Shown one piece after another: positions 1 to 64,000 of a stretch of DNA of 64,000 nt. The first letter of the stretch is position 1. Each line of letters opens with the position of its first letter. The DNA comes from Accumulibacter sp. GTDB taxonomy: Bacteria > Pseudomonadota > Gammaproteobacteria > Burkholderiales > Rhodocyclaceae. The notes under the pieces were generated by a model that made no database searches, was not told the origin of the DNA, and saw only the letters and a list, made by a program, of their open reading frames with translations. The stretch spans positions 1-64,000 of the forward strand of contig JAIFKU010000035.1 in the NCBI GenBank assembly GCA_020049495.1. Direction: 5' to 3'. Both the position numbers and the translations under genes were made by a program.

Positions 1-163
1 CCTTGAGGTGCACGTGCCCCGGAACAAACTGGGTGAAGGAGTTGACGACAGCGATGATCGGTTTGCCGAAATCGCCATCCTTCATGCCGGTAGCCCGCCA
101 GAGCGAACGTGCGCCGGCCATGTTGCGGCCGTGGGTCGAAGTGCGGGAACGATAGTCAGGCAT
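1..163 (-). CDS. ilvD: Dihydroxy-acid dehydratase, N-terminal fragment (truncated by window edge)
   Basis: Reverse translation of 163..1 gives [54 protein letters not shown], the characteristic IlvD N-terminus. Confidence 0.9.
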
Positions 164-388
164 GGCCAGTCTCCAGAATAGTAAGGATCACAATCGAGCC
201 CTGTATTCTACCGAAGAAGCGGGCCATTGAGTTTGTGTGAACACGTAGACTCAGAATCCACCGCAGAGTCACAGAGGCGCGGAGATGGCGCAGAGAAAAT
301 CATACATTTTCATGGTTTTGCCTTTCTCCGCCCAGTTTCTGTACCTCTGGTTCTCTACGTTCAAGAAGCATTGATTCATTCAAATCTG

Positions 389-459
389 TCGTTCCCGCGA
401 AGGCGGGAACCCAGTTAAATCAACATTCTGGATCCCCGCCTGCGCGGGGATGACGAATA
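389..459. repeat. Dispersed palindromic repeat (cgttcccgcgaaggcgggaaccca ... ggatccccgcctgcgcggggatgacg)
   Basis: Two hairpin-forming half units (ttcccgcgaaggcgggaa and ccccgcctgcgcgggg); resembles the interspersed CGTCATTCCCGCGAAGGCGGGAAT-type repeats common in proteobacterial intergenic regions. Confidence 0.75.
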
Positions 460-550
460 CTTAGGCATTTCTCCTGTTCATTTGCTCGATCGCCCTGCGC
501 ACGCCCTCAGCTCTGCGCTAGAATCTCTTACTTTCCTGTCTGGCCTGCTC

Positions 551-3500
551 ATGAGCCGCCTTCTGGTCGCCCACTACATCCGCGAAATCAACACGCTGGC
601 CAGCTATGGCGGTTCGCGCGACGAAAGCAGCCTGCGCAAGGCCTTCTCCAACCTGCTCGATGCCTACTGCCGGCCGCGCGATCTGCGCCTGATCGATGAA
701 ATCGAATACATCACGCGCAGCGGCGCCAAGGTATACCCCGACGGCACGCTCAAGGACGCCTTGCGCCTGACGCACGGCTACTGGGAAGCCAAGGACGAAT
801 ACGACGATCTCGATCAGGAAATCGAAAAAAAGCGCGCCAAGGGCTACCCCACCGACAACATTTTGTTCGAAGACAGCCAGCGCGCCGTGCTGATCCAGAA
901 CGACCGCGAAATGCAGCGCGCCGACATGCGCGACGAGGTGGCACTCGACCGGCTGATCACCGCCTTCGTCAGCTACGAACGCCCGGAAATCGGCAACTTC
1001 CGCCGCGCCATCGAGCGCTTCAAGGACGACCTGCCGGCGGTCATCGAGTCGCTGCGCGCCATGATCGAGGTGCAGCAGAAAGCCAACAAGCCCTTTGCCG
1101 GCGCCCTGAAAACCTTCCTCAAGCTCTGCCGCGACAGCATCAACGCCGACATTTCGCCCGAAGACGTGCGCGAGATGCTCATCCAGCACATCCTCACCGA
1201 AGACATTTTCCTGCGCATCTTCGACGACGCCCAGTTCCACCGCGAAAACAACATCGCCCGCGAACTGACGCGCATCGAGGAAACCTTCTTCACCGGCACC
1301 ACCAAGAAGAACACGCTGAAGGGGCTGGAAACCTATTACGGCGCCATTCGCCAGGCAGCGGCGGGGATCGCCGACCACCACGAGAAGCAGGGCTTCCTCA
1401 AGGCCATCTACGAGAACTTCTACAAGGTCTACAACCCCAAGCTGGCCGACCGCCTGGGCGTCGTCTACACCCCTGGCGAAATCGTGCGCTTCATGATCCA
1501 CGGCGCCGAGCACCTGCTGCACCGGCACTTCGACCGCCTGCTGCAGGACAACCACGTCGAAATCCTCGACCCGGCGGTGGGCACCGGCACCTTCGTCTGC
1601 GATTTGATCGAGCACCTCAAGGGCAACCGCGCCGCCCTCAGACACAAGTACCAGAACGAAATCCACTGCAACGAAGTGGCCATCCTCCCCTACTACATCG
1701 CCAACCTGAACATCGAATTCACCTACGCCCAACTCACCGGTGAATACCTCGAATTCCCGCACATCTGCTTCGTCGACACGCTCGACAACCTCGGTTTCGA
1801 GAAGACCCACCGCCACCAGCAGATGGGCCTCGACTTCGGCCTCACGGTTGAAAACACCGCGCGCATCCACAAGCAGAACAAGCGCCGCATCTCGGTCATC
1901 CTCGGCAACCCGCCGTACAACGCCAACCAGATGAACGAGAACGACAACAACAAGAACCGCCTCTACGCCGGCATCGACGAACGCATCAAGGACACCTGGA
2001 TCGCCGCCAGCCGCGCCCAGAAAACCAAGATGTACGACATGTACGCGCGCTTCTTCCGCTGGGCCGCCGACCGCATCGACGGCGACGGCATCATCGCCTA
2101 CATCACCAATCGCAGCTTCATCGACAGCCGCACCTTCGACGGTTTCCGCATGGAAATGGCCAAAGAGTTCAACGAGTGCTGGATCGTCGACCTCGGCGGC
2201 GACGTGCGCGCCAACCCGAAACTCTCCGGCACCACGCACAACGTCTTCGGCATCCAGACCGGCGTCGCCATCAGCTTCTGGATCAAGAAGAAGCTACCCT
2301 CGCCCGCCGGGAGAGGGGCCGGGGCCGGGGGCCGGCGGCGCAAGCCCACGTGCAAAATCTACTACGCCCGCCGGCCGGAACTGGAAAGCGCCGCGGACAA
2401 GCTCGGCTGGCTGGGCGACACGCCGTTCGCCGAGGTTGAATTCACGCACCTCACGCCCGATGACAAAGGCAACTGGATCAACCAGGCCGACAACGATTTC
2501 GACGAGCTGCTGCCGCTGTGTTCGAAGGAAACCAAGGCGGCGAAGACACCGAACAAGGAAAAGGCGCTGTTCAAGCTGTATTCGCTGGGCATTTCGACCA
2601 ATCGGGACGAATGGCTTTACGGTGACAGCCACGAAACGCTAACGGCCAAGACTCGATTCCTTGCCGAGCATTTTGTAAGCCAGAAACCGGCCAAGGAGTT
2701 TGACGAAAGCATCAAATGGTCACGCAATCTGAAACGCCGCTTTGAGCAAGGGCGTTCCGAGCTTTTTGCAGAGCCACATAACCGTCCCGCGCTCTACCGC
2801 CCTTACGTGAAGCGCTGGCTGTACGACTCTCCTTTATTTATTGACGAAGCTGGCTCAAAGGCGGAATTCTTTCCAATCGACGCTCATAATTATGCCATCG
2901 CCGTAATGGGCGAGGCCACTGACAAACCATTTTCGGTTCTCGGCGCGACTGCACCAACCGACCTGCATTACATGGGCGCCGGAGCCAGCGTTCAGATTCT
3001 GCCCCTCTACCGTTACGACTCCGACGGCCACCGCGTCGACAACATCACCGACTGGGGCCTCAGGCAGTTCGAGAAACGCTACGGCAAGGGCGCCGGCCTG
3101 ACGCGCGAAGCCATCTTCCACTACGTCTACGCCGTCCTGCACGACCCGGCCTACCGGCAGAAGTACGCGCTCAACCTCAAGCGCGAACTGCCGCGCATCC
3201 CGCTCTACGCCGATTTCGCGCAATGGTCGGCGCGGGGCAAGACCCTGCTCGATCTGCACATTGGCTTCGAATCGGTGACGCCGTGGCCGCTGACGCGCCA
3301 CGACCTGCCCGGAATGGCCAAGCCCAGAAGCAAACTCAAGGCCGAGCGCGAAGCCGGGCGCATCGTCATCGACGACGCGACGACGCTGTCCGGCATCCCG
3401 CCTGCGGCCTGGGACTATCGCCTGGGCAACCGCTCGGCGCTCGAGTGGGTGCTCGACCAGTACAAGGAAACGCTGCCGCGCGACCCGACCATCCGCGAGA

Positions 3501-3625
3501 AATTCAATACCTACCGCCTGGCCGACTACAAGGAGAAGGTGATCGACCTGCTCGGCCGCGTGTGCACGGTCAGCGTGGAGACCATCAAGATCATCAGCAC
3601 AATGACGCAGAAGGAAAGCCGATGA
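551..3625 (+). CDS. Single-chain type ISP/IIG-like restriction-modification protein: N-terminal PD-(D/E)XK-like segment + N6-adenine methyltransferase + C-terminal target-recognition region
   Basis: ORF 482..3625; preferred start ATG 551 ([16 protein letters not shown]). MTase motifs DPAVGTGTF (motif I) and [11 protein letters not shown] (motif IV, NPPY). N-terminal VYPDGTL...[11 protein letters not shown] fits PD-(D/E)XK. No Walker/DEAD helicase motifs seen. Confidence 0.82.
2294..2341. repeat. G/C-rich palindromic repeat inserted in frame inside the methyltransferase ORF
   Basis: ctaccctcgcccgccgggagaggggccggggccgggggccggcggcg, translated [16 protein letters not shown] between FWIKKK and [11 protein letters not shown]; same style as the intergenic repeat at 8413-8517. 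Confidence 0.65.
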
Positions 3626-4554
3626 GTGAACTCTGGGCCCAGTTGAAGCCGCAACTGGAATCGCTCTCCAAACCGTATCCACACGCCGCCATCGAGCTGG
3701 CGAACGCTCACCGCGACGAGGTCGCACCTTTCCTGGTCGACTGTCTCGAAGCGCTCGTCGCCGATCCGGCGCGGGACGGCGACTACATGTTGCACCTGTA
3801 CGCCATGCACTTGCTGGCGTGTTGGCGGGATACTCGCGCTTACCGGCCGCTGGTGCAACTGGGCCATCTGCCGGAGGACGTCATCGAGGAGCTGCTGGGT
3901 GACCACCTCACCGAAAGCTACGGCCGCGCGCTGGCCTCGGTCTGCGATGGCAATCTGCGTCCCCTGCAGGCGCTGGCCGAGGATGCGGACGCCTGCATCT
4001 GGTCACGCAACGCGGCATTGACGTCGATGACCATTCGCGCGCTCGAAGGCGATGCCGACCGCGACGCACTGATCGACTGGCTGGCCGCGCTTGGCGAGCG
4101 CGAGGCGCAGCGCCTGGGTGCGGTGAGCGCTCAGGCGGGCAACTTTGAATTGATCGACGGCGTCGTCAGCAATGCTACCGATCTTGGCGCGGTCGCCATG
4201 CTGCCGGCGATTCGCCAGTGGTTTGCCGACCGGATTCTGGACGAATCGATTGCCGACGAAAAGTGGGTTGCAACCCATATCGTGCGCAGTCCACAAGAGC
4301 AGCTTGCCGAGTTGCGCCGGCACAACAACAGCTACCTTTCCGATGCCGACACGGAAATGTCGTGGTGGGCCTGTTTCGACGACCGTCCTGCACCGGCCTT
4401 TAAGGCCAGCCCCTCGATCAACGGGCAGGTTTCCGAATGGCCTGCCGAGAAACCGCAAACGATCGTTCGCGACACGCCAAAACTTGGCCGCAACGATCCG
4501 TGTCCTTGCGGCAGCGGGCGTAAATACAAGAAGTGCCACGGCTCGGCGCTCTGA
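3622..4554 (+). CDS. DUF1186-like protein with C-terminal SEC-C zinc motif
   Basis: ATG at 3622 overlaps the MTase stop (ATGA). C-terminus [19 protein letters not shown] is the SEC-C motif; N-terminal region has HEAT-like DUF1186 character. Confidence 0.8.
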
Positions 4555-4735
4555 GGCGCTTGGGAAACGCGAAAATGCAAAGATACCCATTCCACTCACT
4601 TGCAGGTGGCTCTGCACTCCCGATGGTCGATGCGCTGTGCTTATCGGAGCTCCGGCAACTCAGAGCGAATCCGCCGACCTTTTCATCACGTCATACCGGC
4701 GCAGGCCGAAATGACGATTCCAGGCTGAGTTCACC

Positions 4736-5513
4736 ATGCTGATTCACCCGCAGTTCGACCCCATCGCCATTTCACTCGGCCCGCTGGCCATCCGCTGGTA
4801 CGGACTGATGTATCTGCTGGCTTTCTTCCAGTTCTGGTGGCTCGGCAAACGACGCATCGAGACGCATCCGCAACTTGCGCAGGCCGGCTGGACAGTGCAG
4901 CAACTCGACGATTTGCTCTTCTACGGCGTGCTCGGCGTCATTCTCGGCGGCCGCCTGGGGCAGGTACCTTTTTCATCCGCTCGAGATCCTGGCTGTGTGG
5001 AAGGGCGGCATGTCCTTTCACGGCGGCTTCCTCGGTGTGCTGGTGGCGATGGCGCTGTATGCGCGCAAAACGCAACGGACCTGGCTCGACATTACCGACT
5101 TCATCGCGCCGCTGGTGCCACTCGGTCTGGCCACCGGGCGCATCGGCAACTTCATCAATGGCGAATTGTGGGGACGGGTGTGCGACCCGGCCCTGCCCTG
5201 GGCGATGATTTTCCCGCAAGTCGACAATCTGCCGCGCCATCCGTCGCAGCTCTATCAGGCCGGTCTGGAAGGTGTGCTGCTGTTCATCATCCTGTGGCTC
5301 TACTCAAGCGGCACGCGGGCGCGCGGCGCCGTCTCCGGGGCCTTCCTCGTCGGCTATGGCAGCCTGCGCTTCATTGCCGAGTTCTACCGTACACCGGATG
5401 ATGGCATCTTCGGCCTGTCGGATGTCATCAGCATGGGGCAATGGCTGTCGCTGCCAATGGTGCTGATCGGCATCGCTATGCTGCTCCGCGCCGGCCGGCG
5501 GCAGAACTATTGA
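4736..5513 (+). pseudogene. lgt: Prolipoprotein diacylglyceryl transferase, split by an indel
   Basis: Frame of ORF 4736 gives [30 protein letters not shown]...VILGGRLG; frame of ORF 4875 continues [22 protein letters not shown]...[14 protein letters not shown] to 5513. The frames join at about 4957-4975. Confidence 0.9.
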
Positions 5514-5535
5514 TCCGGCCCGCAAATGTATGAAG

Positions 5536-5643
5536 TCGTCACCCCGGCGAATGCGCCCAGCAGGAAGTGCCCTTGGGATGCCGGGGTCCAAGAGGTAAAT
5601 CCATGCCAGCACTAGATACCGGCCTTCGCCGGTATGACGGAAG
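5536..5643. repeat. Dispersed palindromic repeat (gtcaccccggcgaa ... ccggccttcgccggtatgacgg)
   Basis: Shares the gtcaccccggcgaa(t/a)gcg...ggaagtgc unit with 17621-17735; terminal ccggccttcgccgg hairpin. Confidence 0.65.
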
Positions 5644-5781
5644 TTTCATACTTCATAGGGCCGGAGCAATAAGCATTGCCACGTAGCGATCACCGCAAAC
5701 AGGTATTGACCGGGTTTTTATTGGATAATCTTCTTTTTATCAACGCAACTTTGTCGCATCATCATTTAAAGGAAAACTGCA

Positions 5782-6192
5782 ATGAATCTGTCGCACATCG
5801 AACACTTGGGTATTGCCGTCAAAAGCCTAGAAGAAGCCATCCCGTTCTGGGAACAAATGCTTGGGCTCAAATGCTATGCCACCGAGGAAGTCAAGGAACA
5901 GAAAGTCAAGACGGCCTTCTTCAAGATCGGACAAACCAAGATCGAATTGCTCGAATCAACCGATCCCGAAGGCCCGATCGGAAAGTTCATTGAAAAGAAA
6001 GGCGAAGGCATTCACCATCTGGCGATTGCCGCGACAGGGCTTGAAGAAAACTTGGCCGAGCTGGCCGGAAAAGGCGTACAACTGATCGACAAGGTACCGC
6101 GCAAGGGCGCCGAAGGGCTGGATATCGCTTTCCTGCATCCGAAATCCACGCATGGCATCCTGCTTGAGCTTTGCGAAGACAAGAATGCCTGA
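5782..6192 (+). CDS. mce: Methylmalonyl-CoA epimerase
   Basis: 136 aa VOC-fold protein: [24 protein letters not shown] ... EGIHHLAIA ... [14 protein letters not shown]. Confidence 0.88.
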
Positions 6193-6281
6193 TTGACGGG
6201 CGTGTGGCATCAGGGCCGGATCCCCGGAGCTGTGGCAAGCCGACCGGTGTGCGCGCTTTCAACCCTTAAGGGGACGCTTCG

Positions 6282-7925
6282 ATGACCTGGTTTACTCTGC
6301 CGAAAACACAAGCGGATAACAGCGCCGCCTTCTTCGACTCCGACAGCGCGGCGCGCTGGCTTGCCGGACAACCGCAAGCCAACGCGCCGGCCATGCTGGC
6401 CGAGCTGGTCAGGCAGATTCAGGCCTTCAACAGCTATGAGATGGCGCCGCGCGAGCGCTTCAAAACGCTGGAGGTGTTGCGCAAGACCCTGTTTGCGGTA
6501 AGCGGCGAAGGCCAGCGCCGCTATGAATACAAGCCGCTGCCGCTGCTGCCGGCCGAACAGGCGGCGCTGACTTCGGCGCTCAAGCTCTGGCGTGCTGCTG
6601 CGGTGGCCTACCTGCATTGCCTGCGTGCCTGTCTTGAGGGTGATGCCTCGATCGTCGCCGACAGCGCCAGAGTGGCGCACCGTATATTGGCCTGCCTGCG
6701 CATGGAGCAATTGAACGGCTACCTGGCCGGTGCCGAGCCGGCCGGCGAGTTCTGGCGTCACCTGCATGCCGTACTGGCCTCAGCCGAACAGCTCGGCGCC
6801 GCGCAGGTGCCGGTTGAGGATCGCCTGCTCGGCGAGACCAGCGAATCGACGGTCAGCGGTCAGTACGCCATGGCCCTGCTGCTGCATCTGGCGTGTCCGT
6901 CCGGTCTCACCCGCGGCCAGTTTGCCGCGACCAGCCAATGGCTCGCGCGCTGGCGCGAACTGGCCAAGCTGCTGGACAAGCCTGATTTGCGTCCCAAGTC
7001 GTGCTGCATCACCCTCGATCTGTCACAGGACAAGCCCCTGCATGATCTGCGGCAGGCGCCACGCGCCGGGCGCTGGCTGTCGCTCAACGGGGTCGTGCGC
7101 AAGATGCAGCAACGGCTCGAACTGCTGGCCGCCGGGGAATTCCCGGAGAGTCTCAAGCTGGGCAGCGGACTGTCGTCCGAAGCCTGCGTGGCCCTGCTGA
7201 ATACGCTTTCCGATCGTCTGAGGTTTCCGCTGCAGCCCGTTGCCGAGGTGCCGGCAGAAGCGGCCTCCGTGCTCGTGGCCATCGGTCTGGAAACGATCCA
7301 TCGGGTGCTTGGCGGTAGTGGCCTGAAAGACGACCCGGTGACCTCCTCGGGGCAAGGCAGCAAGCTTAGCGCGGATCAGATCGCCATCTTCGGCCATGTC
7401 GTGCGCGATGCGGAAGTAGTCGTTGAAAAGGGCAACACCGACAGCAAGGTCGAAAACTGGCGGATCATGCAACTGGAACCGGGGCTGCTGCATCTGCTGC
7501 GCCCAGCCGGACGCGGCGAAACGCGCCTCTCGCTCAGAGGACTGCTGGCCATCAAGCTGCCTCAGAACGAGCATTACACGCTGGCCACGATCAGCCGCCT
7601 GCATTCGCGCGGCCTCGATGGTGACGGCAACCTGTGCATCGCCGCCAGCCTGTTTTCCGGAGAGCCGGAACCCCTGATTGCCGAAATGCGCGAGAAACCG
7701 ACCAGCAGGATTTCCCGGCATCCGGCATTTCTGCTGCCGGCGGAGAATGGCGGCCTTCCCTCTTCGGTCCTCTTGCCGGCCGGTCTGACAGGACGTGCCC
7801 TGTCGATCCGTTTTATCGAAGCGCGCCAACAGCATCCGCTCGACCTGCATCTGGACGCGCTGATCGAGCGCGGCAGCGACAACGAGCGCTGGTCCTGGTC
7901 GTGTCCAGGGGGCAACGCCGCCTAG
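6282..7925 (+). CDS. Conserved hypothetical protein (547 aa)
   Basis: Long codon-consistent ORF with ATG start; no confidently recognised domain. Confidence 0.75.
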   Translation: MTWFTLPKTQADNSAAFFDSDSAARWLAGQPQANAPAMLAELVRQIQAFNSYEMAPRERFKTLEVLRKTLFAVSGEGQRRYEYKPLPLLPAEQAALTSALKLWRAAAVAYLHCLRACLEGDASIVADSARVAHRILACLRMEQLNGYLAGAEPAGEFWRHLHAVLASAEQLGAAQVPVEDRLLGETSESTVSGQYAMALLLHLACPSGLTRGQFAATSQWLARWRELAKLLDKPDLRPKSCCITLDLSQDKPLHDLRQAPRAGRWLSLNGVVRKMQQRLELLAAGEFPESLKLGSGLSSEACVALLNTLSDRLRFPLQPVAEVPAEAASVLVAIGLETIHRVLGGSGLKDDPVTSSGQGSKLSADQIAIFGHVVRDAEVVVEKGNTDSKVENWRIMQLEPGLLHLLRPAGRGETRLSLRGLLAIKLPQNEHYTLATISRLHSRGLDGDGNLCIAASLFSGEPEPLIAEMREKPTSRISRHPAFLLPAENGGLPSSVLLPAGLTGRALSIRFIEARQQHPLDLHLDALIERGSDNERWSWSCPGGNAA

Positions 7926-8356
7926 CGCTTGAGCGCCAGAACCAGCACGCCGCCAGCGACCATGGCGATGCCCGTCCAGTCGCGCACGGACGGCCGCTCG
8001 CCGAGAAAGGCAAAGGCGAAGACGGCCACCAGTACCAGGCTCAGCTTGTCGATCGGTGCCACCTTGGATGCCTCGCCGAGTTGCAGTGCACGGAAGTAGC
8101 ACACCCACGAGGCGCCGGTAGCAAGGCCGGACAGCCCGAGAAAGATCCAGGTTTTCGCCGGCAGTTCGAACGGATTGCTCCACTTGCCGGCCAGCCAGAC
8201 AAAGGCCGAAAGCACGACGATGATGATCGCCGTGCGCACCAGCGTGGCCAGATCGGAGTCGATGCCCTGAATGCCGATCTTGGCGAAGATGGCCGTCAGT
8301 GCGGCAAAGACCGCAGAGAGAAGCGCCCAGTAAATCCAGCCGGTCGGTGCAGTCAT
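7922..8356 (-). CDS. EamA-family (DMT superfamily) half-size transporter
   Basis: 144 aa with about five TM segments: MTAPTGWIYWALLSAVFAALTAIFAKIGI...WVCYFRALQLGEASKVAPIDKLSLVLV. Confidence 0.82.
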   Translation of the reverse strand: MTAPTGWIYWALLSAVFAALTAIFAKIGIQGIDSDLATLVRTAIIIVVLSAFVWLAGKWSNPFELPAKTWIFLGLSGLATGASWVCYFRALQLGEASKVAPIDKLSLVLVAVFAFAFLGERPSVRDWTGIAMVAGGVLVLALKR

Positions 8357-8412
8357 GGTGAGGCAACCCTTGGCAATTACTCAACAGTCAGGAATTTAGA
8401 CTAAAAAAATGT

Positions 8413-8517
8413 CCTCACCCACCCCCTCACCCGCAAGAGAGGGGCTTAGAAACCCTCGCCTGTGACCGCAGGGAATGCAAAGCCGGGAGAGGGTGGCGCG
8501 AAGCGACGGGTGAGGGC
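8413..8517. repeat. Intergenic repeat of the cctcaccc...gagaggg type
   Basis: cctcacccaccccctcacccgcaagagagggg ... agccgggagagggtggcgcgaagcgacgggtgaggg; inverted termini cctcaccc/gggtgagg. Confidence 0.65.
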
Positions 8518-8655
8518 CGCTTTGCACTTCTCGAGCATGTCCCCCAGGGGGATTTGAGCCCAAGGCCCCGTTGCCCTCGGGGCATCGAAGGGCTGTGAAT
8601 CCTGCAATTGCAGTGTTGATTAAGCGACGGCCATCCGGCCGGTAGTGCGGGTCAA

Positions 8656-9042
8656 TCAGCCGTAGTTCACCGGGTGCTTGGACAGCCAGTGCCTATCTTG
8701 GGTCGTGCCGATGCGCTTGCCGGCCGCGCGCGCCATGGCCGAGGTCAAGGGGCGCGTTTTCCAGGCGAAGCTGGCGCCAAAGCCCAGCACCGCGCCAAGA
8801 ACCCCCCCGGTGATCACGCCGCGCAGCGGCTTTCGATCATCGGCCAGTACGCCGAAGATGGCCCCTGCCAGCACGCCGACTGCCCCGGCCTGCCACGATT
8901 CCTGTGCGGCTGCCGTCACCATGTCGGTTGTTTCTTCGGCCTGCAGCACCGACTTGCGCGCTTCTTTCGCTCCTTCAATACCTGATTCCACCAGTTCCTT
9001 GCTGTACGCCAAGTTTTCCTTGACCGTTTCGGAAATGCTCAT
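8656..9042 (-). CDS. Glycine-zipper-like small membrane-associated protein
   Basis: 128 aa: amphipathic N-terminus, then GAVGVLAGAIFGVLADD...GVITGGVLGAVLGFGASFAW. Confidence 0.7.
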   Translation of the reverse strand: MSISETVKENLAYSKELVESGIEGAKEARKSVLQAEETTDMVTAAAQESWQAGAVGVLAGAIFGVLADDRKPLRGVITGGVLGAVLGFGASFAWKTRPLTSAMARAAGKRIGTTQDRHWLSKHPVNYG

Positions 9043-9213
9043 CTCGTGACGCTCCTGTCAATAGTGTAGAAAAACCGGCGGTTCTACCCCGCACACTCAT
9101 CAATCCCGGATCACCCGCCCGCAACACACCGCCTGCGGCCCGGTGAGCCCCGGACGAACTCAATGATACCGAATAATGGGTGGCAAGCCACAATTTCCGT
9201 ACACTAATAGCAG

Positions 9214-9242
9214 ACAAAAAACGGGGCGGTCAGGCCGCCCCG
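9214..9242 (-). terminator. Rho-independent terminator of the PFOR operon
   Basis: Perfect 8-bp stem CGGGGCGG-TCAGG-CCGCCCCG (9222-9242) followed on the minus strand by TTTTTTG; 28 bp beyond the stop at 9270. Confidence 0.88.
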
Positions 9243-9269
9243 TCATTAGCTCGAAGTTTCCGTTGCCGT

Positions 9270-12116
9270 TCAGGTCAGACCGTGCTTGACCTTGCTCGCC
9301 TGTTCCTGCGGTTTGAACTGGTTGAAGCGTGGCAGGAATTTGTCCCAGTCGATCATATGGCTATCGAGTTCCGGACCGTCGACGCAGGCGTGCTTGCGCA
9401 CCATCTTGCCGTCGATGGTCACCGGCACCATGCAGGCGCCGCACATGCCGGTGGCGTCGACCATGATCGAGTTCAGGCTGGCCACCGTCTTGACGCCGTA
9501 GGGCTTGGTGAGGTCGCTCACCGCACGCATCATCAGCGGCGGACCGATGGTCACCACTTCGGCGATTTCACGGCCTTTGTTCTTCTTGCCGTTCTTCAGC
9601 ATTTCTTCGAGCGGGCCGGTGACGAAGCCCTTGACGCCGAAGGTGCCGTCGTTGCTGGTGTAGATGATGTCGAGCTGGTCGCCGAACTCGGCTTTGAGCT
9701 TGCCGACGCGTTCGTCATCCTTGGTCCAGAAAAGCAGGTTGGCGCTGCGGAAACCGGAGATCAAGGTGACGTGATTGCCCTGACGCAGGTGTTCACGCAT
9801 GATCGGATAGACCGGCGGCAGACCGACGCCGCCGGCGGTGAACACCACCGTCTGCTTCTTGGCATCGTAGTGATGCAGTTCACTCGGCAAGCCGAGCGGT
9901 CCGGCAATGCCGGCAAACGACTCGCCAACCTTCATCTGGTTCATCTCGATACTGCTGGTGCCCATGCCTTGAATGACGAGGCAGATGGTGCCGGCCTTGG
10001 CATCCCAGTCGGCCAGCGTCAGCGGAATCAGCTCTCCGTTCGGCCAGCCGAGCACACGCACGAACTGACCGGCACGCGCGGCGCTGGCGACCAGCGGCGA
10101 ATGCACGATGAACTCGACGATGCCACCGGCCAGTTCGATCTTCTCGAGGATGGTCTGCGGAGCCGCTCCGAGGTGGGTGTAATGCCCGGCGCTGGCGACC
10201 ATCTTGCGGACTTCTTCGGGCGACAGGTTCATGTCACCGACGATTTCACGCGCCGCCGCCTGGCCGTCACCGGCCGCACGGATGGCGGTTGAACCGCCGC
10301 GAGCGGCATCGCCACCGGAATAAACGCCGGCCAGCGAGGTCTGCTGCTTTGAACCCTGACCGACATCGATCGATCCCCACTTGGTCAACTTGAGCGTCGG
10401 CTCGGAATCCTTGATGATCGGGTTCGGCGTGTTGCCGAGGGCCATGATCACCAGATCGACCTTCATCGGCTCGATCTGGCCGGTGGACACCGGACTGCGA
10501 CGTCCGGAGGCATCGGGTTCGCCGAGGTCCATGACGTCGAGCATGGCGTGGGTGACAAAATTGGTCTTGTCGTCGCCGACAAATTCGCACGGCGCACGCA
10601 GGAACTTGAGCTGGATGCCTTCCTCGATGGCGTGGTGCAGTTCTTCGACACGCACCGGCATTTCGGCGCGCGTGCGGCGATAGACGATGGTGACGTTGCC
10701 GCCGAGGCGACGCGCGGTACGCGCCGAATCCATGGCGGTGTTGCCGGCGCCGATGACGATGACTTCCTTGCCGCGGGTTTCGGGCAGCGGTGTTTCGTAA
10801 TCTTCGCGCAGGCCCTGCATCAGGTTGACGCGGGTCAGGAACTCGTTGGCCGACATGACGTTGATCAGGTGCTCGCCGGGAACGTTCATGAAGCGCGGCA
10901 GGCCGGCGCCGGTTCCGACGAAGACCTTCCAGAAACCGGCATTCTTCAGATCCTGGATGGTCGCCGTCTTGCCGACGACGAAATTGGGCACGAACTTGCC
11001 ACCGAGCAGCTTGATCTTGCCGACCACGTCGTCGATCAGATCGTTGGGCAGACGGAACTCGGGAATACCGTAGCGTAATACGCCGCCGAGTGCATGGAAG
11101 GCTTCGAAGATGGTCACCGGGAAGCCTTCGGCAGCCAGCAGGTAGGCGTTGATCAGTCCGGCCGGGCCGGAACCGACGACCGCCACCGGCGGTTTTTCGG
11201 CTTTGGCCCACGGATCGGGGAAGCCGGCAAAACGCGCGGCGAGGCCTTCGGGATTGACCACCTTCTCGCGCTGCGGCAGAAACCATTCGATCTGGCCGAT
11301 TTCGATCGGCTGCTTGGTATGCGCGCAAACGCCCTGGCATTGCAGTTCCTGCGGACAGACGCGACCGGTGACATTGGGCAGCGGATTGCAGTTCTCGATC
11401 AGTTCCATGGCTTCGCGAAAGCGGCCGGTACCGAGCAGATTGAGCATTTCCGGAATGTGGATCTTGACCGGGCAACCGCCCTTCGGTTCGAACTTGCCGG
11501 CGACATGCACGCCGACTTCACAGGGACGCTCTTCACACTGCTTGTCGCGCAGCGCTTCGAGCCAGACGATGAGGTCCACTTCACGGGCGCTGTAGCCGAG
11601 GTTCATGTAGCCGAGGTAGCCCTGGTTCACCAGACCGAAGTCTTTTGAACGCTCTTCCGGGTCGCGGATGTACGGCGGAATGTAGTTGTCGGCCGGCCAG
11701 TCTTCCGACAGGCCCTTGAACATCGGGTAGCGTTCCGACAGGTTAAGGTCAATGGCGCGAATGAACTTGCGCTTGAGCCCGAGCGGCACGTTCCAGACAA
11801 AGCGCATCAGCACCTTGCTGGTATCGTCGTCGCGCAGCAGCAGATCCCAGAACGTTTTTACAAACTCCGGACTGAGTTCGGGCTGCTTGAATTCCCAGAC
11901 GATGGCGTTGGTACCGTCGGCAATGAACATGTCGCGGAAGGCCTGCGGCTCTTTCAACAAGCGGCGCTGCAGCAGCGCCATCTGGTTGTGAAAGTCCTCG
12001 ACCGCAGCGGACTGTTCCAGGGCTTCGAGCTGTGACCGCGTACTCTCCAGCGTCGTGCTGGCGTTCAGGTAGCGGTACAGATCGTCCTGGTTGGAGGGTG
12101 TAGCTTCTGCACTCAT
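9270..12116 (-). CDS. Fused GltD/NfnB-like NAD(P)-FAD oxidoreductase + PyrK/NfnA-like ferredoxin-NAD(P) reductase
   Basis: Start ATG 12116 (MSAEATPSNQDD; ORF track starts 12137). Contains the GltD-type N-terminal Cys cluster (CNPLPNVTGRVCPQELQCQGVC), VAVVGSGPAGLINAYLLAAEGFPVTIFEA, VIVIGAGNTAMDSARTARRLGG, and a C-terminal PyrK/SudB-like FNR region with SIMVDATGMCGACMV. Confidence 0.85.
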   Translation of the reverse strand: MSAEATPSNQDDLYRYLNASTTLESTRSQLEALEQSAAVEDFHNQMALLQRRLLKEPQAFRDMFIADGTNAIVWEFKQPELSPEFVKTFWDLLLRDDDTSKVLMRFVWNVPLGLKRKFIRAIDLNLSERYPMFKGLSEDWPADNYIPPYIRDPEERSKDFGLVNQGYLGYMNLGYSAREVDLIVWLEALRDKQCEERPCEVGVHVAGKFEPKGGCPVKIHIPEMLNLLGTGRFREAMELIENCNPLPNVTGRVCPQELQCQGVCAHTKQPIEIGQIEWFLPQREKVVNPEGLAARFAGFPDPWAKAEKPPVAVVGSGPAGLINAYLLAAEGFPVTIFEAFHALGGVLRYGIPEFRLPNDLIDDVVGKIKLLGGKFVPNFVVGKTATIQDLKNAGFWKVFVGTGAGLPRFMNVPGEHLINVMSANEFLTRVNLMQGLREDYETPLPETRGKEVIVIGAGNTAMDSARTARRLGGNVTIVYRRTRAEMPVRVEELHHAIEEGIQLKFLRAPCEFVGDDKTNFVTHAMLDVMDLGEPDASGRRSPVSTGQIEPMKVDLVIMALGNTPNPIIKDSEPTLKLTKWGSIDVGQGSKQQTSLAGVYSGGDAARGGSTAIRAAGDGQAAAREIVGDMNLSPEEVRKMVASAGHYTHLGAAPQTILEKIELAGGIVEFIVHSPLVASAARAGQFVRVLGWPNGELIPLTLADWDAKAGTICLVIQGMGTSSIEMNQMKVGESFAGIAGPLGLPSELHHYDAKKQTVVFTAGGVGLPPVYPIMREHLRQGNHVTLISGFRSANLLFWTKDDERVGKLKAEFGDQLDIIYTSNDGTFGVKGFVTGPLEEMLKNGKKNKGREIAEVVTIGPPLMMRAVSDLTKPYGVKTVASLNSIMVDATGMCGACMVPVTIDGKMVRKHACVDGPELDSHMIDWDKFLPRFNQFKPQEQASKVKHGLT

Positions 12117-15100
12117 CGAATGATCTCCGCATCGCAATTCGCCGAAACCCGCTTGATGCGGGCCTTCAGCTCGGGTGTAACGGTAACGCGCTCAAGGGCA
12201 CCAGGTATCAGCTGCCCGACTTCCCTGCTTTCGCCATTGACTACGATCCGGGTTTTCTCGAACAGTTCCGAGAGATCCTGATAACAGGTCTTGCAGTTGG
12301 TGCACTTCACCTGATCGGCGACATCGTAGGTTACCAGAGCTTCACCGCTAGCCGCAGGGGCGCTGGCTGCGGCAGCAGGCGCTGCCGCCGACGTACCGAC
12401 CGACATGATCGGAATCACGGTACCGTTGCCGACCTGCGCCTTGCTTGATGCCGCGAGTTCCGACATGGCGCGGGCGAAGCCGTCGAGCGAGGAGTCACGC
12501 TGCTTAACGGACGCATCAACCTGCGCTTGCAGGGCGGCGAGACCGACGCGATATTCGGTGCTCATCTTGGAGACGTGCTGACCGTCAAGATACTGCAGCA
12601 GGTTCCAGTACTTGCGGCGCTCTTCGACCAGCGCGACGATGGCGCTGGAAACGCCCACCTTGAGCAAACGCTTCTTGCTGTCGGTAGAGTAGACGAAAGG
12701 CGTCTTGCCCAGACGTTGCGCTTCAGTCAGGTCGATGAATTCCTCGACTGGAACGAGGTTGGCCGCGTCGGCGGTAAGCTTCTTGAACTGCTTCTTGAAG
12801 CGGATTTCGCCGAGCGCGAAGTGCGCCGGAGTCAGCGCCATATTTTTCAGCTGCAGCTTGCCGTCGTCGTCGAGGTATTCGAGCGCGGTCGTCGTCCACA
12901 CTTTTTCCGGATCGGGATTGCCTTCGAGCGAGAACCAGTCGTGCAGGTTCTTGCCACGCCGCGGGTCATGTACGAATACCGGGTTCATGCGGCTTTCGAC
13001 AGCCAGACGCGACTGGCGTGCCGAGATGTTGTCGGCAATGCCGTGCTCGCCCTGGCAGGGCGTATAGACGTCGAGAACCGCCGGTGAATCGGTGTAGGTG
13101 AGGAATTCCATGGTGTTCTTGAGGAAGTGGTTCTGCAGCGCAGTGCTGGTCGAACACACAAACACGTTGGAATGGAAGGACGCAATCAGGCCGAGTTCCT
13201 TGCGCGCCTCGTGCTTGCCGCTGTGCGCGGCGCCGAAACGTGCGAGGTCGGAATCCTGGCCGATGAAGCTCGACGTCGAGGCCTGACCACCGGTGTTGGA
13301 ATAGGCGCCGGTGTTGAGTACCATGACCTTGATCGGCGTATCGCTGGCCAGGATGCGCGACAGCGCACCGAAGCCGATATCGTAGGTGGCGCCGTCGCCG
13401 CCGATGGTCATCACCGTCGGCAGCAGGCCGAGTTCATTCTTGCTGAACTGGCTCCACGACAGCATGCGCAGTTCCTGATCGTGTTTCTCGGGAATGTAGG
13501 CATCGTCGAGTTCAAGACGGGCGATGCGCAGGGCGCGCACGTCGGCAACGGTTTGCGCCGAGATGCCTTCGAAGATGCCCTTGGCCAGCGGCTGGGCATC
13601 CTGGAACAGGCTGTTGACCCACGGATCGTTGTAGGCGTTGAACGGGAAGGTCGACGCATAGACGCTGCTGCAACCCGTGGAGTTGGCGATCACGGTGCCG
13701 GAAGGGCCATTGCCGGTCGGGCCGCCTTCGTAGAGGTAGAGGCGTTTTTCCAGCGTGGCGATGAGACCGGCGATACGCTGGTTGCGTGCGCTTTCCTTCT
13801 TCGACAGCGAAGCCTGCTTAGCAGTGAGGGCGCCGATCAGGCTTTCCAGATCGACCATGTGATCCTGACGGCGCTTTTCGCTGATGGCGTGGCTGGTGGC
13901 CATCACCAGACGGATCGCCGTCACTTCGCCGCAACCACGGCAACCGCCGTGACCACCGGTAGTCGAGTAGTAGTTGGCACGGTCGAGCAGCAGGCGCTTG
14001 ATTTCGCCGCCAGCTTCGATCGCCCCATCAACAAAGCGCGCCGGGGTGTTCGGCGTCTTGCTCATGAACTCGAAGCGATCCTGCAGGCCACTCAGGACAG
14101 TGGCGTCCTGTTCGCGTGCAGTCAGTGCGCCGGGGCCACAAACGTCGAGACACTCAAGGCAGCCGGTACACTTCCACGGATCGATATTGACGCCGAACAG
14201 GCCGCCACTTCCCGCCGTAGCTTTCTCCATGGCGTCGAAGAACGGACGCGTCCTGGCCACCGGGTAGGCCGCCAGCACATCGACGAGCTTGCTGAAGTTG
14301 CCAAGCAGGGTTGCCTGTTTGGTCGGGATCTTCGCGGCGGCTTCGGCCACGAGTTCGTGGAAGGCACGCGCTTCCTTACTCTGGCGGTACGCCTCGCGCA
14401 CTGCGTCGGCAACGGCATAGACCTGGGCACGCATGGCTTCGCGCTGGGCTTCGCCGATGTCGAGCTTGATGATGCCGGTCAGCAGCAGCTCATGGATGTC
14501 ATGCACGGTATTCGGGATGGCCGCATCCGGACAGACCAGAGCACATTCCATGCAACCGGTACACAGATCAGGATTGAAGATCGGCACGGTGCGGCGGAAA
14601 ACCCCCTTGTCCTTCGAACCCGCTGATCCGGCCGGCATGAACAGGCCGGTACCCGGCAGTACCGGCGCTTCGGCAATGGTGCCCTCACGGAAAGGCTTGG
14701 CCACCATGTCGTCGAAATATTCGCGGTCGAACATGCCGCCGCAGCCGGACGAACCGGAGGACTGGCACATTGAAGCCGACAGTGAAACATTGCGCAGCGC
14801 AATCGGCGCCGGCCTGGCGTCGATCTTGGCAAACCCCGCCGTGTTGTAATCGACCTTGCACGCCGCCTCAACACCTTCGCGGATTACCGCCATATTGCCT
14901 TCGACAACCGCACCGCCTTTGCTGCCGAATTTCTTGGCAATCTGCTTCTGAATTTTCTCAAGGATCACCTTGGCTGATGCGCCGGCAGAAACCTGGGGGA
15001 CGTGTGCAGCCACGGCGCCAATGAAGGCGATGCCCATCATGCGCGTGGCCAGTTCCGGCGTCGGCGCGTTTCTCTTGGCGACGGCAAAGGCATCGATGAT

Positions 15101-17107
15101 GAAGAAGTTGATCTTCTTCTCGCGAATGGTCTTTCTCGCCTGCGCCGGCAGTTCCTGCCAGACTTCTTCGGCCGAGTTCGAGGATTGCATGATGAAGGTA
15201 CCGCCGGCGACCAGGCCACGCAGCGGATTGGTGTGGCTGAATACCTTGTGATCCGGGGAGATGACGACCTCGACATCCTCGAGTTCGGCGTTGGTGATCT
15301 TGATCGCTTCCGGACTCAGCGTGATGTAGTAGTTGGTCGGTGCGCCACTCTTCTCGGAGCCGTATTTCGGCGCCGACTTCGAATGCATTTCGAGTACGCC
15401 GGCGAGAATGTCGGTCAGCAGCTTGCCCGAGGCGATGGTGCCGTAACCGCCCACCGAGTGGAAACGGACACGGAAGGCGTTATCCGGCAGCAACCTTGGA
15501 TTATCGCCGGTTTCCAGCGCCATCAGTTCGGTCTCGGGATAAGCGGCCTTCAGGCGTTTCTGCAGTTCGGCAACGCGCGGTGTCGGGTTCTTCGAGAAAA
15601 ACTGCGAACCGAGATAGATCAGCGGCGCGCCCTGGCCGCTTTCCATGTTCTTGAAGGCGGCAATCAGGTGGCGCGGTTGCAGGTCGTGACCACCGAGACC
15701 GAAGATCGCCGTGGTCAGTTTGGGCATCAGCTTGATCGCCGGAATGCCGGCATGGCGCAGTTGGTCGGCGTTTTCGCGCGCCTTGAACAGCGCCTGGGTG
15801 ACCAGGCTGGTGAGTGCGGTCTGGTCGGAACGTTCGAGCACGGTAACCGCCTTCTTGCCCTTCAGCGCCTCGACCAGTTCGGCTTCGGGGAAGGGTTGCA
15901 ACAGCTTGACCGAGACCAGGCCGACTTTCTTGCCCTTGCTGCGCAGGTAGGTCACCACGGCTTCAACGTCGTCGGTGACCGAACCGAGGCCGACCATGAC
16001 GGTGTCGGCGTCGTCGCACATGAAGGTATGCACCGGCGAGTACGTGCGGCCAGTCAGTTCGGAATACTCGGACATGGCCTGGCGCACCAGTGCGGGAACC
16101 GCGCTGACAAAGTGCGTGCGGTGGTCGGCCGATCCGGCCTGGAAGTCGGGCTGGTTCTGGACCGGGCCGGTGAGACCGGGATTATTGACGTCGACCTGCG
16201 CCGGCACCAATTGGCGCGTGCCTTTTTCAAAGGCATTGATCCACTGGCGCTTCCACTGGCCGTGCAGTTCTTCGGGCAGCCAGCCCAGGGTCTTGGCCAC
16301 CAGCGCGCCTTCGTTGTCCTTCTCGACCTTGGCGGCGTTGGCTTCGAGATATTTCTGCAGGGCCGCAAGATTGCCTTCGACAAGGTCGGTCTCGTGGCGC
16401 GACAGGTACTGATTGAGCTGGAATACGCGCCCCTTGGAACCAAACAACATTTCCTGTGCCAGAGTCGGTGCCTTGATGCGTCCGGCGGGATCACCGAGGT
16501 ACTCACGCAGCAGCTCGGGTTCGGGCATCAGCGCTTCGCTCATCATATGACTGGTGGAAAAGCCGTCCATGGCATTGGCCACGGGAATCAGCGAGAGCGA
16601 GGACGCGCGATAGGCGATCGCCGCCAGGTCAGCCGCTTCCTGCGGATTGGAGCCGAACAGGATAGTGTAGCCCGAGGAGAGCAGGGCATAGACGTCGTCG
16701 TGACCGGCCATGACGTTGAGCGAGTGCTTGGAGACGACACGCGCCGCAACCTGCAGAACGAAGCCGCCGACCTTCTTGCCGACGGTAACATAATGTGATT
16801 CGAGGGCGTACAGAATGCCCTGGCTTGACGAGGCGTTAGAAATGAACTGGCCGCCAGTCAACTGCGCACCGAGCGCACCGCTCTGTGCCGAATGTTCGCC
16901 TTCCGGTTCGAAGAAAAACGGGTGCTTGCCCCAGACATTGACACCGCCTTCGGAACGGAAGGCCTCGTAGATTTCAGCGATCTCGGTAGACGGGGTAATC
17001 GGGTAGCCGATGACGCCGCCGCAGACGTTGCTCATGACATGAGCTACTGCGCCATTGCCGTGAATGACGCTGGGAAGGCCTGGATATTTCGCTTTCTTAA
17101 CTTTCAT
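12113..17107 (-). CDS. Pyruvate:ferredoxin (flavodoxin) oxidoreductase, single chain, with a long C-terminal Cys-containing extension (1664 aa)
   Basis: YPITPSTEIAEIYE, 2x[4Fe-4S] CTGCMECALVCP and CTGCLECLDVC, GCRGCGE, ANSTGCSSVYASTFPFNAYNDPW, GGDGATYDIGFGALSRILASDTPIKVMVLNTGAYSNTGGQ; extra C-terminal CTNCKTCYQD. Confidence 0.9.
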   Translation of the reverse strand: MKVKKAKYPGLPSVIHGNGAVAHVMSNVCGGVIGYPITPSTEIAEIYEAFRSEGGVNVWGKHPFFFEPEGEHSAQSGALGAQLTGGQFISNASSSQGILYALESHYVTVGKKVGGFVLQVAARVVSKHSLNVMAGHDDVYALLSSGYTILFGSNPQEAADLAAIAYRASSLSLIPVANAMDGFSTSHMMSEALMPEPELLREYLGDPAGRIKAPTLAQEMLFGSKGRVFQLNQYLSRHETDLVEGNLAALQKYLEANAAKVEKDNEGALVAKTLGWLPEELHGQWKRQWINAFEKGTRQLVPAQVDVNNPGLTGPVQNQPDFQAGSADHRTHFVSAVPALVRQAMSEYSELTGRTYSPVHTFMCDDADTVMVGLGSVTDDVEAVVTYLRSKGKKVGLVSVKLLQPFPEAELVEALKGKKAVTVLERSDQTALTSLVTQALFKARENADQLRHAGIPAIKLMPKLTTAIFGLGGHDLQPRHLIAAFKNMESGQGAPLIYLGSQFFSKNPTPRVAELQKRLKAAYPETELMALETGDNPRLLPDNAFRVRFHSVGGYGTIASGKLLTDILAGVLEMHSKSAPKYGSEKSGAPTNYYITLSPEAIKITNAELEDVEVVISPDHKVFSHTNPLRGLVAGGTFIMQSSNSAEEVWQELPAQARKTIREKKINFFIIDAFAVAKRNAPTPELATRMMGIAFIGAVAAHVPQVSAGASAKVILEKIQKQIAKKFGSKGGAVVEGNMAVIREGVEAACKVDYNTAGFAKIDARPAPIALRNVSLSASMCQSSGSSGCGGMFDREYFDDMVAKPFREGTIAEAPVLPGTGLFMPAGSAGSKDKGVFRRTVPIFNPDLCTGCMECALVCPDAAIPNTVHDIHELLLTGIIKLDIGEAQREAMRAQVYAVADAVREAYRQSKEARAFHELVAEAAAKIPTKQATLLGNFSKLVDVLAAYPVARTRPFFDAMEKATAGSGGLFGVNIDPWKCTGCLECLDVCGPGALTAREQDATVLSGLQDRFEFMSKTPNTPARFVDGAIEAGGEIKRLLLDRANYYSTTGGHGGCRGCGEVTAIRLVMATSHAISEKRRQDHMVDLESLIGALTAKQASLSKKESARNQRIAGLIATLEKRLYLYEGGPTGNGPSGTVIANSTGCSSVYASTFPFNAYNDPWVNSLFQDAQPLAKGIFEGISAQTVADVRALRIARLELDDAYIPEKHDQELRMLSWSQFSKNELGLLPTVMTIGGDGATYDIGFGALSRILASDTPIKVMVLNTGAYSNTGGQASTSSFIGQDSDLARFGAAHSGKHEARKELGLIASFHSNVFVCSTSTALQNHFLKNTMEFLTYTDSPAVLDVYTPCQGEHGIADNISARQSRLAVESRMNPVFVHDPRRGKNLHDWFSLEGNPDPEKVWTTTALEYLDDDGKLQLKNMALTPAHFALGEIRFKKQFKKLTADAANLVPVEEFIDLTEAQRLGKTPFVYSTDSKKRLLKVGVSSAIVALVEERRKYWNLLQYLDGQHVSKMSTEYRVGLAALQAQVDASVKQRDSSLDGFARAMSELAASSKAQVGNGTVIPIMSVGTSAAAPAAAASAPAASGEALVTYDVADQVKCTNCKTCYQDLSELFEKTRIVVNGESREVGQLIPGALERVTVTPELKARIKRVSANCDAEIIR

Positions 17108-17620
17108 GATGACGTGTCCGAAGTATGGATGGGAAATTCAACCGCACGCGCACAGGTGCGCCGGTCCGCTTTGAAAGAAAACCTGGGAAGATCTGGGCAT
17201 TTCGCGCTCTGCCTCAAGCAGGGCAATCGACGGCATTGCCACCGCTTTCACGCCCCGGCCGCATCGGCCGCAAATACTTGCCTCGATCATATGCTCTCCG
17301 CGTTGAGGATTCAGGAAACTGCCCAGTGGCGTCACCTGTTGTGACGTGACGGAACAGAAAGCTGCTTCCCCGGAACTAACTATTTTACCAACTTTCGTTG
17401 CACAGAATGAGATGATGTTTCAAAAATTATCATCGGGTAGCAAACGCTCGTTTGACTGATGCGTGAAAGAAAGCGCCACAAACACAGCGTCAGGCCGACG
17501 CCGTGAAGATTCCAGGCCATCCGGGGCGTTACCCGCAGCACGCAGGCTTCAGCGTGACGGCACATGGCGCAAGGAATATCAGCGCGGGTCGGAGATTTCT
17601 AAGAAAAGGCCGATTTATTC

Positions 17621-17735
17621 GTCACCCCGGCGAAAGCGACCGAAGGAAGTGCAGAGCCCGGGGGCCAGTTCGTTGATTCTTCTGGATTCCGGCACCCCAA
17701 GGGTACTTCCTTCGGGGCGCTTTCGCCGGAATGAC
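17621..17735. repeat. MITE-like long imperfect inverted repeat
   Basis: gtcaccccggcgaaagcgaccgaaggaagt at the left end versus the reverse complement of acttccttcggggcgctttcgccggaatgac at the right end (arms about 30 bp, spacer about 55 bp). Confidence 0.8.
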
Positions 17736-17760
17736 AGATTTAGAATACTTCAGCATTTCC

Positions 17761-18897
17761 CTAAACGACTTCGAGGTGACCGATACCCGAATTCAGGTCG
17801 CGGTCCTTCGACTCCTTGCCGTGCAGTTTGATCTGCAGGCGCAGGTCGTTGAGCGAGTCGGCATTGCGCAAGGCATCTTCGTAGGTGATGCGGCCGGCCT
17901 CATAATGTTCGAACAGACCCTGGTCGAAGGTCTGCATGCCGAGTTCGCGCGACTTTTTCATGATTTCCTTGATCTCCTGTACCTCACCCTTGAAGATGAG
18001 ATCCGAGATCAGTGGCGAGTTGAGCATGATTTCAATCGCCGCCACCCGGCCCTTGCCGTCCTTTTTCGGCAGCAGGCGCTGCGAGACAATCGCCCGCAGG
18101 TTGAGCGAGAGATCCATCAGCAACTGGTGACGGCGATCTTCCGGGAAAAAATTTATGATCCGGTCGATGGCCTGATTGGTGCTGTTGGCATGCAGGGTAG
18201 CAAGACAGAGGTGGCCGGTTTCGGCAAAGGCCACCGCGTGATCCATCGTTTCACGGTCGCGGACTTCGCCCATCAGAATGACATCGGGGGCCTGACGCAG
18301 CGTGTTTTTCAGTGCGGCTTCCCAGGAATCGGTATCGACGCCGATTTCGCGTTGCGTGACGATACAGCCTTTGTGATCGTGAATGAATTCGATCGGATCC
18401 TCGATGGTGATGATGTGGCCGTGACTGTTCTTGTTGCGGTGATCGACCAGCGCCGCCAGCGAGGTGGTTTTTCCTGTTCCCGTGCCGCCGACAAAGATGA
18501 CCAGTCCGCGTTTGGTCATGGCAATATCCTTCAGGACGGTCGGCAGGCCGAGTTCATCCAGAGTCGGTATCGACATGTTGATCGTCCGGCAGACAACCGC
18601 TACCCGCCCCTGCTGGATCAGGGCATTGACCCGGAAGCGGCCGATCCCCGAAGGCGAAATGGCGAAGTTGCATTCCTTGGTCGTCTCGAACTCTGCCGCC
18701 TGCCGGTCGTTCATGATCGAACGCGCCAGCTCGGACGTATGCTGCGGGTTCAGTACCTGGTTGGACACCGGCGTGATCCGGCCATCGACCTTGATGGCCG
18801 GTGGGAAATTCGCGGTGATGAAGAGGTCCGAGCCATTTTTCTGCGCCATCAGGCGCAGAATGTCGTGCATGAATTTTAGAGCCTGATCGCGTTCCAT
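17761..18897 (-). CDS. pilU: Type IV pilus retraction ATPase PilU
   Basis: GGTGTGKTTSLAALVDHRN, HIITIEDPIEFIHDHKGCIVTQREIGVDT, VILMGEVRDRETMDHAVAFAETGHLCLATLHAN. Confidence 0.92.
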   Translation of the reverse strand: MERDQALKFMHDILRLMAQKNGSDLFITANFPPAIKVDGRITPVSNQVLNPQHTSELARSIMNDRQAAEFETTKECNFAISPSGIGRFRVNALIQQGRVAVVCRTINMSIPTLDELGLPTVLKDIAMTKRGLVIFVGGTGTGKTTSLAALVDHRNKNSHGHIITIEDPIEFIHDHKGCIVTQREIGVDTDSWEAALKNTLRQAPDVILMGEVRDRETMDHAVAFAETGHLCLATLHANSTNQAIDRIINFFPEDRRHQLLMDLSLNLRAIVSQRLLPKKDGKGRVAAIEIMLNSPLISDLIFKGEVQEIKEIMKKSRELGMQTFDQGLFEHYEAGRITYEDALRNADSLNDLRLQIKLHGKESKDRDLNSGIGHLEVV

Positions 18898-18920
18898 ATT
18901 TTCCTCTCAGTCCCCAGGCA

Positions 18921-19924
18921 CTACGCTCCCGGGAAAGTATCCTTGTTGGCACCAGCTCAAGAAGGTTCTGATCCAGGGTCTGCATGCCCAGTTGTGCACC
19001 CGTCTGGATGGCAGAATACATCTGGGCCACCTTGTTTTCACGGATCAGGTTGCGAATCGCCGGCGTGCCGATCATGATTTCGTGCGCCGCCGTTCGCCCC
19101 GTACCATCCTTGGTCTTGAGCAGCGTTTGCGAAATCACCGCGCGCAGCGATTCGGAAAGCATCGAGCGAACCATTTCCTTCTCGGCCGCAGGGAAGACGT
19201 CAACGATACGGTCGATCGTCTTGGCGGCGCTCGAGGTGTGCAAGGTACCAAAGACCAGGTGGCCGGTTTCGGCACCGGAAAGCGCCAGGCGAATGGTTTC
19301 CAGATCGCGCATTTCGCCGACCAGAATAACGTCAGGGTCCTCGCGCAGCGCCGAGCGCAGCGCGTTGGCAAAAGACAGCGTGTGCGGACCGACTTCGCGC
19401 TGGTTGATCAGGCACTTCTTGGATTCGTGCACGAACTCGATCGGATCCTCGACGGTCAGAATGTGTCCATGATCGTTCTCGTTGACATGATTGACCATCG
19501 CCGCCAGTGTCGTCGATTTGCCCGAACCGGTCGGACCGGTAACCAGCACGATGCCACGCGGATACTCGGCAATATCCTTGAATATTTTCGGGCAATTCAG
19601 ATCTTCGAGCGTCAGCACCTTGGAAGGAATGGTCCGGAAAACCGCTGCGGCGCCACGATTCTGGACGAAGGCATTAACCCGGAAGCGCGCCAGATTGGGG
19701 ATTTCGAAAGAGAAATCGCACTCCAGATTCTCTTCGTAGTGCTTGCGCTGCCCGTCGTTCATGATGTCATAGACCATTGAATGCACGTCCTTGTGCTCCA
19801 TGGCCGGCAGGTTGATGCGGCGGACATCGCCATGCACCCGGATCATCGGCGGCAGACCCGAAGACAGGTGAAGGTCGGATGCCTTGTTCTTGACACTAAA
19901 GGCCAGCAGTTCGGTGATATCCAT
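18921..19924 (-). pseudogene. pilT: Type IV pilus retraction ATPase PilT with a C-terminal deletion/frameshift
   Basis: MDITELLAFSVKNKASDLHLSSGLPP...GPTGSGKSTTLAAMVNHVNE...AIRNLIRENKVAQMYSAIQTG is intact. After MQTLDQNLLELV the frame is lost; another frame supplies ANKDTFPGA-stop (stop at 18921-18923). The ORF track reads out of frame through pilU to 18554. Confidence 0.88.
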
Positions 19925-19992
19925 CGGGGTTCATCCTCAGCGGGGGTCAGGGCGCGGTGCTATACTTCCGAATATCCGGGCAACGTTCGATT

Positions 19993-20682
19993 ATGACTAC
20001 AATTTCCGCTAACCTGCAAGCCGTTCTCGCACGTATTCACGCAGCAGCCCGAAAGTCCGGACGTCAGCCTGGGGATATTTCGCTGCTCGCCGTCAGCAAA
20101 ACCTGGCCGGCGTCTGCTGTGCGTGAAGCAGTTGTTGCCGGACAGCGGGCTTTCGGCGAGAACTATCTGCAGGAAGCCATGGAGAAGGTCGCCGAGCTCG
20201 CGTCGATGGGGCTTGAGTGGCATTTCATTGGCCCGCTGCAAAGCAACAAGACGCGGCTGGTGGCTGAAACATTCGACTGGGTGCATTCGGTCGACCGTCT
20301 GAAAATTGCCGAGCGGCTGGCCGAGCAGCGCCCGGACTCGCTACCGCCTTTGCAGGTCTGCGTGCAGGTGAATGTCAGCGGTGAGGAAACGAAAAGCGGT
20401 GTGGCATTGGCTGACGTGCCGGCGCTGACCCGGCAGATTGCCTTGCTGCCCCGTCTGCAACTGCGCGGCCTGATGGCCATTCCGGCACCAACCGAGGATG
20501 CTGGTCTGCAGCGGCAGGCGTTTCGCCGTTTGCGCGAGGTTTTTGCAGGGCTGAAGGAAGAGGGCTTGCCGATTGATACGCTGTCGATGGGCATGACCCA
20601 CGACCTCGAAGCGGCCATTGCCGAAGGTTCAACACTGGTGCGTGTCGGCACCGCTATTTTTGGGGAAAGAAGCAGAGCATGA
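19993..20682 (+). CDS. yggS: YggS-family pyridoxal phosphate homeostasis protein
   Basis: ISLLAVSKTWPASAVREAV...GENYLQEAMEK...WHFIGPLQSNKTR...LSMGMTHDLEAAIAEGSTLVRVGTAIFG; ATG 19993. Confidence 0.92.
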   Translation: MTTISANLQAVLARIHAAARKSGRQPGDISLLAVSKTWPASAVREAVVAGQRAFGENYLQEAMEKVAELASMGLEWHFIGPLQSNKTRLVAETFDWVHSVDRLKIAERLAEQRPDSLPPLQVCVQVNVSGEETKSGVALADVPALTRQIALLPRLQLRGLMAIPAPTEDAGLQRQAFRRLREVFAGLKEEGLPIDTLSMGMTHDLEAAIAEGSTLVRVGTAIFGERSRA

Positions 20683-21491
20683 AAATTACATTCCTGGGCG
20701 GCGGCAACATGGCCAGCGCGCTGATTGGAGGCTTACTGAACAATGGTTTTCCGGCCGGCGAGATCGCCGTCATCGAGATTGGTGCGGAATGCCGTGCGCG
20801 GCTGGAAAAGAATTACGGGATACGCTGTTACGCCGAAACAGAGGCCGCTGCACTGGCCTGCGATGCCCTGTTGCTGGCGGTCAAGCCGCAGCAGATGCGC
20901 GCGGCCTGCGCTTCGGTACAGAAATATCTCCGGCAGCAACTGGTCATCAGCATCGCGGCCGGCCTGCGTCTGGCGGATCTTTCGCGCTGGCTGGGCGGCT
21001 ACGGCAAGCTGGTGCGCACCATGCCCAATACGCCGGCACTGATCGGTTCCGGTGTCACCGGGCTGTTTGCCCTGCCGACGGTTTCCGAGGCGGAACGACT
21101 GGGAACCGAGCGCGTCCTGCAAGCCGTCGGCAGCACCGTGTGGGTTAGCAATGAAGCCCAGATTGACGCGGTGACCGCCATTTCCGGCAGCGGACCGGCC
21201 TACGTCTTCCTGTTCATCGAGGCCCTGGAGCAGGCCGCGTCGGAACTCGGTTTCTCGCCCAGGCAGGCGCGCCAACTGGCGATAGAAACCGTCGTCGGCG
21301 CCGCCAAGCTGGCCGCCCAGTCCGAAGAGCCGGCCAATGTGCTGCGCGAGCGCGTCACCTCGAAAGGCGGCACCACCGAAGCGGCCTTGCGCACGATGGA
21401 CGAACGTGGCGTCAAGAACGGCATCGTGGCCGGCGTGATGGCGGCCTACGCGCGCGGCGGCGAATTGGGCGAATTGCTGGGCAAGGACTGA
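20679..21491 (+). CDS. proC: Pyrroline-5-carboxylate reductase
   Basis: MKITFLGGGNMASALIGGL...AVTAISGSGPAYVFLFIEALEQAA...VTSKGGTTEAALRTMDERG. Confidence 0.94.
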   Translation: MKITFLGGGNMASALIGGLLNNGFPAGEIAVIEIGAECRARLEKNYGIRCYAETEAAALACDALLLAVKPQQMRAACASVQKYLRQQLVISIAAGLRLADLSRWLGGYGKLVRTMPNTPALIGSGVTGLFALPTVSEAERLGTERVLQAVGSTVWVSNEAQIDAVTAISGSGPAYVFLFIEALEQAASELGFSPRQARQLAIETVVGAAKLAAQSEEPANVLRERVTSKGGTTEAALRTMDERGVKNGIVAGVMAAYARGGELGELLGKD

Positions 21492-21492
21492 T

Positions 21493-22032
21493 ATGCTGAC
21501 ACAGGCGGGGCTGTTCCTGCTCGATACTCTGACCGGCTTCCTCACGGTGACCCTGTTGCTGCGCTTTTACATGCAGGCCTTCCGGGTTTCCTTCGCCAAC
21601 CAGCTCGGCGCTTTTGTCGTGCAGCTCACCAACTGGCTGATCATGCCCTTGCGCCGCCTGCTGCCGAGTGTCTTCGGTCTTGATCTGGCGACCCTGCTGC
21701 CGGCTTATCTGCTGCAGCTTGGCCTGCTGCTGGCCGTACTCGCCCTGCGCGGCGTGAGCGAGTTGTTGCCCATCGAAAGGCTGCTCGCACTGGTTTGCTG
21801 GCAGGCCGCGCTGGCCACCCTGCGCATCAGCATTTACCTGCTGATCGGCGCGCTGTTCCTGCAGGCCATCCTGTCCTGGGTCAATCCCTATTCGCCGCTG
21901 GGTCAGCCGGTAGCCCAGCTGACGCGACCTTTCCTTAGCCCGATCCGGCGTTTTGTGCCACCAGTGGCCAACATCGACCTTTCGCCCTTGCTGGCCATCC
22001 TGCTGGCGCAACTGCTGCTGATTTTCCTTTGA
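21493..22032 (+). CDS. yggT: YggT family membrane protein
   Basis: Two repeats of the YggT type (LLRFYMQAFRVSFANQLGAFVVQLTNWLIMPLRR; ILSWVNPYSPLGQPVAQLTRPFLSPIRRFVP). Confidence 0.9.
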   Translation: MLTQAGLFLLDTLTGFLTVTLLLRFYMQAFRVSFANQLGAFVVQLTNWLIMPLRRLLPSVFGLDLATLLPAYLLQLGLLLAVLALRGVSELLPIERLLALVCWQAALATLRISIYLLIGALFLQAILSWVNPYSPLGQPVAQLTRPFLSPIRRFVPPVANIDLSPLLAILLAQLLLIFL

Positions 22033-22325
22033 TGGTCGAGAACTGGCTGCGCGCAGGAAAAGGGCACATCACCCTGAGCCTGCACATCCAGCCGGGCGCG
22101 AAAAGGACGGAAGTGGCCGGAGTCCACGGTGATGCCCTGAAGATCCGTCTGGCCGCGCCCCCGGTCGACGGCAAGGCCAATGCCGCGCTGATCGGCTTTG
22201 TTGCCGATCGCCTGGGGTTGGCCAAGTCGGCGGTCAGCCTGAAGAGCGGCCAGAGCTCGCGGCGCAAGGTACTTGAAGTGACTGACGCACCCGCTGATTC
22301 GGCGCAACGACTGCTGAGTGCCTGA
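22032..22325 (+). CDS. yggU: DUF167/YggU family protein
   Basis: LSLHIQPGAKRTEVAGVHGDALKIRLAAPPVDGKANAALIGFVADRLGLAKSAVSLKSGQSSRRKVLEV; ATG 22032 overlaps the yggT stop. Confidence 0.9.
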   Translation: MVENWLRAGKGHITLSLHIQPGAKRTEVAGVHGDALKIRLAAPPVDGKANAALIGFVADRLGLAKSAVSLKSGQSSRRKVLEVTDAPADSAQRLLSA

Positions 22326-22861
22326 TTTTTAGGGAATCCGGATTCCGCTGTGCGTGGTCGACTAAAACCAACCCTGGCTGATCAGGGTTGGCAATGGGCG
22401 TGAAGTCGGTTCGAAAGCGGCCTTGGCGGTTCTGAAATTGACGACTGTCCTGGTACGGCAGAGGCGTAATGCCTCCAAAGTGTGCATCCTGATTTCTGAT
22501 GCGCCAGAGCAGATATTCGGCAACTACAGCAGCCGGCCACGAGTTGCCTGTCGATGTCTTTCCGAACCTGCCCATTCAGATGGCTGCTCCACTCCGGGAT
22601 CTGCTGTTCCCCGTGTCGGCAATTCCGTCTTTTGGTCGACTGAACCGCAACTCGAGAGCGAGCGCTGAGCAGTGGTCGGCGTCTGTCTAAATCACGGCAA
22701 ATCCCAGCAAACGATCAGGGGCGAAGAAAATCCCGGTCCTTTGAGGGCCACCGCACAGACTTTTTTGATGAAAGTTAACAAACTACGAACCGGTATTAGC
22801 CAAGTTGAGCCAGATCACGGCGCTAATCCGAAAATCGACTATCCAATCAGGAGCAAAGCTG

Positions 22862-22993
22862 ATGTCCAATTCCAAGAAACCGGGCAAGGAAGCAAAGAAG
22901 CATTCATTGCTGACACCGAAGGAAAAGAAGGCGGCCAAGCAATTGAAGAAGCATGGTGGCGATACGGTCCCGATTCTTCAACGTGTGCCCTAA
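22862..22993 (+). CDS. Small lysine-rich protein (43 aa)
   Basis: MSNSKKPGKEAKKHSLLTPKEKKAAKQLKKHGGDTVPILQRVP; AGGAG at 22849-22853, 8 nt before the ATG. Confidence 0.6.
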   Translation: MSNSKKPGKEAKKHSLLTPKEKKAAKQLKKHGGDTVPILQRVP

Positions 22994-23130
22994 GTTGCGG
23001 CCGCTTCAAATAACCGTCGACGTACTGGCGCTCTCAAGCGGACTGTCGGCATATAAACGAAGGGACGAGGCAAGTCCCCATCCCCCTTACTTAGAATGGG
23101 CATGCGCCGAATAGGCGGATCCACGAACAG

Positions 23131-23982
23131 ATGAAAAAAAAGCAAACCACACAGTTGTTGAAAGGTCCTCGGAGCGCGAATTCGCTGACCCATGTGTTGG
23201 GTCAAAGCGAGCGCGTCAAGGATATCGTCGAAGAGTGCGCAGACGACTTGTCGTCGGTCAATGCCGGTCTAAAGCGTGAACTACAGGACGGAGATGTTTC
23301 GCCCGGCGTAGAAAACGCGCTCGAAAAGAGCGAGGCCGTCGAGAGCAAGGTGCAGGATGCTTCCGAGGCGCTGTCCTTAGTCAATGAGGCGCTGACGGAA
23401 GAAGTCCAGGAGCGGCATATTCTGGATGCTCAATTGGCCACGGTTACCAGGCAGGCGGACGAGGCGCGCCATGCGTCCCTCCACGACCCTCTTACTGGCT
23501 TGCCTAACCGCGCGCTGTTCAATGATCGACTGGAGCATGGACTGGCAGTGGCCAATCGGAATGGCGATCGCTTTGCCGTGATGTTCCTGGACCTCGATAA
23601 TTTCAAGATGATTAACGATTCGTATGGACACGACTTGGGTGATCTCGTCTTGCAAATGGTCGCTGGGCGACTCAAGGAAACGACGCGGGACGATGACACG
23701 GTTTGCCGCCATGGCGGTGACGAATTCCTGTACATTTTGATGAAAATCGAGAGCGAGCACGACATCGCGATCGTTGCCGAAAAAATCCTCAAGGCAGTTC
23801 AAGTGCCGTGTGACATTCGTGTGCGAGACATTAGCGTAAGCCTGAGCATCAACGCTAGCATTGGAATATCGATCTTCCCGAAAGATGGCACGACTTCAGA
23901 TGAGCTACTCGATGTTGCGGACAAGGCCATGTACCGGGCAAAGCACAACAAGCAGGGCTATTCGTTTGCCGGTGATGATTAA
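23131..23982 (+). CDS. Diguanylate cyclase (coiled-coil N-terminus + GGDEF)
   Basis: DPLTGLPNRALFNDRLEHGL, FLDLDNFKMINDSYGHDLGD, RDDDTVCRHGGDEFLYIL (GGDEF A-site with RxxD I-site five residues upstream). Confidence 0.92.
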   Translation: MKKKQTTQLLKGPRSANSLTHVLGQSERVKDIVEECADDLSSVNAGLKRELQDGDVSPGVENALEKSEAVESKVQDASEALSLVNEALTEEVQERHILDAQLATVTRQADEARHASLHDPLTGLPNRALFNDRLEHGLAVANRNGDRFAVMFLDLDNFKMINDSYGHDLGDLVLQMVAGRLKETTRDDDTVCRHGGDEFLYILMKIESEHDIAIVAEKILKAVQVPCDIRVRDISVSLSINASIGISIFPKDGTTSDELLDVADKAMYRAKHNKQGYSFAGDD

Positions 23983-24082
23983 TCTGGGCTTCTTCCGCCA
24001 ATGATTGTTTTAGGCAAAGATGCTAAATGCGTAATTCTGGCCAGAAGCGGACGAGCGTTGTATTAGCATTTCCGCTGCTGCA

Positions 24083-24130
24083 ATGATATGGGGGCGACTT
24101 CATATCATCACTTTGTTTGGGGACGGCCCC
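24083..24130 (+). promoter_or_regulatory. Candidate guanidine-II (mini-ykkC) riboswitch
   Basis: Two hairpins: ATGATATG-GGGGCGACTT-CATATCAT (24083-24108; may close further to a GCGA loop) and GGGG-ACGG-CCCC (24119-24130, ACGR loop), 10-nt linker, followed by AGGAG (24141) and sugE ATG (24152). Confidence 0.65.
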
Positions 24131-24151
24131 TCTTTATTCGAGGAGTGCCTC

Positions 24152-24469
24152 ATGAACTGGTGGATTCTTTTTATTGCAGGGTTGCTTGAAGTGGGTTGGG
24201 CCATTGGACTCAAATATACTGAAGGCTTCACGCGTTTGTGGCCGACTGTCTGGACTGCCCTGTCCATGATGTTTAGTGTCGGCCTGCTCGGTGTAGCCAT
24301 GAAATCACTCCCGGTGGGTACCGCGTATGCGGTTTGGGTTGGCATTGGTGCCATCGGGACCGCAGTTATGGGCATCGTCTTATTTAGCGAGTCGGCTAAC
24401 GTCTTTCGATTGCTGAGCTTGCTCCTAATTCTCGCAGGTATCGTTGGCCTAAAGATATCGGCGCCATGA
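24152..24469 (+). CDS. sugE: SMR-family SugE/Gdx guanidinium exporter
   Basis: [32 protein letters not shown]...[30 protein letters not shown]. Confidence 0.92.
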
Positions 24470-24680
24470 GGATCCGCTTCGGGTCGTATCGCGACATCCA
24501 TCCCGAAAAATACGCTGCCGGAAAACCGTCATCAGAGCCGACTATACATTCTGTGTGCTTGCTTCGATTATGCCGGCACCCACAGAAGAATCCGGCAAAC
24601 CTTATTTTCCTACCTCCCTGAGGCTTGCCCCATCCCATGCCACAATGCAGCAGACCAGTGGAACGAGTCTGCTGGCGGAA

Positions 24681-25079
24681 TCACTTCAGATAGGGAAAGA
24701 ACTCACGATCGACCTCGAGCAGGTGCCGGGCAACCAGATCGATAGCCAGAAACTGGAAGAGTTCGCCGACGGACAGCGATCCGGCATGGAAGCGATTGAC
24801 CAGGGCGGTGGCGCGTTCGACGAGTTGGCGATGGATGGCGGCGTGTTCCAAGGCTTCGGGGAAGCCGGCCCTGATGAACACGGCTTCCTCGTCCTTGAAA
24901 TGCTCGGCGACATCGCGCAGCAGTGTCTCGATCAGCCCGTCTACTTTCTGCGCCGATTCCCCGGAAAGCAGTGCGCCGAGAAGTCTGTTAGCCGTAGAAA
25001 ACAGAGCCCGGTGCTGATCGTCAATCAGGTCATTGCCGCTTTTGTAGGCCGAATTCCAGACCAGTTGCGCGAAATCCAT
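24681..25079 (-). CDS. Bacteriohemerythrin domain protein
   Basis: Iron-ligand pattern LIDDQHRALF...HFKDEEAVF...HAAIHRQLVE...ARHLLEVDREFFPYL; same frame as the upstream GGDEF ORF. Confidence 0.88.
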   Translation of the reverse strand: MDFAQLVWNSAYKSGNDLIDDQHRALFSTANRLLGALLSGESAQKVDGLIETLLRDVAEHFKDEEAVFIRAGFPEALEHAAIHRQLVERATALVNRFHAGSLSVGELFQFLAIDLVARHLLEVDREFFPYLK

Positions 25080-25097
25080 CGAGAACTGTTCGCTGCC

Positions 25098-27197
25098 TCA
25101 GCCACGCTGCGCTGACTCAGTGGCCATTCGAACCGCATCACGCCCGGCTTCCTTGGCTTGATACATGGCCATGTCCGCCCATTTGAGCAGGTCGTCCTGG
25201 CTGCTTTCATTGCCGACAAACAGGGTCATGCCGATGCTCGCCGTGCAGTGATATTTGATTGTCGTTTCGGCTTCTCCGTCGTGCTTGACCTTCAGCCTAT
25301 AAGGTTCCGCCAGGGCAATGCGGATCTTTTCGGCGATGAGGCTGGCCTGGGTGATTGATTCGACTCTATCCGCGGTCAGTTCACTGATCATCACCACAAA
25401 CTCATCGCCGCCGAAACGCGCTACGGTGTCCATCTCGCGCACGCAGTTCTTCAGCCGGGCAGCCACCTCGATCAACAGCGAATCGCCAACCTCATGTCCC
25501 TGTGCATCGTTCAGTTGCTTGAAGTTGTCCAGATCAAGGAACATCAGCGCGCCATGGCAGGCACTGCGCTTGCTGGTGGCCATCGCCTGGCTCAGGCGGT
25601 CGTTGAGCAGACGCCGGTTCGGCAGGCTGGTGAGCGGGTCATGAAAGGCCAGTTGACGCACCTGCTCTTCCATCTTCTTGCGCTCGGTGATATCGCGGGT
25701 GACGCCCAGGATGCCGATGAACTCACCGGCCGCATTGCGCATGCCCGTCGTGGTCACTTCGGTCCAGACGGTCGATCCATCCCTGCACGGTTGTTCGAGT
25801 TCGACGCGAAACTCGGGAACGGGCAAGCCGGCCTTTACCGCCGCGCTGATCTTGCCGAGTCCGTCGCTTGCAATCGGAACAGAGTCCGGGGTCAGGATCT
25901 CGGCCAACGATTGCCTCATCACTTCCTCAGCGGTATATCCCCGCAGTTTTTCAACCGAGGGGCTGACGTAGGTGATACGGCCGTCGAGGTTCATCGTCCA
26001 GATCACATCGCTGGCGTTGTCGGCCAGCAGGCGATGTCGCTCCTCACTGAGGCGCAAGGCCTCTTCGATTTTTTTACGCTCGGAAATATTGACGCCAGTG
26101 CCCATCAAATAAGAACGGCCCTGCGCTTCAAATCTGACGCCGGTCAGGGCGAAATCCACCCGGCGACCATCTTTTGCCAGCAGCGGGGCTTCGATCGAAT
26201 TCTGACCGGTTTTCATCGCCGTTTCGATGGCGCTCAGCACCGCTTCTCTGGCTTCCGGAATATGCCAGTCGGTCACATGCCGCCCGGCCATTTCTTCGGC
26301 CGTATAACCCAGCAGCGATTCGTGCCGTTTGTTCCAGAGCACCAGGCGGTTCTCGGGATAGGCATACAGGTAGAAAATGCCGGGCAGATTATCCAGAACT
26401 GATTTGGTAAACTGCTGTTCCTGTAGCAGATCATCTTCCGCCCGCTTTTTCTCGGTAACGTCGCGGGCTACGCCGAACAGTCCGACAATCTCCCCGCTTT
26501 CATCGCGTATCGGATATTTCCGGTTATCGACCCAGCCCTTCCTGCCGTCCGTGGTCAGTATCTCCTGGACTTCATGAGCCACCGGGATGCCCTCAAAAAC
26601 CTGCTTTTCGAGCCGGTAATAACGATCGGCCAATTCCTCGGGAAAGACGTCGTAATCGGTCTGTCCGAGCAAATCGGTCCAATGCCTGGCCGGATCGGTG
26701 ATCGACACCAGCGTCTGGCTCGCCCCGGTGAACACATGGTTGCGATCCTTGAAGTAGATGTAGTCGTCGGTGTTTTCCAACACCGCCCGGAGATTGTCCA
26801 TCATCGGCGGATTGCCGAGCCTCTGGCCGAGGCTCTTCGCATCCTGGAGCAGCAATTCGAGGATCACGGGCTGACTGCTGTCGTCCAAAGTTTTCTGGTA
26901 TTCCCCCTTGACGCAGCGGATTCGGCCATTGGCCTGCCTTAGCCGGAGATTGAACGTACCCGATGAATGCTGGATGGTTCGGGAAAATAATTCATCAGCA
27001 ATATCCTGATCGTCAGGATGGATTCGGTCTTTCAGTGAGATTCTGCCATCGAGGAAAGAATCCGGGCTGAACCCGAGCAAGGTCTCGATGCTGTCGCTGA
27101 CCGACAAAACCGGCATCGGGTCGCTCAGGGCAAAGCGAATAGTCGATTCGAGAAAGGAATTGTGACCGGCCATCAATGCCCTCTGAATACGTATCAA
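25098..27197 (-). CDS. Multi-PAS diguanylate cyclase
   Basis: Several PAS/PAC units (GVARDVTEKKRAE, GTGVNISERKKIEE, GVTRDITERKKMEE) and DPLTSLPNRRLLNDRLSQAM...RFGGDEFVVMI. Confidence 0.93.
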   Translation of the reverse strand: MIRIQRALMAGHNSFLESTIRFALSDPMPVLSVSDSIETLLGFSPDSFLDGRISLKDRIHPDDQDIADELFSRTIQHSSGTFNLRLRQANGRIRCVKGEYQKTLDDSSQPVILELLLQDAKSLGQRLGNPPMMDNLRAVLENTDDYIYFKDRNHVFTGASQTLVSITDPARHWTDLLGQTDYDVFPEELADRYYRLEKQVFEGIPVAHEVQEILTTDGRKGWVDNRKYPIRDESGEIVGLFGVARDVTEKKRAEDDLLQEQQFTKSVLDNLPGIFYLYAYPENRLVLWNKRHESLLGYTAEEMAGRHVTDWHIPEAREAVLSAIETAMKTGQNSIEAPLLAKDGRRVDFALTGVRFEAQGRSYLMGTGVNISERKKIEEALRLSEERHRLLADNASDVIWTMNLDGRITYVSPSVEKLRGYTAEEVMRQSLAEILTPDSVPIASDGLGKISAAVKAGLPVPEFRVELEQPCRDGSTVWTEVTTTGMRNAAGEFIGILGVTRDITERKKMEEQVRQLAFHDPLTSLPNRRLLNDRLSQAMATSKRSACHGALMFLDLDNFKQLNDAQGHEVGDSLLIEVAARLKNCVREMDTVARFGGDEFVVMISELTADRVESITQASLIAEKIRIALAEPYRLKVKHDGEAETTIKYHCTASIGMTLFVGNESSQDDLLKWADMAMYQAKEAGRDAVRMATESAQRG

Positions 27198-27213
27198 TAT
27201 GCAGCCGAGATGG

Positions 27214-28494
27214 TCAACACTCGAAAACGACGCGGCCGCCGACCAGAGTCAGGTGTACGCGACCGGCCATTTCGTAGCCCATGAACGGCGTATTCTTGCC
27301 CTGGCTGCGCAGCGCTGCAGGCGTGACGCGCCACGGCTCGACCGGATCGAAGATACAGAGGTCGGCCGGGCTGCCCACACTGAGCGAACCACTGTCGATG
27401 CCCAGGATGGCGGCCGGGTCGCAAGTAATCCGGGCCAGAGCCGTGAGCAGGGGCAATTTTTCCTGCTCGGCCCATTTCAGGGTCAGCGGCAGCAGCAGTT
27501 CGAGACCGGTGGCGCCGGGCAGTGCTTCGGCAAAGGGCAACTGCTTGCCATCTTCATCAACCGGCGTGTGATCCGAACAGAGCACGGCCAGTCCTTCTGC
27601 GGCGGCTGCGCGCAACGCGTCGCGATCGCTGCCCGAGCGCAGCGGCGGATCAAAGCGGGCATGGCTATCGAAATAGCCGATATCCACGTCCGAAAGATGC
27701 AGGTGGTGAATGTCGATATCGCAACTGACCTTGAGCCCGTTGAGTTTTGCCGCGCGCACCAGTGCCACGCCGGCGGCTGAAGACAGGCGCGCCAGATGCA
27801 GACGGACTCCCGTGGCCCGCGCCAGATGCAGCGCCGTGGAAATGGCCACCGTTTCGGCACACACCGGGATGCCGGCGAGACCGAGCCGGGAAGCCACTTC
27901 GCCATCGTGGGCGACGCCATCACGCGCCAGGTAGTGATCCTGCGGCTGAAGCCGGATCGCGTAATCAAAAGTCGCGGCGTATTGCATGGCCCGCAGCAGT
28001 ACCTGCGTGTCGAAGATCGGATGCTGTGCCTGCGAGAAGGCAATGCAGCCGGCCTTTGACAGGCTGGTCATTTCCGCCAGTTTTTCGCCGGCCAGTTGCT
28101 GGGTCAGGGCACCAATCGGGAAGACGCGCGCCAGACCGAGGGCTTCACTGCGCCGGATCAGGCGCTCGACCAGGCCCGGCTCGTCGAGCGGCGGCTTGGT
28201 GTCGGGCGGACAGGCCACAGCGGTGACACCGCCGGCAATGGCCGCGGCAAGTTCGGTTTCGAGGCTACCCAGACGCGTCGACAGATCGACCAGCCCCGGG
28301 CAGACAATCCGCCCGCTGGCGTCGATGGTGCGCATGGCGCTAAAGCTTTCGGGCGCCTTGCCGATGGCCGCGATGCGACCGTTTACGATGAATAAATCGG
28401 CGCTTGAGTCAAGGCCGTTTTTCGGGTCGATCAGGCGCCCGTTCCTGATGTGGATGTCAGTGCTGGACACTTCGCTGTTCAATTCGTCGCGCAT
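27214..28494 (-). CDS. pyrC': Dihydroorotase-like protein, probably non-catalytic (PyrC'/PyrX)
   Basis: DHOase family layout (IDASGRIVCPGLVDL...GGVTAVACPPDTKPP...CSDHTPVDEDGK), but the HxH metal motif is replaced (GLVDLSTRLG) and LHLARLSS lacks the second His of HxxH. Confidence 0.87.
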   Translation of the reverse strand: MRDELNSEVSSTDIHIRNGRLIDPKNGLDSSADLFIVNGRIAAIGKAPESFSAMRTIDASGRIVCPGLVDLSTRLGSLETELAAAIAGGVTAVACPPDTKPPLDEPGLVERLIRRSEALGLARVFPIGALTQQLAGEKLAEMTSLSKAGCIAFSQAQHPIFDTQVLLRAMQYAATFDYAIRLQPQDHYLARDGVAHDGEVASRLGLAGIPVCAETVAISTALHLARATGVRLHLARLSSAAGVALVRAAKLNGLKVSCDIDIHHLHLSDVDIGYFDSHARFDPPLRSGSDRDALRAAAAEGLAVLCSDHTPVDEDGKQLPFAEALPGATGLELLLPLTLKWAEQEKLPLLTALARITCDPAAILGIDSGSLSVGSPADLCIFDPVEPWRVTPAALRSQGKNTPFMGYEMAGRVHLTLVGGRVVFEC

Positions 28495-28497
28495 CGC

Positions 28498-29457
28498 TCA
28501 GTTCCCCGCCAGAATGCTCATGACCGCCATCCGTACCGCGATGCCGAAAGTGACCTGCGGCAGGATCACCGCCTGCGGCCCGTCGGCGACCTCGGAATCA
28601 ATTTCGACACCGCGATTCATCGGTCCAGGATGCATCACGATGGCATCGGGTTTGGCCAGTGCCAGGGTTTTCGGCGTCAATCCATAGCCTTTGAAGTATT
28701 CGCGCGCCGAGGGCAGCAAAGCCCCGTTCATGCGCTCGTTTTGCAGGCGCAGCATGATCACCACGTCACAATCCCTGAGCCCCTCCTGCAGGTCGTTGCA
28801 GACACGTACGCCCATTTTCTCGATGGCCGTCGGCAGCAGGGTCTGCGGGCCGACCGCACGGACCTGGCCGACGCCGAGCGCATTGAGTGCATGAATATCC
28901 GAGCGTGCCACGCGGGAATGGAGAATGTCGCCGACAATGGCCACGGTCAGATTGGAAAAATCCTTCTTGTAGTGGCGGATGGTATACATGTCGAGCAGGC
29001 CCTGCGTCGGGTGCGCGTGCCGTCCGTCGCCGGCATTGACCACGTGCACATCGGAGCGACCGGTACGGTGCAGGTGATCGACGATCAGGTAGGGAGCTCC
29101 GGATGACGAGTGGCGAACGACGAACATGTCGGCGTGCATGGCGACGAGATTGTCGACGGTGTCGAGCAGGGTCTCGCCCTTGGCCGTCGAGGAACGCGCC
29201 ACGTCCAGATTGATGACGTCGGCCGACAGCCGCTTGGCGGCAATTTCAAAGGTAGTGCGGGTACGTGTCGAGTTCTCGAAGAAGAGGTTGAAAACGCTCT
29301 TGCCGCGCAGTACCGGCACCTTTTTGACGTCGCGGTCGGAAACTTCGAGAAAACTCGAGGCGATGTCGAGGATACGCGTCAGCGCTTCGCGGGGCAGGCC
29401 CTCGGTCGAAAGCAGGTGGATCAGTTCGCCATTGGCATTGAGTTGAGGATTACGCAT
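28498..29457 (-). CDS. pyrB: Aspartate carbamoyltransferase catalytic subunit
   Basis: [51 protein letters not shown] 29457. Confidence 0.95.
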
Positions 29458-29956
29458 GCTGGCTGCACCTCCACTGCAGGTGTCCCGTGTCGCTGGTCTC
29501 GAGCACCAGTTCTTCGCTGTCGCCGAGGCCCGGCCGCCAGGGGCAGAACTCGGCATAGATCGGCAGCTCGCGTCCGCCACGGTCGGCAAGCACGGCGAGT
29601 CTGATGCTCGCCGGACGGCCGTAATCGAACAGTTCGTTGATGGCCGCCCGTGTGGTGCGACCGGTGTAGAGCACGTCATCGACGAGAATCAGCGAGCGGC
29701 CTTCCACGTCGAACGGAATCGAAGTGGGCTTGATCTGCGGATGCAGGCCCTTCTCGCCGAAATCATCGCGGTAGAAGGAAACGTCAATCAGACCGACTTC
29801 GCCCGGCAGTTCGAGCAATTCGCTGAGCCGGCGGGCAACCCAGGCACCTCCGCTGTGGATACCGACGAGCAGGGTGTTTGCTTGCAGTTGTGGCCGGATA
29901 AGATTGGCCAGTGTGACGCATTGCGCCTCGGCGTCAGGCAGTTCAGTGAGTGGCAT
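29450..29956 (-). CDS. pyrR: Bifunctional pyr regulator/uracil phosphoribosyltransferase PyrR
   Basis: [15 protein letters not shown] and PRPP-binding [28 protein letters not shown]; start ATG 29956. Confidence 0.9.
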
Positions 29957-30416
29957 GGGTATTGTGGTCCGTGGAGTTTTGAGAAGAGCGTTCAAAATAG
30001 CACTGCAGAATGATCTGGGCGGCCAGCGCATCGATATGTTCTCTGGCGCTTTGCGCATTATGGCCGCAATCGCGAAGCCTTTCTTCAGCTTCGACCGAAC
30101 TCAAGCGTTCTTCGGCATAATCGACGGCCAGGCCGAAGCGTCCGCGCAACTGGTTGGCAAAACGCGTGCAGCGCGCGGTCATGGCGTGAGCCGAGCCGTC
30201 GAGGGCCACGGGCAGACCGACAACCAGACTGCCGGGTTGCCATTCCCTGATCAGCGCCGCTATGGCTGCAAAGCGTCCGGCGTTGGCTTCGCAGTGGATT
30301 GTGGTCAAGGGGTGCGCCTGGCCAAGCGTCCACTCGCCAACAGCGACGCCTATCCTTTTTTCGCCGAAATCAAAGGCCAGTACCGTGCCGCGGTGATGAC
30401 GGGCAGGTTCAGGCAT
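29943..30416 (-). CDS. ruvX: Holliday junction resolvase-like protein RuvX/YqgF
   Basis: [18 protein letters not shown]...[28 protein letters not shown]...[17 protein letters not shown]. Confidence 0.92.
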
Positions 30417-30978
30417 GCCCGGCGTTTCCGGCAAGATTGGCAAAATCGATACCGAGGATTTCCATTGCCGAAAGGAGCCTTTCTTCGAAGGGGAGGTCAA
30501 ACAGGATACGCGGGTCGGCCGGCACAGTCAGCCAGGCATTCTGGGCCAGTTCATGTTCGAGCTGGCCGGCACTCCAGCCGGAATAGCCGAGGGTGACCAT
30601 CATTTCGCGCGGCAACCCGGCGCGGGCAACGGACTGCAGGACATCGCGCGAACTGGTGAGGCCAACCTCCCGATTGACCGCCAGCGTCGATTGCCATGCA
30701 CCGATGGGGCGATGCAGAACAAAGCCGCGGTCGGTTTGTACCGGACCGCCGAAAAAGACCGGCAGATGCGCCAGATTGGCGGACTCTCCGGAGTCAAACG
30801 GCACGTCGATTTTTTCGAAGAGAGTGGCCAGATTCATGTCGATCGGACGGTTTACAATGATGCCAAGCGTGCCCTGATCGTTGTGTTCGGCAATATAGAT
30901 CAGGGATTTTGAAAAAAAAGGATCCTCCATCGCCGGCATGGCAATGAGAAAATGATCGGTCAGGTTCATGCGGTGCAT
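30409..30978 (-). CDS. yqgE: YqgE/AlgH family protein
   Basis: [42 protein letters not shown]...[16 protein letters not shown]. Confidence 0.92.
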
Positions 30979-31022
30979 GCCTGCATTTTAATCTCTGGCA
31001 GCGCCCGATACAAAGGTAATCA

Positions 31023-32465
31023 ATGCTTGATTCGGTTCTTGTCTGGTTCAGACGCGACCTGCGCGACTACGATCACGCAGCGCTTGCCGAGGCCTCGCGG
31101 CGTGCGTGGCAGGTATTCTGCACCTTTGTCTTTGATCGCGAGATTCTTGACGCCTTGCCGAACCGAAGCGACCGGCGCGTCGAGTTCATACGCGAGTCGC
31201 TGGTCGAACTCGATGCGGCCTTGCGCCGGCGGGGCGGTGGCCTGATTGTCCGTCACGCCTGGGCGAGCAACGAGATTCCGCGACTGGCCAGCGAACTCGG
31301 GGTAGCGGCGGTGTTCGTCAATCGCGATTACGAGCCCCGGGCCAAGGCGCGTGACGCAGCGGTTGAAGCCGCATTGGGCAGGCTCGGAATCAGTTTTGAG
31401 TCATTCAAGGATCAGGCAGTTTTTGAAGGGCCCGAGGTGCTGACGCAGGCTGCTCGCCCCTATACCGTGTTTACTCCCTACAAGAAGGCCTGGCTGAAGC
31501 GCCTGACCGACGACGATCTGGCCCCGCACACCACCCGTGCAGGCGGCCAACTGGTCGCAGCGTCTGGTAATACGGACGTGCCGTCGCTGGCAGAAATCGG
31601 TTTCGCGCCTGCCGGTTTGCCTGCAACAGGCCTTGTTCCGGGAATGTCCGGCGCCCGCCAGCGACTTGATGAGTTTCGTGCGCGCATCGCAGCCTACAAG
31701 GCACAGCGCGATTTTCCTGCGCTGAAGGGCACATCCGGCCTGTCGGTTCATCTGCGTTTCGGCACCGTTTCCATTCGCGAACTGGTTTCCGCGGCGTTGA
31801 CCGACGGCGCAAGGCAGGGCCGGGAAGGTGCTGAAAGCTGGCTTTCCGAGCTGATCTGGCGCGATTTCTACTTCATGATTCTCGATCACTTCCCGCATGT
31901 CGTCGAGCGTTCCTTCCGACCGCACTACGAGGCGCTTGTCTGGGAGCAGGGAAGCCATGCGGACACCCTGTTTGGCGCGTGGTGCGCGGCAAAAACGGGT
32001 TATCCACTGGTTGATGCGGCGATGCGGCAGTTGAACGGCACAGGGTTCATGCACAACCGTTTGCGCATGGTCGTGGCCTCGTTTCTGAGCAAGGACCTGG
32101 GTATCGACTGGCGGCGCGGCGAAGCCTACTTCGCCGCGCAACTCATCGATTACGATCTGTCCGCCAATAACGGTGGCTGGCAGTGGGCGGCGTCAACCGG
32201 CTGTGATGCCCAGCCCTACTTCCGTATCTTCAATCCGCTAAGGCAGTCGGAGCGCTTTGATCCGGGCGGCTGTTTCATCCGCCAGTATCTGCCCGAGTTG
32301 GCCGCCGTACCGGACCGGTTCATCCACGCACCATGGCGCATGAATGCCGCCGAGCAGTCCGCCTGCGGGGTGATTGTCGGCCGGGATACACCGCAGCCTG
32401 TTGTCGAGCACGACACGGCCAGACAGAGGACGCTGGAGCGCTACGCGGCGGTGGCGGGTCGCTGA
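31023..32465 (+). CDS. phrB: Deoxyribodipyrimidine photolyase (cryptochrome/photolyase family)
   Basis: LVWFRRDLRDYDHAAL...AYKAQRDFPALKGTSGLSVHLRFGTVSIREL...NGTGFMHNRLRMVVASFLSKDLGIDWRRGEAYFAAQLIDYDLSANNGGWQWAASTGCD. Confidence 0.95.
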   Translation: MLDSVLVWFRRDLRDYDHAALAEASRRAWQVFCTFVFDREILDALPNRSDRRVEFIRESLVELDAALRRRGGGLIVRHAWASNEIPRLASELGVAAVFVNRDYEPRAKARDAAVEAALGRLGISFESFKDQAVFEGPEVLTQAARPYTVFTPYKKAWLKRLTDDDLAPHTTRAGGQLVAASGNTDVPSLAEIGFAPAGLPATGLVPGMSGARQRLDEFRARIAAYKAQRDFPALKGTSGLSVHLRFGTVSIRELVSAALTDGARQGREGAESWLSELIWRDFYFMILDHFPHVVERSFRPHYEALVWEQGSHADTLFGAWCAAKTGYPLVDAAMRQLNGTGFMHNRLRMVVASFLSKDLGIDWRRGEAYFAAQLIDYDLSANNGGWQWAASTGCDAQPYFRIFNPLRQSERFDPGGCFIRQYLPELAAVPDRFIHAPWRMNAAEQSACGVIVGRDTPQPVVEHDTARQRTLERYAAVAGR

Positions 32466-35400
32466 CGGTTGACGTAATCAGCCACCAGCTGCAGCAGTTC
32501 GTCTTCCTGATACGGCTTGCCAAGGTAGTGGTTGACGCCGATCTCGAAGGCATAAACACGGTGCTTGTCGGCCGTGCGCGAGGTGATCATGATGATCGGG
32601 ATGTCTTTCAGACGGGCGTCGGCACGGATGTTCCGCGTCAGGTCAAAGCCGTCCAGACGCGGCATTTCGATATCGACCAGCATGACGTCAGGAACCACGT
32701 CAATCAGGATTTCCAGGGCATCGACGCCATCCTTGGCGGTAATCACCTGGTAGCCTTCGCGAGCGAGCAGCCGACCGGTGATCTTGCGCACGGTCAGCGA
32801 ATCGTCGACCACCATGACCGTCGGCAGTCTGGCCGTAGCCGCCTCTTCTGCCGAGAGCACCGGCGCACTCGGTACCGGCGAAGCAAACTCGGCAACAGGA
32901 GCCCGGCTGCTCAGCGCCACCGGGTTGAGAATCAGCACGACCTGGCCATCGCCAAGCACGGTCGCCCCGTCGACCCCGATGACACGGGCCAGTTGGGGAC
33001 CGATGTTCTTGACGACGATTTCCCTGTTGCCCATCAGTTCATCGACCTGGACAGCAATCCGCCGGACACCGCTGCGCAGCAGCAGGACCCAGTACTGGCG
33101 GCGCTGTTCCGGCAGGGCTTGCGTGTCACCGAGCAGATGCTGCAGGTAACTGAAGGGATAATGCTGCCCCATCCACTCGGCCGCTCCGGCATCGCGAATG
33201 CGCGTCAGACCCTCTTCCTTGAGATCGAGCACCTGCTCGATCATGACTGAAGGAATCGCGTAGCGTTTGTTGCCGGCACGCGCCAGCAGTGCCTTGGTCA
33301 CCGCCAGCGTCAGCGGTATATAAAGGCGGAATTGCGTACCCTGGCCGGGAACTGAGGATATTTCAATGCGCCCGCCGATGCTGCTGACTTCCGTCTTGAC
33401 CACATCCATGCCGACGCCACGGCCGGAGATCTGCGAAACTTCGGACGCCGTAGAAAAACCGGCGGCAAAAATCATCTCGCCGAGGCGCTCCGTATCGGCC
33501 TCTTCATCCGCACCGAGCAGACCGGAGGCAATGGCGCGCGCACGGATGCGTTCATAATCGAGTCCGGCACCATCGTCAGCAAGGCTCAGGATGATTTCGT
33601 TGCCTTCCTGTTTGACGGCCAGCGAAATCTCGCCGTGTTCCGGCTTGCCCAGCGCCAGACGGACCTCGCGCTCCTCCAGGCCGTGCGCGATGGCATTGCG
33701 CAGCATGTGCTCCAGCGGCGCGCCCATCTTGTCCAGCACGCTGCGGTCGAGTTCGACCTGTCGGCCTATGATTTCAAGGTTGGCGCGCTTGTCGAGATCC
33801 TTGGAGGTCTGCCGGACGATGCGATACAGGCGGTCGGCCAGGCTGCCGAAAGGAACCATGCGCACCGCCATCAGTTCCTGCTGCACTTCGCGATTCAGGC
33901 GAGCCTGGGCGAGGATTGCCGCGTTTGCATCGTCAAGGTTCTTGAGCAGGTGCTGCTGCACCGTGCCGACGTCGTTGACCGACTCAGCCATCATCCGGGT
34001 CAGTTCCTGGAAGCGGGTGAAGCGGTCGAATTCCAGCGGGTCGAATCCAGCATGCTGGATGTCGGCCTGCGCGGTGCGTGACTGCATTTGCGATTCGGCC
34101 TGAATTTCAATTTCACGCAACTGGCGGCGCAGACGAATCACGTTTTCTGTCAGATCAAGCAAGGATTCCTTCAGGCTGCGCATTTCGCCCTCGATCCGTG
34201 CCCGGGCAATCGACAATTCGCCGGCTTCGTTAACCAGTCGATCGATAAGGTCGGCGCGCACACGCAGGGTGGCGCGCTGTGCCGTGGCATCAACCTCGGC
34301 CTCGGCAACAGCGGTACGCAAGCGATCGGCACGGCGTTCGGTGCCGATGGCGACCGCTTGTTTAACCGGAGCTTCGGTTTCGGCAACCGCGATCACCGCG
34401 GGTACCGCTTCGACGGGTTCTACTGTGGCTGCGGGAGGTGCTTCCAGCGTCTCGCCGCGCTGTAGGCGTTCTACGATGTGCAGAACGTCATCAAAGTTGT
34501 TGGCGATTTCGTCAATGACTTCAGGCGGAGCATTGCCATAGCGATTGGCTTCTTCAACGCGTGTCTCGATGGCGTGCGTAATTTCACCCAGATTCATCGC
34601 CCCGGCCATACGCGCACTGCCCTTCAGGGTGTGCAACAGCCGCGTCAGGGTACGCACCGCGTCCGCATTGTCCGGTGCGCTGCGCCAGATGCGCAACTGG
34701 GCAGCAATGTCCTGGTCAAGATCAAGCGCTTCTTCGATGAAGATGGGCAGCAACTGTTCATCAATCTCGTCCTGCAATTGCGGGAGCTTCGCAACAACAG
34801 GCACGGGTTGAGGGAATTCGATGCTGACGGCTTCGGGCGGCGCCGGTTCTTCAGCCCCCCCTGCCCGCTCCGGCGCAGCTTCGTCGCCCACAGACGGCGC
34901 CGGCTGAGCCACCAGGCTTACCGGATAGAGTGCGTCGAGAGCATCGATCAGGCCGGAAGGAATATCGAGGTTCCTGCACTCGGCAAGGGCCGACAGCATC
35001 AGCTCGATTTCGCCAATCGCCTGCCTGATTATGCCAACAGCTTCAAGGCTGCCAGGCTGCGCCGAGAGGTCACGACGCTGCAGAGCGTGTTCCAGCGCCA
35101 ACCCCAACCGATTGACCGGAGCAATGCCGACGGTTGCGGAAATACCGGCGAGCGTATGCGCCGCCCGGTACATGTCGTGCGGTGTAAGGCTTAGTTCATC
35201 GCCTTCAAGGACGGGGAATTCGTGCTGAAGAGTGGCCAGGTGGACACGGGCTTCCTCGGAGAATATCTCATAAAGCGCCGGTGAAAGAGCGGGTTGAACC
35301 GGTGCCTCGGGAACGGGGGAAAGCGGCGCCTCGTCCGGAACAGCCACGAGCTCTGGCCTCTCGTCCGCCACCGGCAGTTGTGATTCGGTGTCGAAATCGG

Positions 35401-38065
35401 CATCCGGAATAACTGCCGTGTCGAGATCAATGGTGAAATCGCCATCATCAGTTTTGGCTGGCGGCGCCGGCGGGAATCCCAGCGTGATGATCTCTGCGCT
35501 GTGCAGCGGGGGCTCAGGAGGCGGGGCAGCCTCAAAGGGAACAACGTTCGAGAGCAGATCTTCCGCCTCGGCCTCGGGTTCAAGGTCGGGGCCTGACGTT
35601 GCGGGTACGGGAGCCGGCCCTGCTGCGCCCGGCTCGTCTTCGCCGCTGCGCCTAAGGGATTGGGCTAGCGCGACCAGAGCGCCCGGATCAGGGGCCGCTC
35701 CGGAGTGTGTTTCCAGATGTTTGACCCAGGCGGTGAAAACGCTGTGCGCCTGTTCGATCAGATTGAACATGGGCAGGCCGACTTCCAGCTCCTGCCGCAG
35801 CCAGAGGTTAAGTGTCTGCTCCACGGCCCAGGCGGTCTCACCGATGTCCTTGAGGCCAACCATCCGCCCGCTGCCCTTGAGGGTGTGGAAGGACCGCCTG
35901 ATCGTGGTCAGCAATTCAACGTCATGCGCCTGATCTCTCAGCAGCAGCAGGCTGTCATTGATCGTGGCCAGCACTTCGCTGGCTTCTTCAAGGAAGATGC
36001 CCAGCAGTTCGGCGTCGAGTTCTTCGTTGCTGGCCTGTGAAAGCTGGATGGTTTCCGCTGACGGCTTGAGCGATTCCGTCAGTTCCGGCTTGAGGGTGGC
36101 CATGGCCAGGTCAAGCTGTGGCGGGGCATCCTCTCCGGCTTCCAGCGCCGAGAGCATGGCCTTGGTCTGTTCGCCAAGGGCGGAATCGGCAACCAGATCG
36201 GCATCGTTTTTCAGCGCCGTCAGATTTTGCCTGATTTCCTCGCGCAGGCCCGCATCACCCGGCTGTTCCTTGAGCGCATTAAGCAGCGCATGGGTTTCGA
36301 TCTTCTGCTGTTCGACTTCCTGTTCGACCGTCAGGCCGGATTCGTCTTCTTCGGACGCTTCGCTTGCCGGTTCCGGACCGGACTGCATGCGCCGGACAAA
36401 ACTCTCGAAGTCGACGGTGCCGTGTTGCAGCGAATCGATAAAGAAGCCGATCATCGACAGTTGATTGGCAACGCCCTCGAAATCGCTTTCCAGGGGCACA
36501 TATCCGGGATCCGCAAAGCGCTTGATCTCCGCCGCGCATTCGCGCAAGGCCACGGCAGCTCCGTCGTAGCGCATCATGCTCAAGGCCCCGGCCACCTGAC
36601 GCAACGGCGTTTCCAGGCTTTCGAGTTCGGCATGCTTGTCGGCATCGCGGAAGAAGCCATCGAGCACTTGCTCGATCTGTCCGAGATTGCTTTGAATCTC
36701 CTTGGCCACATGTCCGACCAGCAGTTTTTCCTGCGCCAGGCGAGACATCTCGTCAAGCAGGGGGATTTCTGATCCGGGCTGCGGTGGCGTTCCGGCAATG
36801 CAGCCATGAATCCGCGCCACGGTGACGTCGACCTGGTGCGCGAAATCGCTGCCGAGCCGCTGGAAGTTTTCCTGGGCGTTCTGGGTGAGCAGTATCGCCG
36901 TTGCGATTTCCATCGCCAGCGCTTCCGAATGACGGGCACTGTCTTCCGACAACCAGTTGGCCGCCGCTGCAATGGCTTGTGCCAGACGACGGAAATCGGT
37001 ATGGCCAAGCTGTTCGACCAGCGAGGACAGTGTATTGGCATGCTCCCTGAATACGGGGAATGACTGCGCGGTCCCCGCGCAGTACTTGTTCCAGGCTTCC
37101 TCGGTGGCCGTAATGGCTTCGCGCAGCTTGCGGCGAACGGTTTCTTTCGGCGCCGGGGCCGTTGTTTCCGTCGTCGGGATGATGGCTTGCAACTGATAGG
37201 TCTTTTTGACCTGCTGCACTGCAGTGTTGTTGCTGTCCGCATTGGCAACAAAATAGAGCGCATCGCGCATCAACCGCTCGGCAACGTTTCTCGATCCCTC
37301 GAATAGCCGGCGAATCTGCAGGTCGATACGTACGCACAACTGCTTGATATTCGTTTCTTCCGGCAAGGCCCCCTCGGCCAGTGCGGAGAGAAAACCGGTG
37401 GCAATCCACCAGAACGAGCGCGCCGTTGCCGCCTCCTGCGTGGCTTCTATGAGTTTGACCGCCTCCAGCATTTCACTGACGCCGCTGCGATCCCGTGGCG
37501 CGCGTAACCAGGCCAGGAATCCGCGCTGGAAACGGGCGCGCTCCTGGCGCAGGAAGCGCTGGAACTGGCTCTGCGACATCTTGATGACGGGTGATTCGCG
37601 ACGCGGAAGACGTACGCTCAAATCAGGAAAGAAAAGATCGGAGGCTGCGACCTGTGCAACACCACGTGCTTCCTGGACCTCACGGTAGAGCGAAAGGAGC
37701 CGCAGAGGCTGGTTCGGCTGGCCACTGATCAGGTCATCAAGATAGTGCCCGATGGCCGCCAGCGCACGTTGCGCAAGCGCGATGGAGGCTTCGCCGGCGG
37801 GCCGGGCCTGTTGCTCGATCGACTCGAGCATGGCTTCCACAGCCTGGGCAAACTGCATTACGCCGTCCAGGCCGACGATCGTCAGGGCACCCTGAACCTG
37901 GTGCAGGTGCGTGCGACAAAACTTGATCTGCGTCAGGTCGCCGCTGCCGGCGACAACACTGGCCGTGAAGTTATGCAGCGCCTGGTCGGCACGCTCCAGC
38001 GCCAGGTCAATCTCGCTCTTGACCCAGGTCAGCGGGCCGACATCGAATTCGGTCGCGGCATTCAT
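32441..38065 (-). CDS. chpA: ChpA/PilL-type multi-Hpt hybrid chemotaxis histidine kinase with C-terminal receiver
   Basis: Hpt-like motifs HTLKGSGRMVG, HTLAGISATVG, HTLKGSARMAG; CheA kinase HALEHRN-type region (MGAPLEHMLRNAIAHGLE, GRGVGMDVV); CheW-like region; receiver VMVVDDSLTVRKITGRLL. Confidence 0.93.
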   Translation of the reverse strand: MNAATEFDVGPLTWVKSEIDLALERADQALHNFTASVVAGSGDLTQIKFCRTHLHQVQGALTIVGLDGVMQFAQAVEAMLESIEQQARPAGEASIALAQRALAAIGHYLDDLISGQPNQPLRLLSLYREVQEARGVAQVAASDLFFPDLSVRLPRRESPVIKMSQSQFQRFLRQERARFQRGFLAWLRAPRDRSGVSEMLEAVKLIEATQEAATARSFWWIATGFLSALAEGALPEETNIKQLCVRIDLQIRRLFEGSRNVAERLMRDALYFVANADSNNTAVQQVKKTYQLQAIIPTTETTAPAPKETVRRKLREAITATEEAWNKYCAGTAQSFPVFREHANTLSSLVEQLGHTDFRRLAQAIAAAANWLSEDSARHSEALAMEIATAILLTQNAQENFQRLGSDFAHQVDVTVARIHGCIAGTPPQPGSEIPLLDEMSRLAQEKLLVGHVAKEIQSNLGQIEQVLDGFFRDADKHAELESLETPLRQVAGALSMMRYDGAAVALRECAAEIKRFADPGYVPLESDFEGVANQLSMIGFFIDSLQHGTVDFESFVRRMQSGPEPASEASEEDESGLTVEQEVEQQKIETHALLNALKEQPGDAGLREEIRQNLTALKNDADLVADSALGEQTKAMLSALEAGEDAPPQLDLAMATLKPELTESLKPSAETIQLSQASNEELDAELLGIFLEEASEVLATINDSLLLLRDQAHDVELLTTIRRSFHTLKGSGRMVGLKDIGETAWAVEQTLNLWLRQELEVGLPMFNLIEQAHSVFTAWVKHLETHSGAAPDPGALVALAQSLRRSGEDEPGAAGPAPVPATSGPDLEPEAEAEDLLSNVVPFEAAPPPEPPLHSAEIITLGFPPAPPAKTDDGDFTIDLDTAVIPDADFDTESQLPVADERPELVAVPDEAPLSPVPEAPVQPALSPALYEIFSEEARVHLATLQHEFPVLEGDELSLTPHDMYRAAHTLAGISATVGIAPVNRLGLALEHALQRRDLSAQPGSLEAVGIIRQAIGEIELMLSALAECRNLDIPSGLIDALDALYPVSLVAQPAPSVGDEAAPERAGGAEEPAPPEAVSIEFPQPVPVVAKLPQLQDEIDEQLLPIFIEEALDLDQDIAAQLRIWRSAPDNADAVRTLTRLLHTLKGSARMAGAMNLGEITHAIETRVEEANRYGNAPPEVIDEIANNFDDVLHIVERLQRGETLEAPPAATVEPVEAVPAVIAVAETEAPVKQAVAIGTERRADRLRTAVAEAEVDATAQRATLRVRADLIDRLVNEAGELSIARARIEGEMRSLKESLLDLTENVIRLRRQLREIEIQAESQMQSRTAQADIQHAGFDPLEFDRFTRFQELTRMMAESVNDVGTVQQHLLKNLDDANAAILAQARLNREVQQELMAVRMVPFGSLADRLYRIVRQTSKDLDKRANLEIIGRQVELDRSVLDKMGAPLEHMLRNAIAHGLEEREVRLALGKPEHGEISLAVKQEGNEIILSLADDGAGLDYERIRARAIASGLLGADEEADTERLGEMIFAAGFSTASEVSQISGRGVGMDVVKTEVSSIGGRIEISSVPGQGTQFRLYIPLTLAVTKALLARAGNKRYAIPSVMIEQVLDLKEEGLTRIRDAGAAEWMGQHYPFSYLQHLLGDTQALPEQRRQYWVLLLRSGVRRIAVQVDELMGNREIVVKNIGPQLARVIGVDGATVLGDGQVVLILNPVALSSRAPVAEFASPVPSAPVLSAEEAATARLPTVMVVDDSLTVRKITGRLLAREGYQVITAKDGVDALEILIDVVPDVMLVDIEMPRLDGFDLTRNIRADARLKDIPIIMITSRTADKHRVYAFEIGVNHYLGKPYQEDELLQLVADYVNRQRPATAA

Positions 38066-38067
38066 GT

Positions 38068-38577
38068 TTAAACGCCAATGTCCATAAAACGATCATCCGC
38101 CAGGAGTTCTCGAACGTTCAGCATTTTCCAGCGCCGTCCTTCGTTATCGCTATAGGCCTCTCGCGCCCATGCCGGCGCATTCGGATCGACCGCAACCGGG
38201 GTCAGTGCCTCATGATTGCGCAATCCAAGCATCCGGGTGACCAGCAGCGCCGCGTTGTTGCCATGGCGGGTACCAATCAGCAACAGCCGCGAACTGGCAT
38301 TCTGCGGGGTCGCTTCCTTGCCCTGAAAAGCAGAGAAGTCGGCAACCGAATAGAGATTCCCCCGGATATTGGCGATCCCGACAAACCAGTGCTTGGTCAA
38401 AGGCACACTGGACAAGGGGGTCAGCGGAATGATTTCGCCCGAATCGGCGAGGCTGAGCAGCCAGTACTCTGCGCCGGCCTGGATGCCAAGCAGACCCGCA
38501 GCGTTGCGGTCACCCGCCCCGGCAAGCCGCGTTGCCAGGTGCGCCTGAAACTCGCGGAGGCTGCCTCGTTTTGCCAT
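38068..38577 (-). CDS. pilI: PilI-like CheW adaptor
   Basis: CheW-like protein, 169 aa: WFVGIANIRGNLYSVADFSAFQG; directly upstream of chpA. Confidence 0.87.
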   Translation of the reverse strand: MAKRGSLREFQAHLATRLAGAGDRNAAGLLGIQAGAEYWLLSLADSGEIIPLTPLSSVPLTKHWFVGIANIRGNLYSVADFSAFQGKEATPQNASSRLLLIGTRHGNNAALLVTRMLGLRNHEALTPVAVDPNAPAWAREAYSDNEGRRWKMLNVRELLADDRFMDIGV

Positions 38578-38589
38578 ACGTAATGATGT

Positions 38590-38952
38590 CTATAGGGCGG
38601 CGATCTTGGCCAGCAACTCTTCGCCATTGATCGGCTTGGCCAGATAATCCTGTGCGCCTTGACGCAGGCCCCATATCTTGTCGGTTTCCTGGCCCTTGGA
38701 GGTGCACACGATGACCGGAATGTGCTTGGTTATTTCGTCGCGGGTCAGAGTCCGGGTGGCCTGATAGCCATTGAGGCCGGGCATCACGACGTCCATCAGG
38801 ATCAGGTCGGGCAATTCGGATTTTGCCTTCGCGATACCCTCTTCGCCATTCTCGGCTGTCGTGACCTGATAGCCGCCTCTGGTCAGCAGTTCAACCAGGA
38901 CATGACGCTCGGTTGGCGAATCGTCGACGACGAGGATTTTCTTGACGGGCAT
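38590..38952 (-). CDS. pilH: PilH-like response regulator
   Basis: KKILVVDDSPTERHVLVELLTRGGY...LILMDVVMPGLNGYQATR...GAQDYLAKPI. Confidence 0.9.
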   Translation of the reverse strand: MPVKKILVVDDSPTERHVLVELLTRGGYQVTTAENGEEGIAKAKSELPDLILMDVVMPGLNGYQATRTLTRDEITKHIPVIVCTSKGQETDKIWGLRQGAQDYLAKPINGEELLAKIAAL

Positions 38953-38996
38953 GGCGATAACTCCCTAATGTTCCTTGATAACGGGCAAATGCTGTC

Positions 38997-39458
38997 TCAG
39001 GCCGACGGCGGCGCAAAGGTCGCGACCGATTGCAACAGACTGTCTTTGGTAAAGGGCTTGGTCAGGTACTGGTCGGATCCGACCATGCGGCCGCGTGCGC
39101 GATCAAACAGACCGTCCTTGGAGGAAAGCATGATTACCGGCGTGTTGCGAAAACGCTGGTTTTTCTTGATCAGGGCGCAGGTCTGATAACCATCGAGCCG
39201 CGGCATCATGATGTCACAGAAAATGACGGAAGGCTGGTGATCGGCGATTTTCGCCAGCGCGTCAAAACCATCCTCGGCGAGAACCACCTGACATCCGGCC
39301 TGGACGAGAAAAATCTCCGCGCTACGCCGGATCGTATTGCTGTCATCGATGATCATCACCTTGATGCCACCCAGATTTGCCGCTTGAACCAATTCCTGTC
39401 TCCAGAGTTCCCCTTCGGTTGGAGTCCTGAGCGCGCGCCTGAGCGTCCAGAAACGCAC
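38997..39458 (-). CDS. pilG: PilG-like response regulator (start uncertain)
   Basis: VMIIDDSNTIRRSAEIFLVQAGCQVVLAEDGFDALAKI...FCDIMMPRLDGYQTC...QYLTKPFTKDSLL. Confidence 0.9.
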   Translation of the reverse strand: MRFWTLRRALRTPTEGELWRQELVQAANLGGIKVMIIDDSNTIRRSAEIFLVQAGCQVVLAEDGFDALAKIADHQPSVIFCDIMMPRLDGYQTCALIKKNQRFRNTPVIMLSSKDGLFDRARGRMVGSDQYLTKPFTKDSLLQSVATFAPPSA

Positions 39459-39706
39459 TTTCCGTCAATACTATACAGCAATAGCCCGGAGTTGAACCAT
39501 TTCGAAATCTTCCTTGCATGCTCCGTGTCTGGTCATCCATGAAACCACAACTCAGGCCTGTTGAGAAAGCTTAGCCCACTGCCCGCCCCGGAATTCAAGG
39601 CCGCTGTCGGATTTCGGGTAAAATCGGCACAGTAAAATGGCTTTGATTCTAGCCAAACGTCCCTTCCACTGCCAAGTTTTTCTTTATTTTTTCCAGTTTT
39701 TCCCCT

Positions 39707-40549
39707 ATGCAGCCACTCACGACGCAACTCTCACCGCCCATTGTCCTGAGCTTCGCCGCCAGCGACCCCTCCGGCGGTGCCGGCATTCAGGCCGATATCA
39801 TGACCCTCTCGTCGATGGGTTGCCATGCGCTCTCGGTCATCACGGCGCTGACTGTGCAGGATACTGTCGGCATCGAAAGCGTCCTCGCCATTGATGCCGA
39901 ATGGGTCGAAGATCAGGCCCGTGCGCTACTTGAGGACATGCCGGTGGATGTGTTCAAGATCGGCCTGCTCGGCAGTGTCGAAAATATCGCGGCCATCGCC
40001 GGAATTCTCTCCGACTACCCGGACATACCCCTGGTCTTTGACCCCGTACTGGCTTCCGGACGTGGCGACGAGCTGGCCGACGACGAGATGATTTCGGCGC
40101 TCAGGGAAATGCTGCTTCCGCAAACAACCATTCTCACCCCGAATTCGCTTGAGGTGCGGCGACTGGCCGTTGCCGGCCACGAAGATGAACACGAGTTGCC
40201 GCTTGACGAGTGCGCACGCCGGCTGATTGCCCTGGGCTGTGAATATGTGTTGCTGACCGGCACGCACGAGAACACGCCGCAGGTGGTCAACGACCTTTAT
40301 GACAATGATGGGCTGGTACGCAGTGACCGCTGGGATCGCCTGCCCGGCAGCTATCACGGCTCCGGTTGTACACTGGCTTCAGCGGTCGCCGCCGGTCTGG
40401 CGTACCGGCTGGCCGTCAGTGATGCCGTGCGCGAAGCACAGGACTATGCCTGGCGGACGCTGGCCGCGGGTTTCCGGCCGGGGATGGGGCAATTCATTCC
40501 GGATCGTTTTTTCTGGGCGCGCCGGAGTGAGGAAGACAGCGATGTCTGA
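39707..40549 (+). CDS. thiD: Hydroxymethylpyrimidine/phosphomethylpyrimidine kinase
   Basis: [40 protein letters not shown]...[12 protein letters not shown]...[15 protein letters not shown]. Confidence 0.94.
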
Positions 40550-41186
40550 AGGAAATAAGCCGGCCTTGCGCGGACTATATGCCATCACCCCGGACGGCAT
40601 CGGCAGAGAGATTCTGTTCACCCGCGTCGAAGCTGCACTGCGCGGCGGGGCGAGTATTGTCCAGTATCGCGACAAGCAACGCAGCGCCATCGCGCGTGCC
40701 GAAATCGCCCGTGCGCTGAGTGCGCTATGCCGGCGTTTCGGCGCCGGCTTCATCGTCAATGACGACCTGGCGCTGGCGCTGGCCTGTGCTGCCGACGGCG
40801 TGCATCTGGGCGACGTCGATGGCGACCTGGTGGCGGCCAGACAGGCACTGGGTCCGGGCAGGCTGCTCGGAGTGTCGTGCTATGCCGATTTTGAATTGGC
40901 GCGCGCGGCGCTAGTGGCGGGTGCCGATTACGTGGCTTTCGGTGCGGTCTTCAGTTCGCCAACCAAGCCGCATGCCGTGCCGGCGCCACTTTCGCTGTTT
41001 GCCCGCTGCCGCGAAGAACTGGGCGTGCCGGCCTGCGCCATCGGCGGCATCACGGCAGACAATGCACCAGCCGTGATTGCCGCCGGCGCTGACATGATAG
41101 CCGTCATCAGCGACCTGTTTGCCGCGCCCGACATCGAGTCACGCGCTGCGGCCCTGCAACAACTTTTTGAAGGAAAACAGACGTGA
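40542..41186 (+). CDS. thiE: Thiamine-phosphate synthase
   Basis: [10 protein letters not shown]...[11 protein letters not shown]...[24 protein letters not shown]...[36 protein letters not shown] 40542 overlaps thiD. Confidence 0.94.
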
Positions 41187-42463
41187 GCCAAAGCAATCAG
41201 CAACTGTTCGAACGTGCGCAGCGCCATATTCCCGGCGGCGTCAATTCTCCGGTACGAGCTTTCCGCTCGGTCGGCGGCACCCCGCGTTTCATCACCCGGG
41301 GCAGCGGCGCACGCATCACCGATGCGGATGGCCAATGCTTCCTCGACTACGTCGGTTCCTGGGGGCCGCTGATCCTCGGGCACGCCCATCCGGAAGTCGT
41401 TGCTGCCGTCCAGGAGGCCGCCGCGCACGGCTTGTCTTTCGGTGCGCCGACCGAGCGTGAAGTGGATATGGCCGATCTGCTGTGCGACCTGCTGCCCTCG
41501 CTCGACATGGTACGCCTCGTCAGTTCGGGCACCGAGGCGACGATGAGCGCCATCCGTCTGGCGCGCGGCCATACCGGGCGCGACATGCTGGTCAAGTTCG
41601 AGGGCTGTTATCACGGTCACAGTGACAGCCTGCTGGTGAAGGCCGGATCGGGCCTGCTGACCTTTGGCAATCCCAGTTCGGCGGGGGTTCCGGCCGATCT
41701 GGCCAAACACACCCTGGTGCTCGACTACAACGATGTCGCGCAGCTTGAAACTGCGTTTGCCGGACACGGTGCGCGCATTGCGGCGGTGATCGTCGAGCCG
41801 GTGGTCGGCAACATGAACCTGATTGCGCCGCAGCAGGAATTCCTTCAGGCCATGCGCGACCTGTGCACGACGCATGGCGCGGTGCTGATTTTCGACGAAG
41901 TGATGACCGGTTTCCGCGTCGGTCTGCACTGCGCGCAGGGTTACTACGACATCACCCCGGATCTGACCACGCTCGGCAAGGTGATCGGCGGCGGCATGCC
42001 GCTCGGCGCCTTCGGCGGCAGGCGCGAGATCATGGAGAAGATCGCACCGCTCGGCCCGGTCTATCAGGCCGGAACGCTATCGGGCAATCCGCTGGCCGTG
42101 GCCGCCGGGCTGGCGACGCTGAAGCTAGTACAGCAGCCCGGCTTCTATGCCGCGCTGACGCAAAAAGCCACGGCGCTTTGCGACGGGCTGGCCACCGCCG
42201 CGCACAAACACGGCGTGGCATTTTCCGCGCAAGCGGTCGGCGGCATGTTCGGACTCTATTTCCGGTCTGCCTGTCCGCACAGCTACGCCGAAGTCATGGA
42301 CTGCGACAAGCTGGCGTTCAACCGCTTTTTCCACGCCATGCTCGCTGCCGGCCACTACTTTGCACCGTCGGCCTTCGAAGCCGGCTTCGTTTCATCCGCA
42401 CACAGCGATGCCGACATTGCCGAAACCGTCGCGGCGGCCGAGGCCTGCTTCAGGAACTTGTAA
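41183..42463 (+). CDS. hemL: Glutamate-1-semialdehyde 2,1-aminomutase
   Basis: [22 protein letters not shown]...[19 protein letters not shown]...[13 protein letters not shown]...[18 protein letters not shown]. Confidence 0.96.
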
Positions 42464-42634
42464 TCAGTGCATCACCCATGTTCGCGCAGGCAAGGTTCCA
42501 CCGCGGAGAGGAAAATGCGCAGCACTTTGCCTTGCAGGGCTGCGTCGCGCTGAAGAAAGAAGCGCAGCCGCATGGACGCCACAAGCACCTGTTGACACAC
42601 TCGTAGCGACGGAAAGACGGATCGACCAGATGGC

Positions 42635-42918
42635 TTACTTTGCTGCAGGTGCAGCGACTGCGGGTGCGCCTGCGGCTGAGGCTGAGGCTGAGGCTGAGAC
42701 TGCTGCACCAGCGGCTTTAGGCGCGGCCACTTTGGTTGTCTTGGCTTTTTTTGTGCTTTCCATTTGTACACTAGCAGCAGGTGCACTAGCCCTAGGATTA
42801 GTACCACCTTCTGGCTGAGGAGGTGTGGAAGGTGCGGTTGCGTCGGCAGCAGCTATAGCGGAGACTGTCACGACAGCAAAAGCAGATGCAATCAGAGCAG
42901 ACAGAATCTTTCTCATGA
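42635..42918 (-). CDS. Small secreted Ala-rich protein with repeat tract
   Basis: MRKILSALIASAFAVVTVSAIAAADATAPSTPP (signal-peptide-like), then low-complexity Ala/Ser/Lys tail including ASASASA encoded by hexanucleotide repeats. Confidence 0.6.
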
Positions 42919-43579
42919 TGAATCCCTTATAAAGGTGGTTGGAGTTTTGCGGCACCATTGGGGTATTGAGTACATTAACGTGGGGTAGGATAGGGAAACC
43001 AACAGGCCCTCGAAAAGTATAGTTGACGCTTGGAACGTCCGCTCCCTGGTTTAGGGCTGGCAATCGTCGCGACTTGCAGAAAGGGCTGCCGAATAGCGTT
43101 TCAAGCACAGTCTGAAGTGTGGCCATGGGGAAGCAATGGACAGAGGGGCGCCCTTTCAGAATACGATTTTTGCGATTCTCGTTGCACGGATCATATTATT
43201 CATTCACAAAACACACCAGTCGGTTGCACTGCATTACCGACGCCGAGCCGGAAACATTGAATGTCTCTTCAGGGTCGTCAGTACGTATTGACACATCTTG
43301 AAAGCTGCTACTGGGCTGGAGTACAGTGGCATTCGTCGCTTACTCGTAGAAGCTTGGCTGACTGGTCTGAATTCATTTTCGGACACAGACCAGAAACTGT
43401 ACCGACCGGTAGCTGTGCCAATCTCCCCGTTGTCGGACTCAATCCTTTAGGGTCAGTTTGCATAGAAAAATTGGAGACCGATCTTCCGTAAACAAAAGCC
43501 GCATATTTTCGAGGCATGAATTTCCACTAAGGAACTGTTTTCCCGTAAGGTCAGCTCCTCGTAAATTACGATATCAACT

Positions 43580-45163
43580 CTATAGCCCGGCGCAGATCCC
43601 GTCGGCCCGTGGGTCGGTCGCACCCTCGATATTTCCATTGGCATGGAATGCCAGAGACCCGGCATGCCCCATCATGTCTTCGTAGGATCCGACCACCTGC
43701 ACATCGTGCCCGGCTTGCTCAAGCTGTTGAACCAACTCGGACGAAAAACGCGATTCGACTTTCAGGTTGGCGGAATTCTCACCCCAGGTTCGCCCAAGAA
43801 GCCAGCGTGGAGCGGTGATAGCGGCCTGCATATTTTGTCCGTACAGCACATGACGTGTGAAGAAAGCAGCCTGAGTCTGGGGCTGCCCCTCGCCCCCCAT
43901 GGTTCCATAGGCCAGTGTTCGGCCATCATTCAGCCTGGCCAATGCGGGATTGAGGGTATGAAATGGCAGGGTGCGAGGCTGCAGTGCATTCGGGCCGTCG
44001 TACAGGGTGAAGCTCGATCCCCGGTTTTGCCAATTGACACCACTCTCCTTGAGCACAATTCCACTACCGAACTCCCAGTAGATGCTTTGAATATAACTGA
44101 CTACCCGTCCGCTCCGGTCGGCAGCACCCATCCAGATGGTATCGCCCGGTTTGGCCGTTTCCGGCCACGGGGCAGCGTGCTGGACATCGATAGCGCGTAC
44201 TTCCGTATCGAGTGAGGCCTGCGAAAGAAAGGACTGTGGAGCGACGGTCATCCGCGCCGGATCGCCAACATGCGCATTGCGCCAGCGAAAGGCGCGTTTG
44301 GTTGCCTCAACGAGCCCGTGGATATGCGAGAATGACTCAGCCTGTGGAGCATGGTATCGATCAAAGAGCCCGAGTATGGCCAGCGAACTCACGCCTTGTG
44401 TAGGCGGCGGATGGTTATAGACCCGGCCGGCCGAAAGATCAACGGACAAGGGCGTTACGATCGCCGCGCGATAGTGCTCCAGATCGTCAAGTCGCAGCGG
44501 ACTTCCTGCTTTTTCCAGATCGCACGCCATGCTTCGGGCAACATCGCCACGGTAGAAATCATCAAGTCCCTTGCGTGCCAGTTGCTCCAGCGTACTGGCC
44601 AGACGTGGAAAAGTCTGCAAAGTGCCGAGTTCCGGCAGGCCGCTGGCCGCAAAGGTTTCGGCAAAACCGGAAACGGCAGCAAGTTCAGACCATTTCGCAC
44701 GGATCAGTGCTACTTGGGAACAAGTGATCGGCACACCTTCGCGGGCATGATGGATTGCACCTTCGAGCAAGCGTGACAGGGGCAAAGCAGTCCCCCAGCG
44801 AGTTGCCACTTCCAGTGCGGCAGCCCACCCGCCAATGGCTCCGGCAACGGTCAGCGCAGCACGCGGGCCACGCGTGGGAATAGCCGTATCGCCATGTTCG
44901 CGATAATAACCCGGCATGGCCAATCCGGCAGAAGCTCCACACGCACGAATGGCGACCGGTTCGCACCCCGGTTCGGCAATCAGCCAGAAACCGTCGCCAC
45001 CGATACTGTTCATGTGCGGGTACACTGCCGCGATGGCGGCTGCAGCCGCCACCATGGCTTCCACGGCATTACCCCCATCGCGCAGAATGGCCGCACCGGC
45101 CTGCGCTGCCAGGTGATGGGGAGCAGTCACCATACCGCCGCGACAGGTCAGGGAATGCAGCAT
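43580..45163 (-). CDS. Gamma-glutamyltransferase-family Ntn-hydrolase, HpxW (oxamate amidohydrolase)-like
   Basis: GGT fold signatures (GGNAVEAMVAAAAAIAAVYPHMNSIGGDGFWLIAEPG; GDTIWMGAADRSGRVVSYIQSIYWEFGSGIV; MGGEGQPQTQ). The GDT(I)WMG + SYIQSIY.EFGSG pattern is closer to HpxW than to classical GGT. Confidence 0.85.
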   Translation of the reverse strand: MLHSLTCRGGMVTAPHHLAAQAGAAILRDGGNAVEAMVAAAAAIAAVYPHMNSIGGDGFWLIAEPGCEPVAIRACGASAGLAMPGYYREHGDTAIPTRGPRAALTVAGAIGGWAAALEVATRWGTALPLSRLLEGAIHHAREGVPITCSQVALIRAKWSELAAVSGFAETFAASGLPELGTLQTFPRLASTLEQLARKGLDDFYRGDVARSMACDLEKAGSPLRLDDLEHYRAAIVTPLSVDLSAGRVYNHPPPTQGVSSLAILGLFDRYHAPQAESFSHIHGLVEATKRAFRWRNAHVGDPARMTVAPQSFLSQASLDTEVRAIDVQHAAPWPETAKPGDTIWMGAADRSGRVVSYIQSIYWEFGSGIVLKESGVNWQNRGSSFTLYDGPNALQPRTLPFHTLNPALARLNDGRTLAYGTMGGEGQPQTQAAFFTRHVLYGQNMQAAITAPRWLLGRTWGENSANLKVESRFSSELVQQLEQAGHDVQVVGSYEDMMGHAGSLAFHANGNIEGATDPRADGICAGL

Positions 45164-45164
45164 G

Positions 45165-46013
45165 TCAGCTTCCGAATGCGCTGAAAAACATCTTGGTTGA
45201 CGTCATCAGCAGGAAACAGGCGAAAAGTTTCCTGAGCAAGGACTGATCAATGGAGTGGGCAATGCGAACGCCTCGCTTAACCATGAGCATTGAACTTGGC
45301 ACGATCATGGCCACCCCGATCAGACTGCAATAACCCAGACTCAAAGGCGGAAGCAATGGGTTCCCCCAGCCGGTGATCATGAACCCCAGCAGACCGGGAA
45401 TCCCGATCAGAATGCCGATGGCCGCACCCGTACCGACGGCACGCCGCATCTCGATATTGAACAGATTCATCAGCGGAACCGACAACGTCCCTCCGCCAAT
45501 GCCCATCAAGACCGAAAACCATCCGATGAACAGGCCAATGGGGGTGCACAGCAAAAAGGTCTGCGTCAGATCTTTGTGAATAACCCAGCTATCTCGCCGA
45601 AAAGCCATGTAGAACGCCACCAGAAGCGCCAGCGAGGCGAAGATCATGATCAACAGCAGGCCGGATGCCTTGCCTCCAAAAATGCTCCCGCCAATGACCC
45701 CGATGATGACCGGCGGACCCAGCTTGCGCAACAGATCGAAGTCAAGCGATCCCTTGGCGTGGTGCGAGCGTGCCGAGGTGATGGCATTCGGAATCACGGT
45801 GGCCAGCGACGTCCCGACGGCAAGGTGCATGCGTATTTCTTCGGCCACACCAAGCGCAGGAAACAGGAGATACAGAATCGGCACGACGATGATGCCGCCA
45901 CCCACACCCAGCAGGCCGGCGAGAAATCCGGAAAGGCAGCCGGTCAGCGCCAGCGCCAGAGCAAACAACGCCAACTGGGATAGATCAAGATTTGCCATAG
46001 ACTTAGCTTTCAA
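45165..46013 (-). CDS. TauE/SafE family permease
   Basis: GFLAGLLGVGGGIIVVPILYLLFPALG...GWFSVLMGIGGGTLSVPLMNLFN duplicated TauE signatures; alternative start at 45998. Confidence 0.9.
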   Translation of the reverse strand: MKAKSMANLDLSQLALFALALALTGCLSGFLAGLLGVGGGIIVVPILYLLFPALGVAEEIRMHLAVGTSLATVIPNAITSARSHHAKGSLDFDLLRKLGPPVIIGVIGGSIFGGKASGLLLIMIFASLALLVAFYMAFRRDSWVIHKDLTQTFLLCTPIGLFIGWFSVLMGIGGGTLSVPLMNLFNIEMRRAVGTGAAIGILIGIPGLLGFMITGWGNPLLPPLSLGYCSLIGVAMIVPSSMLMVKRGVRIAHSIDQSLLRKLFACFLLMTSTKMFFSAFGS

Positions 46014-46150
46014 TCCTTCAATAAGTAAACATGGGCTGTAACGATTCCCAAGCGTGATTCAAGTCTGAAATACAACAGCGTTATGACGTGTGTAACTGTT
46101 TCATAAATGCCTCGGGCAGTGTTTTGAACCCAAGGCATTATCTGGCATGA

Positions 46151-48730
46151 TCAGTGTTCTCCAAGATAGGCCTTAGCCAGTGCAGGATTACTGACGATTT
46201 CACAGGTCGTGCCGTGCGCCGCGACACACCCGCTTTCAAAGACATAGGCTTCGTCAGCCAGCGCCAGCGCGAGGGCGGCCATCTGATCGACAACGACCAG
46301 AGTCATACCCTCATCACGTAAATTCCGGAGCGCCTGAAACAGTTCTACGATGATTTTTGGCGCCAGGCCGAGTGACGGTTCGTCGAGGATCAATACGCGA
46401 GGTCTAGACATCAGCGCCCGGGCAATGGCCAGCATCTGTTGCTCCCCGCCGGACAACAGGCCGGCGCGTTGATGCAGACGCTCGCGCAGACGCGGGAACC
46501 GTTTCAGCATATCCTCTACCCGCGCTTCACGCCCTTCCGGACTTAGGAAAGCACCCAGACGGATGTTATCGAGCACGCTCAGTTCAGGGAAAACCTGGCG
46601 CCCCTCCGGAACCAGCACTAGACCGAGACTGACGATCTGTTCAGTGCTCATGTCTGAAATTTCGCTGCCCGCGAGATGGATGCTGCCCTGTACCGGTCGA
46701 TGCAGGCCGATCAAGCTGCGCATCAGAGTGGTTTTCCCGGCGCCATTGGCGCCAAGCAGCGCGACCGTATGACCGCTAAGGACAGACAGAGCGATCTCGT
46801 GCAGCACCGGTTCGGCCCCGTATCCCGTTGTCAATCCATCCACCGCGAGAACTACCGGGGCACTATCCGTCACTCTCGCCAATGAACGCTCATCCAGTGC
46901 AGTAGAGACCACTTCTCCGAGATAGGCTTTTTTCACTTCCGGGTTGTTCTGTACCTCGGCGGGCGTACCGCTGGCCAGGAATTCTCCAGCATCGATGACC
47001 ACCACGTGGTCGGACACTTCCATGACCAGCGCCATATCATGCTCGACCAGCACAACACCAATACCGGCATTGGCGATACGTCGCAGCAATACTGCCAGAC
47101 ACGCCTTGTCTTCACGTGACAGGCCGGCTGCCGGTTCGTCGAGCAGCAGAACGTCGGGATCGGTCGCCATTCCGCGCGCGATTTCCACCAGACGGCGATC
47201 AACGTGTGCCAATCCACTGGCTGGCTGTTTCAGGCGCCCTTCAAAACCACACCAGCGCAGCAGACGCGCAGCACGCCAGCGTGCTTTCTGCGAGCGCACC
47301 TGATAGTCGCTCAACAAAGCCCCCAGTTCACCGCGCGGCAAAGCCAGCGCCACATTATCAAGGACGCTCAAACTGCCAAAAAGCTGGGATGTCTGATAAG
47401 TCCGCGCGATTCCCAAGCGTGCGATCGAAAAGGCACTTTTCCCCTGCAATGCCACATCGTCGATTGAGATACGACCTTCGCTCGGAATGTAGAACCCGCT
47501 GAGCATGTTGATGACCGTGCTCTTGCCCGCGCCATTGGGCCCGATCAAACTGGTGATCGCGGCCGGCCGGACCGTAAAACTCAGGTCGGTCACCGCGCGC
47601 ACACCACCGAAATGCATGCTGAGTGCATCAGCACGAAGCGTCCGGCGTATGCGCCTTTCCAGATCAGGAACCGGCACGACATGTTCGAAAGACTCCGGGG
47701 TTCCGGTCAAGCGCCGGACAACAATGCTCCACAACTGCGTCAGCAAGCCAACGACACCATTGGGTGCCGACCACAGAACAACCAGAAGCAACACACCAAA
47801 AATCAATAGCCGCACATCTTCAAAACGAGCCAGCAGTTCGGGAAGAACCCCGACAATGATCGCACCCAGAACAGGGCCGAGCAAGGTTCCTGCCCCGCCA
47901 ATCATGACCACCAGCACAAACAGGATCGACTGGATAAATCCAAAACTGCTCGGCGTCACAAACCCGGACAACGGCGCATACAGTCCGCCGGCAAGGCCGG
48001 CAAGCATTGCCGAGACGACAAAGGCAACGGATTTAATGGCCAGCGGATTCAAGCCGATCGACTCTGAGGCAATCTCGCCATCTCGTACCGCCCTCAATGC
48101 TGCACCCCAGTTTCCGCGCGACAGCAGCGCATAAGCCAGCAGTGCCATCGCCGTAGCCACAATGGCAATCACCGCTATGGCCCGCTCGCCTTTGAGCAAT
48201 TCGCCCAGCGACGGTCCGACAATCCCCATGATGCCGTTCTGACCGCCGGTGATGCTGCTCATTTCGACCGTACTGTGCTCGACGATGAAGCCGAAGGCGA
48301 TAGTAACCATCGCCAGGTAAGGGCCTTTTACCCTCAACGAAGGAACAGCCAGCAAGGCACCGATCGCTGCGCATACTACGGCGGCCAGAGGCCATGCGCC
48401 CCAGAATCCGAAACCGGCGCGGGTCGTCAGAATGGCTACGACATACGCTCCGATGGCGTAAAAACCGACGTGCCCGAAAGAGACCTGTCCGCTCAAACCC
48501 ATCAGGATATTGAGCCCGATGCCAATCATGGCCAGCAAGGCGACATTGGCAAGAACAAAAACGTAGTAATTATTCAACAGCCCGGCCAGAGCGAGCAATC
48601 CGGCCAGGATGACCAGAGCCAGAGCAAGCTGCCAAGGACGCATCAATCCGGGCTGTACGGAAATAACCGGCTTCGCCTCTGATATGAATGCGGCCGCCTG
48701 GAGCGGGCTATCAGGATTCATGTCATTCAT
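46151..48730 (-). CDS. Three-domain HAAT ABC transporter subunit: LivM permease + LivG ATPase + LivF ATPase in one polypeptide (859 aa)
   Basis: ATG 48730 (MNDMNPDSPL). LivM: GLNILMGLSGQVSFGHVGFYAIGAY; LivG: SLIGPNGAGKSTVINMLSGFY...LLLDEPAAGLS; LivF: ALLGANGAGKTTLMRSLIG...LSGGEQQMLAIARALMSRPRVLILDEPSLGLAP. No stop codon between domains. Confidence 0.92.
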   Translation of the reverse strand: MNDMNPDSPLQAAAFISEAKPVISVQPGLMRPWQLALALVILAGLLALAGLLNNYYVFVLANVALLAMIGIGLNILMGLSGQVSFGHVGFYAIGAYVVAILTTRAGFGFWGAWPLAAVVCAAIGALLAVPSLRVKGPYLAMVTIAFGFIVEHSTVEMSSITGGQNGIMGIVGPSLGELLKGERAIAVIAIVATAMALLAYALLSRGNWGAALRAVRDGEIASESIGLNPLAIKSVAFVVSAMLAGLAGGLYAPLSGFVTPSSFGFIQSILFVLVVMIGGAGTLLGPVLGAIIVGVLPELLARFEDVRLLIFGVLLLVVLWSAPNGVVGLLTQLWSIVVRRLTGTPESFEHVVPVPDLERRIRRTLRADALSMHFGGVRAVTDLSFTVRPAAITSLIGPNGAGKSTVINMLSGFYIPSEGRISIDDVALQGKSAFSIARLGIARTYQTSQLFGSLSVLDNVALALPRGELGALLSDYQVRSQKARWRAARLLRWCGFEGRLKQPASGLAHVDRRLVEIARGMATDPDVLLLDEPAAGLSREDKACLAVLLRRIANAGIGVVLVEHDMALVMEVSDHVVVIDAGEFLASGTPAEVQNNPEVKKAYLGEVVSTALDERSLARVTDSAPVVLAVDGLTTGYGAEPVLHEIALSVLSGHTVALLGANGAGKTTLMRSLIGLHRPVQGSIHLAGSEISDMSTEQIVSLGLVLVPEGRQVFPELSVLDNIRLGAFLSPEGREARVEDMLKRFPRLRERLHQRAGLLSGGEQQMLAIARALMSRPRVLILDEPSLGLAPKIIVELFQALRNLRDEGMTLVVVDQMAALALALADEAYVFESGCVAAHGTTCEIVSNPALAKAYLGEH

Positions 48731-49605
48731 ACCTTGCGTACCTGAGCACGTCCAAAAAGCCCGTTCGGGCGCACCGCCAAGGCCACTATGACCACAGAAA
48801 AACTGATGATCTGGGTATAGCCGGAACCCAGCGTCGCCGCGATCACCGCTTCCATCAGTCCAAACAGAAGTCCGGCAACGATCACCCCCCAGGCACTGCC
48901 AATTCCGCCAAGGATGGCGACAGCAAACGCCTTGAGACCGAATACCGTGCCCATTTCGGAATGCACGTTCACCAGCGGCGCAATCAATGCTCCGGCCACG
49001 CCTGCAAATACGGCGGATAAGGCAAATGCACCGGCCACAATGCGACGTACCGGGATTCCCATCAAGCGTGAGGCGTCGCGGTTCTGCACCACCGCCAGCA
49101 TCGCCGTGCCCCAGCGGGTACGCCGTGAAAGATAGTGAACGCCTGCCGCCAGACATAAACCGACGACGGGAATGATGATCTGCAGGGGATAAACCCCGAG
49201 TCCGAGACCGCCAATTTCCAGCGGTGTTTGCGCTAGTGGGGAATGCAGGCTGCGCGGTTCCTTGCCAAAGGTAAACATCACCACGTTGTCGAGCACGATC
49301 CCCATCGCCACCGTGGCCATCAGCCAAGCGTCTGAACCACGCTTGACGAACGGGCGGACAGCGAGTGCCTCAACCAGCAAGCCATATGCCGCGCACAATA
49401 GCAGCGCCAGCATGATCGCCAGCCCTATCGGCCAGCCGAGGGTCTGTGCGAAAGCAAAGGTCAACACGGCCCCAAGCATCATCGAACTGCCCTGCGCGAA
49501 ATTCACGGTACCCGAGACCGCATAGGTAACGTGAAAGCCGAGGGCCATCAGTCCGTACATGCTGCCCAGCCCCAAGCCACTGATCAGCGCGGAAAGCACC
49601 AGCAT
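48727..49605 (-). CDS. LivH-type ABC permease
   Basis: GLGLGSMYGLMALGFHVTYAVSGTVNFAQGSSMMLGAVL...FGLKAFAVAILGGIGSAWGVIVAGLLFGLMEA; stop overlaps the LivMGF start (ATGA). Confidence 0.92.
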   Translation of the reverse strand: MLVLSALISGLGLGSMYGLMALGFHVTYAVSGTVNFAQGSSMMLGAVLTFAFAQTLGWPIGLAIMLALLLCAAYGLLVEALAVRPFVKRGSDAWLMATVAMGIVLDNVVMFTFGKEPRSLHSPLAQTPLEIGGLGLGVYPLQIIIPVVGLCLAAGVHYLSRRTRWGTAMLAVVQNRDASRLMGIPVRRIVAGAFALSAVFAGVAGALIAPLVNVHSEMGTVFGLKAFAVAILGGIGSAWGVIVAGLLFGLMEAVIAATLGSGYTQIISFSVVIVALAVRPNGLFGRAQVRKV

Positions 49606-49700
49606 CAGGATCGCCTTTTACAAAGATAAGGTTGGAAAATGGGCAGCACCGGTAACCAGCTTGCGCTCGATACTGCCCACATATCTTCAGAAGTCGCTTT

Positions 49701-50888
49701 TCAGCGTGACGCCATCCCCACCGGCAGGATGTGGTTGTCACTGAAATAGGCCCAGACATAATCGTTTTCTGTCAGGGCATCATGCACCTCGGTACTGAAT
49801 GGCTTGACGTAGGTCTTGATCAAACCTTCATAGCGATCAATTTTGTAGAAACCCTGACGAACCGCATCACCCTCCGTTGAGCCAGCGTTGGCAATGGCCA
49901 GCGCCGCCAGTTGCATCGCGTCATAGGCGTTGGCTACCCCAACGGCAGGTGTGATGTCCTCAGCACTCTTGATTTCCGGGTATTTGGCCTTGAGCGCCTT
50001 GATCACCCGCTCACCCACCGCTGATTGCTTGCCGAAGAAGCTGTAGGTCTGGACAAAAGTCACGTTCTTTGCACTCGGTCCGGCAAGCTCGGTGAATCGG
50101 CCACCGGCTGGTCCCCAGTGCGAAACAATCGGCACTTTCCAGCCCATACGATCCAGAGACTTCACGACCTGGGCGGAGGGTCCGACATTGCCGACCATGA
50201 ATAGCACATCAGCACCCGCCATTTTCAACCGGGTCAGCTGCGGAACAACATCGACATCAGTGGCTTCAAATTTTTCAACACCAACGGCTTGCATATTCTG
50301 CGCGGAGAGTGCGGCAGTAAGCCCCTTCTCATTCGACTCACCCCAGGAGTTATTCACCAGAATCATTCCCGGCTTGGTGGCTTTGAAGGTTTTCTGAGCG
50401 TAATTCAGCATGCCCCTGTCGACAATTTCATCAACTGCCGAGACGCGAAATGCAAAATTCGGCGTTGTTCCGTTTTTGGTAATCGGCGTCCCCGCCGCCC
50501 AAGGCCCCATGAACGGGACCTTCTCCTGATTGGCCATGCGCACGATGGCTATCGACACCGGTGTGTCCAGCCCACCGAAAATCACCGCGACTTTTTCCTT
50601 GTAGATCAGCTCGCGTGCGGCAGTTACCCCTTTGGTCGGATTGCCTTCGTCATCGCGCCGAACGAGTTCGATCTTGCGTCCGCCAAGCAGGCCACCTTTG
50701 GCATTGATCTCGTCGATGGCCACGCTAAGGCCTCGTGTAATGGCCTCTCCGGAAAGCGCTGATTGCCCTGACAAGGCGGTCACCAGACCGATCTTGATCG
50801 GCTCGGCTGCCAACGCCGAAGGTATTGTGCAATAAGCAGTGGCGGCTATGACTGCCGCGAGAACGGTACGTCGGTTTTTACAAAACAT
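49701..50888 (-). CDS. LivK-type ABC substrate-binding protein
   Basis: MFCKNRRTVLAAVIAATAYCTIPSALAAEPIKIGLVTALSGQSALSGEAITRGLSVAIDEINAKGGLLGGRKIELVRRDDEGNPTKGVTAARELI; start ATG 50888. Confidence 0.92.
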   Translation of the reverse strand: MFCKNRRTVLAAVIAATAYCTIPSALAAEPIKIGLVTALSGQSALSGEAITRGLSVAIDEINAKGGLLGGRKIELVRRDDEGNPTKGVTAARELIYKEKVAVIFGGLDTPVSIAIVRMANQEKVPFMGPWAAGTPITKNGTTPNFAFRVSAVDEIVDRGMLNYAQKTFKATKPGMILVNNSWGESNEKGLTAALSAQNMQAVGVEKFEATDVDVVPQLTRLKMAGADVLFMVGNVGPSAQVVKSLDRMGWKVPIVSHWGPAGGRFTELAGPSAKNVTFVQTYSFFGKQSAVGERVIKALKAKYPEIKSAEDITPAVGVANAYDAMQLAALAIANAGSTEGDAVRQGFYKIDRYEGLIKTYVKPFSTEVHDALTENDYVWAYFSDNHILPVGMASR

Positions 50889-50987
50889 GGTGCTTCTCCT
50901 AGGTGCGGTAAAAGGGGTGTGAGTCATTCCACACAGGAGCAAACGCACGATCCGTGCCAATGTTTGCAAAAACTTAAAATAATTGGC

Positions 50988-51030
50988 AACACTATGTGTT
51001 TACGTATGTCGCCAATATGGCACGCCATAT
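50988..51030. promoter_or_regulatory. Divergent intergenic region with two palindromes, candidate GntR operators
   Basis: AACAC-TAT-GTGTT (50988-51000) and ATATGGC-AC-GCCATAT (51015-51030), lying between divergent livK-like (start 50888) and NTF2-like (start 51101) genes. Confidence 0.55.
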
Positions 51031-51100
51031 GCTAACAAAACTCACACAGTGAAAATCATCCCGTTCTTGCACCGTCATTGTGCAAATCGAAAGGAATAAC

Positions 51101-51574
51101 ATGAATCGCGCATCAGATAAGTGCATCGAAAACATTCAAGACATAACTCAGCGCAGTGCCAAGCTCGTTGAGGAATATCTCCGCATTCTCATGATTCCTG
51201 ATCCACAAGGCGCCATGGCTTTCGTTTCCCCCGATCTGCAGATCCGTTTTACCGGTGGGCGTGAAATGCACTCGCCTTCCGATTGTGCCCAATTCAATTC
51301 ATCGCGCTACACCTGGGTCAAGAAGAAATTCGGCTGTACCGAAGTGGTTTCCGGCGCGTCCAATGAAGAAGCCGTGGTTTATATGATTGGTACGCTTTAC
51401 GGCGAATGGCTGGATGGCACCCCATTCAGTGGCAACCGTTATATTGACCGATACGTCGTCAAGGAAGGCCGGATTACCGAAATGCAAGTCTGGAACGACA
51501 GTGCGGAATGGCTTCTCGTCCGCGCCGGCCTGGCTGACGCATGGCCTTCGCCAATGGGAAACAGTCATGACTGA
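51101..51574 (+). CDS. NTF2/SnoaL-like protein (AtzH/HpxZ-type context)
   Basis: VEEYLRILMIPDPQGAMAFVSPDLQIRFTGGREM...YIDRYVVKEGRITEMQVWNDSAEW; AAGGAA ribosome site before ATG 51101. Confidence 0.72.
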   Translation: MNRASDKCIENIQDITQRSAKLVEEYLRILMIPDPQGAMAFVSPDLQIRFTGGREMHSPSDCAQFNSSRYTWVKKKFGCTEVVSGASNEEAVVYMIGTLYGEWLDGTPFSGNRYIDRYVVKEGRITEMQVWNDSAEWLLVRAGLADAWPSPMGNSHD

Positions 51575-52472
51575 CGATCTTCGTTTTGGCCCGCTTCCCA
51601 CGCCAGGTCGCTTTCCTTACACTGCCATTGACAAGCGACAAGACTACAACTGGCCCAATGAGACGCGACTTGCGGTCTATATTGGCTTCAACATCGAGCA
51701 CTTCGCCTTTGCACAAGGACTGGGAGCTTGTATCGGGCCGGTATCGGCGCAGCCGGATGTACTCAATTACAGTTGGCGTGAATATGGCAACCGCGTCGGT
51801 GCATGGCGTTGCCTGGATGTCTTCAATCGCCTCGGGCTCCCGACCGGTGCACTGATCAATACAGCACTCTACGACCACTGTCCGGAACTGGTCGCAGCTT
51901 TCGCCGCACGCGGTGACGAGATCATCGGCCATGGTCATAGCAACGCCATGCGTCAGAGTGATCTCGGCGAAGAAGGAGAGCGCATTTTGCTCTGCCACTG
52001 TCGAGACCGAATCATCGAGGAAAGCGGCACAGCGCCCAGTGGCTGGCTGTCACCCTGGATTTCGGAAAGCACGGTAACCACGGATCTCCTTGCCGAAACA
52101 GGCTACCACTACACGCTCAACTGGTGCCACGACGACCAGCCGATACCCATGGCAACGCGAAACGGTACGTTGTGGTCAGTTCCCTATTCGCAGGAGGCGA
52201 ATGACATACCGATGATCATTGCCCGGCGAATGGATGGCAAGGACTTCGCCCAGCTGATTATTGACCAATTCGACGAGATGCTCGACCAATCGACGCGTCA
52301 GCCGCTGGTTTTGGGCATTGCACTGCACCCATACGTCATTGGGCAGCCTTACCGCTTGCGCCACTTCAGAAGAGCGCTGGAACACATTGCTTCGGCGCGT
52401 GATGCCAATAAAATATGGATGACGACACCAGGTGCCATCTGCAGGCATGTCGACCAACGGAGTGATCTTTGA
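51567..52472 (+). CDS. PuuE-like polysaccharide deacetylase-family protein
   Basis: LAVYIGFNIEHFAF...NRVGAWRCLDVFNRLGLPTGALINTALYDHCPELVAAFAARGDEIIGHGHSN...GWLSPWISESTVTTDLLAETGYHYTLNWCHDDQP; 8-bp overlap with the upstream gene. Confidence 0.83.
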   Translation: MTDDLRFGPLPTPGRFPYTAIDKRQDYNWPNETRLAVYIGFNIEHFAFAQGLGACIGPVSAQPDVLNYSWREYGNRVGAWRCLDVFNRLGLPTGALINTALYDHCPELVAAFAARGDEIIGHGHSNAMRQSDLGEEGERILLCHCRDRIIEESGTAPSGWLSPWISESTVTTDLLAETGYHYTLNWCHDDQPIPMATRNGTLWSVPYSQEANDIPMIIARRMDGKDFAQLIIDQFDEMLDQSTRQPLVLGIALHPYVIGQPYRLRHFRRALEHIASARDANKIWMTTPGAICRHVDQRSDL

Positions 52473-52507
52473 ACCCATGAGCTCTCAGATCTGGCTCACT
52501 TTACTGA

Positions 52508-53728
52508 ATGAAAAGCATGAAAACACCTTGTGTATTGAACGACACCGTCGGCGCCTTCGTGCCACACGGCCATTTCACTCTATCACCATCACATGAAGGC
52601 CCTTTGAGCGGCTTGCGATTTGCCGCCAAGGATTTGTTCGATGTTGCCGGGCATCCCACGGGAGCAGGAAATCCAGACTGGCTGATATCGCACCCGCTGC
52701 CGGAAACGCACAGCCCGGTGATTGCACTTCTGCTTGAACAAGGCGCGGAGCTGTGCGGAAAAACTCTGACAGATGAACTGGCCTACAGCATTCATGGGCA
52801 TAACATCCACTACGGCATGCCGATCAACTCGGCAGCGCCCGAGCGCATTCCAGGCGGATCATCCTCCGGGTCGGTGGCGGCGGTTGCCGCACGCCTGGTT
52901 GATTTTGCCCTGGGAACCGACACCGGCGGATCAACGCGCGTTCCGGCAAGCTACTGTGGGGTATGGGGTCTGCGCACCACGCATGGCCTGCTCTCACGTG
53001 AAGGTCTGGTGCCCCTGCACCCGAGTTTCGATACCGTCACCTGGTTCGCCCATGAGCCGGATATTTTTGCCCGTGTCGCCGAAGTGCTGCTGCCCGTGTC
53101 AGACTTTGCGCCAAAGCGCGTGCTCTGCCTTGACGATGCGTGGCGGTTGGCCGACGACAGTTTCCAGTCAGCACTCGCTGCCGTCAGGAAAACACTGGCG
53201 GAGTTGCTGAACACTGACGCGGTGGATCAGCCAATATCCGCCACCTCGCTTGACGAATGGCGTCAGGTTTATGTCACGGCCGGAGCCTTCGAAGGCTGGC
53301 AAGTGCATGGGGCATGGATTTCAGCCCATTCCCCCAAATTTGCGCCGCCGATTACTGCCCGCTGGGAAGCCGCCGCAAAAATCACTTCACAACAATCCAC
53401 GACGGCCCAACTGCGCTGGGCTGAAATCCGGAAACACGTTCGTGGAATACTGGGAAGTGACACCGTTGCCATCCTGCCATCCGCCGCGAGTGTTGCCCCT
53501 TTACGCACGGCAGCCAATGCCACCATTGAAGAAACGCGGATTCGAACCATGCAGATTTGTTGTATTGCAGGGCTCTCCGGACTACCGCAGGTCAGTATCC
53601 CGATGACCGACCCGACAGGGTTGCCTGTCGGTATCTCTCTACTGGGCCCGGAGGGGAGTGATCGGGCACTGATTCGGCTGGCCACTCAATTGAAGTCAAA
53701 GCTTGATGTAGAATGCAAAATCATTTGA
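52508..53728 (+). CDS. Amidase-signature family hydrolase
   Basis: Ser-cisSer-Lys context present: RFAAKDLFDVAGHPTGAGNP, PGGSSSGSVAAVAA, ALGTDTGGSTRVPASYCGVWGLR. Confidence 0.92.
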   Translation: MKSMKTPCVLNDTVGAFVPHGHFTLSPSHEGPLSGLRFAAKDLFDVAGHPTGAGNPDWLISHPLPETHSPVIALLLEQGAELCGKTLTDELAYSIHGHNIHYGMPINSAAPERIPGGSSSGSVAAVAARLVDFALGTDTGGSTRVPASYCGVWGLRTTHGLLSREGLVPLHPSFDTVTWFAHEPDIFARVAEVLLPVSDFAPKRVLCLDDAWRLADDSFQSALAAVRKTLAELLNTDAVDQPISATSLDEWRQVYVTAGAFEGWQVHGAWISAHSPKFAPPITARWEAAAKITSQQSTTAQLRWAEIRKHVRGILGSDTVAILPSAASVAPLRTAANATIEETRIRTMQICCIAGLSGLPQVSIPMTDPTGLPVGISLLGPEGSDRALIRLATQLKSKLDVECKII

Positions 53729-53772
53729 TCAACAATCCAGTCAATTTATGTCTTCAATCTCCGTTGTTTGCC

Positions 53773-54507
53773 ATGGCCAAAAATAGTTCTGAACTTCAGA
53801 ACGCCAGCTTCAAGAAACGCACAAAATTGACTGTCTCTGCCAATGATTGCGAGGAGGCGATCTACAAAACGATTTTCGAGAGCGTCATGACGCAGCGACT
53901 GAAGCCGGGTACCAAGCTGCCCGAGGCCTCACTCTGCGAACTGTTCAGCGCCAGTCGGGCAACCGTACGCAAAGTCTTGCAGAGTCTGGCGCACGACCAC
54001 ATCGTTGAACTTCGTCCCAATCGCGGAGCCAGCGTTGCCGCGCCAACCCCGGAGCAAACCCGTGAAATCTTCGAAGCGAGACGGATACTGGAATCGTCCA
54101 TTGTCCGACTCGCGGCTGTTAACGCCAAACGCTTAGACATCGCTACCTTGCGACAACGTCTTAAGCAGGAACATGCTTCGCTGGATCGCTTACCCCAACC
54201 CGAATGGGTGCGGCTCGCCAGTTCATTCCATCTGGCCGTGGCCGAAACGGCCGGCAATCCGATTCTCACGCACTATCTGATCGAACTGGTCTCGCGTTGC
54301 TCGCTGATCGTGGCATTGTATGAACCGCCTGGAAACGCTTCCTGTGAGCATGAAGAGCACAGCCGGATCGTCGATTACATCGAGCAGGGTGACGGAGACC
54401 GGGCAGCTCGCCTGATGGAAAATCATTTAAGCAACCTGGAGAAGAATGTCTTTCTCAATCCTGAAGAAGATGATCATTCACTTGGGCGAATGCTTGGATT
54501 GAAATAA
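53773..54507 (+). CDS. GntR-family (FCD-type) transcriptional regulator
   Basis: wHTH IYKTIFESVMTQRLKPGTKLPEASLCELFSASRATVRKVLQSLAHDHIVELRPNRGASVA, then FCD EIFEARRILESSIVRLAA...SSFHLAVAETAGNPILTHYLIEL. Confidence 0.92.
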   Translation: MAKNSSELQNASFKKRTKLTVSANDCEEAIYKTIFESVMTQRLKPGTKLPEASLCELFSASRATVRKVLQSLAHDHIVELRPNRGASVAAPTPEQTREIFEARRILESSIVRLAAVNAKRLDIATLRQRLKQEHASLDRLPQPEWVRLASSFHLAVAETAGNPILTHYLIELVSRCSLIVALYEPPGNASCEHEEHSRIVDYIEQGDGDRAARLMENHLSNLEKNVFLNPEEDDHSLGRMLGLK

Positions 54508-54925
54508 CGACCGAGTAGTCTAGCCATCGTCCACTCAACCAGCTAACGCTATGTAGGCCCTAATACCCACTGGAGGAGAAGCTGTCGAATCAGAATGATT
54601 TATTGACCAAGGCCATCTTTTTGATGGACAACAGCTATTTCAGAGATAAAGACTCAACAACAGCTTAGACCGACCTGCCGTCTGTGAGTGGTCGGACAGA
54701 ATGACAGCTCCACTCTGATAACTGCCGTCTCACCCCTGTGAGCACGACCGGCCGGATTGGGTCGCTTGCGGAAATGAGGCCGAATACAAAACCAAAATTC
54801 AGACCCAGCAAGGTAAGCCTCGGAACAGGCCTATCCACCCTGGAGATGCTTGTTGATACCAACTGGTTTTGGCGCGAAACCGGCTCAGTTAACCGGAAAA
54901 TTCGAAAACCCGATTTGATTTTCCT

Positions 54926-56230
54926 TTAGCGCAGCCAGCCTTTTTTCCCGAAAAACCAGAATGGAACAGCCACGGATATGAACATCAGCGCCAGCGAGAA
55001 CGGGTAGCCGTACTCCCAGTTGATCTCGGGGAACCAGTTTTTGAAGTTCATGCCGTAGATGCTGGCGATCAGGGTGGGCGGCAGCATGGCGACCGAGGCC
55101 ACGGAAAAGATCTTGATGATCTTGTTCTGGTTGATGTTGATGAAGCCAACCGTGGCGTCCATCAGGAAGTTGATCTTCCCGAACAGGAATGACGTGTGCC
55201 CGTCGAGCGATTCGATGTCGCGCAGAATCTGGCGCGCGTCCTCCAGTTGTTCGGTATTGAGGAACTTGCCCCGGGTCAGGAAGGAGACGGCGCGCCGGGT
55301 GTCATGAACGTTGCGCCGGATGCGCCCGTTGAGGTCTTCCTCGCGCGCGATGTCGGCCAGGATCTTGGCCGCTTCGGTATCGGTGATTTCGGTGCCCAGC
55401 ACATGCTTGCTTACATCTTCCAGCGCGGCATAGACGTCCTCCAGCGCGTCGGCCGAATACTCGGCATCGGCGGCGTAGAGATCGAGCAGAACATCCTTGC
55501 CGTCGGTCACGTAACCGGGTTGCGTACGTGCCCGCAAGCGTTGCAGACGGAACACCGGCAGTTCTTCGGTACGCACGGTGAACAGGATGTCCCGGTGCAG
55601 AATCAGCGCCACCGCCACGTTGCGCGACCCTTCCTTGGTATCGAGCAGAAAGTCGGAGTGCAGGTGAATTTCACCGTTGTCCTCGACGTAGAAGCGCGCA
55701 CTCGCCTCGAGGTCGGTCAGGCTGCTCGGATTCGGTAATTGGACATCAAAGAAACGTCCGACCCACGATCGGATCTCCGGTGTCGGAGCGACCAGATCGA
55801 TCCAGATCGGCTTCAGGCATTTCAGATCGTACGGAGTATTGACGCTGATCTGGCTGAGCCGGCCGTTGCGCAGCTCGAAGGCACTGATGGTCGTTTTTTC
55901 GTTGCGGTGATGACTGTCGCCGATCAGGTCCTGGCGTACTTCGTCGGAGAGTATTTCGAGGATGGATTCGCCACGTTCCTCGCGCACTTCATACCAGACA
56001 ATCAGACGCTCTTCGGGCTCCAGGGCCTCGATGATCCGGGCAATCTCGGCCAGGGGAACACGTTCCAGCAGGCTGCGCAAGCCGGCCAGATGCTGCTTGT
56101 GCACCACGTCTTCGACGAGATCGTGGCGTGGCATGTCCTGACGGTGTACGAGATCCTCTACGAGCTTGTGCTTGGCGAGCAGGTCTTTCACACTGGACAG
56201 GTGATCCTGAATATTTTTTTCTTCACTCAT
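54926..56230 (-). CDS. corA: CorA-like magnesium/divalent cation transporter
   Basis: C-terminal LPPTLIASIYGMNFKNWFPEINWEYGYPFSLALM (GMN motif) with two TM segments; N-terminal MgtE-intracellular-like QHLAGLRSLLERVPLAEIARIIEALEPEERL. Confidence 0.9.
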   Translation of the reverse strand: MSEEKNIQDHLSSVKDLLAKHKLVEDLVHRQDMPRHDLVEDVVHKQHLAGLRSLLERVPLAEIARIIEALEPEERLIVWYEVREERGESILEILSDEVRQDLIGDSHHRNEKTTISAFELRNGRLSQISVNTPYDLKCLKPIWIDLVAPTPEIRSWVGRFFDVQLPNPSSLTDLEASARFYVEDNGEIHLHSDFLLDTKEGSRNVAVALILHRDILFTVRTEELPVFRLQRLRARTQPGYVTDGKDVLLDLYAADAEYSADALEDVYAALEDVSKHVLGTEITDTEAAKILADIAREEDLNGRIRRNVHDTRRAVSFLTRGKFLNTEQLEDARQILRDIESLDGHTSFLFGKINFLMDATVGFININQNKIIKIFSVASVAMLPPTLIASIYGMNFKNWFPEINWEYGYPFSLALMFISVAVPFWFFGKKGWLR

Positions 56231-56355
56231 CGCAGGTGCCTCCCCTGTCTTGCAGCGCTTCAAACAGGCGGGAATTCTAGCACGCTGCGGCGAAGTCGCC
56301 GAAGCACATTACACTTTTTCCGGAGGGACGGCGGGCACAACGAGAAAACTTCTGT

Positions 56356-57069
56356 TCAGGGCACCTGCGCCGACGGCATGCGGACAAGAATGGCCTCGGC
56401 CTTGCTGGCCAGTCCCGGTGCGCCGCGGTTGCGGTCGTAGAAACGCGGACTCGGCACCATGCCCGCCAGCCTTGCTGCCTGTTCGTCAGAGAGCTGCGCC
56501 GCACTGATGCCGTAATAGTGACGTGCCGCTGCCTCTGCACCGAACACGCCGTTACCCCATTCAATGACATTGAGGTAAACCTCGAAGATGCGCTGCTTGC
56601 TCCACACGGCCTCGATCATCAAGGTCACTACGGCTTCCTGGGCCTTGCGCCAGGGGGTTTTCGAAGGCGTCAGAAAGAGGTTTTTGGCCAGTTGCTGCGA
56701 GATGGTCGAGCCGCCGGCAACGACCTTGCCTTTTTTCCGGTTTTTCTCGAGGGCTTTCTGGATGCCGTCCCAGTCGAAGCCTTCGTGATGGACAAACAGA
56801 TCGTCTTCGGCGACGATCAGGGCGCGCTTCAGGTGATTCGAAATTTTTGCGTAGTCGACCCACTGTTTTTTGAGCTGGGCCTTGGGATCTTTGACCTGCA
56901 GCTCGACAAGGCGGATTTCCATGAAGCGCGTGCTATCCGGGTTAACCCAGTTCCACCAGAGTACCCAGCCAAACAGCCAGAACTGGTAAAGCAATAACAG
57001 CCCGAACAACGCGAGAACGAGCCATTTTGCCCAGTGCGCAACAAAGCTCGCGGCACGCTTACCGCTCAT
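56356..57069 (-). CDS. mtgA: Monofunctional biosynthetic peptidoglycan transglycosylase
   Basis: GT51 motifs VAEDDLFVHHEGFDWDGIQKALEKN, GGSTISQQLAKNLFLTPSKTPWRKAQEA, RIFEVYLNVIEWGNGVFGAEAAARHYYG. Confidence 0.94.
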   Translation of the reverse strand: MSGKRAASFVAHWAKWLVLALFGLLLLYQFWLFGWVLWWNWVNPDSTRFMEIRLVELQVKDPKAQLKKQWVDYAKISNHLKRALIVAEDDLFVHHEGFDWDGIQKALEKNRKKGKVVAGGSTISQQLAKNLFLTPSKTPWRKAQEAVVTLMIEAVWSKQRIFEVYLNVIEWGNGVFGAEAAARHYYGISAAQLSDEQAARLAGMVPSPRFYDRNRGAPGLASKAEAILVRMPSAQVP

Positions 57070-57881
57070 GCCTTCTGCAGAAGTTCCATGACCGGGGCAA
57101 TGCCGGGACGTACGCCCCGCCAGACATAAAAGGATTCAGCCGCCTGTTCCAGAAGCATGCCCAGTCCTTCGGAAATCACCGCCGCCCCCTGCTCTCGGGC
57201 AAAGATCCGGTAAGGGGTATCGCCGAGGCCATACATCATTTTGTAAGCCAGGCTGCCGGGAGCGAAAATGCCCTCGGGCAATGCCGGCATTGTTCCATGG
57301 AGACTGGCCGATGTGGCGTTGATGACGATGTCGAAGGTTTTCCCGGCCAGATCAGGCAAGTCGCAGCCGGAGACGGGGCCAAGATGGGTAAAATGATCGA
57401 CCAGCACATGCGTCTTGGACTCCGTGCGGTTGGAAATGACCAGAGCGGACGGTCGTTCATCGAGCAGCGGCCCGATCACACCGCGTGCCGCCCCGCCTGC
57501 GCCGAGCAGCAGGACACGCTTGCCGGTGATGGGCTGGGCGAGATTGACGGTGATGTCGCGGATCAGCCCGACGCCGTCGGTGTTGTCGCCGATAACTTCA
57601 TCGCCGTCGAAGAGCAGCGTATTGGCTGCGCCTGCCAGTTCGGCGCGCGCGGTCAGCCGGGTCACCAGCTGAAAGGCTTCCTGCTTGAACGGCACGGTGA
57701 CATTGGCGCCGCGCCCACCCGCGGCAATGAAGGCGTCCACCGCATCGGCAAAGCCCTCGAGCGAGGCAAGAATGGCCTTGTATTCGATATCCTCGCCGGT
57801 CTGGCGGGCGAAGGCGGCGTGGATGACGGGCGACTTGCTGTGGCCGATGGGATTGCCGAAAACGCAGTATTTATCAGTCAT
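57066..57881 (-). CDS. aroE: Shikimate dehydrogenase
   Basis: DKYCVFGNPIGHSKSPVIHAAFARQTGEDIEY...GANVTVPFKQEAFQLV...GDNTDGVGLIRDI...VLLLGAGGAARGV. Confidence 0.95.
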   Translation of the reverse strand: MTDKYCVFGNPIGHSKSPVIHAAFARQTGEDIEYKAILASLEGFADAVDAFIAAGGRGANVTVPFKQEAFQLVTRLTARAELAGAANTLLFDGDEVIGDNTDGVGLIRDITVNLAQPITGKRVLLLGAGGAARGVIGPLLDERPSALVISNRTESKTHVLVDHFTHLGPVSGCDLPDLAGKTFDIVINATSASLHGTMPALPEGIFAPGSLAYKMMYGLGDTPYRIFAREQGAAVISEGLGMLLEQAAESFYVWRGVRPGIAPVMELLQKA

Positions 57882-57917
57882 GTCGATCTGTTGGTGTGGT
57901 GAAGGATGGCTTGGAGT

Positions 57918-58805
57918 TCAGCGCGTCGAATTGGTTTCAAGCTGATTATGGCGGGTGAACGTCCAACTGCGGGTAAATTCCAGGATATCGTAATCGCGCC
58001 GGATATCCGGGGTAAACGCACCAAAGGGGGCAGCCATCTGCACAATGCGGAGGGCTGCATCATCAAGTATCTTGTGGCCTGAAGACCGGTTGATTTCCAC
58101 GCGGTCGATACTGCCATCGCTTTTTATTCTGACCGACAGAATGAGGCTTCCGTACAGCTTGCCCTTGGCCGCCTCCGGGTAATTCAGGGTACCGACGCGT
58201 TCAACCTTGATGCGCCAGTCTTCGCTGTATTGGGCGTAACTGACGCCCTCGGCCCGGGTACCCATGTTCTTCACCCGCGGGCGCTTGTTGTATTCGTCGG
58301 TCTGCCGGTCGATTTCGCCCTCAAGCCGCGCCATTTCGAGCGCCCGCGTGGCCAGATCGCGGCCGCTCAGGCTGGTGACTGTTTCAGGCTGGGCTTCCTT
58401 GTCGGCCTGGAGACGGGCTGTTTCCTTTCTGCGCGCCAGGGCCAGCAAGTGCTGCTGTTGCGCTTCAAGGGCCTGCACGCGCTTTTGCGCCTGCTCCAGT
58501 TCGCTGCCGCTCTGCTGTCTGGCTGAGGGCGGCAGGGGTGTCCTGGTCCGGCGGTTCTGCTCCGTGTTACCGCCGCCGTCAAGATTGGCCTGGGCCAGCG
58601 CCTGGGCGTTCGTCGGTTTGCGCGCCGACTTGCTGTTCACCAGGATGATGTCCAGAGCCTTGTCCTGGAAGGCCCGCGAGGCCTCGGGAAACTTGAAGTG
58701 GAGCGAGAGCAGCACGGCGTGGAAAAACAGCGAGGCACCCAGCGCGATCCACAGATTGCGGTCGGCGGGGGGCACAGCCCACAGGTGGCGGGTTACGCTG
58801 CTCAC
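57918..58805 (-). CDS. TonB-family energy transducer (probable GTG start at 58805)
   Basis: One N-terminal TM, Q/R-rich coiled-coil, C-terminal TonB box region WRIKVERVGTLNYPEAAKGKLYGSLILSVRIKSDGSIDRVEINRSSGHKILDDAALRIVQMAAPFGAF. Confidence 0.85.
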   Translation of the reverse strand: MSSVTRHLWAVPPADRNLWIALGASLFFHAVLLSLHFKFPEASRAFQDKALDIILVNSKSARKPTNAQALAQANLDGGGNTEQNRRTRTPLPPSARQQSGSELEQAQKRVQALEAQQQHLLALARRKETARLQADKEAQPETVTSLSGRDLATRALEMARLEGEIDRQTDEYNKRPRVKNMGTRAEGVSYAQYSEDWRIKVERVGTLNYPEAAKGKLYGSLILSVRIKSDGSIDRVEINRSSGHKILDDAALRIVQMAAPFGAFTPDIRRDYDILEFTRSWTFTRHNQLETNSTR

Positions 58806-58806
58806 G

Positions 58807-60729
58807 TCAGTCAATGGCCTCCACAGCATCCTCGCTGAACTCCTCGATCCCGGGTATAGACTCGTTCAGCGTCTCGAGATAGCGACAGCCGAGTTCAAGC
58901 GTCAGCGGGTCGATCGATTCGATGCTCAGGCGCAGACGCTGACCCGGCTTCAGATCGGGCGCCGACGCAATACGCTGAATTATGGGCAGATGATCGAGTT
59001 TGGCAAGTCCTTCGCGGCGAAGCGTTGCGTCGATGGTCATCAGGCCTTGTTGTTGCAGCCAGCGCAGGCACCAGTAACGTTCCATGCCGCGCTGGAATTC
59101 GGCGTAGGCGCTGTAGGTCAGGTCAAAATCGCGCATGGCGGCAAACAGGGCCTCCGATTTCGCGCCAAAATGGGGCGTCTCGCCATTCAGGCAGGCGATC
59201 AGCTGCCACTGGTTGAGCAGATCGACGTAGCGGCGCAGCGGCGATGAGGACCAGGCATACTGCGCGACACCTAGGCCGTCGTGCGGTTGCGGCGAAGTCG
59301 TCATGCGCACCTTGCCGCCAGTCTGCGCACGGTAGATGGCCGGAATGCCCTTTTCGGCGAGCAGACCGCCCCAGGTGCTGTTGGCGACAATCATCAGTTC
59401 GGCGACCAGCTTGTCGAGCGGGCTGCCTCGCCGGCGCTCGTTGATCTCGACGCGACAGTGCTCGGGGGTGGCCGGATCGCCGGCGATGGCAAAGTTGTAA
59501 TCGTTGTTGCCGGGCATCGCCGAGGGCTTGCCGCGCCGGCCTTCGCAGGCGTTGGCCAGATGCCAGAGCGTTTTTAGCTCGTCACGAAAGGCAAATTCGG
59601 GCAGGCCCTCAGCCAGCGTCTGCTCGTTGAACAGCGGTTCGAGATCGTGATGACGCAGGTTGGCGACTATTGGCACCATCTCGACGAGCGATTCGTGTGC
59701 CGAGATTTCGAACTCGGGCGTCACCGTCAGGTAAAGCGAAAGCGATGGACAGTCGCGACCGGCGGACAGCGTGAATTTGCCGACCGCCGCTTCGGGCAGC
59801 ATGGTGATCTTGTTACCCGGCATGTAGACGGTGGATAGTCGTTCGCGCGCCAAGCTGTCGAGCGGCGAACCCGGCACAATGCCCAGCCCCGGCGCCGCGA
59901 TATGGATACCGACGCGCCAGCCGAGGCCGGGTAGGACCTGCAGCGAAAACGCATCGTCGATTTCGGTGGTCGCGGCATCGTCGATCGAGAACGCCTGCAC
60001 CCTGGCGCGCGGCAAGCCGGTCGGCGGCAAGGGCAGGTCGGTGGCCGGGAAATCAACACCGCGCGGGAAGTATTCAAGCAGAAAGCGCTGCAGATGGTAA
60101 TCGTGGGCCGAACGAATGGCTCCGCACTTGTGCAGCAGATGCAGCGCCGAGAGACCGGTTTCGGCGCAGGCCGTTTCCAGCGCCTTGGTCTCCGGGCGAT
60201 TGCGGTCGGGCTTGTAGAGCAACTGATTGAGCAGCGGTAAAAATTCGGGCGGCAGGGCGAAAGCCGTCAGTTCGCCAACCATGCGTTCGATAGCCAGAGC
60301 CTGCTGACGCTTCTTTTCCAGACCGGCCAGAGCCGCTGCCAGGATTTCTGCCGGGGCCTTGCGGAAGCGCCCCTTGCCCTTGCGGTGAAAATACACGGGG
60401 GCGGCATGCAGCGCCAGCAGCAGCGCAGACGACTCAATCGCCGAGGCCTTGTGACCGGTGCCACCGAAGTAGTCATCGGCAAAAGCGCAAAAGGAAAATT
60501 CGCCGTCGCCGGCGCACTCCCAGAGAAATTCGGTTTCGATGTCCGCAGCGAGTGCCTCGGCCCGACTCAGCAATTCGCCGGGCGCCGGTTCCTGAAAACG
60601 CAACAGAACATTGCTCGACTTGATCTTGGCGCGCTTGCCGGAGGCCGTCTCGACCTGCAACGAGGCGTCGTTGTCGGTCAGGATAGTGGCGGTTTTGAAG
60701 GCGCCGTCTTCTTCGAACAGAACATGCAT
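58807..60729 (-). CDS. RNB-domain exoribonuclease (RNase II/R family)
   Basis: FSIDDAATTEIDDAFSLQVLPGLGWRVGIHIAAPGLGI...VYMPGNKITMLPE...VAELMIVANSTWGGLLAEKGIPAIYRAQ...WSSSPLRRYVDLLNQWQL; start MHVLFEED at 60729. Confidence 0.92.
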   Translation of the reverse strand: MHVLFEEDGAFKTATILTDNDASLQVETASGKRAKIKSSNVLLRFQEPAPGELLSRAEALAADIETEFLWECAGDGEFSFCAFADDYFGGTGHKASAIESSALLLALHAAPVYFHRKGKGRFRKAPAEILAAALAGLEKKRQQALAIERMVGELTAFALPPEFLPLLNQLLYKPDRNRPETKALETACAETGLSALHLLHKCGAIRSAHDYHLQRFLLEYFPRGVDFPATDLPLPPTGLPRARVQAFSIDDAATTEIDDAFSLQVLPGLGWRVGIHIAAPGLGIVPGSPLDSLARERLSTVYMPGNKITMLPEAAVGKFTLSAGRDCPSLSLYLTVTPEFEISAHESLVEMVPIVANLRHHDLEPLFNEQTLAEGLPEFAFRDELKTLWHLANACEGRRGKPSAMPGNNDYNFAIAGDPATPEHCRVEINERRRGSPLDKLVAELMIVANSTWGGLLAEKGIPAIYRAQTGGKVRMTTSPQPHDGLGVAQYAWSSSPLRRYVDLLNQWQLIACLNGETPHFGAKSEALFAAMRDFDLTYSAYAEFQRGMERYWCLRWLQQQGLMTIDATLRREGLAKLDHLPIIQRIASAPDLKPGQRLRLSIESIDPLTLELGCRYLETLNESIPGIEEFSEDAVEAID

Positions 60730-60737
60730 CGCCGGCA

Positions 60738-61307
60738 TTATAACCCGCAATATTCAAGCAGTTGCGGCAGCATCTCGGGGAAACGGGTGAAGCTGTGGTC
60801 GCCGCCCTCCAGCACCACCTGGCGGCAACCGGCATAACGCGCCAGTGCCTGCCGGTAATCGAGCAGTTCGTCACCGCTCTCGACCATCAGCAGATAGCGT
60901 TCCGGCGTCACCCGCTTTACCTCGAGGGCGCGCAGTTGCCGGATGTGTTCGGCGGTGAAGTCAAAGGATTCGCCGGTATGCAGGTTGGTTTGCATCCCGA
61001 TGAACGCGTCGAGCGAAACCGGGGCAACGACGGCCGGGTTGATCAGCACCGCCCGCAGGTCGAAGCGCTCGGCCAGATGGGTGGCGTAATAACCGCCGAG
61101 CGAGCTGCCAACCAGGGTCAGCGAGCCCGTCTGCTCGCCGATGATGAGCTCAGCCTGGGCGATGGCAGCGTCCGGTACGTGCGACAGCGCCGGGCAGAAG
61201 AAGCGCTGACCCTGGCCGCGCATATTCAGGGTCTCGGCCAGCCGCCGCGATTTCCACGATGCCGGCGACGAACAGAAACCGTGCAGATAGAGGATGGCCG
61301 CGCTCAT
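60738..61307 (-). CDS. YqiA-like esterase (alpha/beta hydrolase)
   Basis: [19 protein letters not shown]...[31 protein letters not shown]...[20 protein letters not shown]. Confidence 0.9.
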
Positions 61308-62134
61308 GCGGCCCAGGCGATCAGGTCATATTTCCATGTGACCAGGACGACGAAACCGAAGCCGATGCGGTACCAGGCAAAAACGCTGAAATCATGCGTG
61401 CTGATGTAGCGCAGCAGGCCGCGCACGGCCCAGAAAGCTGAAATGAAGGCGGCCAGGAAACCCACCACCCACATGCCCAGATCGTCGAACGCAAGCAGCG
61501 CGCGTTCCTTGTAGAGCTGATAGAGGGTCGCGGCAATCAGTGTCGGGATGGCCAGAAAAAACGAAAACTCGGTAGCCGCACGGCGCGAAAGGCCAAAGAA
61601 CAGACCGCCGATGATCGTCGCCCCCGAACGCGAGGTACCGGGGATCAGCGCCAGCGTTTGCGCCAGACCCAGCTTGAGGGCATCAAGCAGCGACAGTTCG
61701 TCGACCGACTCGATGCGTACGCGATGTTCGCGGCGTTCAGCCCACAGGATGACGACGCCGCCGAGGATGAAGGTTGCTGCCACGGTTGGCGCATTGAACA
61801 GATAGGCCTTGATCACCTTGCCGAAGAGCAGACCGAGGAGAGCCAGAGGCATGAAGGCGACCGCGAGGTTGAGGGCAAAGCGCTGCGCCGCCGGCTGCTG
61901 CGGCAGGCCAAGCAAAACCTCGACGAGCTTCATCCGGTACTCCCAGCAGACCGCGAGAATGGCGCCCGACTGGATAACGATCTCGAACAGCTTGCCGCGC
62001 TCGTCGTTGAAATCAAGCAGGTCGCCGGCAAGTATCAGGTGCCCGGTCGAGGACACCGGCAGGAATTCGGTGACTCCCTCGACGATACCGAGAATCAGGG
62101 CTTTGAGCAGTATCAGAAGATCCACGCGGCGCAT
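61304..62134 (-). CDS. uppP: Undecaprenyl-diphosphate phosphatase
   Basis: [28 protein letters not shown]...[38 protein letters not shown]. Confidence 0.95.
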
Positions 62135-62389
62135 CCGGGCAAAGAACGCATTTTAGCAGGCTGGCCTCCGTGAAACCCAGTCCGCTATCGTAAGCTGCGC
62201 AATCGTAAAAGTTTGATGATTTCGCTCCGATCGTGGCACAATCCGCAATTTTTTTAAATCGCGTCGCCAGACAATTCTTGCCCGGTCAGTCCAGGTTCGC
62301 GCGACAAGTTCCCAAATTGTCCAACTTGTGATCGGCGCGACCGTTTTCACCAACCCTACTGACGCTCAAGGCCATCAAGGAAATATGTC

Positions 62390-63046
62390 ATGTCCCCGAC
62401 ACCCCAAACTGCCGTAACCACCGAAACCAAGATCATGCTCTCAGACCCGACCGCGCTTGGCGTGTTCGGACTGGCGATGGTCACCTTTGTCGCCGCCTCC
62501 AGCAAAATGGGGTGGACGACCGGAACGACCTACATCATTCCCTGGGCACTGTTCCTGGGTTCCGCTGCGCAGATCTGGGCGTCGACCATCGATTTCAAGA
62601 AGAACAACTATTTTGGCTCCATCGTGCTCGGCGTCTACGGCCTGTTCTGGGCGGCCGTCGCCATGCACTGGGCGATCAGCCAGGGCTGGCTGGGGCCGGT
62701 CGACGCCAAAGCCGATCCGCGCCAGTTGGCTTATGCCTGCTTCGGCTATACCTTCTTCTCGCTGTTCATCATGGTCGCCGCCTTTGAAGCCAACAAGATT
62801 TTTGCCGCCATCCTCGTCCTGATCAACGTCCTCTTGCCCTCGCTTGGCTTCTCCATCCTGGGAATCAAGCACGACCTGTTTTCCCCGCTCGCTGCCTGGT
62901 CGGAACTATTGATCGCCTTGCTTGGTTTTTATGCCGCCGGCGCCATCTTCCTCAATAGCTACTTCGGCCGCGTGATTGTTCCGCTTGGCGCGCCCTGCGG
63001 GTTCATCCGCAAAGGCCCGGCGCAGGCCAGACCGGCAACTTCCTGA
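62390..63046 (+). CDS. GPR1/FUN34/YaaH (SatP)-family acetate/succinate transporter
   Basis: SDPTALGVFGLAMVTFVAASS...IIPWALFLGSAAQIWASTIDFKKNNYFGSIVLGVYGLFWAAVAMHW...FFSLFIMVAAFEANKIFAAILVLINVLL. Confidence 0.83.
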   Translation: MSPTPQTAVTTETKIMLSDPTALGVFGLAMVTFVAASSKMGWTTGTTYIIPWALFLGSAAQIWASTIDFKKNNYFGSIVLGVYGLFWAAVAMHWAISQGWLGPVDAKADPRQLAYACFGYTFFSLFIMVAAFEANKIFAAILVLINVLLPSLGFSILGIKHDLFSPLAAWSELLIALLGFYAAGAIFLNSYFGRVIVPLGAPCGFIRKGPAQARPATS

Positions 63047-63053
63047 GGCGAAG

Positions 63054-64000
63054 TCAGGACGGAAACTGGGCGAAGCGCTGTCCGGTCGCTGCCAGCACGC
63101 CTAGCCAGGCCGGGCTGTTGAGGTCGAGCTGTTTTTTGCGATTGGTCAGCAGTTCGATCGGCACGTGCGTGAAGATGTCGTGCTGCTGGCCGATGACCAG
63201 TCCGGTCTTTCCGGCCATCGCCGCATGCACAGCGTTGCGTGCGTAGAAATCGCACAGGATGGCGTCTTCGGCACTGGCCGGGACGCTGCGGATGAGGTAG
63301 CTCGGATCGAAGTAACGCATGGCAAAAGGGACATTCTCGGCCTTGAAGTAGGCGTCGATACGGTCGCGCAGGAAGGCGCCGATGTCTTTGGATTTGAGGT
63401 TGCCCGAGGCATCGAACTGGTCGCCGCCGCTGGCCATAAGATGCTGGCCGGCGCCTTCGGCGACGAGGATGACGGCGTGAGCGCGGTCGACCACCCGTTT
63501 CTTGAGCGCCGCGAGGAAACCGTTTTCGCCCTCCAGGGCAAACGCGACTTCAGGCACCAGCGTGAAGTTCACATCCTGACTGGCGATGGTCGCGCCAGCG
63601 GCGATGAATCCGGCATGGCGGCCCATGATCTTGACCAGCGCAATGCCGTTGTGCACGCTGTGCGCTTCGGTATGGGCACAATTGATCGCCTGCGCCGCCT
63701 CCTCAACCGCAGTCAGGTAACCGAAGGTTCGCGAGACGAAAGCGACATCGTTGTCGATGGTTTTCGGGATGCCGACCACCGCCAGCGCATGCCCGCGTGC
63801 CTTGGCTTCCTGATAAATCTCGGCGCCCCCGCGCTGGGTGCCGTCGCCACCGACGACGAAGAGCATGTCGATCTTGCGCCGGATCAGGTTATCCACGGCG
63901 ACACTGACATCCACCGGTCCGCGCGAGGTGTTGAGCGCGGTTCCACCCTCCTTGTGAATATTCTCGACAAACGCCGGCGTCAGCGGGATCGGTTCGGAAC
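63054..64000 (-). CDS. pfk: 6-phosphofructokinase, 5' end truncated by window edge
   Basis: FVVGGDGTQRGGAEIYQEAKARG, VVGIPKTIDNDVAFVSRTFGYLTAVE, IALVKIMGRHAGFIAAGA. In frame upstream IPLTPAFVENIHKEGGTALNTSRGPVDV is open to position 64000. Confidence 0.9.
   Translation of the reverse strand, partial: SEPIPLTPAFVENIHKEGGTALNTSRGPVDVSVAVDNLIRRKIDMLFVVGGDGTQRGGAEIYQEAKARGHALAVVGIPKTIDNDVAFVSRTFGYLTAVEEAAQAINCAHTEAHSVHNGIALVKIMGRHAGFIAAGATIASQDVNFTLVPEVAFALEGENGFLAALKKRVVDRAHAVILVAEGAGQHLMASGGDQFDASGNLKSKDIGAFLRDRIDAYFKAENVPFAMRYFDPSYLIRSVPASAEDAILCDFYARNAVHAAMAGKTGLVIGQQHDIFTHVPIELLTNRKKQLDLNSPAWLGVLAATGQRFAQFPS

Follow-up and report, generated by a model that had tools for sequence, protein, structure and literature searches.

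A giant pyruvate:ferredoxin oxidoreductase with a predicted tethered ferredoxin and its neighbouring fused Nfn: a candidate two-protein pyruvate:NAD(P)+ oxidoreductase in Accumulibacter

Can pyruvate oxidation deliver its electrons to NAD(P)+ without a free carrier? The question is raised by two adjoining genes in a window of 64,000 nucleotides from an Accumulibacter genome, one encoding a giant pyruvate:ferredoxin oxidoreductase (PFOR) and the other a fused Nfn protein, which an earlier note on this DNA had put forward as a candidate pyruvate:NAD(P)+ module. We propose, from what the sequences and their homologues reveal, that the two constitute a two-protein pyruvate:NAD(P)+ oxidoreductase and that together they probably pass electrons without a free carrier. 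The locus comprises:

12113-17107, minus strand: PFOR gene, a single chain of 1664 aa with four predicted [4Fe-4S] clusters (reading frame and domains)
9270-12116, minus strand: fused Nfn gene, pattern C, 948 aa (NF009415; PMC6405883)
9220-9244, minus strand: intrinsic terminator closing the two-gene unit (hairpin)

The gene layout described in the earlier note was confirmed, with a few corrections. The single-chain PFOR of 1664 aa is encoded by a reading frame at 17107-12113 on the minus strand, with PFOR domains I, II and III, the 2[4Fe-4S] region and the ThDP domain all within one chain, and it overlaps the Nfn frame by exactly the ATGA reported. The second protein is indeed an NfnB-NfnA fusion, matching the NCBIfam model NF009415 along the whole chain (residues 6-947; 1800 bits, cut-off 1519) and the large and small subunits of PfNfnI (E = 1.6e-104 and 5e-66, respectively); its true length is 948 aa, the 949 aa given previously having included the stop. 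A terminator-like hairpin is likewise present, not at 9214-9242 as had been stated but at 9244-9220 (minus strand); it has 10 pairs, 8 of them G-C, and is followed by TTTT. The statement that there is no separate ferredoxin gene holds for the neighbourhood, since none adjoins the pair, but it overlooked a ferredoxin domain at the C-terminus of the PFOR itself (12316-12116). A 50-aa reading frame with four cysteines upstream of the PFOR (17138-17290, minus strand) was considered and dropped, as it is not conserved. On the same strand upstream of the pair lie two PilT/PilU-type ATPase genes (17761-19924) and, beyond these, proC- and YggS/YggT-like genes on the opposite strand (Pfam scan of the window neighbours). 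No neighbour is obviously related to the pair, which is therefore a two-gene unit.

The features located in the PFOR are as follows:

16472-17014, minus strand: PFOR domain I (POR_N), with YPITPST and the pyruvate-site Arg R123 (Pfam 2e-34; alignment to the D. africanus PFOR)
14867-15451, minus strand: PFOR domain III (POR, gamma-like; Pfam 7.4e-26)
14138-14563, minus strand: medial and distal 2[4Fe-4S] motifs, C849/852/855/859 and C980/983/986/990 (conserved in 40/40)
13055-13942, minus strand: ThDP domain with proximal-cluster C1056, C1059, C1146 and C1351 and the GDG and YSNTGGQ motifs (Pfam, alignment)
12341-12439, minus strand: Ala/Gly/Pro linker (putative swinging arm), PFOR residues 1557-1589 (pLDDT < 50; length and composition in homologues)
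12116-12316, minus strand: predicted tethered single-[4Fe-4S] ferredoxin domain, PFOR residues 1598-1664, with C1602, C1605, C1608 and C1658 (Fer4_15, phmmer, Foldseek, cysteines)

The catalytic body has what a PFOR needs: cysteines for three clusters, the ThDP motif and the Thr/Arg pair of the pyruvate site. Thr38 and Arg123 align with residues of the D. africanus PFOR that we take to form that site, and both, together with the ThDP motif, are invariant in the 40 aligned sequences. Among the 16 cluster cysteines, 15 are present in 40/40 aligned full-length homologues and one in 39/40. The PFOR equivalog model TIGR02176 nonetheless scored only 408.6 bits against a curated cut-off of 911, far enough below it to mark a divergent PFOR subfamily rather than the canonical enzyme of ~1200 aa. 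An alignment with the D. africanus enzyme, read by eye, shows insertions of roughly 100 aa separating domains I and II, of about 95 aa separating the two ferredoxin motifs and of about 60 aa within the ThDP half, besides a new C-terminus; two of the insertions gave no significant Pfam match.

It is this new C-terminus that bears most directly on the question of a free carrier. In the full protein it matched Pfam Fer4_15 with 27.4 bits (cut-off 22.4), and 19.9 bits when the tail was searched alone; phmmer of the tail against the PDB returned ferredoxins as its first two matches (E 0.003 and 0.007). The CxxCxxC...C pattern is almost universal, with C1602, C1605 and C1608 in 40/40 aligned full-length homologues and C1658 in 39/40, the sole exception being a distant lone PFOR in which the fourth cysteine is shifted. 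An AlphaFold model of residues 1395-1664, built with 52 sequences, reached a pLDDT of 79, with the tail at about 75-85 and residues 1557-1589 below 50. A Foldseek search of the model against 350,542 PDB chains placed two ferredoxins with a single [4Fe-4S] cluster at the top (probability 0.96 and 0.97), all later hits having a probability of 0.14 or less; the E-values of the two were weak (0.17 and 0.25) because the query model contains several domains. The preceding linker measures 29-36 residues in 50 homologues, except for one at 46, and is 58% Ala, Gly and Pro. Its mean pairwise identity across these homologues is 0.29 versus 0.57 for the ferredoxin domain, so that length but not sequence is conserved, as would be expected of a flexible arm. 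Sequence and model thus agree, albeit with modest E-values, on a predicted single-[4Fe-4S] ferredoxin domain occupying the last ~70 residues behind a disordered linker. At one locus the PFOR lacks the first part of this domain, perhaps through an assembly error. Another genus of the same family has a more distant giant PFOR with a similar ferredoxin tail and no such Nfn nearby, from which it follows that the domain did not evolve solely for this Nfn partner. Our searches of the open-access literature turned up no PFOR described as ending in a ferredoxin domain.

In the second protein we located the following:

11622-12116, minus strand: N-terminal extension of about 165 aa, predicted helical, of no known family (nothing matched in Pfam or PDB; low-confidence model)
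11286-11546, minus strand: NfnB N-terminal 2[4Fe-4S] region with D191, C194, C199, C215, C254, C260, C264 and E277 (invariant in 34/34 and in 21/21 more homologues)
10236-11195, minus strand: NfnB flavoprotein with FAD and NADP(H) domains (Pfam Pyr_redox_2 3.9e-27; alignment to PfNfnI L and TmNfnB)
9342-10154, minus strand: NfnA part with FAD, NAD(H) and [2Fe-2S] sites, the last formed by D887, C892, C895 and C911 (PfNfnI S alignment; PF10418; invariant in 34/34)

Judged by its sequence, the protein is a pattern C fused Nfn: it runs from NfnB to NfnA in about 950 aa and possesses ligand sets for two [4Fe-4S] clusters and one [2Fe-2S] cluster as well as two FAD domains, with a single Cys-to-Asp change (D191). 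The order of its parts, a length about 200 aa greater than that of the Clostridium-type fusion, and hosts among Actinobacteria and Proteobacteria all agree with the accessible account of pattern C by Liang et al. (2019; PMC6405883), where the type is reported without characterisation and the available text gives no partner, Asp ligand or function. The N-terminal extension is possibly a docking domain; the AlphaFold model of the whole Nfn was poor (pLDDT 58, pTM 0.47) and was used solely for the helical N-terminus.

The Asp substitution deserves separate comment. Classical NfnB reads ESERCLMCPDQPCVAGCP at the cluster motif, and so does the copy encoded elsewhere in the window's genome; pattern C Nfn has ALRDKQCEERPC...GGCP there, and the replacement of the first cluster cysteine by Asp was seen in all 34 aligned homologues and the 21 further ones. 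By homology with DPD and Nfn, we take this position to belong to the outer cluster, the one that meets ferredoxin, so that D191 may offer a lead towards redox tuning of that cluster. We considered co-evolution of D191 with the PFOR partner and rejected it: orphan Nfns carry the same residue, which is therefore no marker of the partnership.

If the two proteins work together, their genes should keep company, and conserved adjacency in relatives was among the checks that the earlier note had set. It was found in two phyla, so the absence of adjacency is no argument against the pair. Counting only betaproteobacterial loci whose contig extends upstream, PFOR and Nfn were adjacent in 26/26; a second proteobacterial class had them adjacent in 8/8 genomes, all belonging to a single genus, with identities of 58% for PFOR and 67% for Nfn. 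In Propionibacteriaceae the PFOR lies directly upstream of Nfn at 41 of the 47 loci examined (G427 included), nearly all of these PFORs having the same ferredoxin tail. Nfn occurred in 62/198 sampled Propionibacteriaceae genomes and in 1/397 of an Actinomycetota sample, and is thus concentrated in that family. The commonest intergenic spacing is -4. Of 19 genomes in the genus of the window, 13 carry PFOR and Nfn, five neither and one PFOR alone, with its Nfn unseen where the contig ends (Fisher p = 5e-4, without correction for relatedness), and pairwise distances of PFOR and Nfn are correlated with r = 0.98 over 35 pairs (Mantel 0/2000). The coupling proposed by the earlier note thus draws support from adjacency, joint gain and loss within the genus and this correlation, and we consider a dedicated functional pair very likely. 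Betaproteobacterial PFORs share a mean identity of 60% (up to 68%) with their actinobacterial counterparts, more than the 57% that they share with PFORs of the second proteobacterial class; this suggests that the unit has moved from one phylum to another. A search of plasmids gave no match, and no natural PFOR-Nfn gene fusion, sought by reading-frame length, was present among the matches listed.

The pairing is strong but not absolute, and each part can exist alone. Six of the 47 Propionibacteriaceae loci have a pattern C Nfn without an adjoining PFOR, and the giant PFOR was absent at a cut-off of E <= 1e-30 from four of these orphan-Nfn genomes; partnership with PFOR is therefore not obligatory for Nfn.

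The mechanism that we propose begins with the CoA-dependent oxidation of pyruvate to acetyl-CoA and CO2 by PFOR, with electrons moving along three [4Fe-4S] clusters, as family knowledge and the conserved residues indicate. The fourth cluster, in the ferredoxin domain on its flexible arm of ~33 residues, would then take up the electrons and swing to Nfn, a route suggested by the anatomy that would lead from the distal cluster of PFOR to the outer cluster of Nfn. Pattern C Nfn would accept them at its Asp-substituted outer cluster and, in the least certain step, may merge these low-potential electrons with NADH in reducing NADP+: pyruvate + CoA + NADH + 2 NADP+ -> acetyl-CoA + CO2 + NAD+ + 2 NADPH + H+. 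Failing this, Nfn might act as a plain NAD(P)+ reductase. We think it likely that the tethered ferredoxin is the electron carrier between PFOR and Nfn, and we favour, with fair confidence, dedicated coupling through it when the stoichiometry is left open. The chances that the two proteins form a stable complex seem evenly balanced, and electron confurcation with NADH as co-donor is a tentative reading, a little short of an even chance. The built-in ferredoxin largely answers the concern that free ferredoxin is required.

Pyruvate:NADP+ oxidoreductase (PNO) of Euglena and Cryptosporidium is one chain in which PFOR carries a flavodoxin/CPR-like domain, and the main alternative is that the present pair is similarly a plain, non-bifurcating pyruvate:NADP+ (or NAD+) oxidoreductase sending electrons straight to one nucleotide. 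Besides this precedent and its one-step logic, such a reading can draw on the absence of bifurcating activity in some Nfn homologues (PMC9973337). It sits less easily with the fact that the two FAD domains, the two nucleotide domains and the ligands of the [2Fe-2S] cluster (Asp plus three Cys) are all invariant here; their retention is the reason why we infer confurcation. The plain reaction is a serious possibility, if a doubtful one, and 'pyruvate + NADH -> NADPH' seems at least as likely as a Euglena-type pyruvate:NADP+ reaction. Like PNO, the PFOR carries its own electron module toward the nicotinamide nucleotide, but the single chain of PNO is replaced by a ferredoxin domain and a separate Nfn, and Pfam detected no flavodoxin/CPR-type reductase domain in either protein. 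The resemblance would be one of working only, as the pair does not belong to the PNO class.

Alternatively, the two genes may simply be co-expressed, with electrons travelling via free ferredoxin or flavodoxin, the tethered domain acting as an internal exit site and Nfn serving the whole ferredoxin pool. Orphan Nfn loci and the ferredoxin-tailed PFOR without Nfn suggest that each protein can work apart, but near-fixed adjacency and co-loss across two phyla make this unlikely. Furthermore, the window's genome also encodes classical nfnAB and Rnf, which already cover the free pool, so the pair need not serve it. The same genome has two aceE genes; since pyruvate dehydrogenase is also present in these organisms, the pair is probably an alternative route under little or no oxygen. 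It looks as though free-ferredoxin and aerobic routes run in parallel with the pair as an insulated low-oxygen route. No match to rnfC was obtained in three Propionibacteriaceae tested, so Nfn would matter more there.

Catalysis by both PFOR and Nfn is reversible, and the module might act mainly as a pyruvate synthase, running backwards so that NADPH drives the reductive carboxylation of acetyl-CoA while NAD+ serves as second acceptor. The carriers belong to PHA-storing or fermentative groups in which acetyl-CoA assimilation could matter, yet the P. acidipropionici PFOR, if it is the same enzyme, is up on sugar and tied to acetate production (PMC7650540), and we regard this reading as improbable. 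Least probable is that the Nfn half oxidises quinol instead of NADH, so that pyruvate and quinol together supply the electrons for NAD(P)+ reduction, as the accessible text of PMC7650540 proposes for a propionibacterial PFOR/NfnB-like/DHOD-like cluster: this needs a DHOD-like protein, of which there was no motif match near the pair at 14 Propionibacteriaceae loci and no Pfam match among the immediate window neighbours scanned, and in our protein the NfnA half has the ordinary FAD/NAD/[2Fe-2S] make-up.

That propionibacterial proposal (McCubbin et al. 2020; PMC7650540) means that a PFOR-Nfn complex is not a new idea. As far as its accessible text goes, it envisages a co-transcribed PFOR, NfnB-like and DHOD-like set as an electron-bifurcating complex and reports that disruption of nifJ1 severely crippled growth. 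It shares with our pair, which may or may not be the same genes, a PFOR partnered by an NfnB-like protein, but it adds the third protein and quinol oxidation, and no tethered ferredoxin or NfnA fusion is described in that text; we rejected membership of the present pair in this cluster, as the scans of the window neighbours and of the 14 Propionibacteriaceae loci showed no DHOD-like gene beside the PFOR. Fused Nfn proteins with a specific role also have a precedent in AadN of R. palustris, whose part in a specific electron path was shown genetically, although AadN is a pattern B fusion tied to benzoyl-CoA reductase and uses free ferredoxin (PMC9973337). Classical NfnAB (P. furiosus NfnI, 5jca; T. 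maritima, 4ylf) has the same cofactor sites but consists of two chains, has Cys at all four positions of the first cluster motif, lacks the N-terminal extension and works with free ferredoxin. The phenylglyoxylate:NAD+ and 2-oxoglutarate:NADP+ oxidoreductases of Azoarcus also join a 2-oxoacid oxidoreductase to a flavoprotein with NAD(P)+ as acceptor; they differ in being multi-subunit and in their substrates and, to our knowledge, have neither a full NfnAB nor a tethered ferredoxin. The tethered ferredoxin, the pairing with an NfnB-NfnA fusion, the spread over two phyla and the Asp ligand are not described in the accessible literature. In its boldest form, which we hold only tentatively, our proposal is of a new architecture for 2-oxoacid oxidation: a PFOR whose ferredoxin swings on an arm, much as lipoyl arms do, and a dedicated confurcating Nfn would make a soluble, reversible pyruvate + NADH -> NADPH machine, also usable as an NADPH-driven pyruvate synthase, that has spread as a two-gene unit between phyla.

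In summary, pattern C Nfn, for which we found no assigned function, gains a testable partner and job, and the tethered ferredoxin offers a ready-made design for moving low-potential electrons between enzymes. If our reading is true, pyruvate oxidation would be wired directly to the NAD(P) pool and insulated from free ferredoxin, and metabolic models of the carriers would be misled by annotations in which PFOR is taken to yield free reduced ferredoxin. It would also bear on where Accumulibacter, a wastewater phosphate accumulator, obtains reducing power under anaerobic conditions, on which there is no consensus (PMC12604563), and on how propionic acid bacteria keep their redox balance (PMC7650540).

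Giant PFOR and fused Nfn genes each also occur apart from the other. At locus L094, in a genome of another genus of the window's family, positions 8237-13165 encode a lone giant PFOR (1642 aa, 35-41% identical) that includes a C-terminal ferredoxin domain, and examination of this locus found no Nfn beside it. Orphan pattern C genes, encoding NfnB-NfnA fusions like that of the window, lie at six Propionibacteriaceae loci (L126, L129, L138, L139, L140 and L147) with no giant PFOR adjacent. The window's own genome (G000) encodes two copies of aceE, the pyruvate dehydrogenase E1 gene (contigs G000:C120 and G000:C134), and the following features were recorded in it:

G000:C68:7924-10191 (L002, L004), classical nfnA-nfnB pair, separate from the window's Nfn, normal Cys ligands kept
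Window 17138-17290 (-), 50-aa ORF with two CxxC/CxC pairs, just upstream of PFOR
Window 17622-17734, TCATTCCGGCGAAAGC in inverted copies that have 0 and 2 mismatches, located in the interval separating PFOR from the pilT/pilU-like genes

The 50-aa ORF is preceded by a plausible ribosome site, and a search of relatives turned up no counterpart. As for TCATTCCGGCGAAAGC, a third copy lies at 5622-5637, giving three copies in the window against 0.07 expected, and the repeat looks like a REP-type repeat or a small mobile element.
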